Positions 1 through 64,000 of a DNA stretch of 64,000 nucleotides are shown here, one piece after another. This stretch comes from Emydura subglobosa (taxonomy: Eukaryota > Chordata > Testudines > Chelidae). The notes below the pieces were generated by a model. It had not been told where the DNA came from and searched no databases. It saw only the letters and a list, made by a program, of their open reading frames with translations. The DNA is taken from the NCBI GenBank assembly GCA_007922225.1, contig ML679966.1, positions 60,108,316-60,172,315 on the forward strand, given 5' to 3'. Made by a program: the position numbers and the translations under genes. Each line of letters starts with the position of its first letter. The stretch's first letter is position 1.

Positions 1-93
1 CTGCAGGCATAAGCTTTCATGGGCTGCAACCGACTTCCTCAGATGTGTGAAATGGAAATCCCAGATAAGAGGTGTATGTGTGTGTGTATATAT

Positions 94-135
<42 letters not shown>

Positions 136-216
136 CCACCCCCCTCTCCTATCTGTGATTTCCATTTCACACATCTGATGAAGTGGGTTGCAGCCCACGA
201 AAGCTTATGCCTGCAG
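1..216. repeat. Palindromic element: 60-bp inverted arms around a TG/TA/CA microsatellite
   Basis: The arms at 1-60 and 157-216 are reverse complements with about three mismatches. The loop is a TG/TA/CA dinucleotide run (about 76-133) followed by a C-rich stretch. The repeat may continue beyond the left edge. The tail just right of it (217-250, ending in a T run) looks like sequence I associate with turtle interspersed repeats. It is best read as a non-autonomous palindromic DNA element; the family is not identified. Confidence 0.75.
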
Positions 217-249
217 AAATTTGTTAGTCTTTAAGGTGCTACAGGACTT

Positions 250-2929
250 TTTTTTTTAATATCAGATTAAAGCAATTAGTAAATGGTTACAAGAAAAATA
301 AAGATAGACATTTCTGACTTTTATGCCTCATTACTTGTACTTACTTAAATTCTCTTTGTAGTTTATAAATGTATTTTATTGTTTTATCTAATCCAGGGTG
401 TTTACATTTAAGTGTCTGGGAAACTGCATTTGGGGGTCACAAATTGTGTGCATATTGTTTTCTTAAAGGAATAACAGACTTACTATAAATTGTATTGTTC
501 AGGAGAGAACAGGACAGAAGAGGTTATACATTTCTGAGAGAAAAATCTAAAACTGGGTGTGTGTTGGGGATTACCCTGCAGTCTAACCAATGGGGAGAGT
601 GAGTGTAACCCACGTGTGGAGGGCAGCTGCAGTTACACAAACACTCGGGATGTGACTTTCATGCTAGAAGACTGTTTGTGAGCAGCCCAGTTGGAGTTAC
701 TTCAACAAGGCATTGTAATGTACCCAAGGTTGCAGGGTGGGAAGTGACAGCTGCTAATTAGTTTGGTTTGTACCCTCATGTCAGAATCACCCCACTGTGT
801 TAAAAATGCCCCACAAGAATATTCATCAAGCTTTGGAAACTGAGCTCTATGAGAAAGTAAGTATTATTATAATCTGTTGAGTTAACAGAACCCCTGCTCA
901 CTTGTTTGCCTTCTACTAGCTTGACCACAAGTCAACTCTCATCACTAACTTATTGCAGCTGTGTACACACAGCAGCTGCCGCCACCATCACCACCCTGTT
1001 TTTAGCCTTCAGCACTTGTGAAAGAACGCAGGATTTCCTCCTCTGTAAAAAGAGCAAGAGCCTACGAGTTGAAGGTGCTCAACTCATCTAAAAACCAGGC
1101 CCAAGCTATCTGAATTTGTTGCCTTCCTGACTGGCCGCCCACTATCAGAGGCCATTTTTATAAATTTGCACAAGATCAGATGATTCAGTAGCAGTGTCAG
1201 GAATAGACTGTAGCAAACCTCGGCCTCTATAATAGTTCAAGTCTGCATTAACAGCCATGGAGAGGTTACATAGGTGATTACTGAGAAGATTGAAGGATTG
1301 GCTTCTATCACACAAGTCCTCTGTAAACTGAGCAAAGCCCATTTATTCAGAGCTCTCTTTCACCCTGAAGGCCAAAGTCCTTAATTAAGTCTTTATTTAG
1401 TCAAGACTCCCATTGACTTCAGTGAGTGTTTAATTCTGTACATGCACTTCGATAGCATTCTGGGTGCATTTTATGAACACAGTCATAAAAGATAAAAACC
1501 ATTTAACAAGTTGACTCAGTCAGTTTGATTAACTTGATACCATCCTTCCAAGAGATGACAAACTGCAGTAAAGTCCCACTAAATTATCTCCCTTACACAA
1601 AAGAGGAGTCACAGCATAGCTAAGAGGTCAACCCCAGGTTTGTCAGGCCAATGCTTAGAATGATTTCCAAACACTTGGCCCTTCACTGAAGATGTCCTGT
1701 CTTTGGTTCTCAGACAGTTAAATCCAGAAGCTGTTAGGTCAACATCAGAACTGTCAGGATAGAATATAAGATACCAGCCAAGGCCAAAGGCACATATGGC
1801 TTCATTTATGAAGCCACTTTGGACCAGATTCTCCTCTCACACCACTGAAAAATCAAAAGTAACTGTGCAGAAACTCATGCCCTTTAGCTGAACCTGGAAA
1901 TAAATTAGAAGCCAATAAAGCTCAGTTCTCAGTAAACACCCCAGTATACACTGAGTAAATGTGCAGTTACATACTTCATTAGCTGAAGTCACCAGTGCGG
2001 TTTGTAGGTATTGTCTCTAGAAGAGTAGTAGTATTATCTTGACATGGCAAGGGCATGAATAACTGCTGCCAAGGTCCTCCTTCAGCTGGGAGGAAAAATT
2101 GCATTCTCTTCAAGAACTAAGACTGAAGACTCATTTATTTACTCCTAGAAAAAAATAAATAAAAACTAGGGAATGAAAGATATGCACAGCATTATTGCAT
2201 ATTTCAGCTAAACAGTGAAATGATCTTCAAAAATATGCTATATGCATTTGAGAAACTATTAAAATGAGAATGAGATAACCAACCCCGATCTTTACCACAG
2301 ATATTGCTCCTTTAAGCTTCTCAGCTGAAGATAATTGACGATCTTGCAACCTGTCATTCATCACAGCATAATAAATAACCGTTAGACCACAACATTCTAG
2401 ATTTGAGAAGATTTTGTTATTGTTACTATCTGACAACTTGCAACTTCTAAACAAATCACATATCCGTCATCATTTTCCCCCTTCATTGATACACTCCCAG
2501 TAACATATCACTGCCCTAATTAAACAAAACACACCCCCCACCACCACAATACAGGTGCATTTGAGAAAAAGGAAAAAAAAACAAACAAAAAACCAAGACT
2601 ATTCCATCCTTTTCTGAAGCTGTCCTTATTCTTTATTCATATAAAGAAACTGTAATAAATTAATTTTGACATTTGAGAAAAAGTGTTTTCAGAGATTACT
2701 TATTCTAAACAATCTGTTCCTACTTGCATTTTTCTGTGGCACTGGGAGAACCTTTCCCGGACCTGAAGAACAGCTCTGCGTGACTCCAGAGCTGCTCTCT
2801 CTCATTAACAGAAATTGGTCCAAGAAAAGGTGTTACCTCACCAACCTTGTCTCTAATATCCTGGGATCATCATGGCTACAATTACACTGCATAAAGAAAT
2901 CTTTTCAATAGTTTCCAACCTGGTTGTAT
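250..2929. other. Non-coding stretch, no gene seen
   Basis: AT-rich sequence with short chance reading frames only. It holds an A-rich run near 2568-2592. A short ATG-started frame at 806-856 runs into a GTAAGT donor-like site but has no supporting acceptor or partner. Confidence 0.5.
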
Positions 2930-2933
2930 TTCA

Positions 2934-3460
2934 TGTGGCAAATGGCCAGCTTCATCCTAGTGGGTCTTGCACTTTTGCCTCTCGTAGTGGGCCAGAGAGT
3001 TGCCAGTTACCCCATTTCCCCAGGGAGGGGGGTAGGGACTGTACTCGCAGCTGCAATCTTTTTTCCCCTGGGCTAATTTCCTGCCCTCTGTCTTCTCAGG
3101 CCCTGCTTCCTTGCCACCTGGACTGGGCTTCCTTACCCAGGCCCCTGTGCTTGGGGGGGAAGTATCTCAGTCCTGTCAGGAGTGGGTTTCCCCACTCCTG
3201 GGCCCAGTACTCTCAGGACTCCTCTGTTCTTCCATGCAACACTGTGCTCCTTGCACAGCACATCTACTTCTCCAGCTTGTGCCCTGTCTCTCTGGAGCAG
3301 AGGGTTTTTTAATCAGGCACCTGGCTGGGCCTTAATTGGCCCCAGCTGCTCCTAATTGCCCTCTAGTGACTCTGGCTAGTCTACCCAGAACAGAGCCCTG
3401 AGCATTCTGGGGCTCACATACCTCCCTTCCGCACTCTCCTACTGCCCTCACTATATCACA
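2934..3460 (+). repeat. GC-rich LTR-like repeat (solo LTR candidate)
   Basis: A C/T-rich block in AT-rich surroundings begins TGTGGC and ends TATCACA. It is flanked by TTCA at 2930-2933 and again at 3461-3464, a possible 4-bp target duplication. The 3' half resembles 13143-13814 in composition and in phrases such as 'ttacccaggcccc'. No coding capacity is credible, although GC-rich frames stay open by chance. The boundaries are an inference; family unknown. Confidence 0.45.
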
Positions 3461-3464
3461 TTCA

Positions 3465-5055
3465 TAAAAAATCCTCAGCAGGCAACACAAAGCTAAAAAA
3501 GCCAGTTAGACCACATCCGGACTGGCTGTAATTGAGTAGAGTGAATATATTCTTTGATTGGGATGGCCCAGTCACATAGTATATACAAGTCTTTGCTTCC
3601 TGATTGGCTTTCCAAACTTGAAAAACTTTTTCTGGACCTTTAATCCATTGCTTTCAAATGGAAGTTTACAAAAATACGTGTTAGTTTTCTTAGCGTATGG
3701 CTCTACTGGAATTTAGGGTGGCATAACAACCAGTTAATGCTGGCTTTCTTATTCTTCAAAGAGATAAATATTGAACAAGTTTTAACACTCACTTCTATAT
3801 AAGTCATGTCTGTTTATTATTTCAATTTTACACAGGGCTGAACTAAGGCAGCGGGATAAGGCGACTAGCTCTGTTATGATCTGGATTTGAGAAATGAGAT
3901 CAGAGTAAAGGTGAGCTAAAATGAAGCAACAAAAACTCTACTGGAGAAAGCAAATCAAAGAAATTTGGCTATTTTACAGGATTTGTTTTTGATCCTACAA
4001 ATAAAATTAATAGGGGTTTGTGTGTACTTGAAGAGAAGGAACAGTCTGCAACACAGTGGAACTGGACACAAGCATATGGATAGGATGTTTGCTTGATAGA
4101 GTACTGGAACTTTAGAAAAGGCACCTTCATAAGAAGGAACACAAAACCTTTGAAGAACATCTGGGAAAAAGAATGGGGAAACAGGGCTTAGGCTTATCAG
4201 TTTCAAAGAAATATTCCAAGTGATATTCAGATTGCCCCAAACTCAAGAGAAACTGCTAACTAGAACAGTACCTTGTGGAAGTATCATGGCATTATGGGAA
4301 TAAAATTCAAGGGAAAAGGGCAATACAAAACTGAGGTGAACAGTGTCTGGCAAAGTGGCTTTAAACCTTTTCCACTTCATACTTGCAATCTTGGCACAAT
4401 GAAAATGTGAAGGTTGCATTAAACAAACAGGGCTGAAATGGGAGTGAGAAGCTTTCCATGTATTGCTGTCAGTGATAACTCAGAAACAGAGGTTAAGATT
4501 GAGAGGCCAGGGAAAACCAGCAGAGATGCTATCATTTTGATCTTTTAATTTTCAGCACTTAAACACACAATTCTCACAGTGTAACATCTAACCCTTAACT
4601 ATCATTTGAACAATCCCATTAGAGGACTATGCAAAGCAAAATAACTATTTAATGTATGATTCAACATTGCTAGACTGTTTTGAGGTAGGATGCCCAGATA
4701 GCAAATGTGAAAAAACAGGATGGGGGCGAGGGACTATAGGCGCCTATATAAGAAAAAGCTCTGAGTATCAGGACTGTCCCTATAAAGATTGGGACGTCTG
4801 GTTGCCCTATTCTGAGGTTACCTTAGTCCCTCACTTTAAAACAAACAGACTGCAGCATACAAGACTGAAGGAACTAACTCTCTTTTTTTGGTCTCACATT
4901 CTGTTTTCAGATAGACACAAACTTAAAATTGATTCAGATAATGTTGGGTTTGATTTTTCGGGACAGGGGCAACAAGTTGTGAATTTATGCATAGGAATTA
5001 ATATTTAAAAAACTTGCAATCACTTCTGTAAAATAATCTGAACTGAATGCTGAGA
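3465..5055. other. Non-coding stretch, no gene seen
   Basis: AT-rich DNA. A 118-codon open frame at 4652-5008 has no recognisable motif and sits in sequence with no splice-site or promoter context, so I do not call it a gene. Confidence 0.45.
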
Positions 5056-5059
5056 TACT

Positions 5060-5165
5060 GTTAAATTATTTATTTATTTCCATGAGCACTCACAATGTGC
5101 TTGGGGCTTTCCAAACAGAGAAGAAAACACAGCTCCATCCTCAAGGATTGGACAATCTAGTGGCA
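5060..5165 (+). repeat. Old SINE/LINE tail-like repeat
   Basis: The run from 'ttatttattt' through 'cacaatgtgcttgg' to 'ggattggacaatctag' resembles a widespread amniote repeat tail (tally of small-cell words such as 'caaacagagaagaaaacac'). It is recognised from memory of the pattern; the family is not certain. Confidence 0.35.
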
Positions 5166-5169
5166 AGCT

Positions 5170-6700
5170 AAAATAGATTGCCCTTTTCTCTTAAACTTCC
5201 CACCATTGCTACCAACAGTGAAGAGCCAATGGGGCATAAGGTACCAGTTCCTGCTATCATGAGCAGTCTGTTCCCATGGTTTCTTCTGCCACTGGAATGT
5301 ACTGGTGGTAGCAATAATGGTAAATTTTAAGGCAGCTAGCGTGAACAGACCAAAACACAATATGAAGAGTGTGTGTTGAGGAAATGGGTACAAATAAAAG
5401 AGTGCTCAGGGTGGTGATTGGCCAGTGGTTTATACCACCTTGAACAGAGGGAAATGAATACATGAAGTACAAATTAGTGAGGATGCAGGCTCATATGGTT
5501 TGTTAAGAACTTTTATTTCAGGGATAAAGAGTAAGATGAATAAAGGAAGCTCTCATTCTGTCTCCTGGAACCACTTGCTAAAAACATTAGCAAGGACAAG
5601 AGGGTGTGAGCATTTAATTGCTGATTTTGAAATGCCATCTCACAGTTGGAATACAGTTTTTTCCAGAGTACCTTAGAAGGAAGAAAATCCAAAAGTACTG
5701 CAATAATGCCATCATTACTCTGTCACGTGAGAGAGAAGGAAAGTACCCTTGAGGAATTACAGATCTATTCACTTTCTACCGAGTTTTAACACACACTGGG
5801 ATTTTCTATTATACATTAGCTGCTGTACTTCTGATAAATGAACTGCTGGAGAAGATAAAGAAATATCACCTTTCACCAACTATGGCATTCAAAGACTAAG
5901 ATCATTTCTGATCCAGTGATAAAGAGACTCTCTCCCACTCAGTGTAGCGTGTAAAGAAGAAGGAGATGAATATTACATATATCTCAGTAGAGCTGCATTT
6001 GAAGTTAAAAATTTTGCTGTATGACAAAACAAGGCTATTAAAAAAAATCAAATTTAAGAGGAAGGAGAATGAGGCAAGGAAACAGCATTTCTCTGAAGGG
6101 TTTGTCAGTTTTAGGTCTCCCATAAAGTATGTTATAAATTGACCCAGCTTCAAAAAGCAGCTAGGTTACATACATTTTGCAAACATTTCTCTTCCTAGAA
6201 CTTAGACTTTGTTACATACTTTTGTTTAGCCTGTTATATTTAGATGGAATAAATAGGCCAAAAGGTGTTAACATAACTCAGTCACTGTCCACCATTAAAC
6301 AATGTTCAACAAGATCTGGGGTTTGGTATACAATGACCTCAGCCTTGTTAGTACTATGGCAGACACCATTATAAGACTTTTTAACCTTTTGTTTAAAAAG
6401 CCACAAAGTGTGGGTGGGCGGGGAAGAGAGGGAGACAAAAAAAAAAACCTGTTAAAGTACTTTAAGTATTAAGTAAGGCTTTCATTTTAACTGCATTTTT
6501 GTTCCTTTTAGCTGGAGAGAGTTGTAGAAGAAAAGGTCCCCTTGTTTGACACACTCTTAAGTGATGTTAGAAACGGCAATAACTCTTCCCCAGAAGAACA
6601 GAAGTTATGGAGATAGGCTGGATCTGTTGTTGAAGTCTGATCCCCTTTAATCTCAGGTGGTGTTTGGGTTTCAGATGTAACTGCTAAGGGTTGGGATATA
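5170..6700. other. Non-coding stretch, no gene seen
   Basis: AT-rich sequence with no motif-bearing frame. It lies directly beyond the 3' end of the minus-strand CR1 element. Confidence 0.5.
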
Positions 6701-6876
6701 GAATCATAGAATATTAGAGTTGGAAGGGACCTCAGGAGGTCATCTAGTCCAATCCCCTGCTCAAAGCAGGACTAACCTCAGCTATATCATCCCAACCAGG
6801 GCTTTGTCAAGCCTCACCTTAAAAACCTCTAAGGATGGAGATTCCACCACCTCCCTAGGTAACCCATTCCAGTGCT

Positions 6877-9324
6877 TCACCACCCTCCTAGTAAAAAACT
6901 TTTTCCTAATGTCCAACCTAGACCTCCCGCCCTGCAACTTGAGACCGTTGCTCCTTGTTCTGTCATCTGCAACACCGAGAACAGCCTAGCCCCATCCTCC
7001 CTGGAACCCCCTTTCAGGTAGTTAAAGGCTGCTATCAAATCCCCCCTCACTCTTCTCTTTTGCAGACTAAACAAGCCCAGTTCCCTCAGCCTCTCCTCAT
7101 AAGTCCTGTGCTCCAGCCCCCTAATCATTTTGGTTGCCCTCCGCTGCACTCTCTCTAACTTGTCCATATCCTTTTTGTAGTGGGGGGCCCAAAACTGGAC
7201 ACAATATTCTAAATGCGGCCTCACCAATGCCGAATAGAGGGGAATAATCACTTCCCGTGACCTGCTGGCAATGCCCCTCCTAATGCAGCCCAATATGCCA
7301 TTAGCCTTCTTGACAACCAGGGCACACTGCTGACTCATATCCAGCTTTTTATCCACTGTTACCCCCAGGTCCTTTTCTGCAGAGCTGCTGCCCAGCTCGT
7401 CGGTCCCCAGTCTATAGCTGTGCATGGGATTCTTCCTTCCTAAGTGGAGGACTCTGCACTTGTCCTTGTTGAACCTCATTAGATTTCTTTTGGCCCAATC
7501 CTCCAGTTTGTTTAGGTCACTCTGTATCCTATCCCTACCCTCCAGGGTATCTACCACTCCCCCCAGCTTAGTGTCGTCCGCAAGCTTGCTGAGGGTGCAA
7601 TCTACCCCATCCTCCAGATCATTAATAAAGGTTTTGAACAAAACCGGCCCCAGGACCGACCCCTGGGGAACTCCGCTTGTGACCGGTTGCCAGCTAGACA
7701 TGGAGCCATTGATCACTACTCGTTGAGCCCTATGCTCTAGCCAGTTCTCTATCCATTTTATAGTCCATTCATCCAACCCATACTTCTTTAACTTGCTGAT
7801 AAGAATACTGTGTGAGACAGTATCAAAAGCTTTGCTAAAGTCAAGGTATATCACATCCACCGCCTTCCCTACATCCACAGAGCCAGTCACCTCATCATAG
7901 AAAGCAATCAGGTTGGTCAGGCATGACTTTCCCTTAGTGAATCCATGTTGACTGTTCCTGATCACCTTCCTCTCCTCCAAGTGACTTAAAATGGATTCCT
8001 TAAGGACCTGCTCCATGATTTTTCCAGGGATTGAGGTGAGGCTGACCGGTCTGTAGTTCCCTGGATCCTCTTTCCTCCCTTTTTTGAAGATGGGCACTAT
8101 ATTTGCTTTTTTCCAGTGCTCAGGGACCTCCCTCTGTTCCCACGAGCTTTCAAAGATAATAGCCAATGGCTCTGAAATCACCTCAGCCAACTCCCTCAGC
8201 ACCCTCAGGTGCATTGCATCCGGCCCCATGGACTTGTGAATGTCCAATCTTTCTAAATAGTCTTGGACCCGTTCCTTCCGCACTGCGGGATGTTCTCTTC
8301 CTTCCCATTCTGTGCCACCCAGTGCAGCAGTCTGAGAGCTGATCTTGTCTGTGAAGACAGAGGCAAAAAAGGCATTGAGTACCTCAGCTTTCTCCACATC
8401 CTCCGTCACTAGGTCGCCTCCCTCATTTTCTAAGGGGCCCACACTTTCTCTAATCTTCCTCTTGTTGGCAACATGCCTGTAGAAACCCTTCTTGTTCCCC
8501 TTCATGTCCCTTGCTGGCTGCAACTCCAATTGTGCTTTGGCCTTCCTGATTTCATTCCTGCACGTTCGAGCAGTGTTTATATAATCCTCCCTAGTCATCT
8601 GACCAAACTTCCACTTCTTGTAAGCTTCTTTTTTGTGTTTAAGTTCGCCAAGGACATCTTTGTTAAGCCAAGCTGGACGCCTACCATATTTGCTATTCTT
8701 TCTGCACATTGGGATGGTTTGCTCTTGTGCCCTCAATAAGGTCTCTTTAAAATACAGCCAGCTCTCTTGGGTTTCTTTCCCCCTCATATTAGCCTCCCAG
8801 GGAATCCTGCCCATCAGTTCCCTGAGGGAGTCAAAGTCTGCTTTTCTAAAGTCCATGGTCCGTATCCTGCTGCTCTCCTTTCTTCCTTTCATCAGGATCC
8901 TGAACTCGACCATCTCATGGTCACTGCTGCCTAGGTTGCCACCCACTTGTACTTCCACTACCAAATCTTCCCTGTTTGTGATCAGCAGGTCAAGAAAAGC
9001 ATGGCCCCTAGTTGGTTGCTCCAGCACTTGCACCAGGAAATTGTCCGCAACACTCTCCAAAAACTTCCTGGATTGTTTGTGCTCTGCTGTATTGCTCTTC
9101 CAGCAGATGTCAGGGTGATTGAAGTCTCCCATGAGAATCAGGCCCTGTGAACTGGAAACTTTCCCTAGTTGACTGAAGAAAGCCTCATCCACCTCGTCCT
9201 CCTGGTCTGGTGGTCTGTAACAGACACCCACCAGGACATCACTCTTATTGTTCTTGCTTCTAAGCTTAACCCAGAGACACTCAACTGACATCTCCAATTT
9301 CATACTGGAGCTCAGAGCAGTCAT
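6877..9324 (-). pseudogene. CR1 ORF2: endonuclease and reverse transcriptase, 815 codons open
   Basis: This encodes the CR1 polyprotein that nicks target DNA and reverse-transcribes the element's RNA. The APE-type endonuclease part shows GDFN at residues 66-69 and the SDH motif at 134-136. A long linker follows, then RT: YRPVSL near 424-429, YLDFSKAFD with the motif A aspartate at 495, GVPQGS at 551-556 and the catalytic LADD at 581-584. The C-terminal thumb-like part includes RPHLEYC. The first methionine is not the true start: endonuclease residues (ETWW, DWSTVMDG, GGGVALY) continue upstream at about 9330-9450 in another frame with a TAG. The frame closes at 6877 inside the conserved tail, whose homologous continuation is in a different frame. 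The central 2.4 kb is strikingly uninterrupted, so the copy is probably fairly young. Confidence 0.9.
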
Positions 9325-9329
9325 AGTGC

Positions 9330-9860
9330 TCTCTTACATACAGTGCAACTCCTCCCCCCTTTTGCCCCTACCTGTCCTTCCTGAACAGTTTATACCCATC
9401 CATGACAGTGCTCCAATCATGAGAGTTATTCCACCAAGTCTCAGTTATTCCAATCATGTCGTAGTTTCTTGACTGTGCCAGGACTTCCAGTTCTTCCTGC
9501 TTGTTTCCCAGGCTTCTTGCATTTGTTTACAGGCACTTGAGATAAGTAGCTGAGTGGCCTACTTTCACAGTATGAATCAGGAGGCCTCCCCTGCTGCACC
9601 CTCCTACTTCTGCTTCCTTGTGGTGTCCCTCTTCCCCACTAACCTTCGGGCTTAGGTCCCCGTCCCCCCTCGAAACTAGTTTAAAGCCCTCCTCACTAGG
9701 TTAGCCAGCCTGTCTGCGAAGATACTCTTCCCTGTCTTTGTTAGATGAATCCCATCCCTTCCTAGTCATCCAGATCCCCCTCCCTGGCCCAATCTGGTCA
9801 GGACATCCCTCAGGATTAGGGCAAAGAAGGTCCAGGGTCCCAAGAGATTGACAGCCATGA
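9330..9860 (-). pseudogene. CR1 5' part: endonuclease N-terminus and ORF1-side remnant
   Basis: The minus strand from about 9450 to 9330 encodes the beginning of the CR1 endonuclease, out of frame with the long ORF and interrupted by one TAG. Farther upstream (about 9480-9860) is sequence I recognise as the ORF1 side of turtle-type CR1 elements, which in full copies encodes an RNA-binding/esterase-like protein. Here it is short, broken and lacks an open frame. The left boundary of the element near 9860 is approximate. Confidence 0.6.
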
Positions 9861-9864
9861 TGGT

Positions 9865-10820
9865 GAAACTTGCTCCAGTAGTCTTTTTTAAATTAATTTA
9901 AGACTTGGGGGGGTGGGGGGAGAGAAAGAGGGAAGAGAATATTTTCTTTAATGATCCAAAGAGACTGATAGGTAGAAGTAGCCCATCGCCTCATTATTTT
10001 ATCCACCAGTTAGGCTTCATATTTTACACAAGTTTTGGTTTGTTAGTTTTTGGACCCATATTTTCTTGTTTACCAAGTGTAATATTAACACAGTCCCTGG
10101 ATTTTATGTTAGTACACCTTTTTGTTTGAACTAATTTAGTCTGTCACCTCCTTCCCTCCCACATAAACATTATAAATTGTGACATCTTATGGACTTTTCC
10201 AATTTTCTTTACAGTTGATAGAGGATGAGAGCATTTTGTATATCCCATCATTACTTTTCCCTTCCATAGAAGGTTTGTACATATTATTCATTTCATAAGG
10301 CTAAAGCAGGAGGGTCTAAGATGGTATGACACAGCTAGCAGACAGGTGGTCTAGGTAGTATGTTTCTTCTTCTACCACAAAGAAATTCCATGTGAAAAGG
10401 AGGATAACTGAGTTCAACTTATGCTCCTGAGATCCTAGAAAGTGTAGAGTATTGGATCCCTTCTGAAACTGTGGGAATAACTGCTTAGAACATGACCTCC
10501 ATTCATTTCTGGTCTCACCACAACCAAGTCACTCTGCTTGTCCGCTGGTCCCGCTACAGCATGAATGAGTGCTGTGGGGCCACACTTCAAATGTGATATA
10601 GCGTGTGGGTTATTTTGTTTCCCTCTGTGTGTTTTGATGAAAGAGGGGACCATATGGCCCATGATGAAGTAAGCTACAGAAGTAACACTTAGCTAGAGAA
10701 ACCACATTATCTTCAAAATATATTGAAAAAAGGATACAAGAACATCACTGACCAATGGAGAGCCATCAGTCCAGAGGTCTAGGCCAGAGAAGCATTCTGG
10801 AATATGGATGCTTTCAGGGG
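9865..10820. other. Non-coding stretch, no gene seen
   Basis: AT-rich sequence with only short chance frames and a G-rich patch at about 9907-9930. Confidence 0.5.
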
Positions 10821-10824
10821 TAGA

Positions 10825-10903
10825 ACCACCACTCAATCATTGGAACAATTTACCAACGCTCATGGGGGATTCTCCATCACTGGCAATTTTTAAAATCAAG
10901 TTT

Positions 10904-10944
<41 letters not shown>

Positions 10945-11048
10945 GATGCTCTAGGAATTATTTTGGGGATGTTCAATGGCCTGTGTTTGACAGGTGGTCA
11001 AACTAGAAGATTGCAATGTTCCCCTCTGGCTATGGACCCTATGAATGC
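10825..11048 (+). mobile_element. CR1 3'-end fragment with an internal T30 tract
   Basis: Diagnostic CR1 tail words appear in order: 'attggaacaatttaccaa', 'gattctccatcactggcaat', 'ctctaggaattattttggg' and 'tggcctgtg'. A run of 30 T (10907-10936) lies inside the element where other copies have a short T run, for example 'gattttt' at 19343-19349. The 3' end near 11048 has the usual 'tatgaatg' type ending. Confidence 0.85.
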
Positions 11049-11049
11049 A

Positions 11050-13140
11050 AACAGGCAAAATTCCCAATTGCATCAATGGCAGGAGGCAGAGACACAAAAT
11101 CATCATTGAAGATTGCCCTTAAAAGAATTGAGAGAAACTCCACCTGAAATGCTGGAGCTGAAAACATTTCCCCATCCTCACAGTTGGTGGGGGTTTGTTA
11201 TCTGATCCACTCTGGAGTTCATTCGTCAATTTTTAAACTTGTACATTTATGTATTAGTCAAACAATGGCTCACTGCAGAAACCATAGTTTCTTCCATAGT
11301 TTTTTGTAACAAAATAAACAAACACCCCAAAAAACTCCTATAGCCTTTTATGAAGTTGTAAGTAAGATGTTCGGTTGATGACTTAGTAAAAGCAGTAGTG
11401 ACCAACAGAGGTAGTTATGTTGTTAAAAGCCATAATATTGACAATATTCCATTATTCTAGAATCTTGTATATAAAACCCACAGTAAGATAACCTTTGAAA
11501 AAACAGATTCTTCAAACAATTCCATATTTCCTGTTTTTCCTTAGAGTTTACCATGAGATTAAATCTAATGAAAATCTAATCTTGACAAAAACCAAGACAG
11601 TAATTATATTCCAAAAGGAGAAGGAAAATAATGTATAAGTGAGATTTATAGGACAAAATGTTAGTACTTAACTGAATAATGGTAAAGTGTTCTCAATGAC
11701 ATTCACGTTAAAGGCAGAACAAACATGGAAAAGCAGAAAGGTCTTGAGTATGAGAAAAGAATCCTATAGGGCAGCATTAAAAAAAAGGGGGTAGTGTTTC
11801 AGCCATTCTCCCAGTAGCTGCATAGCAAGGAGACTGCTATGCATTTTTAAAGAGTCAGATGAAAAGATAGCATCTTCCCTTTGTTAAGGAACACACACCG
11901 GAAGTTTACCGGAAAAAGCACTAAATATTTTCCAAAATAAAAAAGTGTTTTCTAATAATTAAGTCTTGACTGTATAGAAAGCAACCACCTGGTGGGTGAG
12001 AACTGTTGGCAGATGGCTGTTGTCTTATAAAAGGTATTCAGAGCACAGGACTGGACCGCTCATGCTGATTCTGTGTCATATATATCATGAAATATGTTAC
12101 AGCTCTCAACTGTACCTGCTACACATGCCTTAGCTAGCTATAGTACTGGAAATTTCTGCAGACTAGGCACCTGAGGCTGTGGTGAGAAGGTCAGGCTTAA
12201 TGTATTCACGTGTCATGTACTTTTCTGGCCAGGTTATTTGTGCAGCTGTTGGAGGTTCTTTGCTGCCCCTTCCATATTACTCCTCATCTTCCAGTACAGC
12301 AAAGAACAGAATTTTCCTAAAAAAAATATTATTTTCTGGCTTATATAAAGAAATCATTTCCTATTTTTTGAAAATAGGAAAATCAATATTAATTTTTAAA
12401 TGGTAAAATTGCATCATGAATCCATAACTAGATTATGCTAATGAAGCTAAGTGGTTTGGGGAAAAAAATTGTTCCCATCTAGGCTTGGAAGCCTATGTAA
12501 AATCTGCAACACCCACCAGTATTTCAGTTTCTGGGGAACATGCAGCACAGCTACTTTGAACAGATTGCAGATGTTCTTGATGTCATATTTCCAGAAGTGC
12601 AAACACTTATTCATAAAGCAGTTAATATTGGCATTAAAAAAAAAGGATAATCAGAGCTAATAATGTCATTGTGGGTTCACTTTGACATTCAGAATCATCT
12701 GGTAAGGGAAGCAGAGGAGGCACCATCAAGCCACAGCATAAAAGCAAGAATTTTAGGATTAAGCAAATGTATATTTATTTTCTCTTCTTTTGTAGAAAAA
12801 GAATAAATTGGAAAACTGAACTGTGGCAAATAATTCCTGAAAACTGAAGGGAAAAAAAACCAGCTGAAGTTTTGTTTTTTTGCAGACGGTCAGCAGTGTT
12901 CTCCTCTAGGTTTCTTTGGTGGAAAAGCTAGAGCAACTCCATCAGTAATTAGGGATTTACTCAGGGTTTACACCACCGTAAGAGGAGAGCAGAAGTTACT
13001 CTTATCTTCAGACATGATTGTGACCGAGTAAGTGAGTTCATGCTCTTAGCTTACAGATGCATAAAGCAGCTATGAAAGCCATAATGGGTGACATCAAGAT
13101 AATTGTTTCACAAAGCTTACACTAACAATACATAAAGGAG
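11050..13140. other. Non-coding stretch, no gene seen
   Basis: AT-rich DNA with homopolymer runs. Open frames at 12179-12406 and 12451-12660 carry no motif. Confidence 0.5.
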
Positions 13141-13142
13141 CA

Positions 13143-13814
13143 TGTCATGGATCCACTTTCTGCTGGGGCACTTCCTCCTGGCCACTCTGGGGAGTAGCTC
13201 CTTTCAGAGCTGGCACCCTCCTCTGGCACTCTCTTCACCCATCATCCCCTCTCACCCTGCAGCCCCTTTGGCTCCAGGAGCTGCAGCTTCCTCTGTATGA
13301 CTTGGCCCTCTGCCAAGGTATCAAAATCTTTCAGAGCAAACTGTCCCAGGTAGCTCAATGTCCACTGTCCACTTTGTGTCACTTCCCCAGTGGCTGTAGG
13401 GGAACCCAGGCCCACCTTCTATTCCAGGTTCTAGCTCAGGGCTCCTTGGATCGGTCACCAATGTCTCCACTATCCCATACTGTGCTGCTTTTCCCCTGAG
13501 ACTTTCCTACCTTTTGGCTCCTGCTCTCTGGGTTTGTCAGTCCAAACTCCCTCCTCCCAGGGAGCACGTGTAGTCTACTTTTCAGAATGCTACACATGCC
13601 TGCTTTTGCCCAGGAGGGACTGCTTCCCTACAACCCCCTTTCTACTCTCAGCTCCTGGGCTTTACCCAGGCCCCTTTTGTTCCCATCCAGCTGAGCCTTG
13701 TTTAATTAATCCCTGCTTCCTGGCTTCTTCTCCAGGTGCAGCCCAGGCAGTTAACAGGGCTAGGTGGCCCACTTAATCCCTTCAGGCCTTGTTTGGGGTG
13801 GACTCTGTATCACA
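13143..13814 (+). repeat. GC-rich LTR-like repeat, 672 bp
   Basis: A C/T-rich block in AT-rich flanks begins TGTCATGG and ends TATCACA, fitting the TG...CA ends of an LTR. Its 3' half resembles 2934-3460. No clear target duplication is visible (left 'gagca', right 'gagag'). Its several open frames are by-products of base composition. Confidence 0.45.
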
Positions 13815-13815
13815 G

Positions 13816-15595
13816 AGAGATAAGCATAAACACCAGAGAATGCTTTCCTTTACTGGATAGGTTTCACAGGGGGGACATTTCCTTCCACCGTGGGGGAAAT
13901 TGCTGTCTGTCTACAATTATATTAGATTGTCTCCCATAGAATGGTGATTTTCCTCAAGTCACAGGGAAGTGACAGGAGAGAGAAAACATCGCTGGGTGAG
14001 TAGTTTTTGGAAAATAGGGCACTTTATGGAATCATCGATTTTTTTTTAAGGACAGAAGAGAGCATTGTGATCATATAATCTGACCTCCATAACACAGGCC
14101 ACAAGTCATTCTTGAATTAATTCCTGCTTCAAGTCCAATAACTGTGCTTGGACTACAGGCTCTCTTTTAGAAAGACATCCAGGTGGTAAAGAACTTTCAT
14201 GTACTAACATAAAGGCCTGATTGAGTTCTGAGCAGGGGCTCCCTCCTTCACTGGCAGCTACACAAGCATAAGTGCTGGAACTAGGGGTGTTGCCACATCC
14301 CCTGGTTTGAAGTAACAACAACAATCCAAATACAAGGTTTCTGCCTTCAGCACCCCACTATAAAAATTGTCCCAGCACCAATCTACACAGCAGTTACACA
14401 GCAACCTAGACTTGCCTCTGGCTATAGATGGAGTCAGACTTCTTCTCAGGCACCAGGAGTTGTAGCTGGGAGGCTCCAAGAACATGAGCGAGGGAAAGGA
14501 GGAAAAACATGCTGCCTTTCAACCAGGAACCCTTAAGTGGCATCTGCCCCCAATAATCACATTCCTGGCTGATTAGTGTGAAACGTAAGTATCCCCTAAG
14601 GAGGAGGAGAACTGAAGTCTTTTGGAAAACCATGTGGAGAAATGGAAAGCATTTTTAATAAATATGTTTCCTTCAGTGTACGTGTGATATTACCCTGCCT
14701 ACATGCAGAGTTAGATCAACTAATATTATTAAAGGAAACCAGGGAAGAAGGGTAAAACAATGAAATAATGGAAGTTAGGAGCCTAACTACTTTTGTGGAT
14801 CTGGGCCAAAGTCCATCCACTGTTCCTTTCTTCAGTAGCCTTAAGTGTCTTCTGGATTGGTCAGGCTGGCATGAAACCAAAATACACATCGCTACAGGGC
14901 TTACATGGAAACAGTACTTGGACTTGACTCTTCAGACCTGAAGTAACAGGATTTGAGTCCTCAGAAACGTTAGTGAGTTTCACCATTCTACAGTAACTGG
15001 GAGCAGAATAGGGCCTAGTGTATAAGTAAAAAATATCATCATTTGGGACTGGAATGCTTACTCCCATTGAGGAGTATCATGTTCCAGAAGAAGCCCCCAT
15101 TGAAATCAATGGTACTACATGCAGATTAAGGCACTCTTCAACATGATGGTTTGGCTCTTTGAGTACACAATCTAATTTTTACATTGTAAGCTCTTTAGCC
15201 TACATCTACAAAGGGAATTAGGCACCTAGAAAAATCATAGGAACAACAACACAATCCACAAATCTTGAGTTAGTCACCTTGGCTCCCTGTGTAATGAATG
15301 GGGAGAGAGCGGCCTGAGAATGTGATCCACAGCAGCCCGAGTGCTATGTAAGGAGCTGCCTGAATTAGCCCATGGGAGATGCTGGCAAGAGATCTATCCT
15401 CAGCCCTACTCCTCTCATGGAGTTTAGTGCAGAGCCCAAGCTGCAGGGAGGCACCTATTTCTGATTGATATCCACAGCTAGGAATCACTGCCCTGGCAGC
15501 AGTCAGGCAGCTAAGTCATTAATTGGGAGAATGAGCTAGGCTCAGGTTTCATTCCACGTTGTCATGGTTGCGGTGCCAGCCTTATAAAACTTTTT
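13816..15595. other. Non-coding stretch, no gene seen
   Basis: Mixed composition with overlapping short frames on the minus strand at about 14106-14633, none with a recognisable domain. Confidence 0.45.
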
Positions 15596-15596
15596 A

Positions 15597-16045
15597 GCCC
15601 AGTGGGCACGTGGGATGTGGGAAATACACTTTTAATACCTGCCTCCTGCCCCAGGCAGAGTGGGAGAGAGGACTCGAATAGGGTCTCTCTCTCTCTCAGG
15701 AGGGTGCTCCAAATATTGAGCTATGGGCTATTCTGATGCAGAGCTCCCTCAGTTTCTCCTGTTGAAGCTATTCCATAGTGTATAAATAATTAAAGAGTGA
15801 ATGGAGCAGTGGGACTGGACCTTAGCTGCCCACCTTCTAGCTGGATTGGGCTATAGCATTACATTCTCCCTCCTTCTGGACCAATAACCCTTTAAAAATT
15901 TATCCAAAGTGGAAGAACTTGAACAAATGGAACTCCCTCAATCTCACATCAGAATATCCCACTAATTAATGGTTAGGACACTCCTAAGGGATAGGAGACC
16001 CCTGATCAAATCCTCCCTTCTTCTCCAGCTAAGGAGAGGAATTAA
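15597..16045. repeat. tRNA-like palindromic interspersed repeat
   Basis: A plus-oriented tRNA-like head (gtgggcacgtgggatgtggg, about 15603) is followed by an inverted one (about 15665-15725, containing 'gactcgaatagggtct' and 'gagggtgctcc'). A further plus-oriented head lies at 15970-16020 ('ggttaggacactcc', then 'gatcaaatcct'). These match pol III A-box and B-box-like patterns in opposite orientations. The linker 'tctcctgttgaagct' recurs at 63197-63211, showing a dispersed family. Confidence 0.5.
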
Positions 16046-16925
16046 CATAAATGTTGTCTTTATTGCACAATAATGAGTAAACACGGTGACTGTTAAGTAA
16101 GGCACATTTGTGTAAACTCTTTGGCTTCAATGGAATTGCACTGGAGCAAAACTAGGGGGTAGATTGTCAGGTTTTTTTCAAATATTAAAAGATTAAAGTA
16201 CTCTCATGTTGTTAAAGTAGAAGAACCAAAACCAAATAGGACATAAAAGCCAGGGACACAATATAGACAGCGCTTACCACTAAAATATTGATAATTTCTG
16301 CTCAGTTGCTGTATTAAGTGCTCTTTAATACAGATGATAAATTTAACCTTTCTTCTGCTATCACATACCAAAAAAATGACAATCCTTGGCATAGCAGCTA
16401 ACACCACTGGAAAGCAGGGCAAAATTCAAATAATGCATTCACTTCAATTAACTTTTGCGGTATTCCAAACAGTAGAATGACTGAATGACCTCTCATAGAC
16501 ACCAATGCCCTCCTTTGCATGCAAACATCCTACAAATGTATACAATATAGGGGAAGAACAGGGGATCAGAGCCTCCCAAGGTGCCCAGTGAATGAAGGGA
16601 GAAGTCTGTGCATGTTGCAGGTAGCCAGTAGCTCTGTAAATCCTCCCTTCCTGGGATCCCATACACTATGGAATGGTATTGCTATGGGAGGGAGCAATCA
16701 GGACTCATTCTATTTCAAGTGGAACATTTAACTACTGTAGATGATTAAAATCAGTCCCGACCTCACTTCCATTGGTGCAAATTCCTGAGGCTTCAGTGGA
16801 CGTTGTAATGCAGTAGTACTTTTCCTCATTTTAACAAGCATTCACTGCTAGACCCAGTCTTCTTTAAGCAGGTTTACATGTCCAAACATAAGCACGTAAC
16901 AGACAAAATACAGTTCTTCAACTCA
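16046..16925. other. Non-coding stretch, no gene seen
   Basis: AT-rich sequence. Short overlapping frames at 16444-16731 on both strands show no motif. Confidence 0.45.
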
Positions 16926-16929
16926 CCCT

Positions 16930-17268
16930 TTGTCCTAGGACTCTCACAGTTCCCCCCTCTAGTAGTGTCTAGTAACCCTGCTTCTTGAAATTGTCTAATC
17001 CCAGCCAGCTCTACTCCCTTTCTGGAGCACCAGCTGCAGGGTTATACCTCACTGATCATCTGGCCCCTTTTTCCAATGACCCACCAATACTCCTCTGAGT
17101 CTACAGCCAGCCCCAATCATTCCCCTTCCTCTCTCCCTTTGACAAACCTTTATAACCCCAGCGGTTGCCAATCCCCCTTTAAGTGGATCAATTGGGCCCA
17201 CCTGCTCTGACTCAGGGGAACTGCAACTGGTCTGCTCAGGGACAAGCTACCTTGTGACAGACCCATAT
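16930..17268. repeat. C/T-rich repeat-like block
   Basis: A pyrimidine-rich block with sharp edges against AT-rich DNA, ending 'ccttgtgacag'. Its composition resembles the LTR-like blocks at 2934 and 13143, but I could not establish real homology. Confidence 0.3.
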
Positions 17269-17269
17269 A

Positions 17270-18585
17270 ACTGAGAGCAGAATTGACCCAAATGTGAATA
17301 ATACATGTACTATAAATAACTTCACAGAGTCTCAGTCTCTAGCTCTCCACATGTAGGGTCAGAGGGCATTCCTCTCCCAAGCCTGACACCCTTAAGATGG
17401 TTCATGATAGTTTTTCAAGAATTGCAGTAGGGAAGCACTCTCTCTGAGCAAACATCGATCTCTGATCATTCAACCTAGTCTCCCTTTTGAGATGATGATG
17501 ATGCAGAAATAAATGGCTGTGCTTCAGAAATAAAAGCCTCATTCAGTGCATTAACTGGCTGTTTTTTCCTCTAGGAACATTTCTAAAATCCTTTTGGTTC
17601 TGCCTTATACTGAGTTTCTGAACTGTGTTTGACTGGTGAATACATGCAAATGAAAAAGCTGATTGATTCTGACTGAATGATGTCACATTAAATCATGAAA
17701 GTGAGATGATGTAGAAGAAAGGTATAAACCTTTCAAGGCAACCTCTTTGCTCATAGTTGGAATTTTGTTTGGAACTGCTTGTGGGGGGGTGGAATTAGAA
17801 GATAATTTCAAGGTCTATGCTCAGAAAACTGTAAGCTGAAGCTGATCTGGCCATAGTTTGAAGGCATTCAGTTTCGATGTAAGCTACCCTGTGAAGTCAG
17901 GCCACTATACTAAATCTTTGAATTTTTGGTGCCACTTTCCCATAAAGTTAGGACAGTTGTCTGTTTGTCCTATAAATCCTTTAAAATCTTGTACATGTTT
18001 AATGGGTGATTTAAAAAAAAAGTTTAACACAAATAGTAAGTTATTTTTCAAATATTTAATTTTGTGACATATTTTTCAAAAGAAATGAAGTTAAATATCT
18101 GAATAGATCAACCCAATTAATTTTCCTTCCTAGCATTTTAAGTTGTTTTAAAATAAAGATGAATCTGAAAGAAAATGGGTAACAAATGTATACTTTGCCC
18201 CAAAAATCTATTCAATTTCACAACATGACTTTATAATCAGTCTTTGTTGGAGACTGAAAACTGAGGTATATTTACTGATTCCTTTAATCTTTGTACTTAT
18301 TATGATAGTGGGGCACTTAGTTTATAATTTACAAGTGCATTTTCAAATGTATGTTCAGAATTTTTATAATTTCATGATAACAGGTCTGTTGAATGAAACT
18401 TGGATGAAAGTTTGAAATTGAATGATATTCATGTTTTATGCATAGATTATATCACAGCAAAAATAATTCCTTTGTACCTGAAAATTGGATTTCTGACACA
18501 ATCTGAGGCTTTAGGATTAAGCTTTTCTTTCAGCAGGTGTTATAAGAAATCATTGAATTAGTGTTGTAATACATCTGCTATGTCA
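17270..18585. other. AT-rich non-coding stretch, no gene seen
   Basis: Strongly AT-rich with no repeat that I recognise and no motif-bearing frame. A conserved non-coding element could lie here but cannot be judged from one sequence. Confidence 0.45.
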
Positions 18586-18589
18586 TACA

Positions 18590-18910
18590 CTTCATTTCCA
18601 TTGGACTGTTTCCTTCAGTACATTTTTAGAGGTTTATCCAGTCTAGTTTTAAAATTCCCAGTCAGAGGAGTTTCAGTTTGGACACTATTCTCCTTGTTAA
18701 GATTTTTCTGATAGTCAACCTACATTTTCTTTAATATAGCTCCTAAACAATTTCTCTCCAATCCTGTGTTTACACTCTTTTAGTATTTGTACACTCTACA
18801 TTGCAAGATAGCCTCCTCTTTTCATTGCCTTCTCTTGAAAAAATTATGAGCTCCTCTGTACTGTTACCTTCTGAAGCAATCTCCTAATTTTATAGATTTC
18901 TGTCAGAGCT
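18590..18910 (-). repeat. Old LINE-like fragment
   Basis: Phrases such as 'ggtttatccagtctagtttt' and 'ctcctaatttta' resemble the antisense of the region upstream of CR1 tails. The fragment is highly diverged, with no frame left. Confidence 0.3.
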
Positions 18911-19139
18911 GATCAGGATTTTTGCATGTTTCTTTGTGAGCTTTTCTGTTTAAGTTCATTACATTGAAATTTGCATCCTCATGTTTCCCTTTGATATTCT
19001 GAGGTCATTGGTTTTCATTTCACAGGGAAACAAATCTGAGCAAACTTTTTCAGACTTTTTTTTTCAGATGTGGAGTGAGACCTGATGTCATCAGGATGTC
19101 ATTTGCTACAGGAGTCTATAAATAGCCTATAAATACCTA

Positions 19140-19465
19140 CATGGGGAACAGAAATTTGATAGTAGAGGGATATTCAAATCATACAAATATAACAAGATTC
19201 AATGGCTAGAAATTGGACATAGACAAATTCAGACTAGAAAAAAGGTGCAATGTTTTAGAGTGAGGGGATTTAACCTTTGGAACAGTGTATCAAGGTTTGT
19301 GGTGGATTCTCCATCACTGAAATTTTTTTAATCCAGATTAGATTTTTCTAAAAGATCTACTTTAGTTCAAATAGGAATTAATTCAGGAAAGACCTTTGGC
19401 CTGTATTATGCAGGAGGTCAGATTAGACGATCACGGTGTCCCTTCTGTTTTTACAATCAATGAGG
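19140..19465 (+). mobile_element. CR1 3'-end fragment
   Basis: It contains the CR1 tail words 'gacaaattcagactagaaa', 'tttggaacagtgtatcaag', 'gtggattctccatcactg' and 'ggaggtcagattagacgatc'. It is diverged and strongly 5' truncated, with no coding part. Confidence 0.85.
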
Positions 19466-19469
19466 TATA

Positions 19470-21071
19470 GGAGGAAATTAACTTGGTAGCAATCACCATT
19501 CACAAGCCCTGATGCAACCCAGAACAGCACGTTCTTTTTGGAGAGAGAATGGGAAATAGTTTTATTTAAATATTTACAAGATGGTGTTTTATTCCCTAGC
19601 CATCCACCTGCTGCTTCTAGACCTTTAGGCAAACCCATTTTTCTCTCCTCGTACTCCCGTGGAGATGGCCCCTTCCTTTTCTGTTTGTGTGGGAATGGGG
19701 CCACCTTGCTGCAAGTGCTTCAGTTATGGACTACAGCTCAGTTTTTCTGTAGACCCCTGTTTTTTTTGTTTGAGCAGTTTGTTTTGTTTTTGTTTTCCCC
19801 CCTGTTCGGCTGCTTTTCCCTTTGCCTCTCTACAGGCTGGGACCTTTCCTTGCCCTCACAGCCTTTTCAGAACTTTAGTTGATCTCTTTTCTTGGACTGA
19901 GGAAAACAACCCTCCCTGCAGCGGAGTTTCCCTTACTTTATTGTCTTTTAATCCTTTTCATTTTATTCTCCTCTCTCTAGTGGCAAGATCCAGTCAGGTC
20001 TGACACCGTTTCATACTGAGCAGGGACACAGAAAAGCAAGTGTGGTTTCAACAGAGAATAGTGCTTTCTTAATAATAACCCACAAATGACACAGTCATGA
20101 CTTCTTCCAGGTAGACAGAGACCTATAGCATAACTCTAAAAACCTTCCAGCGCATTATATAGTGGGGGAAGTTCATTGTCCCATTATCTTCTGAGTAATC
20201 AAATCCTCATAGACATACACTTTGTATTTATCTTTCACTCTCTTCTAAAGTCTTAGAAGATGGTCTGTATTACAAATTAATGTTTTGTTCTACAATTTTA
20301 TGGAAGCTTTCAAAATGTATTATAAAATCCTTGTTAGGTTTTTGGTTGTTTTTAAACTCTCCCTACATATTTGTTAGATTCTGTGGATTAGTTTTTGCTA
20401 AAACCTTAGTTTTTGGATATTGCTTTTTTAAATCCCTGTGGCCCCGGATAGGCTCTGTGATGTCGATTATCTAGTCTTGTAAATTGTCCTCTTATTTTCA
20501 GGTTTTGTTAGCACTAATCTATGCACTGAAACAGCTTAAATATTTGAATAGGCTCCTTTTACAGAAAATAATCAGTTTGCAATTATATTTTTCAGAGTTT
20601 TAATTACTTTTTTTCCTCATACATTCTTCCATGCTGCTTCCTACACAAACATTGTTCCTCAGCTGGTCTACAAAGCTGCTACCATCTCCTTATTTAAACC
20701 CTCCTGAAAGAAACTTTTTTTCCAGAGTGACTTCAAAAAACTGGGTATGTTATACCAATACACCTTCAATATAGTGTCTGATTCCTAAAATGAGTATCCA
20801 GTCCAACCGTGTATTTGAATTTACTTTTTCAGCCAATATATCTATTTGCACTAAAAGGATGAAACATATAGGTTTAAACATGGCTGTAGAAGTGAGAAAA
20901 AATAAAGGTGCTACTTATTCAGTAAAGAAGAGTTGTTTTTCTTCTGTCGCAGTGCTGCCCACCCACTCTAGCTTTGGGCTAGCCATTGCCTCAGTTTCTC
21001 CTCACTCAGGTTAAATCTCCTGACTCTATGGCCTAGTTTGGTCATTGCAGTAATTTAGCCCTCCAGCTAAG

Positions 21072-21104
<33 letters not shown>

Positions 21105-22015
21105 TCCACCCCTTCTGGGGTATCCAGACAAACAAACAAAAATCTTCTACCACAGTCTCTCCTTTCTGAGAGTCTGTCTTCTCTTCTCACCCCTTCCTAG
21201 ACTCCTTTGAGTCTCCTCAGAGTAAAGTCTCCTAGGTTTCCTCCCTGGATTCTCTCTTGGTTTTCCATAAGCTTCTAGTGGTCATTTTCTCCATCTGAGC
21301 AGGTGAAATAAGTATGTCACAGATGGTGCTGGGCCCATCGCCTCTTAAAGGGCCAATTACCCGTGAAAATTTCCTCTGAACACCAAGTATTGGCCTCTGC
21401 CAGTCTAGATAGACTAATGATTTCATTCATTATGGTTAATCCTACTCCCTTCTGAATCCTTACCTGCCACACCTATAGTCTCCTGCTCCATCACTTATCA
21501 CTTTTCCTTCACTTTGCAAAGCTTTTTACAGTTCAACTTAATTCCTTCTTAGGATGGCTCTCTCTCTCTCTTCGTCTTTGTCACTTCCTATTTCTCCCTG
21601 AGCTGTACATTACCCCATCTTCTCTTCCCTGTTTTTCTCCCTCTCTCTTCCTGTACCTTGGCCAAGATCTATTTTCCAGAATTCAGTACATAGTTTCCTT
21701 ATTCACATTAATTTTGATGACTATAAAAAGTGTTCTTTATTCATGAATCTGAAGAATAGAATGTGAACTAATATGGAGGCAGTGCTGGACTGCAAGTACA
21801 AGTGTGATTTTTTTTAACCAAGTCATGACTAACTAACTGATCTGACATATAGGAAAATCTGGGCAGTTGTCCCATAATACTCCATCAAGGCAAAGATCAC
21901 TGAAAGTATATGCCTAAGGATTGTCACCAGCAACTGTGGTGCTTAACTGCACAAAGGTATCAGAGGAAAGATCACTTACTGATTCAGTTGCATAGACAGA
22001 TTGTTCTGTATATAT
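19470..22015. other. Non-coding stretch with a T27 run, no gene seen
   Basis: Pyrimidine-rich patches at about 19780-19990 and 21480-21660 and a T27 run at 21074-21100. The open frames near 19538-20003 are side effects of the T/C bias. Confidence 0.45.
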
Positions 22016-22019
22016 ACAG

Positions 22020-22250
22020 TAAAAGAGCAGTATGGCCCAGTAGTTAGAACAAGAGTCTGGAAGTCAGGACTGTGTTCTGGACCTGACTGGCTGACTATAT
22101 GCCCATAAGCAAGTCATTTAATATCTCTGTGACTCAGTTTCCCCTTTTCTGTAACCATCTTGCTAAAGCATTTTGCGGTCTTTGGCTGAAGAGTTTTTAT
22201 AGTTTAAATATATATTTTACATTTTTATTAGCTAGGTTCCTTTTTTTCCC
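22020..22250 (+). mobile_element. MIR-like SINE
   Basis: A tRNA-like head ('ggcccagtagttagaacaag', then 'gtgttctggacctgac') precedes the conserved core 'gcaagtcatttaatatctc' and 'gactcagtttcccc'. The tail ends 'ttttattagctagg'. The order matches the MIR/CORE-SINE layout: pol III promoter, core, LINE-related tail. It is an old, diverged and inactive copy. Confidence 0.8.
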
Positions 22251-23100
22251 TGTTCTAGTTTTTGCTCTTGCTTTCCTCTTCACATTTCTTGCACCACTGC
22301 TGTCACTCTATTTGTATCGATTTACCATAACACTATCGCTATACATAATGCTATAGCCTTCAGTTTGATGTGTTGAAGAGAGGATGATAGATTCTAATAC
22401 TGCAGCACCAATCTTTGAGCATATGTATACATGCTTAGAATAATCAAATGAAATTACCCAGAAGATTAATTTCAGTAGTATCTAAAATAGATTATCCAGT
22501 AATAGTTTAGCTATTTATAGTTATAAAATATGAAACAAATATATATATATTATTACAGGAGAATGCTTTTCAGAATATATAGTCCACTTTTACTTGGAAT
22601 AAAAATTATGTTAAAATATTATTTAGCATCCTTCTTAAAAGAGAGTCTCAAATGAGAAGTACATAAGACAACAGTACATGAAAAAACATACGGATATTCA
22701 GCAATTTCATGAATAATGAATTATATAACATGTACCACAATACTATATTTTTTAAATTCAGCAGAAAATATCATATACCAGAATATTCGAGTCAAGATGA
22801 TAGCATATTTGGGAAGATCAAATTTTGTGTTAATGTTTAAATCAGACATAACTATCCAGTATCTTTCTTTGCAAGATGTCACAGAATTGAAGAAGCAACA
22901 GACTGGTACGAGACTGATGATATAAGAATAATGAACCGAATATTTCTCATCTATTTACTCCAGTTTAGTTGAACTCCATGGGGTTGCACCACATAATAGA
23001 GAGCAGAATTTAGCCCAACATCTCTATAGATATAGTTCTTTTATGGCTGGTCATAGGACCTATTTTGGTGACCCACCCTCAGAAGTTAATGGATACTATT
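22251..23100. other. AT-rich non-coding stretch, no gene seen
   Basis: Contains a short TA run (about 22541-22552) and no credible coding sequence. Confidence 0.5.
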
Positions 23101-23109
23101 TAATTCAAA

Positions 23110-23801
23110 ATAAAAATTTTGGTGGCTTCAGAGTGTGGCCACCAACTCTTGCTGGTGGCCACTCTGACAAATTTTCCTAAAATACTCCCGCAGCTCCCCA
23201 TACACCTGCATGCCCCTGCTGCTTCTCTTGATCCCTCCTTCCACCCATTTCCCCAGCCCCTGCTGCATCTCCCAGACTTTCACCACCTCCCTGGGCTCCT
23301 CCCCATCGCTCCTGAGCCCCACTGCTTCTCCCTCCCATTGTCCCGAGTTCCCTTCCACAGCTTCACACCCCAGGCCCATCCTGCTTCTTGCCTCTTGACC
23401 ATGGTGCCTGGTATGGTCAGCCTTCCTGAAGCCCCACAGCCCCGGTCTGAAGCCCAGAGACGAAGCTAGGTGGGGAGCTGAAGCCCAGAGCTTGCCGCCA
23501 GAGCCCTGTGGCTGAACCTGGGGGGATGACTGAAGCCTGTTGCTAAAGCCTCGCGGCTGAAGCTTGATCTAGGGCTGGAGCCCACCTCCGTAGCCCCAAG
23601 GCCAGCAGGAAGGCGGGTTGGGAACTCACCGGCCACCTGTGGAGTTGAAGATTTCTCCCCTGCCAAGTGCATACACCAGCCCCACATGTCTACAGAGGTG
23701 CTGCCCAGAGGCCCCAGGAGATTGTGTGGTGCAGAGCACGGATATGCTGCTGGCAGCGCCTGCAAACACCAAACTCATCCAGGAGCAACAGCTGGGTGCT
23801 G
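23110..23801. repeat. GC-rich flank of the provirus, probably an older repeat that it interrupted (left part)
   Basis: Just left of the retroviral insertion lies a GC-rich block with repeated 'gctgaagcc/gagcc'-type words (about 23420-23600). It opens with 'gtgtggccacc' and 'ctggtggccactc' near 23133-23165. Similar 'ggtggccac' words in inverted sense occur right of the provirus (about 29697-29745). I infer that the provirus landed inside an older transposon with inverted ends; this is not proven. Confidence 0.35.
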
Positions 23802-23807
23802 CGGCCT
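23802..23807. repeat. Target-site duplication, left copy (CGGCCT)
   Basis: CGGCCT directly precedes the TGTGGG start of the 5' LTR and is repeated at 29660-29665 directly after the ACA end of the 3' LTR. It is a 6-bp direct repeat made by integration. Confidence 0.8.
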
Positions 23808-23854
23808 TGTGGGAGTGTATTATTTGTACCCTGACCTGATGGCTACCTAAGTGG
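23808..23854 (+). repeat. 5' LTR, first 47 bp only (truncated by the gap)
   Basis: All 47 bases are identical to the start of the 3' LTR at 29193-29239. The rest of the 5' LTR and the primer-binding site are lost in the gap. Confidence 0.85.
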
Positions 23855-23864
23855 NNNNNNNNNN
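23855..23864. other. Assembly gap (10 N)
   Basis: Ten N lie inside the 5' LTR. About 420 bp of LTR plus the primer-binding site are expected here, so the true gap is larger than ten bases. The GC-rich tandem repeats immediately to the right are a likely cause of the assembly break. Confidence 0.95.
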
Positions 23865-24015
23865 GCCCAGAGGCAGGCGTGGTCGCCCAGAGAGGCAGGC
23901 GTGGTCGCCCAGAGAGGCAGGCGTGGTCGCCCAGAGGCAGACGTGTTCGCCCAGAGACGTGGTCGTCCGAGAGAGACGTGGTCGTCCAGAGGCGTGGTCG
24001 TCCGAGAGGGACGTG
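23865..24015 (+). repeat. GC-rich tandem repeats, about 22 bp, in the retroviral leader
   Basis: Units of the form 'gcccagagaggcaggcgtggtc' are repeated nearly perfectly about three times. They then decay into shorter variants (cgtggtcgtccgagagaga) up to about 24015. They sit between the gap and the gag start, where leader and packaging signals normally lie. The repeat count in the real genome may be higher because the gap abuts it. Confidence 0.85.
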
Positions 24016-24024
24016 TTTGAGCTC

Positions 24025-24034
24025 AAAGGTGAGC
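24025..24034 (+). promoter_or_regulatory. Possible retroviral splice donor
   Basis: AAAG|GTGAGC, with the cut after 24028, matches a strong donor consensus and lies in the leader upstream of the gag ATG, where a donor for env mRNA is expected. No transcript evidence is available. Confidence 0.4.
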
Positions 24035-24050
24035 GGCTAATTAATTAAGT

Positions 24051-24470
24051 ATGGGAAACGCTGCATCAGCTGAAGAAAAAACGGTGCTTGAATTTTTTAT
24101 ATGTATCGCGGAGCGCCAAGGGGAAAAGGTGTCCCCGGATGAATTATCTTGCTTATTGAAGTGGGAACTAAGAAGGGGATTTTTTGTAAAATCAAGTACT
24201 GTATTTGATAAGACTGTCTGGGAATACTTGGGCTCCGACCTATGGGAGTCGGTAGCCCATGGCAACAAGGAAGCCTTTGCCTTAAGTCAGACCTGGAATA
24301 AGGCAAGGAGGATGGTGAAGAACCTTGCGGCTGAAGCGGGGGTACAAGCGGCAGTGAGAGAAATATTTCAAGTGGGAAATGAGACGCCTCATGTATTGCC
24401 AGTAGGGAACGAAGTGAGTGTGGAGACCTGGACCGCAGTTCCATACCTCCGCGAGGAGATTGGTCGGTGA
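24051..24470 (+). CDS. gag: Retroviral Gag matrix domain, 139 codons, truncated gag
   Basis: The open frame begins MGN, the classic N-myristoylation context of retroviral matrix proteins, and is the only long ATG-started frame at the expected place after the leader. It is predicted to be a helical matrix domain that binds the inner membrane face during assembly (family knowledge). Features seen are an acidic/basic helical N-terminal half, tryptophans in the 'WEYLGSDLWESV' segment and a C-terminal part ending EEIGR before TGA. Matrix normally continues into capsid; here the frame stops and capsid is largely deleted. I cannot assign the genus firmly: the layout looks more beta/alpha-like than gamma-like. 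A 134-codon frame on the opposite strand is its shadow. Confidence 0.8.
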   Translation: MGNAASAEEKTVLEFFICIAERQGEKVSPDELSCLLKWELRRGFFVKSSTVFDKTVWEYLGSDLWESVAHGNKEAFALSQTWNKARRMVKNLAAEAGVQAAVREIFQVGNETPHVLPVGNEVSVETWTAVPYLREEIGR

Positions 24471-25015
24471 CGGCCAAAGCGTGTGATAAATACTGGCACA
24501 TAGGAAAATAAGACTCCTAAAGAGACCTCTACCATGGGAAATGAAAGAAATACTGAGTGGCAGGTTTCTCTGAAGAAGTACAGAAGTACTGAGTGGCAGT
24601 CAGACTTCTCTTATGTGGTATAATAAGTGTGTGAAAAGGATCTTGAAAACTGTTTGTAATTAGGTGCTACCTTAAGTGTTTCAAGAGAGAGAGAGGAGAT
24701 TTTTTTTTTCCTTTTCTTCTCTGTTTCTCTCTCCTTATCTCTCTCTCCGTTTCTCTTCTCTTGTTTCTAAAAACCTTTGAGAAAGGGGGAGGGAGTGGGT
24801 AAACATAATGGGAAATTGTAAAAAATAAGGATCGGGCCCTTAAGCATTTTGGTTCGAACAACATGGTTTATGGCCAAAAGGAGAAAGGGGGGCCGAAGAT
24901 AAAATGCAGACAGGGTGAAAACTCTAAAGAAAGACTGCATAAGTCCCGGGTAAGGAGTCTAAATGACTCCAAAAAGGAAAAAGTGAAAATTTAGATAAAG
25001 AGTATATAGAGAGGT
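24471..25015 (+). pseudogene. Decayed gag middle region with a CT-rich tract
   Basis: Between the matrix stop and the zinc knuckle there are only about 550 bp and no long frame, so the capsid domain is missing. A pyrimidine tract occupies about 24701-24770. Duplicated words ('actgagtggcag' at 24553 and 24589) suggest a small tandem duplication. Confidence 0.55.
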
Positions 25016-25190
25016 CGGGGCCGGGGTTGGGGAGTAGGACGTGGTACCTTTTTGGCCCCAGGAGATTCCTCCTGCCACTATTGTGGACAGTTGGGACACT
25101 GGAAAGCAGAATGTCCAGGACGATCTGGCCAGTCGGAGTGGACATGTGGGCCACCACCACCTCCTCCCCGAGACCAGACTCAACCTTTAT
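25016..25190 (+). pseudogene. Nucleocapsid remnant: Arg-Gly box and one CCHC zinc knuckle
   Basis: In the frame containing 25073 the sequence reads RGRGRGWGVGRG and then one CX2CX4HX4C zinc knuckle at 25073-25114 (CHYC, GQLGH, WKAEC). A proline run and a stop at about 25190 follow. Retroviral nucleocapsid binds genomic RNA through such knuckles; gammaretroviruses typically have one. The frame is closed upstream by a stop near 24999, so it is no longer joined to matrix. Overlapping short frames in the other two phases are shadows. Confidence 0.75.
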
Positions 25191-25244
25191 ATTAGGACAG
25201 CCTGGGAAATGGTAACTTTATTAATGCACCCTTTTTGTTAATAG

Positions 25245-25440
25245 ATTAATCAGGTTTTTATGTGTTTTGTTTTATTGATGGAAAACCAGTAAAATGTTTT
25301 ATAAACACTTTCTAGACACTGAAGTCAGCAGATCCACCTTAAAAGTTTAGGAGTTTTCTCTATTCCCTTATCAAGGAAGAATGTAAACCAATTAATGCCG
25401 CATCTAGTGTCTAAACCACTATCTGTTTCTTTGAGATCTA
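25245..25440 (+). pseudogene. Protease remnant
   Basis: Residues DGKPVKCFINT can be read at about 25278-25310, followed by words resembling the region around a retroviral aspartic protease active site, but with stop codons and frame breaks. It stands between nucleocapsid and RT as expected for a gag-pro-pol order. No active-site triad survives. Confidence 0.45.
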
Positions 25441-25655
25441 TTTCTAATTAGCATGCTTTTTTTTTTTAAGTTTTTATTTTTCAGTTAACCTGGTAGGTAG
25501 ACATTTATATTGTAAAATTTGATTGTACTATTTATTGTTTACCAGATGGGATTAATTTGTTATTTTCCTTGTGAAAATGAAAATTCTATTTTGGCTGTAT
25601 TTCTTGAATAGGGACAGGATTTTGAAATATCCAGCATACAAAAGGAATATGTCCT

Positions 25656-25750
25656 GTAATTACATCTCTCCTTAAACAAGGAATTATTGTGCCTATTTGA
25701 ATCCTCTAAAACACCCCAATTTTTCCTGTTAGAAAACCTGGAAAATATTT
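25656..25750 (+). pseudogene. Reverse transcriptase N-terminal remnant
   Basis: One frame reads LLKQGIIVPI, two stops (25698-25700 and 25707-25709), then NTPIFPVRKPGK. This is the conserved fingers segment at the RT start in gammaretrovirus-like Pol. The palm with the catalytic YxDD is absent: the sequence passes within about 30 bases to the connection region. A large in-element deletion is inferred. Confidence 0.7.
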
Positions 25751-25751
25751 A

Positions 25752-26048
25752 TTGCTTTGTGTAAGATTGTGTGGGGATAAGCATAAGACCATTGCCTGTT
25801 ACAGTAATGCCATGGACCCTGTAGCTGCAGGGCTTCCACCTTGTCTCCGTGCCATTGCAGCTGTAGCTGCCTTGGGTAAAACCTCGGAAACTTTGATATT
25901 TGGTTCTCCACTTATTATTTTTGTACCTCATATTTGTTTAACAAAATATGAAATTCTTTTGTTGTTTGCAGGTCATATTATACTCACCCGATGTCCAGTT
26001 TTTGATCCTGCCTCATTGTTATCCACCCTTTGTAGAACCCAAAATTGA
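25752..26048 (+). pseudogene. Pol connection / RNase H-proximal remnant, 98 codons open
   Basis: The frame contains DPVAAGLPPCLRAIAAVAAL and, farther on, FGSPLIIFVPH. This is the characteristic segment between RT thumb and RNase H of gammaretrovirus-type Pol. It ends at a TGA at 26046-26048. It is stable enough to identify the class but has lost both flanking domains in frame. Confidence 0.75.
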
Positions 26049-26084
26049 TTTTCTATGTTATTGGCTCCTGTCAAAGAAATTTTA

Positions 26085-26445
26085 AAGGTATTCTTGTGGC
26101 TGATTATGCTGTTTGTTCTTAACATGAGGTAATTAAAAGTAACCCTTTCCCTTCTGTGAACCCTGATCAAGAAGCTAATTTTTTTCCTGTAACTACGGTT
26201 TGTATCCTGACCGAAGGTAAATTTGTTAATGATTCCCATTATGCCTTTGGTGTTGTTCATAATTATGGTTAACTCTAAAAACAAAAAGGCTTCCCCACTT
26301 TGGGAGGCTTCCATATTAAATGAATTTTATGTTGCTGCTTTATAAATGTTGTATAGTTATTTTTTATTATTGTTGTTGTTAAATGTTTAGTTTATTGGTA
26401 TGTTGTAACAGACTCTGCTGTTAAGGCTGCAGTCCTTTCTGCATT
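26085..26445 (+). pseudogene. RNase H remnant
   Basis: The readable part VCILTEGKFVNDSHYAFGVV at about 26200-26260 corresponds to the RNase H segment around a conserved acidic residue (DS.YAF). Stops interrupt it before and after. The following 150 bases are AT-rich and diverged, with a trace (SAVKAAVLSAF) near 26415-26447. Confidence 0.6.
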
Positions 26446-26514
26446 TTAGGCCATATTTATGTTGTTTTGTGTTTATATTGGTCCAGTCTAATATGTATTA
26501 GTAATTGTATGTTT

Positions 26515-26765
26515 ATTTTTGAATGGGTAAAAGTTTACCCATGTGCTAAGGCTGACACTATTATAGTCAGTGAAAGGCTTGTGAAGGAATTTATCCCTTG
26601 CTTTGGGATCCCTCTGTCTACCAACAGTAACAGGTCAAGTTATAAAAGAAGTTTGCAAGGCTCTTGATATCCAACAGAACTTTTATTGCCTACATCACCC
26701 TCAGTCTGCAGGGGCAGTGAAAAAACAGAATGGTGTTCTAAAAATAAATAAATAAATAAATAAAC
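26515..26765 (+). pseudogene. Integrase core remnant, catalytic positions altered
   Basis: The core reads CAKADT, LVKEFIPCFGIP and NSNR in one frame, then shifts; the next part (VCKALDIQQN, QSAGAVKKQNG) is in another frame. At the position where family members carry the second catalytic aspartate this copy has Asn (26629-26631). At the expected catalytic glutamate it has Lys (26720-26722). A short AAAT microsatellite follows at about 26746-26767. Retroviral integrase joins viral DNA to host DNA; this copy cannot. Confidence 0.75.
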
Positions 26766-26767
26766 TA

Positions 26768-27228
26768 GCCAAAATTTGCCATAAAACCAGCCTCAAATGG
26801 CCAAATGCCCTGCCTTTAGCCCTTATAAGTATAAAATCATCATGTAACAGAAACACTGAACTATTACCACACAAGATCCTAATGGGCTGACCCGTGAGGC
26901 TTTTTAGCTCTCTACCAGTATCAACTCACCTAATGGATATTAATTTAGCTGATGAAATTGACTTGACTTATTGTCAAGCATTAATGAAGTGTGTTAAGGC
27001 TTTTCGTTCACAGGTCCAAGAAGCCCTTCCCCAAGACCCTCAAAAAGCATGTCATGATCTACAGCCCAGTGATTGGATTCACGTAAAAGTCCACCAAGAA
27101 AGACAGCCCTGAAACTGCGTTGGAAAGGCCCACTCCAGGTATTTCTCACCACCAACACTGTTGTAAAGTGCCAAGGTTACCAGTCCTGAATACATGCCTG
27201 ACACTGTAAAAGAACCTCTGCACCTGTA
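26768..27228 (+). pseudogene. Integrase C-terminal remnant
   Basis: Words such as LKWPNALPLALISI and, in the frame at 26894-27112, LQPSDWIHVKVHQER resemble the integrase C-terminal region, including the small SH3-like DNA-binding domain. Stops and one shift break the frame. It ends just before the env-side ATG at 27229, the overlap or near-overlap typical of pol and env. Confidence 0.65.
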
Positions 27229-27504
27229 ATGACAAGGTCAGTGGAACAGGGTGCAAGTGCTTGTAACCTCTCCCCTGCTCAAGAAAAGGATTTACCACTC
27301 CAGAGCGAAAAGGATTTGAAACCACTCCAGAGCGAAGAGGATTTGAAACCACTCCAGAGCGAAGAGGATATACCACAACGTCATCCCTACCACTTCAAAA
27401 GGAAAAGACTTAAAAACTCCCTAGATCACTGGTTCCCTAAATGGGTATGGCTAGTGATCTTCTGGATGTTTTGTATTGTCCTTATCTGGATGACTCTCTT
27501 TTGA
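27229..27504 (+). CDS. Env leader-like small membrane protein, 91 residues, with in-frame repeats
   Basis: The frame has a true ATG directly after the pol remnants, at the env position. Residues 23-49 are three tandem 9-residue units (PLQSEKDLK, PLQSEEDLK, PLQSEEDIP). A basic patch (KRKRLK) and a hydrophobic segment near residues 72-91 (WVWLVIFWMFCIVLIWMTLF) then lead to a TGA. A basic patch before a membrane segment fits a long Env signal-anchor leader. After the stop, the same frame continues with surface-like residues, so the stop probably truncates an ancestral env. It could also stand alone as a short membrane protein. Confidence 0.55.
   Translation: MTRSVEQGASACNLSPAQEKDLPLQSEKDLKPLQSEEDLKPLQSEEDIPQRHPYHFKRKRLKNSLDHWFPKWVWLVIFWMFCIVLIWMTLF
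27295..27375 (+). repeat. 27-bp tandem repeat, about three units, in frame
   Basis: The unit 'ccactccagagcgaagagga' plus 'tttgaaa' occurs at 27295, 27322 and 27349, the last partial. A length divisible by three keeps the reading frame. Confidence 0.9.
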
Positions 27505-27790
27505 TCCAAGTTCCTGATTAACGGTACACCTGTCGAGAAAATCCCCAAGGTCCATGGGGAAGAAGACCAACAACCTGATGACTTTGAGGTACAATTACAA
27601 CCCAAGCAACTAAACCATAAAAGACAATGCTTCTTGGACTATACAGACACATCTTTATAATTAATTATTCAATTACAAACAGATTTCAATGTGTCTAACT
27701 GTTGGATTTGCAGTCATGTTCCCTTGCATTTTGAAGAAGGTATACCCGTGGTTCTGATTGTGTTAACCACCATGTAGTAAAGAGATTGAG
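27505..27790 (+). pseudogene. Env surface-subunit remnant
   Basis: It continues in phase after the TGA at 27502 with FLINGTPVEKIPKVHGEED, then breaks. A CWIC motif is readable at 27700-27711; gammaretroviral surface proteins carry a CXXC motif of this kind that links to the transmembrane subunit. Little else of the surface subunit remains. Confidence 0.6.
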
Positions 27791-27944
27791 AAGTTAACAC
27801 TACAGAGTTTGGAGGGACAGTTAAAAGTGTGAAAAGTGTTATAGGAAGAGAATTTTTGAATTTTTTTTTTGCAGCCTTCTGAAGGAAAAACAGGCCCTTC
27901 TCCCAAATAATTGGTCTGTAAATATGTAAATAATCAATTGTAAT

Positions 27945-28369
27945 TAATTGCTGCAGGCTGATAGACAATCTGATTTAAATCATTTGACTATGGACAATTC
28001 AGTCAAAATTACTGAAAGAACTACTAATTTAATGCACATGATATTTTACAAATCGCATCATTATTCCATACCATTTCCCAAGATGATATGTCATGGGGTT
28101 TCACAGATTTATTTTATGCCTTAATCTTATGGCTATCAAATTTATTCTGGCTTACGTAATTGTTTGTGTGTATAATTTGTTTTATTGTTATTTTTACCTG
28201 TTGTTGTTTTTAGTGTTTGGGTATTTTGCCCTCTGTTTGCTTTGCTTTTAGTTGGTTTGTTAAGGCCAGAGTGCCTGTTGTGCAAATGTTAACTTAAGTT
28301 GAAATTATTAAATTTAAGCAAAAGCTAGCTCAGGTTTATAAGTGAGCCACACTGGTATTACAGTATGGC
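27945..28369 (+). pseudogene. First Env transmembrane-subunit end (remnant)
   Basis: Broken frames read SWGFTDLFYALILWLSNLFW (membrane-proximal), then a membrane span (LFVCIICFIVIFTCCCF), then a tail (KQKLAQVYK) that runs into the polypurine tract at 28370. This is the normal layout for the end of a retroviral env. Stops interrupt it. It differs from the second transmembrane end at 28897-29235, so the element holds two. Confidence 0.55.
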
Positions 28370-28792
28370 TCAAAGGGGGGATTGAAGGAAAATAATTGTC
28401 TGCTTGATTATAGTCACTTTATTTTAGTTTTTTGAGTGTTCTGCTCTTTGCTGAAATCACCCCCCTTCCTTTTCCCATAGTGTTTGATTTTTTGCCAGGG
28501 TCAGAGACAGGGTAAGGAGAGAGCCAACTAGTTTTAATTAGTCATATAGCCTTCTGAGGGAGAGATCAGACAACTTTAATAGAAAAGTAGAAATTTTTTG
28601 TTCATATGTTATCTGTTATGTATATTTTTTAAAATAGAAATGTATAAGTTAATGGTAATAGTAGTAATATTTTGAATATACCTATAAGTATCAAAAATTT
28701 ATGCATATGTAATTTTTTTTTTGTCTTGTTTGTATAAATATGTAAAAAAGCATGTCTTCAGGGTCTCACACTGACCACATGCTGGGAAGTGT
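28370..28792 (+). repeat. Polypurine tract followed by LTR-like U3 sequence (first site)
   Basis: 'caaaggggggat' at 28371-28382 followed by TGAAGGAAAA resembles the polypurine tract and LTR start of gammaretroviruses. About 400 bp without coding capacity follow, then the next site begins. No TATA or poly(A) layout is obvious, and its 3' end is not found. Confidence 0.45.
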
Positions 28793-28855
28793 AAAAGAAA
28801 GGGGGGAGCTGTGGGGGTATATTATCCATATGCTGACCTAACGGCTGCAGAATCG
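28793..28855 (+). repeat. Second polypurine tract and truncated LTR start
   Basis: 'aaaagaaaggggggag' at 28793-28808, then TGTGGGGGTATATTAT from 28810, closely parallels the true 3' LTR junction at 29176-29210. The similarity (ctgacct, ggct) continues for about 48 bases and then stops. It appears to be a related LTR start, deleted after its first 40-50 bases. Confidence 0.6.
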
Positions 28856-29235
28856 TGCAGCTATCGATTTTTTTTTTGTTGGCACAGGGACACGGTTGTG
28901 AGGATTTTGAAGGCATGTGTTGTATGAATTTATTAGATCATTTATATTTTGTTCATGCTTTATTGCAATGCCTTGCAAATTATATGCATAAGATTATGCA
29001 AACTTATAATCCCTTATGGGAGTGGCTTAGCAGCTTTGGCTGGCCCTTTTGGTTTGTTTTATTTTGTTATATGGGGATAATCATTTTGGGAATTGTACTT
29101 TTCTTCCTTATTTGTGTCCCCTGTTTTATTTGCTTATTGCAAGGTAGTCTGGAGTGTTTTGTTGAGCGCCTATTTAAAAGAAAGGGGGGAGATGTGGGAG
29201 TGTATTATTTGTACCCTGACCTGATGGCTACCTAA
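28855..29235 (+). pseudogene. Second Env transmembrane-subunit end with CX6CC, 126 codons open
   Basis: The open frame has no ATG at its upstream end (the first codon is GTG); the first in-frame ATG is within the CX6CC motif. It shows CX6CC at 28897-28923, the transmembrane-subunit motif that bonds to the surface subunit in gamma-, alpha- and deltaretrovirus-type Env. A membrane-proximal WLSSFGWPFW, a long hydrophobic span (about residues 62-95) and a short basic tail (RLFKRK) follow. The frame reads through the polypurine tract into the LTR (YYLYPDLMAT, stop at 29235). The fusion peptide and upstream helix are missing. It cannot be a complete Env. Confidence 0.7.
29176..29192 (+). promoter_or_regulatory. 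Polypurine tract of the 3' LTR
   Basis: The purine run 'aaaagaaaggggggaga' directly precedes the TGTGGG start of the 3' LTR. It primes plus-strand DNA synthesis in retroviruses. Confidence 0.85.
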
Positions 29236-29659
29236 GTGGACACTTACAGCAGGCCTGGTGCTGGACACCGGGTCAAGTGAGGCTGCCTACAGGGAGCTGG
29301 AAGGTGGCCACTTTCACTCAGGCGCCTCACTGGCGGCGAGTTCCCGGGACTTGGCCGCCATCCACTAGATAGTAGAAAGTATTCAAGGTCGTAAACAAGA
29401 TAGTTGTGTGAGCTAAGATGCTACCAGTAATATGTAAGCTGTTCCCGTGTGAAGTAGGTGAAATCATATAATAGCCAATCAGAAATTGTGTGACCATTGT
29501 ATGCAAAGATGATAAAAGGGTATATAAGCTGGAGAACAAGATGGAATAAACGATTCTGCTTGCAATCATATTGGTTGTTGTGCTTTATCCGTCCTGCATC
29601 CTCTATCATCAGCAGTGGAACTCTCCCTCTTCCTCTGCTATCAGCATTGGAACCCGACA
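29193..29659 (+). repeat. 3' LTR, 467 bp
   Basis: It starts TGTGGG and ends CCCGACA, an imperfect inverted repeat. Promoter-like elements are CCAAT at 29475-29479 and TATATAA at 29521-29527. A poly(A) signal AATAAA lies at 29545-29550, which gives a plausible U3, short R and U5 layout. The first 47 bp are identical to the visible 5' LTR. The CGGCCT duplication follows at 29660. Confidence 0.88.
29473..29550 (+). promoter_or_regulatory. LTR core promoter and poly(A) signal
   Basis: Order and spacing are as expected in a U3/R junction: CCAAT, then 42 bp to TATATAA, then AATAAA 18 bp farther on. Transcription would start near 29550. Confidence 0.6.
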
Positions 29660-29665
29660 CGGCCT
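29660..29665. repeat. Target-site duplication, right copy (CGGCCT)
   Basis: Matches 23802-23807 exactly. Confidence 0.8.
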
Positions 29666-29985
29666 CTCCCCCTAAATCTCCACCCAGGAGGCTCTGGTGG
29701 CCACAGAAAAATCTCCTGGTGGCTGCATGTGGCCACGGTGGCTGCATTTGAGAAGTGCTGATTTAGTTTCAGAGGGTTTTGTGGCTGAATACTCCCTTGC
29801 TGACCAAACCATTCTATCAACAGTGTTTAGGGACATCATAATGATCTGTTGTTCTCCACCATCTAAATGTTCTCCTTCCTTGGCTTTATCCTCACACTTC
29901 CTAATGGTACACTTAGGACCTGTAACTGATGAAGGAAATGGGAAGATGGCTAGATCAACAGTGATAGAAGTCTTGCTCTGTATCA
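29666..29985. repeat. Right flank of the provirus, probable continuation of the older repeat
   Basis: 'ggtggccacag', 'gtggctgcatgtggccac' and 'ggtggctgcatttgag' at about 29697-29752 mirror the 'gtggccacc' words left of the provirus at 23133-23165. Beyond 29755 the sequence is ordinary. Confidence 0.35.
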
Positions 29986-29989
29986 AGTT

Positions 29990-30785
29990 GTCGCGGGGCT
30001 GGTACGCCCTATCATGGGAGTTGGGTCACGAATGCTGGGAAGGCAGGGAAAAGCAGTATAACTCCTGATTAGATCCCCCGTTGGTGACCCCGACTATTAA
30101 ACATGGTAATACAGCCCAATGGCCAGAATCAATAAGGCAGCGTGGCCTAGTGGCTGGAATCAATAAAGCCACCCACCTCTGTGGGGTAATGTGGCCTATT
30201 GGCACAGGGGGAGTGGGGTGTCACCAAAGGGTCTGTGGTGCCCGAGATGGGGGGCTCATATCCTCCCTGCTCCTCCTAGCCCCAGCCCAGGGCCTTGGCA
30301 GTGGCGGGGGGGACTTACCACAAAATCGGCAGGGATCCTCCCAATACATGCTGACCAGTTTCCTGATTCTCCCACCACTAGCACAGTTTAAGTCCCCTGG
30401 GCTGCTTCCTACCCTGTCTTCCATGGCGAAGATCCATGATGCCCTGGGGCCTCTGAGATCTTCAGCCAGTGCCACTCCTGGTGTCTTGGTCCCTTTTTCA
30501 GGTTCGTCTGCTCAGCTGAAATCTGCCTGAGGCTCAGCATGGCTTAGCTCCAGGGTCAAAGTCTGTGGCAGCCCCCTGGGAGAACCGGCAGTCTGCATCC
30601 TTCCTCTTCAGCAGCCTGCCTAGACTGAGCTGGATGGCTTCCTCTTGTACCTGGCCTCCAGGTTCAGCATTCCCAGCAGAGGCAGAGGGGCATGGCCACC
30701 TCTGCCTGCAGTGCATCATTAACCCTCTCTGGGCCAGGCCGGGGCTGGTACATCCAGTCACACAGACTGCTCATAGAAGAAAGAA
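29990..30785. repeat. GC-rich interspersed repeat block
   Basis: A GC-rich island in AT-rich DNA. It includes partial direct repeats 'tggcctagtggctggaatca' and variants at about 30118-30205. Frames up to 201 codons stay open only because of base composition and show no motif. It is probably a retroelement LTR or related repeat; not identified. Confidence 0.4.
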
Positions 30786-30789
30786 TTCT

Positions 30790-33137
30790 TTCCAGTGTTA
30801 CAATGTGGCCATGCAGGGGTTGAAGAAAGATTGCTTCACTACTGTTGCAGCATCCACAACTTTCAGTCAGAAACATTGGCCCTTAGGTGGTCTCAAATCT
30901 TGTCACTGGTGGCCATGTTATTGGTTATGTTCTGTCATTGCCAAATCTGTATATCCATCTCTATTGAATATTTATGACAGTTATGATCATTTAATGGGTA
31001 CATTAAAATCCCTTTATTCTTTTCACGTAACAGTTTCTAAATCACCTGCCTTATTACATTTCCTCTTCTTCCAGCAGCACCACAGAGTGAGTAAACAATA
31101 TTTTTATAGCTGTCAGCATTTTTCTATTTTCTATTATAAACACTATGAAAAGCCCAATTTAAAAAAATAGCAAGCATATCCAAAAAGGATACATTTCAGA
31201 CACTTCTACAGTTTGAAGACTATTATCTGTAAATTCTTTAGTTCACAATAGCTCAATAGATATTTATTTGCCTACTATATCAACCTCTACTTTGTCTGCA
31301 AAAAAATGTACCTGTATCAAAAGCACCTTTCAATAAGTGCGTGACTACAGTGAAACAGAAATGAAAAAAAAATGTGGATACTGCCTTCTTAGATACGCTT
31401 TCCCATCTTACTTTGTTTATGTGGTAATCTAAATCATTAGTGGGATCCTTACATAATTTTCTCCTATAAGTAGTGAGAATCCAAACACAGCTTCTGAGCT
31501 GCAATTAGATTCAAGTTCAGATAAAGACTTGTAGGTACTACACAGTATCTTACTATTTACTCTTTTGAACTTCCTCTAAAGAATTGGTTGCTGTCATACT
31601 GAGTGACCTGATTTCGAGAGGTACATTCTATTTACATCCATGAATTACATCACAGCATTGGCCAGTGATGATTGGCTAGTGCTATATCATCACTCTGCAA
31701 CACCACTTGTTAAAAAAAGATTACTTTCTGGAGAAATGCAAGGACATTACTACTCTTCTGAATCATAGAGTTCTTTACCATGGGTAACTTGAATATGCTT
31801 GGTGAATCCATAGAAAGCCCAGTATGCTCTGCACTGTGTACACCGTGATCTCTACACAGAGATCATTTTACAAAACTCTCATTTACTTCAATAGGAGTCA
31901 AACTGGGTCAAAGCTGAGCACTTTTTTGAAAATCCTATCCAGGATCTGAAACAGTTCTGAAGAAAATGTAAGTTTACTTTTGTTGCATGCTTGAAATTAA
32001 TGATTTGAGATTGTCAAACAACAGGCTCAGATGGAATTATTTAATCAAAGGTTGACGATTTGAGATGAGTACAGAACTATACAGAATAAAGAAAGAAGGT
32101 ATACATTACCCCCCTTTGTAAGGTAAAGAGCTGGCCTCTGTATGTCTCTCTTCTGTAACTGATGGGATGCAGGCAGTTTGCTTTCCCCAACCTAACTTTC
32201 AAGCCCTCTCCTCTTTTTATATAGTGGGGGGAGGAAAGAAACTCCTTTTTGGAGGAAAAATTGCTTTCCCGTGATTAATTTCACAATGTGTTCTGTTTTT
32301 GTCATTTTTGTGTTACCTAATTACTTATTGAATTTCATTTATGGTATTTTTAAGTTACATGATTGATAAGCTAAAAGTAATTTTAATCTAGTCACTATTA
32401 CTGACAGCTGTGACAACCAGCAGTTCTTATTGAGTTAAAACATCTTTCAATGGATCCTTATTTCATTCATTACAGAAAACATGTGCAATAACAAGCATCT
32501 CTTATCAATCATAGAACATAATTAAATCATAGGCTCCATTATCAATCACCCAGTCTTGTTTATACCATACTTCAGTAGACACTTATCAGTTTGAGGGGTC
32601 CTTTCCCTAGACAGCTATATTCCCAAGACTTGGAGGCACCACCAATATTGAAGTACAGCCCAATACTTGATCACATGAAGTGCCTGAATACAGGTCACTC
32701 ACAGGTTAAGAACCAACTCTCTGGGCCTTAGAATTCAGACAGACATACTCTTTGCTAATATTGTAAGAGATTCTGGGGGAATAGATAATATGCTAATTTA
32801 ATATACAAGAAAAAGAGGAAAAAAGGTTTAATATTTACTAGCAGGTATTAACACTTTCCAAACTGATATAAAACTGACAACAACAGATAATTTAGGGAAT
32901 TCATAAAAGCCTACAGACTCTTCTACTTCCAGGGCATTAGTCTGAACCCAGCCCGAAAGAGTAGGCATCTGCTGTTGCCGTCCAATTGCAGTTCGGTTTC
33001 ATAGTTGAAATAAATTTGATGTTTTCGATTCAGTTCCTGTTGTCAACATCGTGAAAACCAACACAACTCACATTGTCAGGTATCTCATGGGCAGTCTAAT
33101 GAGAGAGGATTCTGATTTAGTGGGCATGGAGACTCAC
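30790..33137. other. AT-rich non-coding stretch, no gene seen
   Basis: No recognisable repeat or coding motif. The frame at 31280-31504 (minus) is featureless. Confidence 0.45.
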
Positions 33138-33259
33138 CTATCTTCTTGCTTTACCAATGATGCCTCCAGATCGAGGCACATTGCTGGAAGAGTGTGAAGG
33201 AAGCTTGAACTGCTGCTTTGCTTGCTTTACCTATTGTGTGGCAGATGGAGAATTTCAGT
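33138..33259 (-). other. Possible exon (122 nt) bordered by good splice-like sites
   Basis: On the minus strand a pyrimidine-rich acceptor (tttgctttgattttag) lies directly upstream of 33259, and a donor (GTGAGT, plus strand 33132-33137) directly downstream of 33138. All three frames contain a stop, so if it is an exon it is non-coding, terminal-coding or alternative. Chance matches of this quality occur in 64 kb, so confidence is low. Confidence 0.22.
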
Positions 33260-34243
33260 CTAAAATCAAAGCAAAAATATAATAGTTAAAAATGTGCATA
33301 AGGTTGGTGGCAGAGGGCAAAGGTTTACAGACTAACCCAGTGAACAATTTGCTTGCAGAACGCTACAAAATTTGCATGTGATATAAATTATGATTGTAAT
33401 TGCTATGGTATTTGAACTTGAGTCACAAGAAGTAGTAATAAAATATTCTTTGGATATTTCTGGCTTGGCCAGGAAACAAAGTAATGGAATTGCAAATGAA
33501 ATCCTAAGTTCAAAAGATACCCATCCTGATTTTCAAAATCTCTAACCGAAACCTTTCCAGTAATTACTAAAGTTGTGCTAAAGTAAGGAAGTGCTTGTTT
33601 GAAGGGCTTTCACTCTAAATAATACTGAAGTGATAGTCCATGCAGTTAACTGTGTGGGGGTTATTCATAGGAGATCTTTAAGGAACTGTCTGTTCAGCAT
33701 GAATATTAAAAAGATATCATGGATAAGTGCTGTACTTTTGGAACAGAATCAAAACTCTTGACATTTCCCCCATTGCTGTCACTAATTTATGTAGTTGGCT
33801 ACTGGGATTAATTCTTTCTTCCCTGTACTCCTGCTGTCAAGAATAAACTGAAATCCAACACATCACTGTCCTGTTATAAATAAAGTCTCCCATTTTAACC
33901 CAACCAGCATTTGTTAATTTACTTAAACACTCTAAGAAAAAAAAAAAGTGTAGCAATGAAGGCATAAATTTAGAATGTCTACATTTGGGAAGAGGATGCA
34001 CTTTAAACAGGAGAAGATCAAAGAGTCAAATATAAACAAGACATTAACAAAAACTGCCCCGTTAATATAAGAGGCACATTTATGTGAACAGAGAAGTTCT
34101 TAGAATTTCTTATTTTATTTCAATGTATTTAATTTGGGGGAAAATATAGTTAAACAAATTTTGGTGCAAGATTAATTTTAATGGATCTCCAATATTTTCA
34201 AATGAATGCTAGTACATTTGTAATGCAATGATATATGCATATT
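33260..34243. other. AT-rich non-coding stretch, no gene seen
   Basis: No motif-bearing frame and no recognisable repeat. Confidence 0.45.
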
Positions 34244-34444
34244 GCACTGAAGATGGGCTGAAAATTCTTGTATCCAAGAAGAAAAAATACTGAGTATGAT
34301 CTAATGAAGCACTATATATCTAAAATTATTTAAGCACAAGGTGATTGTTATAAAGAATTTCAGCTAGATACTACTTCATTAAATCATACTCCATTTTTAT
34401 TTTTTTCCTCTTGGATACAAAAATATTTGGCCCATCTTCAGTGC
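34244..34444. mobile_element. Hairpin MITE, 201 bp, with arms of about 66-71 bp
   Basis: The arm 34244-34309 (starting gcactgaagatgggc) is the reverse complement of 34374-34444 (ending gcccatcttcagtgc) with a few mismatches and a short indel. The 64-bp loop is AT-rich. The whole would fold into a long hairpin. It is a non-autonomous DNA transposon without coding capacity; the superfamily is not assigned because no clean target duplication is seen. Confidence 0.85.
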
Positions 34445-35142
34445 TGCACACTCTTTTTGTTAACACTGTTCAAGCAAACTAACCAATGCTGCTTAGATTA
34501 ACTATGAAGGATGCACTTAGTGCCAATTTTATCATGTGGACACATTTCCAGGAGGAATTGGACTGGCACCACTAACTGTTTTTTCTACAGAGGGTAATAA
34601 ATAGCCATCAGATGATAACACATTTCAGTCTCTGCCAACAAAAGCCTGGATTCAAACCAGCAACCTAGAGGAGAGATTAAAAATTGTGTTATCCCGTTAT
34701 TAATCCCCCCAAACTGCTCAGTGATTTTCACTCCTCATGACCGTCACTTTAAATGCTCTTCTTCAGGCTAAAATGAAATATCCAGTACCAACAAGTCAAC
34801 AATGAATGGTTATCCCCAAAATGCCCACGTCTACCCAATGGCACTTCAGAGCAGCAGAGACCCTCCTGTTTAGATTTTCTTCACAATACTACCATTCTGC
34901 CTTTTTTTTTTTAAATCAAACTAACAACTTCACATGAGAATTGGGAAACAATGCTGGAATTATGAAAATAAATTACAGTGAAAATCATGCCTAAAATGCA
35001 AATGTAATGGATACCCTTAAAATTCATACCATTGTGAATAATTTGTTTATAGTGGAATTCTCCATTATGTAATAGGTAATTTTGCTGCAAATGTTAAACT
35101 TCTGAAACAGCATAACTTGAGTGTGGGCATATTCGGGGAACA
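34445..35142. other. AT-rich non-coding stretch, no gene seen
   Basis: Ordinary sequence. If 35143-35199 is a terminal exon, this would be its 3' UTR on the minus strand. Confidence 0.4.
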
Positions 35143-35199
35143 TCAAATACTCATGAGTTCCTCTAATTTCTGACGAACAGCAGCATCAGATATACTAGG
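35143..35199 (-). CDS. Possible terminal coding exon (18 codons plus stop)
   Basis: The minus strand shows a strong polypyrimidine acceptor (cttgtattttctttccttacag) followed by an open stretch reading PSISDAAVRQKLEELMSI and then TGA. The amphipathic, charged character of the peptide looks protein-like, and the acceptor is better than most chance ones. I do not recognise the gene. No adjoining exon is certain; the candidate at 43026-43061 is in a compatible phase. Confidence 0.3.
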   Translation of the reverse strand, partial: PSISDAAVRQKLEELMSI

Positions 35200-37195
35200 C
35201 TGTAAGGAAAGAAAATACAAGAAATTATTAGTTTAAAAAATTAAATGGAACTTTAAATAGCTATCCTAAGGCTATGAAAACTCAACAGGTATAAGATGTG
35301 GTGCAATGGCTGAAGTACAACAGCACTAAAGGTATGAGCTGAAATAGTTTAGATAAGAGCCAAATTAATGCCTTGTTGCTTAGCTTTCTAAGGGGATTCA
35401 GGACTCAGGCAGGGCCACTTCTCCCTCCAGCATCCCCCCCAGGCCCAGACTTGTGCTGGGGAGACCCTTCCCCACTCTGGGTGGTGCCTCCTCTCCAGCC
35501 CGTTTGCCATATGGCCTTGGGGAAAAAACGCAGTGAGGAACCATAGGAGCAGCTGCAGAAGCAGGAATTTTTGGACATCTCAGAGAACTTTCTAGAGTTT
35601 TGATTGGACTGTCTTCTCCTGTTCTGATTGGCTGGTTGTGCCAACCCTCTCTTTCCCTCTCCTTTAGTCTCTTCACCTCAACTTCATTAAGAATAATGGT
35701 AAAATCTTTGCCAGTAGGTATACACTAGGGCTAGAGCTTATTTGGAAAAAGATTGGTGGTCTGTGAAAAAGAAAAAAAGTATTTTGCTAAAGGTCTTAAA
35801 TCACAAAACTAAGGAGGGGAAAAGACTGTGAAGGCGGCAAGAGAATGAATATATAAAACACACAGTTTGATTTTCTTTGTCACTGGCTTTTACATAGGGT
35901 GGAAATTTTAGTTTTTCAAAATTCTAGAATATTAGTTATTTCTCAAAAAAAAAAAAAGTGTTCCAGTTTCAAGATTCAATTCTTGAGACATTTTCAACAT
36001 TTTCAACTAGTGTAAAGAGTTAATGGAGTAACAGCTCCTAACAGCAGGACTGATTCTGAACTTTAGTCTAAAATTCATACGTCCATCATCACTTGATATA
36101 AAACAACTTTTGAAGAGTATGTCACAAAGATATAATGAACTAATCCAGTGAGATTCATGATGAAAGGCACTCCTACAGAGTCCCACAACTGCAGCAGGAG
36201 GGATGCAGAGAGCACAACAAAACAAAATAACTCTTCTCTTATGTTCACAGCATACACACAGAAATTAGATTAAAATACATTACTAATCTTGCTGGACATT
36301 AGGTCTTAGAATTCAGGCTGATGACCCAAAAACAGAGAGAGAAAACAGGTGCTCAAGGCACAACTCACCCCAACTTGATTTAAGATGGCTCTTTCCATAC
36401 TGATTCTGACTGCATGTCAGTTCCAGAGCTCCCAGCCTGCAAGCAGGATCAGAAAATCCCTTCTTCTGCTCTTAAACTGGCAGTTTGCAATTCCAACACA
36501 GTTCTCAACATACCACACTTTCAACCCAAAGTACATTTCTCTTTCTGTCCCCCAAGATATCTTTTGAACTTACCGTTTGGAAAATATATATGAAAACAGG
36601 ATAAAATGCAAGCGAAATTGGATATACAGTTTATCATCAATCTATCTAAATTGCTTTAGAACACAATCTGATACAAAGTATTGTTTATGTATAGTTGCTG
36701 CAAAATATTTACCATGATAGCTGAAGCTCAGATCAGGTAGATTGTTTCACAAGTCTTTGGAGCAAACTGGGCTAATTTATACTTTTATGTTGAAAACCCA
36801 TGCAGTTTGCACTCTCATTATTTTGACTGTCTGATTTTTCTCTTGAAGTTTGAATGCTCTTTCAAAACGAGGACAAAGTAAAGCTCTGTCTAAGGCTGAT
36901 CATCCAAAGCTCTCATCATGTTCCCATAATGTACGAAGACCATTAATTTTGTTACTTGGGGAAAAGAAAAATTGGTCCTCTGGCCTTTACAGGCAAAACA
37001 TCTTCTTTTATTGTCTATCTTGGAAAGGAACATCCTCTTTGGTATGCTGCAACTTCTTCTGTAACAAGGTCAGAGCGTGCCCAGACTACATGCACACAAT
37101 GGGCTAGAGCACAAGACAATCCACCCTTTACATCCCATACAGGAAAAAGGACTCAGCTGCAGTCTTTACAAGCAACTGCCAGGTACTGGAATTAG
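35200..37195. other. Non-coding stretch with a GC-rich patch, no gene seen
   Basis: A GC-rich patch at about 35400-35660 contains two inverted CCAAT boxes (gattgg at 35600 and 35626) and could be a repeat or LTR fragment. The rest is AT-rich. Membrane-like frames near 36075-36257 on the minus strand have no support. Confidence 0.4.
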
Positions 37196-37197
37196 CC

Positions 37198-37555
37198 ATC
37201 TCAAATCCTGTCTTCTGACAGTGGCCAATGTCAGGTGCTTCAGAGGGAATGAACAGAACAGGTAATCATCAAGTAATCCATCTTCTGTTGCTCATTCCCA
37301 GCTTCTGGCTAACAGCGGCTTGGGACACTTCAGAGCATGGTTTTGCATCCCTGCCCATCCTGGCTAATAGCAATCAATGGACCTATCCTCCATGAACTTA
37401 TCTAGTTCTTTTTTGAATCCTGTTATAGTCTTGGCCTTCACAACATCCTCTGGCAAAGAGTTCCACAGGTTGACTGTGCACTGTATGAAGAAATACTTAC
37501 TTTTGTTCATTTCAAACCTGCTACCTATTACTTATTTCATCTGATAGTGAGTTTC
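37198..37555 (-). mobile_element. CR1 fragment, second subfamily
   Basis: It shares long phrases with 63300-63700: 'gtggccaatgtcaggtgctt', 'ccatgaacttatctagttct', 'gttatagtcttggccttcac' and 'ggcaaagagttccacagg'. The minus strand carries the C-terminal RT tail region of a CR1 of that subfamily, with no intact frame. Confidence 0.85.
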
Positions 37556-37559
37556 ATAG

Positions 37560-38140
37560 TTTTGGTTTGGCACCTGTGAAGTCTCTGTCCCCCTTACAGT
37601 CATGAACCTTGACCTCATTGTTGATAGTTTCATAGTACCAATGGATGCAGCTATTGTGGGAAGTCATGGTTGCAGAAGTAGGACCAATTCCATGCAATGC
37701 TTTGAAAACCAGGACAACATCTTGAACTAGGTTCTGCTCATTGGGTCCCAGTGCCGACAGGTGCATTACAGAGAGATGTTTTCTCAACAATACATGTTGC
37801 TAAGCAGTGAGCTGTTGAATTTTGAACTAACTGGAGTTTTTACGGTACTGAGCTTCATTAGTAAATTTACAGAATTTCAATAATTGAGCCTAAATATGAT
37901 GAAAGCATAGGGTCACAGTGGATAGACCTAAATTTGATTGGATTGGGTACAAACTTCTGATGAACTTCAGATATAAGTAAGCATTTTTGTCATCCTCGCT
38001 TTTTGGGTATCCAAGTGTATTGCAGAGAGTCTAAAAGTAGTCCAGAATGGAGTTGTCATGAAAGGGAATGGTTCTTCAAAATGCTTCCCTCTTCATATTA
38101 GCAACATCTCAGCATTGTCCAGGTTAAGTTTCAGGCAACT
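37560..38140. repeat. Old LINE-like 3' region
   Basis: Phrases such as 'gctttgaaaaccaggacaac', 'ttgaactaactggagttttt' and 'tttcaataattgagcctaaa' resemble a dispersed amniote LINE-related repeat known to me by pattern. The family is not certain and no frame survives. Confidence 0.35.
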
Positions 38141-38144
38141 GCCC

Positions 38145-41100
38145 TACCTCCAAATGATAATCCCCACAAAGTATTGAGAAATCTAAAGGATGACATAATT
38201 ATACCAATGTACAACCAGAAGAGTGGCTCTTTACACCTACCTTGTGCAGGTGTAAATAATTATGTAAAAGCCATGGTTCCTGATGTGCAATTTGAGGCCC
38301 AAGACTTCTCCATGGACATCAATAGAAATTTTCAGTAGGAAAAGTAGCATGGGACCTGAATGTGAAATCCAGCTGGGAAAACACTTTGTGGCTTGACTGG
38401 AGAGCAACTGAGGGAATGGAAACCTTCTGAGACTTACAATGATGTCTTTAAACTTACAGGAGACTAAGAGACCAAAGAGGCCTCTTGAAGGAATAGCTGA
38501 CCAGACTGTTCAGAAGGAAGGGATATTGTATTTTGCACTTTGAAAGGGGGTTCTGATTTGCTCATTTCTATAAAGACACAAGGGATCACCCATCCTTAGT
38601 TATTTGTTTCAAATTCTCACATTAATGACAAGTAATGTTCATAAAACAAGAGACACAACAAAAAAGAATGGAAGAAATAATTTGTTTGGGGGAGAATAAA
38701 ATGAAGTCAAGTGTCTTAGAAGACTGGGTATAGATTTCACATCACTACTACACCACAAATTAGGCATGGTGAAAAGTTTCATGTCCAGAAGCTATTTTAA
38801 TTTTGACAACCTGCATCTGGTGGCAACAAAGTCTCTCTCTTATGTCAACTGCATCATTTATCACATGGAAACATTCCCGTATATTATGAGAGAAGCCTTT
38901 ATGAAAAGTAGGTCGGAGAGTTTTTTTGGGTTTTTTAAGTGTACAATTCAAATAGTGAGCTATGGTAAACCTGGAACTCCACTTGGCATACCTAAACTCT
39001 GAAACCAAATGTACATGCTAAACAATGTAGAGCACTACTGCTGCATATATTAAAGAATGATGCTAATTAAAGAGAGAGAGGACCATAGTATTTTTATTCC
39101 TTTCTGTTTTTCTCTAAATAAACTGTGAAAAGATTAAAATCAAGAATGATTGTAGATGATCCCAGAGTAGGAGGACAGATCAATGGCCTTCTAACCTCAG
39201 CTTCCCAAATCTGCCACCCAACTGTAAAGAAGATAATACAAGACTTTCAAATAAAGTGAAATGTCAACAAAAAAAGGCTCTGGGACAATACCACAGCTGT
39301 AACAAAAGTTTATGATTAGATATGAGAGAATGGTAGATGTTTATCTTCTCAAGTGTTTTTTTTAATTTTATATTAATTTTGATTAAAATATGTTGATCCT
39401 TTTCTGGTGACTTCCCATGACTCTGAATACTTGAGCTTTGCTGGTGCAAACACTCAGAGTTGGTTGAGAAATGTTATTCTTCACAAAGAATTTCAACGGA
39501 AACAAAATACTTTTTTTTGATGTTTCCACAGATATATTTAGTTTTCTGAGAAAAATAAGCCCAAAATTAAATTATTTTAGTTGACAAAAACCAAAAATTG
39601 TTCACTTAAGTCTGACGCCATCTCCCATTTTGTCCCCTTTCCTATTTCCTTTCCAATAATTTAAAGGACTTATGACCAAGCAGCCATAGAGACCCCTGCA
39701 TCAAGCAATCCTGGCTACAGTAATAATGAACTCAGTCAAAAAGTCCAGTGACATCATCACCATCTGGCTGTCTGTGTAGGGAACGGAGAAGCATCTGTCC
39801 AATAGGGAATGAAATCAATGTCCTGATACTTACAGAAAGTCTACTGGTTTCAAAGAGTTTACCCATGGTATTAATTTCTTTCCCCAAAATACATCTGCAG
39901 CTGCTCCATCCACTTCTCAGAAAATCTCTTTTCCAGATGGCAGTAGGAATACACAAAAGACCAAGGACCCCAACCTGCCAAATCAGATCCTTTATCATTG
40001 CTGGAATTCTAATTAAGTGAAAGTATTAAAGAGAATTGTGATTCTTTTGTTATTTCTGCTGTGACCTAGTGGGAAATCATTGGCTGTGATGATTACTTTT
40101 TGGAGACAGCTACCATTCCACTTCGGAGAGTAAAGACATCAGCACAGGGTTACAACACTTAATTTTCTCTTTGTTCTTCACTCTTCACGTTTGTGTAGCT
40201 TACTCCATTAGCTCCACTGGGTTGCAGGAAACAGAGCTGAAAAGTAAGTGGAAATAATCTTATGTTTCCCTGATGTCAGTGGATGAATCAGTCTGTAGGG
40301 GTGAGATCTTTCAACATCACTGGAAGCAGTGGGCTAAATTATCTGCTAATTCAAACCTTGAGCAATTCCACTGCGGTTAGTAGGACTGCACAAGGTGTAA
40401 GTCTGTCCAGAATGCAGCCTAATGTGTTTTATTATACTATTTGCTTGAGATTTTTTTTTTAAATGGTGCAAACAGCTAGGAGGGTCATTCACTCCTGGTA
40501 TTTCTTTCAGGATGCCCCGGGAATCTCAAAGGCTGCCACTGAACTCAGGCCATCTCTTATTTAGGGAGCAGTGCAAAATCAAGTTCACTTTTGTTGCTGT
40601 TTCTGACACTGTCATCAATTGGAATTAATATAGATTCTTTGGAAAGCTGTAGCCTATTATGTGCAATAAATCAAACAGGCCAAATTGGCAGAATTTACTG
40701 ACTACATAGACAGTACTTTTTCCATCTGAAAATAGATATGCACAATTTTGTTTCTATTGTTGTTTACATGGGGAGAGCCATTTCACATTTTGATTGCATC
40801 AGTATGAATGGAACAAAGTAAAAAGGATTTAATTGTAAGGCCTTTCACATGGTTAAAATTTTTAAAAGAACATACTTGCTTTACAAGGAGAAATGTATCA
40901 GTTTCTGTAATTATTTTTGGTGTACTCTGAAGCAAGTCTTTATTTTCCACTTCAGATTATGTGTCCAGTGAGCATCCAGCCTACTGGACCCTAAATCATG
41001 GCATCTACAGGTTTTACCAATGTACCATGGATGATCCTAGATTTGGTTCCACCTGTTCATCTGATGGATTTTACTGACTCCTACCACTGGGAGAAAGAGG

Positions 41101-41453
41101 GAAACTTCAGCCAGCAACATGACTGCACCTCTAATCCAGCACTTCCAACCAGACTTTAGATGGACCAGGCACTGCTTGTCTAAGAAAAAACCCAAAATTC
41201 TAGCCTGCCAGCTATCATCCTCCACTTACTACCAGACCACAAATGGGACATCTGTTCTTCTTCTTCTCCCTTTTTTCCTATTTGTCTGTTTGTTTAAGGA
41301 AATTGACTTGACAAAACTCACAGCTTTGTAAATTCTCTGAAAGTGTGCTGATTGTGACATTTTGCTATTAGTTAGGAAAAGGAAAACAAAACGTGTTTCT
41401 AGTTTTGCTGAAGACTGAATAAATAAAGCAGAATGACTAAAGTATGGTTACTG
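38145..41453. other. Non-coding stretch, no gene seen
   Basis: AT-rich sequence. Frames near 38766-39008 (both strands), 39732-40020 and 41037-41331 are featureless. Confidence 0.45.
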
Positions 41454-41764
41454 AGACCTAGTCTGCACTAGACAGTGTTTGCCAGTCTAGCTAAACCAGT
41501 ATAACTGTACCAGCAAACTCTCCTAGTGGAGCTGCAGCTTATACTGGCAAAATCATTCTTTTCCCAGTATATCTTATATCAGTTCACTAAAAAACAAAAT
41601 AAAACAAAATCTAAAAAAAACCTTTAAAAAAGGACTTTTCAATGGTATAACTGCATCTACTCTATGGCTTTTGCCAGCATGTCGGTGAGATGTGTGATTT
41701 TTTAAACACCTTTCACCAACATAGCTATGCTGAGAAAACATGTAAATGTGGACTACACCTGAAA
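41454..41764. mobile_element. MITE-like palindromic element (turtle 'gtctacact' type)
   Basis: The left end 'agacctagtctgcacta' and the right end 'gtggactacacctg' are loosely inverted. Inside are repeated and inverted words (ccagtataactgtaccagc, ggtataactgcat, ttttgccagcatgtcggtg, caacatagctatgctg). The layout matches a DNA element that I recognise as common in turtles. It has no coding capacity. Confidence 0.55.
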
Positions 41765-43025
41765 AGTTAATGCCAGGACTGTGAAAGGAGCCTTGAGACC
41801 ACTTTGTGGTGTGTAAAGGTAAGATCCAAACAATCCTTAAGATATGCCAGTTGCCAGTCTGATTACTGGATTTAAGAAAGCAATTTTAGAATGTTTTGAA
41901 ACCAATTACTAGATACGTTTAGTTTTGATTATTAATCCTAGATAACTATTTTATTACATAAATGGTAACATACAATAACTGTCACACATCAAATGTGCTC
42001 AAAGATAAATGTGTGATTAGGAATCTTAATTTAAGAACTCTACTCTCTTAAGTGACTGCTCATCAAATGCTCTTGAAATTTTCCATTGTAACACATCTTG
42101 ATGGTAATTCATTCTAAGCAATTTTCTTCAATCCATTTTCTAGTCTAAACCAAAGTATTTACAATGATGCACTTGTTCTATATAACTGCCTTTCACTCAG
42201 ACACTTGAGAATGTCAATCTGCTAATGTTCATTTTTCATCAGTTTCTGGTTTTTCTATTATTCCTAATTACCTACAATACTCCCTTTCAAGTAGCTCAGT
42301 ATATGTGTTCTCTCTGTTCTCCTTTTAATGCACAAAGGATTCTTGAGCAGAACACCCCATTAATCATCCTGTGTATCGATGAGAGAATAAAACCTTAAAA
42401 TATACTTTGCTGTATAGGAGACAGTTATAGTAAGACATCTGTGTGAAAGCAGGAAAGCAAAAGGAGGAAAAACTCAAACAAATGCCTAGGTACTAGACCT
42501 TATGTCCCAATCTCCTTAGATGAAAAGCCAAAGTGCATGGAGCCCTCCTAATTTATCTGTATCATCAATAAAGCGATTATTTAGCTGGTACAATAGTTGA
42601 TTGTGGATTACCTCTGGAAATGTCATTAACATGAGCACAAGATTTTCTAACCAAATCCCATAACTTGATTTCTTACTCTCTCCTCTCCGACTCCCCAAAA
42701 TCTAAAAGGACAAAAGCTTTTTTCTCAAATCTTAATATTTTGTTATTGCCTCACATCACACTGATTAAATATTCATGGCTGGATCAAGATTAATGCCTTT
42801 AGATCCTCTTATTTAGCAATATGCTCATCTTAGATTTCAGTGTGCTAATGTATACAATCAACTGTTGTATTCCTGCAATCACAATACTTCCCCCCGGCGT
42901 CATTTTTAACATAAGGAAGTAACTATCAACGACACAAGTAGCATGTAGATTTCATGAAGATCTCATTTGCACAATAAAAGGCTTTGTACTGCAAACTGTA
43001 TGCCACTTTGTACATGAGTACTTAC
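41765..43025. other. AT-rich non-coding stretch, no gene seen
   Basis: No supported gene. A frame at 42516-42698 (minus) has exon-like borders but no other evidence. Confidence 0.4.
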
Positions 43026-43061
43026 CTGTACAGACACTTCATGATGTAATGAAACCTGCAT
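43026..43061 (-). other. Possible 36-nt micro-exon
   Basis: On the minus strand an acceptor (gttttcaattgcag) and a donor (GTAAGT, plus strand 43020-43025) enclose exactly 36 nt that are open in phase 0 (MQVSLHHEVSVQ). The length divisible by three and both consensus sites are suggestive, but chance is likely in this much sequence. The gene is not recognised. Confidence 0.2.
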
Positions 43062-45216
43062 CTGCAATTGAAAACTTCTACTTTGAAGATATTAGCACAA
43101 ATGTAAAACTTTGTAAAGCTTTGTAAAAAAGTTTTACATTGTAAACATGTAAAAATAGGCATGTGTTACAGCCCCCTCTGATCATCACCAGGGATTGAAG
43201 CTGGACCCATCAGTGCTAAGCCATGGGCGTCAGATACTTGAGCTAAAAGAATTACCACTGCTACCAGCTAATGGAGTTGACTCTTAACCTCTTATGCTGA
43301 CCAACCAGTAGAGGAGAGATACATAGTACTCCTGCATGGTTACAAACACAGATAAAACTGATGCTTGGTTTTGAAACAATTTTGTGACTCTACGTTCTAT
43401 CTTCCCTCACAATAAATTATGGTAGCTGCAAGGAGAAAGTTCATGGCCAATACAATTAAAATGAGAGGAAATATCTTTAGCAATGCTCCTTTTCCAAGTT
43501 TAACAAAACACTCACTTGTTCATTACAACCTAACAAGCGGAGAAATTAAAATACAGAATTAATTTGTCTATAAAACAGAAGTCACAAAGGCCTTAAAAAT
43601 CATTGACTATTTGAAACAATTTCAGAAAAACTTATGGAGACTGATGAGAAGAAAGATATGTTTAAGTCTTGGGAATGTTGGATGGGAAGTGAAACTAGAC
43701 ATTTAGAAAAGCAGGGACCCATCTGTTCTATAAACAGCATAAGAAATATCATAGTGGTAGAAATATTGTAATTTGTTTAGGCATTTTCTGAGGAACTGCC
43801 AAAATACAGTTCTTCCTCCATTTCCCTCTCACCTACCCATACTCAGATACTTGCCCATTTCCTGCCTCCCAAAGCATCCATAAATGTTGTTCTGTATTAC
43901 AATACAGCCATAAGTAAATGAGAAAAATAATAAAATTAGTAAGCCTGTTTTCCAAATGGGTAAGAAAAATAGCAAAGCCTAATGGAGCTCTTCAGTCATT
44001 ACTCTTGTACTGTAATTTCCACCTAGGAAAAAAAAAATCAGTTCTGTGAGGGAATCATCATCACATCAGATGCTGAAAATTAACTAGTCATCATTTAAGT
44101 TGGTGATGAAACTAAACCTACCTACATGATCTTAAGTTGCATAATTTAGGGTTCCTGAAACAATTAGACAGCTGGGGCATTGGAATAATGGTCTCCTTCT
44201 TAGATGATCATACCTGCAGCTGTGCAGCAAAATGTTTCAATTTACCAGCAGGATGAACACTTTCTATAAGCTATAACACCTATAAAATCTGAAATGTGTA
44301 TTGTAGTTTTACTTGTCAGGGCAGGTCATTGGAGAATATTGATGAAGATTCATTCACTGTAGGGCTTCAACCGTGCTTGCTAACAGAATTTCTCCTCACC
44401 TACCGTCCCTTTGAGATAATCGTGCATGTTATTTTTTCCAACAGTAGTTACTGTTCTGTTCATGTTCAGTTGATTCCATTTGACTTTTTAAATGTTATCT
44501 TTAACTGACATTACACACTGCTCATTAGAAACCACCTATTTTTCCCCCTCCTGTAAGCATGCACAACTCCCAGCTGAAGTCAGTTGCATGTTCACATTTT
44601 AAGGCAGAATTAATCCATATATCATTATTTGTAGCCATAGCAAGAACCTTTTGTGCAAAACTTTCCTATTTTTTATTTAAAACAATGTAAATCGTATTAA
44701 AAGGCAAAGAATTGAAACATGTTTGACTATTGATTGCAATAATCACAGCCTGAAACCCTTCTTTACCTTCTTCTGAGTGCAGAGTAAATGAAGATTTCAA
44801 GAATAAGTAAAAAATAAAACTAATTCCTGAAGTCCTTACACAGGTAAAACTTTCACCAAAAATCAATGACAGTTTTTGAGAACTTCAGAGATTTAGCCCA
44901 AGATAAATAAAATTAAATAGCTGCTAAAGATTGAAGCAGCAAACACAATTTAGTTGCACAAAAGGAAATTAAGAAATTAGCGCCTGACCACTTCCTGTGG
45001 AGACAGGATGCAAACACTGAGAAGAGTAGAGTAGAGACGTTAAGTGTGGTAGACTGTACAAAAACTGCTTCACTTGGTTGCTATGAGTCTCTGTTGCCAT
45101 ACCCAGTAGGGACTAATTCATCTGTCTGTACTGGGTGTATTAGAAATAGGTATGTTTAAAAATACAGTCCGTTGGTTTATCCTGACGTTGTGTCCCTTGC
45201 CTCACTTTAGCAGAGC
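43062..45216. other. AT-rich non-coding stretch, no gene seen
   Basis: A small hairpin (aatgtaaaact / agttttacatt) lies at about 43099-43141. A diverged tRNA-like repeat may lie near 43150-43260. No coding evidence. Confidence 0.4.
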
Positions 45217-45224
45217 CCACTGAG
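45217..45224. repeat. 8-bp target-site duplication, left copy (CCACTGAG)
   Basis: Identical to 45642-45649, flanking the hAT-type element. Confidence 0.9.
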
Positions 45225-45641
45225 CAGTGATGTACCATGGGTCTCTGGCACCTGGGGGCCAAGCCTGCATTTGCATGCTCCCCAGGCCTCACATGCCCCC
45301 GACCACACAGGGCAGGAGAGATCCCTGGCTCCCACCATATGGCACCACCCCCCAGCTGCCCCAGGAAAGCGGGGTTTGTACCTGCGGGAGGGGACACACC
45401 GCTTACCTCCTCCTTTGTGGGGGACTTTCTGTGGCTTATTGCAGCGGCTGAGCCTGGCTCTGGCCGGTCTCTGCCCCCTCCACCCCCCGATTTACCCGCC
45501 ATGCAGAACCCGCCTCTCGCTCTAGTCCCGAAGCCCTGTGCCAGCTCGGGAAGGATGGCCTTAACCTCCCGGCCCGGGGGGGCACCAGGCCAGCCCACAG
45601 GCCGGCGCCTGGGGGCGCAGCTCCCCCTCGGTACACCACTG
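45225..45641. mobile_element. hAT-type MITE, 417 bp, GC-rich
   Basis: Terminal inverted repeats CAGTGATGTACC (45225-45236) and GGTACACCACTG (45630-45641) match at 11 of 12 positions. Both ends abut an exact 8-bp direct repeat, CCACTGAG, the hAT signature. The interior is very GC-rich in an AT-rich neighbourhood. Long open frames on both strands (up to 247 codons, running past its ends) reflect composition, not genes. No transposase domain is present, so it is non-autonomous. Confidence 0.92.
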
Positions 45642-45649
45642 CCACTGAG
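45642..45649. repeat. 8-bp target-site duplication, right copy (CCACTGAG)
   Basis: Exact match of 45217-45224. Confidence 0.9.
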
Positions 45650-46763
45650 ACAGAAATCCAGTTTGAACAAGTTTGTCAACCAGTCCATCCAGCCAAAAGG
45701 TCAGCTCACACATCAGAACAAAACTCACATTCACAATAAGATCATGATGAAGTTGACTGCAAAGTTTAGATTTTTTTGCATCTGCTTTTTTTTTTTTTTT
45801 TGCTTAATCTTCATCATGAGCCCAATGGACATACCAAACAAATGGCAGGTAATCTGTACAGTTAAGAGAGGCTTGTACACAAGTGGGGGAAAATGTTTAT
45901 ATGCAACTCTAGCTTGCATGCCAGAAATTTCACCTCTGAATAGGTTTTCTCCATCGTCCTCCTTGGCCCTCAGTCTCTAATGTAGATTATTAAATATTCA
46001 GTGCTATCAAACAGAATTTGTAATTCCCTGTGAGGTCACATGTAAGTTGTATTCACTATCTGGCTCTCCATTAGCTAGGCTACAACTCATTTACTCTCAC
46101 CATAATCCTGCATTACTCAAACACTGGCGTTTGAGAAACAAACTTGAAATCACAACTGTGTCATTACATCTCCTTTCCTTTCATGTGAAAAGATTAGAGC
46201 ATTACTATTAGAAACTAAAGTTCCATTTCTCAAGTGCTATTTAAAAGAAAGATTACTTGACATAAGCAGCTTCTGTCTATTGCTTTACAAATTCAATTCT
46301 CTCTTCTTGTACCCCAATATATCTATGGACATATCATACATTTATGAGATATTAACTATTGAACCATTGAACTAAGGGAAATTAGTTCAATAACCATCAT
46401 TTTTGTAAATTGCTCCTTCCGAAGAGTAATTTCCAGTAACTATAAGCACTTCTGGTAGTGAAGGAGGCCAAGAATGTTTTAATCTAAGACATTCCTTTTC
46501 TCTCTATTCCACAGGAACTTTAATCAATTCTCATTCTACTTTTTCCTACTGCTTCATATTCCAGCTTCCACCACTAACAGCATTTCACCAATAAGTCTCA
46601 AACATCCATTTATCTTTCTGAGCACCTCTCCTTCTCTCCAGTTTCCCAACCTGAAATTTAAGATTCTTAATCATTAAACATCCATCACTGGTAACATTTT
46701 CTGCCACATCCTCACTGATAAATATGAACACATAAGCCAATATACCGGCAACAGAATATCTTA
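45650..46763. other. Non-coding stretch with a T16 run, no gene seen
   Basis: T16 at 45786-45801; otherwise AT-rich and featureless. Confidence 0.45.
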
Positions 46764-46764
46764 T

Positions 46765-47220
46765 TGTGATGCTGGCAGGCCAGATGCCAGCTCATGCCAA
46801 GGCTCCAGTCCTCCGTGAACATTGACAAATGCATAGTTCGATCTGGCTTACCTGTGTGTTAGTATAGTTAAAATAGGTATTAGACTTGCAGCAATGTGTT
46901 TAGACTTTCTGAAATGCTTGTGGGATGTTGCATGTGTTAATCCTACTTATCTGCTTCCCATGGTATAAGCCTAAGGTAATGTTTAGATGTTTGTTCTGTA
47001 ACTATAAAAAATGTTTGCTAAATCTATAAATCCCCCACAGTCAGGGGAGTATTACCAAGTGTGAAATACTCCCTCAGTACAAGAGGTGTTGTCTGCTGCC
47101 CATCAGGAAGGGCTATTGAATCTAAATGGGCCATTGTGGAACAAATACTTTGTTGACAGTTTCCCCCACAGCCCTGAAGTGGGCTTGAATGTGGGGAAAG
47201 GGAATTAAAATGCGTGTTAA
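46765..47220 (+). repeat. LTR-like repeat, copy A (plus orientation)
   Basis: It begins TGTGATGCTGGCAG and shares ordered words with the reverse complement of 49498-49220: 'gccagctcatg', 'tgacaaatg', 'tctggcttacc', 'gtgtgttagtat' and 'ggatgttgcatgt'. The 3' half is diverged between copies. TG start and length suit an LTR, but the 3' end is uncertain. Confidence 0.6.
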
Positions 47221-47257
47221 AGAGAATTTTTTACTCCTATGCTGCTTGGACCCTCAG

Positions 47258-47432
47258 GGTATGTCTACACAGCAAAGAAAAAACTGCAGCTGGCCCACTG
47301 CCACTGACTCCGGCTCCAAGGCCCGGGCTGTAGGGCTGTTTCAACTGATGTGTAGACTTCCAGGCTCGGGCTGGAGCCCAAGCTTTAGTATCCTGCACCA
47401 CGGAGCAGGTGAAAGTCTGCCCTGAGGTTGGT
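47258..47432. mobile_element. MITE-like element with 'gtctacac' ends
   Basis: It starts 'gggtatgtctacacagc' and contains 'gatgtgtagacttccaggct' and 'cggctccaaggcccgggctg'/'ctcgggctggagcccaagct', GC-rich words typical of a palindromic turtle hAT-like family. It is partial; no clear target duplication. Confidence 0.6.
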
Positions 47433-47434
47433 AT

Positions 47435-48484
47435 TTTCACTCCTGAGCCACTCCAGACAGCATTGCATTTATATCAAAAGCTTATTTAATTGACAACAAG
47501 ATGCCTTAAATTCCTCACTTACATTTAGAATAGATTTGCTTGTATGGGAACCAAAATGAAATTGCACTTGTTTTTACAAAATACGTAATGGTTATATAGT
47601 GTAACAGTCTATTTTCACCCTGAAGTAGCATATCGCAGATAAGCCTTAATAGGAGAGGTAATTTCCATGTTCCTATAAAAAATAAAAGTCACTTTTTTTT
47701 TTTTTTTTTTTTTTTTGTAAATATTGATTTTAATGGTGACCACCATGCATCACTTCCACAAATGTTTAAAGAATACCTCTGAACAGTTTTGTCTTCTACA
47801 AAATCAATTACATAGTTAGCATGAAAATGTCAAGATTCAATCTCAGATTCATATTAAATTATATTCCCTTATAACACAAGATTCTCCTTGGATTGAAGGC
47901 AATGGCAGTCCTTGTCTCAGCCTTGAACAACCCAGGTGAATGTTATCAAAATAAATGTTCTGCTTAGTTAGCTACTTGAGCCAAGTGCTACCTCCCGTTT
48001 CATGGTCCTCCTCTACAGCTCTTCAGAAGAGTATTACAAAATAAATATGAATGGGAAAAGAGTGGGGCAAGGTTGTATTTGTCAAGGCTAGAAAGAGATA
48101 TGGCAGTAATGAAGCCATCAGATAATGAGAGCCTGGACAAGCATTTTGGCTGTGTGAATGGGTAGGAAAGGCCGTATTTTAGAGATATTATGCATAAAGA
48201 ATTGACATAGATTTAGACATAGCCTGGATATGAAGACCTGGAGAGAAGTCCAAGCCAAAGATAATGGGCCTGAGTGACAGGCAAGATGGTGCTGTTGTCC
48301 ACAGTGATCAAGAAAGAAGGTAACAGGGAGAGATAGAGGGAGAGGAGGATTAAAAGCTCTATTTTTTAGCCATGTTGGGCTTAAGATGGTTGTTAAACTG
48401 TTTAGAGTGGCTCAGAACAAAGGATGACAACCTCAGGACAGACTATCAAGAAGCAGGGCACAAACCCCAAATTTGTTGTATGTT
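47435..48484. other. Non-coding stretch with a T24 run, no gene seen
   Basis: T24 at 47693-47716. The remainder is AT-rich without motifs. Confidence 0.45.
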
Positions 48485-48508
48485 ACACACACACACACAC
48501 ACACACAC
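48485..48508. repeat. (AC)12 microsatellite
   Basis: An uninterrupted AC dinucleotide run. Confidence 0.95.
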
Positions 48509-48559
48509 TGAAATAATTATTTTAGCATGGAAATCATCAACCAAGTAACAAGAGTGAGC

Positions 48560-49498
48560 TCCATAAGCCCTATAATAGCGTTACCATGGAGTCATAGACA
48601 GTCCCCTGGGGCACTCTGGTCTATCTTGCCACCCAGACAAGCTTGTCTTTGTGATAAATGGTCCTTTAAATAAAAAAAAAATCACAATATTCAAGTTACT
48701 CCCAGTCCTAAAGGACCAGTCACTTACCACAGGTCAACTGTACTTCAGATCTCAAACCGAAGACAACACTTGTAGCCAATCCTATAATAAACTATCCTAA
48801 GATTTATTAATAGGAAAAAGAAATAAGAGTTATTTATAACGTTAAAGCTGGTAAACATGCACACACAAATAATATGCAGTCTTAGATTCCAAAAGGTGAT
48901 AGTAGCTGCTATCATATGAAAGCTTTCACATGTTCTTTAGCGTTAACCCAACACCTGGGGACCCCTTGCTTATGCTTAGAAATTATCGCCCGCAGAGTTC
49001 AAGCTGCACAGGGAACCAGTATTCCTGGTCAGTGATTTTTGTCACCATGTTCCCAGAGTCCAAGCAGATGGATTGAGTTCATGCACAGGTGTCCTCTTCC
49101 TGGAAGGGGTGAGGAATGTAATGAAAAAACTTTGTTCTCATTTGGTTTCAAAGGCCTTCTCATTGGGAAGATCTAACATCTTCTGTTGGAAGCCAGCATT
49201 TGCATTAGAGAAGCTCTCTCTCCCGTTTGAAGAGTTATACAGTTACAGAGATTTGGAATGCAAACATTCAATATAATCTTACATTATGGGCTACAGATGC
49301 TATGCAAGATGAATACATGCAACATCCTACAGGCATTTCATCAAGTCTAAAAACTAAACACATTCTTATCAAATTAACATATATTCTAACAATACTAACA
49401 CACTGGTAAGCCAGACTGGTTTCCAGCTATTCATTTGTCAGTCTTCAGTGAGGCCTGGCATCTTGACATGAGCTGGCAATGGATCTGCCAGTGTCACG
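48560..49498 (-). repeat. LTR-like repeat, copy B (minus orientation)
   Basis: Read on the minus strand it begins CGTGACACTGGCAG near 49498 and follows copy A (46765) for about 270 bp. It then continues through an AATAAA poly(A)-signal-like site (minus strand, near 48807) to about 48560. It abuts the L2-like LINE at about 49500. Confidence 0.55.
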
Positions 49499-49499
49499 T

Positions 49500-50830
49500 T
49501 GATGGCTAGACATTCATAAAGAGATTTCAGGGAGACAAACTGAGATTTGAGTTTAAGCAGAAGGTGACAGGTCTGTCATAGAGAGATAGATCTGTGAGCC
49601 ATCCCATAGGCTTTGACATTGTAGTTGAATGTGTGCTTATGGAAAAGATTACCCAGTGATAAGGTGTAGAGGGAGAAGAGAAGGGACCTCCACAGAACAT
49701 AGGAGAGGGGATGAGGAGAATCATCCAAAGGACATATTGAAGGCCAGTTAGAGAGGTAGGAGGAGAACCAAGAAAGGACAGAGTCACAGAAGCCAAGGGA
49801 GAGCAAGATTTCAAGAAGAGGAGCATGGTAAAGGCAGTTGATGTGTCAATTAAGATGAGGATGGAGCATTGGTTCTGAGATTTGGCTAAAAAGAAGTTGT
49901 CAGAGATTTTTGTGAGAGTGGTTTCAGTGGAGTGCAAAGAGTAGAAGTTGGGTTTGAGAGGGTCTAGGATGGAATTGGAAGAAATAATTCCAGACCGCAA
50001 TTCTAAACAGTGAATTCAATGATGAAAGGCAGAAGGGAGATGGGATGCTTGCTGGAAAGGTAAGTGGGCTGCAGGGTGTGTGTGTTTTTATTTGTTTATT
50101 TTTTGGTTCAGATTGGAGAGACTAATAAATGCTTGTATTGTGAGGGAAAAGAGTCAGAGGAGACAGATTAAAGAGAAGAGAGAGGGAAGTGACTAGGGGA
50201 AGCATAAGAGAAATTAGGAGATGGAATGGGATGGTGTCGCTGGAGCAAGTGGAAGGGTCAGAGGAGAACAGCAGACAAGAAACTTCTGCATCTCTGACAG
50301 GGGAGAAAGAGAAACGTTATGGGTCATGTTGCATTTTGTTAATTTTCTCTTGGAAGAAATCAATGATTTCCTGTGCAGACACAGAAGTTGAGGCAGGAAA
50401 AAGGAAGGGTTTGAGGAGTGAGTTAAAGGTGGCAAAAAAGCAGCTGGAATTCTGGGCATGGGATTCAATTAAGTTGGAGAAGAAGAGTTGTTTGGCTAGA
50501 AAGATGACAGAATTGCCGGAGGAGAGAATGAATTTGTAGTGGAGGAAGCCAAATTTTTCATAGGATTTCTGCCAGAGTCACTCCATAGCATGACAGATGA
50601 GGCGGAAGAAGTAGATGTTGGGCATGAGTGAGGGCTGAGTTGGCAGAGTAGCCCATATGATGAGAGACAGGGGCAAAAGAGTCCAGGATGGAGCAGAGTG
50701 AAGCATGAGGAGAATCACATCAATGGAAGAAAGTGAAGAGAGGGCAGGAAAGAGAGGGCTGAGAGGAGACAAGAAGCCATCAACTCTGATAGATTGGAAT
50801 GACAGGGGGTGTATGTGAATTGATGGGTGA
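49500..50830 (-). pseudogene. L2-like LINE fragment (RT and upstream linker)
   Basis: Minus-strand frames read, from upstream to downstream: SLWQKS and FFSNLIESHAQN (linker), EIIDFFQEKINKMQHD, then RT words in the frame at 49527-50000: SILDPLKPNF, LHSTETTLTKISD, LIDTSTAF (motif A area), then a decayed GVPQGS block (PMFCGGPF) and TPYHWVIF. The order matches L2/Rex-type LINE ORF2. The catalytic YADD is not visible. It is an old, inactive copy with several frame breaks; its 3' end is missing or covered by the LTR-like repeat at 49498. Confidence 0.75.
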
Positions 50831-50834
50831 TGCT

Positions 50835-51258
50835 GAAAGGGGCAAGATGTTGGTTGCAGAAGAAGAACTCTATGGACCTCCCGATCAGAGTATTCATATG
50901 AAGGATCCTATCTTAATACGCCATGTGTACAAATGTTAAATGAAAAGGCAGATAGGCAATGCCATTCCCTGTGGACCAATGAGGAAAAAACATGTTACTT
51001 CTGGTCCTTCTTCTGACTCTGAGTAAAATGCCCTAAAATTAGGCTGGAGAAGATATAGTTGCCTAAATGCACTAGTGCCTCCTGCATTTGCTAGTTAGCA
51101 AACTTTCCCTGTCTTCTACAGTGGATACAGATTAGTGATTATTATACATTTATTTGATGCAATATCCTTGGGGGCTTATTAAATTGTGCTTATTTACATA
51201 TTGTCTAAACCATAAAATGTGGTTTCCCATCACTAGCACAGATTTAAAGGTTTTACTG
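50835..51258. other. Non-coding stretch, no gene seen
   Basis: Ordinary AT-rich sequence between the LINE and the next LTR-like unit. Confidence 0.45.
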
Positions 51259-51259
51259 T

Positions 51260-52361
51260 TGTGACGTTCCTCTCTGCAATCTGGACTGGTGTATTGCTAT
51301 GTCACCCCATTCCCTCATTCTTGGAGCCCATCTCACTCTGCTCTGCGAAACCCCCACTCCTGGGCATTCCATGCACAACCTCCAGCAAGCAAGTTGCTAC
51401 CCACTAAATGAGTGAGTGCTTCTGGCTAGCCACTTGTGGGATTATGCAATGGTGTGACCCCAGCCAACACTACCCAATCCCAGATGCAACCCTATGAACT
51501 GCCATTTTACAATCTTCAGTGCTGCCCACTGCACACTGCAAGCTCGAATGTTTGTCAATTTATCAAAGAAATTGATATGCACCTGCATTGTCACTCCAAA
51601 TGGAACCTCTAACACACCTTAAACCAAATGCACTGTTTTTGATAAAATAAACAAATAACTTTATTAAGCACAGAAAGATTTTAAGTAAGTATAAGTCAGA
51701 GGAAAACAAATCAGATTTGATCAAGATAAACAAAAGGCAGATCGCATTCTAAACTAAGTTTAACACTTTCAAGAATCTTACATATTCAGATGATTCTCAC
51801 CACAGTCTGGCTGGTCTGCCTCCAGCTAGGCCCTCCCCCTGTTATCAGCATTTCAGTTGTTTGGTGCTGTTTGCAGATGGAGGTGGAAGAAAGAGAGCGA
51901 CAAAATGTCTCACCATTTAAAAATGTTCCTTCAAGCACCCACCCCCCTTTTTCAGGGTCAGATGACAAACAATGTCCTTGTATGGGTTCACCATTTCTGA
52001 GTCACGTGAGCATCCCCTTATCAATGCTTAGGCTAGTCCATTGTTCCCGGAAAAGCTGGTTTGTTTTATGCATGCCTTAGTGAGTGCAAACTGCTCTTCA
52101 GCTCTGTAGAGTTTTGCCTAGATCTGTCTCAAGCCATGACACACACATTTGGGAATATTACATAGCGAATCCTCATAACCATATACATGACATTGCAACA
52201 AATATATTACTATAACAATAATGTTCAGTATGTCATGAGAACTCCAAAAACATCTCACATGACATACTTTGCATTAAGCAATACACAATTCCACTATAAG
52301 GGTGAACATGAATGATACACAATCACACCATAAGGGTGTAAATGGGGTGAAGTGTGTCACA
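51260..52361 (-). repeat. LTR-like unit, 1.1 kb, ends TGTGAC...GTCACA
   Basis: The unit is bounded by TGTGAC at 51260 and GTCACA ending at 52361, a perfect 6-bp inverted end. On the minus strand an AATAAA-type site (near 51659) lies about two-thirds along, as in U3-R-U5 layouts. No target duplication is apparent. Direct internal repeats near 52280-52350 (cacaattccactataagggt / cacaatcacaccataagggt) are seen. It may be a solo LTR. Confidence 0.5.
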
Positions 52362-55300
52362 AACGCATACTGGCCCCTGGCTCTAAAAACATTCGCTCCC
52401 TACTCTAGTCTGAAAAAAATATTGCTCCTAATTCAGTCAATTGGGAATATGTTCTCTCTCTATTGGGTGAACCACTAGCTGCTCCCGTTTCCTTCTGATC
52501 ATATTGTGGTGTGACCTGAGGATTTTAGATTTGGTCACCAGCAGCAGCAGCAGCACTCTGAATCTGAATCCTTCACTACCAACAAGTGGCCAGTCAGCAC
52601 CTATTGGCAATGTGCTATGCCTTTATGCTGTTCCTAGATTAATTGCATCAGGCCTCCCCTGATCAGAGCACCCAAATGCAGAATCCTATCTTAATTCTCC
52701 TTGTGTATGATGTTAAATAAAATTACTGGCCTAAAAGCATGGATAAACATTAGTACAGGAAGCAATTTGGCTCATGTATTCTGTGAATGAATTACTTCTG
52801 ATTGCTGAATTGTGTTTTCAGTGGTTCATTTTATCTTGAAAAATTTAAGAACTGAGTCAATAGGCGCACTCAAATTGAACCAATTTAGAGCTCTGCCATT
52901 CAGGAAAGGGGGATGGGGATTAATTAGATGCTAGCCACTGCAGAATTCATAGCTGTATTCCCACAAAGAATAATACACTGATTCATGAGAGATATAGCCT
53001 CATTTTTGCTCTTCTGAAACCTCTGCCAGTGCAGAACCTATAGATTTTATCTTCATGATCTCAAGCTGCTGGTCTGAGACTCAGACTTTTCTGGCCCTGA
53101 GAACTAACTATAAAATCTCAGGACTAAGAAGAGATCAAACTACATGTGACAAACGGTATGCATAATATTAAATATTGAGGAGAAAGAGAGAAAAGGGTAC
53201 TGGCGACGAAGGCCACAAATAAAGTCTGTGGATCCCAAAGTCTTAAAATATACTTGCTGGTGCATTTCCCCCTTCCTCTCCCTCACCTATAGGGGCTCAA
53301 TCAATCAGAAAATTACCTTTTTCTCTGAAAATTTTGTACCTGCTGTAGTTGCAAATAACACTTAGTGTTATTATAACTGAAAGAAGTTAGTGAAAAAGAG
53401 TTTCTTTATTTTTGCCATTTCTTAACTTTGCACATTTGACAGCACTTCATGTATAGTCAGTGGCACTACAAGTAGGGTCATGGATTAGTTTCTTCCTCTC
53501 TGAATAGACTCTTATAAACACCATGAAGACAAGCAGAAAAAAATGTAATTTTTTGAAGGATTTTATTTTTTATGAAAAATCAAGACCAATTAAATGGTGC
53601 TCTCTCTCACATATGAAATTATTTTAAAATGAGTCATTAAAAAAAGAAGTTAGGTTAATTGTGTCCTTTGAAATGTTACAGGTTAAAGGTCAAAGGAGCA
53701 GTTTGACATTGTGACAGAAATATTCTAGACCTACTTTCAAAAGCAATGAATGCAGACAGTGGACCCACTTCTACACTTAGTTATGCTTATGTGTCCTTTG
53801 CCCTGAAATTCTCCTATCTATCAGAATCTCTATTTATTTCAGTAAACACCAAGTCCTCTATTATGTGTAGATAAACAGGATTTTACTATGTTGGGAATGG
53901 ATATAGAGATCTGGAGGAATCCTAACAAGTTTTGGCATTTTTAATTGTATTAAACGTCACGGTTAGCAAGCCATACATACATTATGGTTAAAATATAAAC
54001 AGTAATATAAGTGTGGGTGTGATCAAGCCAATGGCTTCATGACAGTATAGTGTCATATTACATATGTAGGATCTTAATTCACAAGGATGCAAAATATTGT
54101 ACGGATTGTACTCGCTGTTATCACTTCATACAGCACAGGAATACGGAAACTTGGGGGTGAAACATGGCATCCTTTCTGCATCAACAACATCGTGAAAATA
54201 GCATTTCAGGAGTCCAGGAAGCTTACCCCATCCAGCAGGCACTACAGTAGTGGATGGAATGTAGCTCAGAATCACCAGCACCAGGCTTAGTTCAGTACTG
54301 AATCACCAGTAACAACATTCCTGCCACAATATATAGTTTTAAAAAATTATATAAGATAAATATGTCTAGATGTGAAGGGGCCATTGACTGCTTCTGGCCC
54401 TATGCTACTATGTAACCTTGGTTTTCTTCGGAAATTAAACTACTTGGCTTCTGAGACCTGACAAGAGGCTAGCCCAAGGTGGTATGCTTGTGTTACATCA
54501 CACATTCTCACACTGCAATGTTGATACATGGTGAGTAGCAACCTTTGCATCTTAACTTGGGCTTTTGGGTGGTTAGGAACCTCTTGAAGGTGAAATGCAT
54601 AGAGCTGGGGGAGCATACCTGCCACACCATTCTTTGGTAATTAGTGGCTGATCCACAGATTTGCAGTGTTAGATAAAAAATTGAAATATTCCCTTCCAGC
54701 TGGAATTTATGACCTTAATACTGACATTTTGCCAACTAGCAAGCTGCCAGAAAGAAGAATGAAGGAAAATCTGGGACAGACTTGCAGTCTGGTATGATAC
54801 TGCAGGGGAAAATTCCACTGGCTTCCAGGATAAACTGGACTGTGAGAATAAAGTAAAACAATGTAACTAAATAAAAATAAGCAAGAACAAGATTAATTAT
54901 TGTGTCAATTTCTAAGTTAATGAAATATTAAAGAAAAGCCATAACTACATGCACAATAGAATACCAGCCTCTTTATAGATCTGTAGTTTAATAATAAATA
55001 ACTGTCTAAGATTAGCCTGAGTTTTTTGATATTTTATCTTTAGTCTGTTTTATCCTGTCTGTATCCTGTGCATAAGATCTATTACGGTTTTATCAAGTGT
55101 GTATTACTGTAGGCGGTTTTAATGTTGTCAGTTTGATAGTGTATTTTTGCTAACTTAATATTCCTTATTTGGCAGTGTTAATTAAAAAGCAGTCTAACCA
55201 AATCCTAAGGGCTGGTTGTCATCACAATATGCATGTAAACAGAAGATCAGTAACAGACAAAAAGGAGATCATTAATATATGTTACAAAGAGGAGAGACTA

Positions 55301-55720
55301 GACCCTTAAGGAACCGTGTTATTGATTTGAGCTAATTTAAAAGCAGATGCAGCTCACCTATGACTGGAAACAGTTGTCTTCTTTCTAAATAAAACTGCAA
55401 TGAGCAATGGGGCAAGTCTCCAATGTCTGAAGCAGAATTGTGTTTGACTATCAAAAACCTTGGTTTTTTTTGTTTTGTTTTGTTTTGTTTTAAACATAAT
55501 ACTAAAGCTGTACATTTCAGGTCTTTGTAGAACACACACATTTAAAATTTTCCCAAATCTTTCTAAAAAGCTAATTTCATTCTGCATGAGGAGGGATGTG
55601 ATTCTAGTTATCTGTATAAAGTAGAATGGAAGAGTTGGTACTATGGGACAAACTCAAAAAAGTTGGAGAGGCTGAGATCTATACCTGCATTTGAACACAT
55701 AAATCAATTAATTCTGCATA
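52362..55720. other. AT-rich non-coding stretch, no gene seen
   Basis: It holds a short CAG run (52539-52555) and a (TTTTG)n run (about 55465-55491). No motif-bearing frame. Confidence 0.45.
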
Positions 55721-55724
55721 CACG

Positions 55725-55825
55725 GAGGGCCTGATTTTCTTCTCACACTGTTTTTACACCAGTGTAACTCCATCAACCTCTGGGAAGTTACTTCTGATTT
55801 ATAACAGGATTGGAAAAGTATCAAG
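55725..55825 (+). repeat. Old interspersed repeat fragment
   Basis: 'gggcctgattttcttctcac' followed by 'ttttacaccagtgtaactcc' is a pattern that I associate with a widespread amniote repeat. It is short and diverged. Confidence 0.35.
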
Positions 55826-55829
55826 ACCC

Positions 55830-58800
55830 TATATTTTATGTATGGACCTCAGCTTCTGCTTTTTTGAAGGTGTACTTCTCCTCGTTTTCCAGTAATATTG
55901 TCTCTGTGTGGCGATGTAAAAGTTCAGATCAAAGATCAAGTGGTTTCAGCGGAGTTTTTTTTACACCTGAAATCCAAAGTGATAATCAAGGGGTGCAAGT
56001 CCTAATGATTTTAAAAACAAAAAAAAAGTTCACATGAACCACTTTGAACCAAAGTCTTCCAAGTTTTACATAGATGTCATGGCATTATTCCACCAGCCAC
56101 ATTGGCTAAGGTGTTTGAACACCTTGACTTAGAATGACTTAAAAGAAAAACATGGTTTCTCAAGGTAAAGTAGGCCTTATGGTCTCTAGCTTATATGTAT
56201 CTTTGGTTTTTATATAAAGCAAAATCCACCCTGGTGTAGACAGCTTGGGCGAGACACTCTGCATCCCTTGAGCCCCATACAGGAGTCCATATTTACATCA
56301 AACCAGTGGCACTGCTAAAGCATACAACCAGCACTGAGAAGCTGTGCAGTGTTGGCTGGAATAGTGGCCATCTGAGGACTGTGTGGTAACTGAACACCCT
56401 TGGCCTGGATCTAAGGCAGAATTTCACTTCCCCAGCCTCTGGGCATTCCACCACATGAATCCCAGATACTTAGTCTCTGTGCGTGTGTAGTGAACAAGGC
56501 CCATAGCACTGGTTAAGGAATCCAGATGGCTCTCCTAGATTCATCTCCTATATAAACCTGCTAGTGTTGCAGACTCTAGCAAATAATCTTATTATTTGAA
56601 CTAAGTATGTCAGCCAGGTATTACAACCCTGAAGCTGTACAAGGCAGGAAGTGGTCTTTCTCTGGGAACTCAGTTTTATTCCACGAAATTCACCTTGCAG
56701 GACTGGAACAATCTGAAGGCTTCAGGGTTGCAGAATCACAATTAGCTCTTCTAAGCCAGCTTGTCTACTGTTTGTTGATTCCTCTCCTTTTTTGTAATAT
56801 GTAACACTAGCTTTTGAGTACCAAAGAAGCAACTAATTTCACAGTCGTAGCCTATAGGATGGTTGAGGTTAAGAAATAAGTAGAAGTTAGGCTCATAACT
56901 TAAGTGTAGAGGAGTATGGGAAATTGAAGCTGCTAGTGAGAGAAAACTTAAAGATAAGTTGGAGACAGAATAAATAAGAATTAGCCAGGAAATGACCCAG
57001 CACTTTGTTACCATTATGTTTTGATTATAACTGGTTTGAGTGAGGTTTTAAGTAAGTGTTTTTGAAAATTGTGACAGTTTTATTAAAATGCTGTATTGGT
57101 AGTATGGGAGGGACATTGGCGCAGATGTTAATTTGAAGCATACTTAATGTAATGAGTCAATTAAAAAATGGTGGAAATATAATTACGGTATAGGCCAGTT
57201 TAATGTTAATTAGTATTATACCAGAATATATAAATGGTGAAGTTTTGCTAAATTGCGGGAATGCTCCAATTAGCACCCAAACGGTACCATTAGTTTCTAG
57301 GATTATAAGGCTATACTTCACTCTATTGGCAGTGGATTGATCACCCATTAATACATCATTTCATCTTTGAGTATGAGTTGAACAGTAGCATTTGTGTACG
57401 TATTAATTGTATACCTGTTTAACTAGCTATTTTTCTTTTACTAAAGTTTGGCTGTATCATTGAAAGTGTTGCCTAGTGGTCCTCTATTAAATACATTTTG
57501 TGTAACCAACCTAGAGGCCCAAACCTGCAAACTAAGTTGAGTTTTATTGCACCCTTATCTTTAACAACATAATATTAATTGGGAGTATTTCAACATAAAG
57601 TTCACAAAAGGTTACAAAGTCCTACAGAAACTGAGTCAATGCCTGTGTTTAGTAGTATGCGATCATCAGCTTTCTCAGCACAGAGGCACATTCATCCATT
57701 AGTTATACAATAGTCAAGCCTATTTATAAGCCTTGGCCTACTTGCAGTATGTTATATTAAGGCTTTAATTATACAGAAGATAAAGTGCCCAGCAATATTG
57801 CCAGCCTGAAGTGGTTTTCTTCTTTGCTTTCACTGACCTTATTTAGGATCATCCTTGTTCTTTCCCACAGATTATCTGAGAAATACTAATAGCCACAAAA
57901 GATTATTTCCTGAAGAAAGATAACCCATTATTTTTCTTTTAGGTTCTTAGGAGACACCCTAAATATGTATTAACAAAAAACTAAAAGACAATTTCTAAAA
58001 CATATATTTACTCCCCATTCCACCAATAGATTGATGAACAACTTTCATTTAGGCTACCCACTTTACATATGTCTTTGTTTGCAAACATGTGGGGAAGAAA
58101 TAACATGGTTTAAAGATATAAGAACCCAGAATAAAACTCCCCATAGAAGGAGCTGAAAATGCCATGCAGTAACAGCACCCAGAGAGGCATTAAGGTTACC
58201 GCATGGGTTTAAGCACTTTTCTCTGTGTGTCTGTTAAAGCTCTGAGGTTCCTTTGTTTGCGGAGCAGCTGCAAAAAAGAATAGATGACTAGGCTTACCTT
58301 TACAGGCTTATTTCAGTGGACAGCCTTGGTCAAGGGGTTTCCCACATATAAAACCCAAGGACTAGGATGGCAGATGGCACTGTGTGTTCAGTTTCACTCT
58401 TGGCAAATGCAACAGCCCTGAGCCTCCATTTGTGTTTTAGCCTCTAGCAGAAGTAAGTTGTGGCATTTGCACTTCAGCAGATTCATCGTCAAATTAAAAT
58501 TCAGTAGGTTTGTCTTCATGCATATATTTTCTGTTATGGAAAAAAAGTGATGAAATGCCAGTTTAGATTTTCTGTTTTAGATTTTAGATTTTCTGTTTTA
58601 GATTTTCTTGCCAGAGGGGGAAAGAGGGAAAAATCACCAAAAGCAATTATTTTAAAACTTACTATTTCTGTATAAATACATCTTTAATCAAAACACCATG
58701 AAGAATTCAAATAATAAGCAAAGTTATATTCAAGGTTTTGGTATTTCACATTTCAATGAGATTTTTACAGTTTAAAGCTCCTGTTAAAACTGGACACTGT

Positions 58801-59515
58801 AATGCAACCATAAGTATGGTGCAGCAGTAACTGTACCATAATACATACATAATACAGAGGATAAGGTATGTTGTGTTGCCTGATCCTTTTTAAGGTTAAT
58901 AATATTTATATTGGTGGCCAATTGATCTGACTGCGATAGGGTTCTACCCCAGAATCAGGCTACACAGAGTTAAAACCAATGAGTTCAGTATCTTCTCAGG
59001 AGCCTCAGGGTCTATGATAAGGACACTCATGCTGAGGGTAAAGTAAAGCCTTAGATGTCTTTATTAAAATAATGAATGGAGCTAGAAAAGCTGTGAGCCA
59101 CTAGGTAAGAGTAATATAGCACTGGGGCTCTCTGTGGTTTCATTCTTTGCATAAACTCTTAGATCTGCATACTCACACCCTTCCTTCAGGACAAAGGACC
59201 AGCTGTGTCTCTGGCATGCCAGTGATTCCAATGGTCCAGGTTCCTTAACGAACTGACGGGTCAGATGGTAGAAAGCACACAGCAAAAGTCTAGCTCCAAA
59301 TGGTGGTTTGACTTATTATAGGGCCTAAGTCAATGTCCAACCCACCATGCCCAAATCTAACTTCTTCACCCACATAATGTTGAGGTGTACTTACTGTATA
59401 GGTTAACACATTGACACATTAATGATATTTTAGCACATTATCCTATCTGTCAACCCTTGCCCAAACGGATCTTGCGGTGATCACTTTCATGTTCCTTGTG
59501 GTGGCTCTTTATCAC
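55830..59515. other. AT-rich non-coding stretch, no gene seen
   Basis: Contains a roughly 21-bp tandem duplication (tttagattttctgttt words, 58562-58608). No coding support. Confidence 0.45.
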
Positions 59516-59519
59516 TAAA

Positions 59520-60080
59520 CAGCCACCACAGGGAACCCCATTAGATACGGGGCAGTATATAGAGGGATCCCGCAGGAGTCAGTCAACGTTTTCATTAATG
59601 ACTTGGATAATGAAATGGAAAGTATGCTCATAAAATTTGCAGAAGAACCCAAGCTGGGAAGGGTTTCTAGCACTTTAGAAGACAGGATTAGAATGCAAAA
59701 CAACCTTGACAAATTAGAAAATTGGTCTGAAATCAAGAAGGTGAAATTCAGTCAACAAAAGTGCAAAGTACTACACTTGAAAAGGAAAAAATCTAATGTA
59801 CAACTACAAAATAGGGAATAACCGGCGAGGTTGTAAAACTGCTGAAAATGATCTGGGTTTATAATGAATCACGATTCAATGTCATCCTGGGGTATATTAA
59901 TAGGAGTGTCATATGTAAGACATGAAAGTTTATTGTCCCACTCTATTCAGTACTGTTGAGGTCTTAGCTGGAGTATTCTGTCCAGCTCTGCATGCTACAC
60001 TTTAGGAAAGATGTGGATAAACTGCAGATAATTTTTATTGCTGTCTTCTGGACTATTAAAAAATTAAGAAAACCTGATCT
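59520..60080 (+). pseudogene. CR1 RT fragment, left part (interrupted)
   Basis: The frame at 59603-59821 starts with DNEMESMLIKF and contains LEDRIRMQNNLDKLENW and KCKVLHLKRK, the conserved region around and after the RT active site of CR1. The catalytic ADD is changed to AEE at about residues 13-15. Downstream thumb words (LEYSVQLCMLHF-like) continue to about 60080, where an insertion interrupts. Inactive. Confidence 0.8.
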
Positions 60081-60565
60081 ATGGGTACGCTTGGCACAAT
60101 TTGATTTTTACATTTTATAATGTCAACAGATAATATTGATGTTTATTTTCAAGCCATTTTTTCAATTTTTATCAATGTAAATGTTCACAGTTGAACAGAA
60201 TTATGGGGTTTCAGACATTTTTTAAGAGTGTAAACACTTTATCTTGATTTTTCTAGATTTAAGTTTTCACATTTGTGGGCAATTATGTGGCGATCAGTCA
60301 GTGGAAGGTGTCAGACAAATACTTAACGACAGTAATTATTGAGATTCAAAGAGTTAAGTTTTATAGCCATTAAAACACAAGTCATCATCACATGTTAAAA
60401 TATACAAAGTAAATATTCGTAAATCAAACTCTAATAAGTTCTCAAGCAGCATTTTTTTTACTTTGCCTATCTGTACATTTCAATTATTGATGGAAATATT
60501 TTTGTTGGTTTGTGTGTGTAGGGGTGAAATACATTTACTGGTAAAAATCTAATTCTTTCATGCCT
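60081..60565. mobile_element. About 485-bp AT-rich insertion inside the CR1
   Basis: The CR1 alignment breaks after 'cctgatctat' (about 60081) and resumes at 'ctatttagaggaaagg' (about 60567), leaving a possible 4-bp duplication CTAT. The insert has no coding frame. I associate it with a common turtle repeat but cannot name it. Confidence 0.5.
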
Positions 60566-60965
60566 ATTTAGAGGAAAGGTTAAAAAAATTGGGTATGTTT
60601 AGTTTTGAGAAAAGATGACTAAAGGGGGTAACTAGATGACAGTCTTCAAATATGTTAAAGGCCGTTATGAAGAAGATGATCAATTGTTCTCCATTTCCAC
60701 TGAATATAGGACAAGAAATATAGACTTAATTTGCAGCAAGGGAGATTTAGGTTAGGTATGGGGGGGAAATTAACTCTACGGACAGTTAGGCACTGGAATA
60801 GGTTTCCAAGGGATGCTGTGGAATCCTAATCACAGTTTTAAAGAACAAATTGGGCAAACGCCTGTCAGGAATGGTCTAGGTATATCTGATCCTGCTTCAG
60901 AGCAGAAGGCTAGATTTAATGATATCTTGAGGTCCCTTTCAGACCTACATTTTTATGATCATGAT
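60566..60965 (+). mobile_element. CR1 fragment, right part to the 3' end
   Basis: It resumes with 'aggaaaggttaaaaaaattg', 'gtcttcaaatatgttaaagg' and 'caattgttctccatttccac', then 'cactggaataggtttccaag' and the tail 'tgaggtccctttcagaccta'. The tail type resembles CR1. It continues 59520-60080 after the insertion. Confidence 0.8.
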
Positions 60966-61019
60966 TCTTTTTTAAAAGAACCTCTATTTTCCCCAATGCT
61001 TGGTTGAGATAGGACCTTG

Positions 61020-61320
61020 GATGAAAGCTAGTTGGCCTAAATTAAATGTAAATAAAACAGATGTGATGTTAATTCATTGGAGAAACATCTAGGGAGATCA
61101 AGGGGGGGAAATTCTACTCTGGGATGAGATGTGGCACAAGGGAATGGTTTCTTTTTGGGAAGGTAGGCATCGAGTGGGTTGAAAATAAGGCTTAAAAATT
61201 GGATATTAGGCTGTATGTTAAATATGGAGTGGATACTTCCACTTGACAATAAACTAAATCTTTGGGAGCATATGCATCTAGGTTACAGTATAAAACCTGG
61301 CCAAGGTTTCATCTATAAAA
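61020..61320 (+). pseudogene. L2-like LINE C-terminal fragment
   Basis: The plus strand reads MKASWPKLNVNKTDVMLI at about 61020-61073, a conserved post-active-site segment of L2/Rex-type reverse transcriptases (LKLN..KT). Later residues are broken by stops. It is a separate remnant from the one at 49500-50830. Confidence 0.55.
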
Positions 61321-61324
61321 ATAG

Positions 61325-63050
61325 ACAAAATGACTAATGCATGATTATTCAGGGAGCACAGTGGCACTGAAAGCCAGACAATATTAACACCAAAAGTCAA
61401 GAGCAAAGGCCGGTTTCATTTATCTAGGTGAATTTAATGAAAACTCTGACCTACAAATTCATAACTTTCAAACAATTTTTATTTCAATACTTAATAATAA
61501 AAGTACTATGGTAAGGAGCTGTCTGACATTTAAATAAAACATGAGTTGAAACTGCAACTTGTTACAATGGGCCAGATTCTGGGCTCTGATAATACTGATG
61601 TAAAGCAGCCTTAAAGCAAGCTCTAGCTGGCACAGAGTTGCTAGGCAAGGTCTACACATCCCTGTCCTACTCCTCAGCATAAGGGGCAGGAATGGGGATG
61701 CCTAGTATGTAATGTACTATGATGATCGTTGGTCAAAGTACTGGCCTTTTGGGGTCTATTACAAATCAGAAGATGCTAGAGCAATCCCTGAGGCTGTTTT
61801 AATTTACACTAGAGTCCAGCCCAGCCTCCCAGTTGATGTAAGAATTGGGAGATTATAAACTTTGTCTTAACATCACTTTTACCTCACCCCCTCCAGCTGA
61901 GTCAAACAGAATTTGAGTTTGACAAGGCTAAGGATCTGGACTAATATGTTCAAGAATGTGTGGAATAAACGAATGGTGTCAGTATAAACAACATGCTTTA
62001 AAATATATCATGTAGAAGAAAAATAAAAGAAAACCATTCTTTCTCATTGAGATGAATTTGCATATCAGCTTTTTTGGGCATTTTTGAACTGGCCTTTTCC
62101 ATTCTTTGTTTCTGCTAAGGTGTTTAAAAATGTCCATTTCATGAAATTAGTAAGGGAGAGATTCCATTTCCAGTTCATTGAGGCGTTATTGCCACAGAAT
62201 CCTGGGTATTGTAAATTAGGTTTCTGTGTGTTCTTGGTGACAATCTGAACCATCTGGTTGCAAATAAATGTATCATATCACCACAGTGTAATTGAAAAAC
62301 ACAACTCCTATTCAGAGTAAATGCCATGCCTTTTGCTGGGGGAGGCCTGCTTAATAACACTTTCTCTTTTCCTATTCCACTGAATCCAGATATGCAAAAT
62401 GAATGTGAAAGAGACTATAAATAATTTTTCAAGTGCCAAAAAATACAGTCGGAGTGTTTCAAAATAAACAAGGAGCCATATATTCTAAATTGAACATCAC
62501 ATCAAGCAAAGGTCATAGACACGAGAGGAGTGAAGAGGAGCATCAGGCTACTAATCAGATCACACAATGGAAGGCAGTGGGCTCCATGTGGGGGCAGGGA
62601 TCCAGCTGCAAGGCCACAACCATTGTAATAAACTTGAAAGACAACAGATGACATTTCACATACCAGGGAGGAGAAGAGTTTAAGAAGAAATATGATCATG
62701 AACAGGAATGTGATTAAGCCTTTATTCGGTTTATATATTGTCACGTTTTCATCCAATCCTCCTTTTTAAAAAGTTAAAGTGTAATCAAATATTTTCTGTA
62801 AGTAATACTACAAAATTGTTTTTTAAGAGTGATTTGTGTGAGGTCAAGGTGGGGGCTTAATGAATAGCCTTTGGAAAGGTCCTAGATACCTAATGTTACA
62901 TACAACGTCTCTTAGCTATATAATGTAGAACCAGTCCTAAAGTTCATTATCAGTTAAGAGTACCCATTCTTAAGAAGCATTTGGAATAATTATATATATA
63001 AATATATTGCAGATGATATCCACATGATAATCACAGAAGGTAAATAAACA
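61325..63050. other. AT-rich non-coding stretch, no gene seen
   Basis: No recognisable repeat or frame beyond short chance ORFs. Confidence 0.45.
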
Positions 63051-63054
63051 CATC

Positions 63055-63298
63055 AAGCACTGGGATATGGGGATCCAGGTTCAATTTCACCCTCAACCTG
63101 AAATGGAGCAGAGAGTTGAACTTGGGCCTCCCACCTCCCAGGAGAGTAGCCCAAATAGTGGGCACTGAGGTGTTCTGAGGTCGGGCTCTTTCAGTCTCTC
63201 CTGTTGAAGCTGCTCTGCTATATATAAAATATTTGAACTGGAAAAAAATGGAGTGTTCCCAAATGACTCAGTAGCCTGGAGACTGGAGCACTCATTTT
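63055..63298. repeat. tRNA-like palindromic repeat, second copy
   Basis: A plus B-box-like word (gatccaggttcaatttcacc, about 63072) is followed by an inverted one (gagttgaacttgggcctccc, about 63113). The shared linker 'tctcctgttgaagct' is at 63197-63211. Same family as 15597-16045. Confidence 0.5.
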
Positions 63299-64000
63299 AG
63301 AACATAAGAATGGCCATGTTGGATCAGACCAATGCTCCATCTAGCCCAGTATCCTGTCTTCCAATAGTGGCCAATGCCAGGTGCTTCCGAGGGAATGAAC
63401 AAATAATCTTCAAGTGATTCATCCCATCAGCCATTCCCTGCCTCTGGCAAATAACAATCACTGCCTATCCTGGCTAATATCCTTTGATGGACCTACCCTC
63501 CATGAACTTATCTAGTATTTTTTTAACCCTGTTATCGTCTTGGCCTTCACAACATCATCTGGCAAAGAGTTCCACAGGTTGACTATGCGTTGTGTGAAGA
63601 AATACTTCTTTTTGTTCATTTTAAACCTGCTGCCTATTAATTTCATTTGGTGACCCCTCATTTTTGGGTTGTGCGAAGGAGTAAACAACACTTCCTTATT
63701 TACTTTCTCCACACCAGTCATGATTTTATAGACTTCTATCATATATCCCCTTAATCGTCTCTTTTCCATGCTTATTAGTCTCTCCTCATATGGAAGCTTT
63801 TCCATACCCCTAATCATTTCAGTTGCCCTTTTTTGTACCTTTTCCAGTTCCAATAGATCTTTTTTGAGATGGGGCAACAAGATCTGCATGTTGTATTCAA
63901 GATGTGGATGTACCATGGATTTATAAAGAAGCAATATGATATGTTATGTCTTATTGTCTATCCCTTTTCTAATGATTCCCAACATTGTTAACTTTTTTGA
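63299..64000 (-). mobile_element. CR1 3' portion at the right edge (second subfamily)
   Basis: On the minus strand the element ends at 63299 with the complement of 'aacataagaatggccatgtt'. The frame at 63512-63934 encodes the CR1 ORF2 C-terminus: [32 protein letters not shown] and [14 protein letters not shown]. Frame loss near 63500 and the window end limit the copy. It probably continues beyond position 64000. Confidence 0.9.

Follow-up and report, generated by a model that had tools for sequence, protein, structure and literature searches.

The region from 23808 to 29659 of the analysed DNA (64,000 nucleotides, in the following called the window) is a real and most likely recombinant provirus, probably in a new arrangement. 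It is described here, with some confidence, as a single endogenous provirus that arose by recombination between an alpharetrovirus-like RNA and an RNA transcribed from an older class I element and was integrated once. Parts resembling different lineages lie inside one LTR pair and one target site duplication, as in a mosaic ERV. A gammaretrovirus-like RT/RNase H piece and an alpharetrovirus-like Env TM occur in one provirus, the CpG content differs among the parts, and a diverged internal polypurine tract with 37 LTR bases is fused directly to the TM piece. These features support the proposal of the first-pass annotation that two retroviral lineages recombined before the final insertion.

Limits of the provirus and its flanks

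The 3' LTR (29193-29659, plus strand) has a length of 467 bp, starts with TG, ends with CA and contains a TATA-like box (29521) and an AATAAA motif (29545). Of the 5' LTR only the initial 47 bases can be read (23808-23854, plus strand), the remainder being hidden by an assembly gap of 10 Ns (23855-23864), which also conceals the primer binding site and represents the only Ns in the window. The paired LTR starts (23808-23854 and 29193-29239) are identical at 47 of 47 bases; because of the gap the comparison is limited to these bases, for which the 95% upper bound of the outer LTR divergence is 6.2%. The target site duplication, CGGCCT, is found at 23802-23807 (5' copy) and 29660-29665 (3' copy). 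When 600 candidate LTR ends were compared with the left flank, this one alone matched over at least six bases, a CA standing before it. Paired LTRs with TG...CA and a short target site duplication are thus present, as in an integrated LTR provirus. Because the matching LTR starts and the CGGCCT duplication bound it, the whole of 23808-29659 is best read as one insertion, in which the LTR pair and the single 6-bp duplication enclose everything.

Regarding the assembly, a chimaera joining two different proviruses is improbable. The 10-N gap in the 5' LTR does indicate an imperfect scaffold, but the internal junction at 28845 is gap-free, and the roughly two bases shared there would not suffice for an overlap join; moreover, Ns occur in the window only at 23855-23864, and the target duplication ties the outer ends to one insertion.

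Outside the provirus, an 818-codon stop-to-stop frame (6880-9333, minus strand) resembles the reverse transcriptase of a CR1-type LINE by eye, and further CR1-like pieces are located at 59519-59818 (plus strand) and 63515-63943 (minus strand). The style of the repeats may point to a turtle as host. Rfam and tRNA searches yielded no match, and NCBIfam yielded weak, unrelated matches only.

Stacked 3' ends and the second TM

The three purine-tract strings listed in the first-pass annotation (28371-28388, 28793-28817 and 29176-29200) are present verbatim, and the relatedness claimed for the second and third was confirmed by a gapless alignment of 28792-28846 with 29175-29229 (45 of 55 bases identical, E 2e-9), the ten differences comprising eight transitions and two transversions. 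In protein comparisons the same homology gave a score of 69 (0 of 200 shuffles as good). Site 3 (29176-29192, plus strand) is the polypurine tract of the provirus and adjoins the real LTR, the evidence being the paired LTRs and the 6-bp duplication; site 2 (28793-28808, plus strand) is its homologue. Site 1 (28371-28382, plus strand), taken alone, is suggestive of an old polypurine tract. The proposal had been that the LTR of another retrovirus begins here, but no partner LTR was seen in the window and only the purine tract is shared with the other sites. (Note that 28792-28846, read in one frame, gives KRKGGAVGVYYPYADLTA, which closely resembles the tail of the second TM, KRKGGDVGVYYLYPDLMA, as if an env tail had once run into U3 at both places.)

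The pattern A{3,}[AG]{0,6}G{6} occurs eight times in total on the two strands of the window, five times inside the provirus and three times outside, with a first-order Markov expectation of 0.37 per strand. All four occurrences on the plus strand (the three sites and 24884) are within the provirus, as is one of the four on the minus strand (28460). A stricter form of the tract followed by TG was found three times on the plus strand (the three sites) and once on the minus strand (51940), the simulated mean being 0 (n = 30). The minus-strand tract at 28460-28473 lies within the stretch 28383-28791 and appears on the plus strand as a pyrimidine tract followed by CCCATAG, resembling a splice acceptor.

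Site 2 is followed by the first 37 bases of a truncated internal LTR (LTR2, 28810-28846, plus strand), which has 9 mismatches to the 3' LTR in its 37 bases, against none in 47 between the outer LTR starts (Fisher p 3e-4; p 0.0016 if 10 of 55 differences are used in place of 9 of 37). Given this divergence next to identical outer LTR starts, the internal end was probably already distinct before this insertion. The same comparison argues against a tandem duplication or rearrangement of the 3' end after insertion, which is very improbable. Sites 2 and 3 do share their orientation, are separated by 383 bases and are 82% alike, as a duplication would leave them, but LTR2 is far more diverged than the outer LTR starts, and the sequences upstream of the two sites (28560-28791 and 28940-29174) align with a score of 31 against a shuffle mean of 27, 68 of 300 shuffles being as good. 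Insertion of a second provirus into, or beside, a first one is very improbable as well. The crowding of several LTR-start-like sites would fit such nesting, which had been put forward as the alternative to recombination, but LTR2 comprises only 37 bases and has no 3' end, neither a partner or further LTR copy of either kind nor a second duplication was found in the window, and the one duplication encloses everything.

The second TM (TM2, 28845-29192, plus strand) is an alpharetrovirus-type Env TM piece that runs from LQNRAAID through CX6CC and the membrane anchor to site 3. The 132-codon ORF covering it (28837-29235) matched ASLV TM chains in the PDB with an E value of 1.1e-5; besides these two, there was at E<=1 one further distinct sequence, which was unrelated. 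Among the 20 candidates from the protein database 14 had E<=0.01, three of them bearing bird names (Tyrannus, Nestor, Nestor) and 11 none; one of these relatives, P0003, also has an Avian_gp85 domain. The ORF reached no Pfam cut-off, the only hit being GP41 at 0.35. The CX6CC TM core is thus most like that of ASLV, as in an alpharetrovirus or avian gamma-type Env. A class II pol is expected in the same virus as such an Env; here the only classable pol piece is gammaretrovirus-like. In tblastn searches the LQNRAAIDF frame was matched from 28845 and another frame, LLAQGHGCEDFEGMCC, from 28870; because these lie in different frames, the TM2 frame is broken once between them, and the relatives include frames that run unbroken through that stretch. 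The sequence preceding 28845 is the 37-base LTR start and not Env, and TM2 is cut at this position, the alignment placing upstream of the cut the region in which such an Env has an internal fusion peptide between cysteines. The LTR2/TM2 junction is thus located at about 28845-28848, is gap-free and has about two shared bases.

The first-pass annotation had also reported two different Env TM ends; the second (28845-29192) is certain, whereas the first (about 28100-28390) is borderline. The latter belongs to a decayed first env (27202-28390, plus strand), which ends with KGGIEGK across site 1 and which we take, from its translations and by eye, to be env-like, a weak assignment. Its membrane anchor gave borderline tblastn matches to P0004, P0006 and P0008, that to P0004 having an E value of 0.007 or 0.025 depending on settings; the score of 70 against P0004 was reached by 0 of 200 shuffles, and was the best of 36 frame-by-target comparisons. 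Pfam gave no meaningful match for six integrase-like or first-env-like pieces in one search and for two in another. P0004 being related to the second TM, the first env could likewise belong to the TM2 type; to judge from this borderline match to alpharetrovirus-type relatives, it is perhaps not of class I. The first env also aligned with the TM2 tail (score 58, 1 of 200 shuffles as good) and 28383-28846 with P0002 (score 39, 0 of 200), both results being weakened by hydrophobic composition and by the number of tests.

Between sites 1 and 2 an AT-rich stretch (28383-28791, plus strand; GC 0.31, no CpG) has a longest open forward frame of 33 codons. Possibly it is the remnant U3 of a third virus, with site 1 as its polypurine tract, or a 3' UTR. 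Comparison of 28383-28792 with the 3' LTR, the flanks and the rest of the provirus gave short matches only (best E 0.005). Two further assignments were rejected: a TATA-like box, considered as an LTR sign, was also present in 1332 of 2000 shuffles, and the alignment with 28845-29174, considered as that of a diverged copy of the TM2 region, was equalled by 157 of 300 shuffles.

An ordinary provirus of a single family is an unlikely account of these 3' features, with site 1 as the coding end of env, 28383-28791 as a 3' UTR, site 2 as an accessory tract and TM2 in its native layout. It is consistent with the borderline matches of the first env anchor, with the lack of LTR signs in 28383-28791 (the TATA-like box being as common in shuffles as stated above) and with the (K/E)GGI step that site 1 (KGGIEGK) shares with the Env tails of P0001, P0004, P0008, P0009 and P0011. 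However, TM2 begins abruptly at LQNR right after 37 LTR bases, and the gammaretrovirus-like RT piece shares one provirus with the alpharetrovirus-like TM. To our knowledge, an LTR start is directly followed by a TM in no functional retrovirus.

Interior and ages of the parts

The leader (23865-24050, plus strand) contains a GC-rich 22-bp tandem repeat, which follows directly on the assembly gap (23865-24015; CpG observed/expected about 1.0, and 1.0 over 23865-24044). It is followed by the gag start (24051-24470, plus strand), which is open for 139 codons from an ATG. A protein homologue search with the gag start yielded 47 candidates, none at E<=0.01, Pfam and PDB searches yielded no meaningful match, and the predicted fold is of low confidence (mean pLDDT 43). 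A nucleocapsid-like piece (25010-25195, plus strand) contains one CCHC zinc knuckle (Pfam zf-CCHC, E 2.8e-6). In the PDB its best matches were cellular knuckle proteins (E 2e-7); because retroviral NC chains matched only at E 0.016 and weaker, the name is partly positional. A single CCHC zinc knuckle in gag is characteristic of gammaretrovirus-like (class I) ERVs; one was found in this piece, and other frames could hold a second.

The RT connection/RNase H piece (25710-26045, plus strand) is open for 112 codons and is the only part with class I pol character. A phmmer search of the PDB gave 10 distinct sequences at E<=10, of which four were RT/RNase H chains (E 4e-12 to 1.3e-11) and the other six unrelated; in Pfam, RT_RNaseH was hit only at 0.029, under the cut-off. 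The piece aligns to residues 392-449 of the best RT/RNase H chain, and immediately upstream a short, weak match (3 bits) corresponds to residues 105-122 of the same chain. With the alignment limited to these residues, most of RT is apparently absent from the provirus. Farther downstream lie decayed pieces in two frames (26425-27201, plus strand), which we take, by eye, to be integrase-like; searches of Pfam (four pieces), the PDB (two) and the protein database (one) gave nothing for them. A 27-bp (nine-codon) tandem repeat in 3.3 copies (27283-27369) sits in the open frame 27202-27501, between the integrase-like and the first-env-like sequence.

The leader repeat has a CpG observed/expected ratio of 1.0, gag one of 0.76, TM2 one of 0.36 and the 3' LTR one of 0.43, whereas the ratio is 0.17 (19 observed, 112.7 expected) for 25221-28791 and 0.16-0.17 for the flanks on both sides. 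In conditional tests, with intervals picked after the profile had been seen, the difference from 25221-28791 was significant for gag (17 observed, 22.3 expected; p 1.8e-5), for TM2 and the 3' LTR (15 observed, 36.7 expected; p 0.015) and for all three together (p 4e-5). Among 129 tiles of the flanks (median ratio 0.135), four had a higher ratio than TM2 and two a higher ratio than the 3' LTR. A clean split is contradicted by 24471-25000 (0.36) and 25001-25220 (0.37), the latter holding the nucleocapsid-like piece. The profile is most simply explained if a large share of the middle had been ageing in the host genome by the time it was picked up, although its low CpG could partly be native to a CpG-poor parent virus. 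Stop codons point the same way, in frames picked by eye: none in 139 gag codons and none in 122 TM2 codons, as against two in 150 and two in 32 codons of the integrase-like frames and four in 193 codons of one first-env frame. The open RNase H piece does not fit a simply older middle.

Proposed route of recombination and comparison with known systems

The recombinant origin favoured here could have taken the following course. The alpharetrovirus-like RNA would have supplied the TM, the polypurine tract and the 3' LTR, and the RNA from the older class I element would have supplied pol, the first env and 28383-28846, both RNAs having been packaged together. Minus-strand synthesis would first have copied the alpharetrovirus-like 3' LTR, polypurine tract and TM, would have jumped near LQNR (28845-28848), at about two shared bases, to the U3 start of the LTR of the second RNA, and would then have continued through the polypurine tract, env and pol of that RNA. 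Beyond normal end transfer, one short-homology jump would be needed, and the stacked 3' ends would be the scars of one or more template switches. Since sites 2 and 3 are related, the second RNA would already have had a similar LTR, which makes the parents less clearly separate. The provirus's own RT seems mostly absent; for this reason the integrase that inserted the product, in a single event, was probably of the 6-bp (alpha/beta) type and acted in trans, which is also what the 6-bp duplication together with a class I pol remnant suggests. A more specific version, regarded as possible but rather doubtful, is an inter-class chimaera in which the alpharetrovirus-like virus came from a non-bird sauropsid and took up what lay between the ends of a class I ERV that had decayed long before; the hybrid, itself dead, would have reached another site in the germ line through the 6-bp integrase of the alpharetrovirus-like helper.

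Regarding target duplications, the portion of PMC3790719 available gives lengths of 4 bp for PFV, 5 bp for lentiviruses, 4 and 5 bp for the two gammaretroviruses tested (MLV and Rev-A, respectively) and 6 bp for the alpha-, beta- and deltaretroviruses ASLV, MMTV and HTLV, and reports that the length varies within gammaretroviruses. The 4 or 5 bp expected of a gammaretrovirus-like (class I) ERV are thus replaced by 6 bp here. Co-packaging followed by template switching is an accepted route to mosaic ERVs, mosaics and env snatching are common among human ERVs, cross-class mosaics are few, and some mosaic HERVs are thought to have re-integrated (PMC4724089, in the part available). According to excerpts of a further study, turtles are hubs of retrovirus transmission (PMC6001957). 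In the accessible part of a survey from 2013 (PMC3758190), the ordinary gamma-type is the sole TM reported for class I retroviruses, and the avian gamma-type TM is described as known so far from alpharetroviruses and birds only.

A literature search judged by titles and the openings of abstracts found no description of this mosaic, scans of viral contigs confirmed no relative, and a scan of bacterial and archaeal genome contigs found none. Recombinant ERVs are well known and as such ordinary, but an alpharetrovirus-type TM combined with what remains of a class I pol looks unusual. If the favoured reading is right, the provirus would be a fossil of inter-class template switching with a junction fixed to a few bases, and CpG decay would reveal in part which events came first. 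The provirus would then also show that the decayed inside of one ERV can be mobilised again when flanked by the ends of a different virus, and might extend the hosts or the pol types with which the alpharetrovirus-type TM is associated. If the inter-class version were true, the 'avian gamma-type' TM would occur in another vertebrate class, beside a class I pol.

Among known systems, the RNase H/connection piece matches the RT-RNase H of gammaretroviruses (PDB 4hkq, 8wus, 5dmq, 4mh8), from which the provirus differs in retaining only a remnant and in its target duplication of 6 bp instead of 4 or 5 bp. The CX6CC motif and the surrounding LLAQGHGCED core match the ASLV TM and thereby the alpharetrovirus ('avian gamma-type') Env, but the present piece lacks the part with the fusion peptide. 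Mosaic ('noncanonical') HERVs such as Harlequin, and env-swapped ERVs, likewise combine an interior and ends from different groups. According to the available part of PMC4724089, mosaic HERVs are mostly within one class, whereas here a class I-like pol is combined with an alpharetrovirus-like TM/LTR side; the 3' ends are, moreover, stacked and an LTR stub is fused to the TM. Class II ERVs of birds and python with a swapped gamma-type env also show a cross-class combination of env and pol (PMC3758190, in the part available), but the combination is reversed in the present provirus, which joins a class I pol remnant to an alpharetrovirus-type TM.
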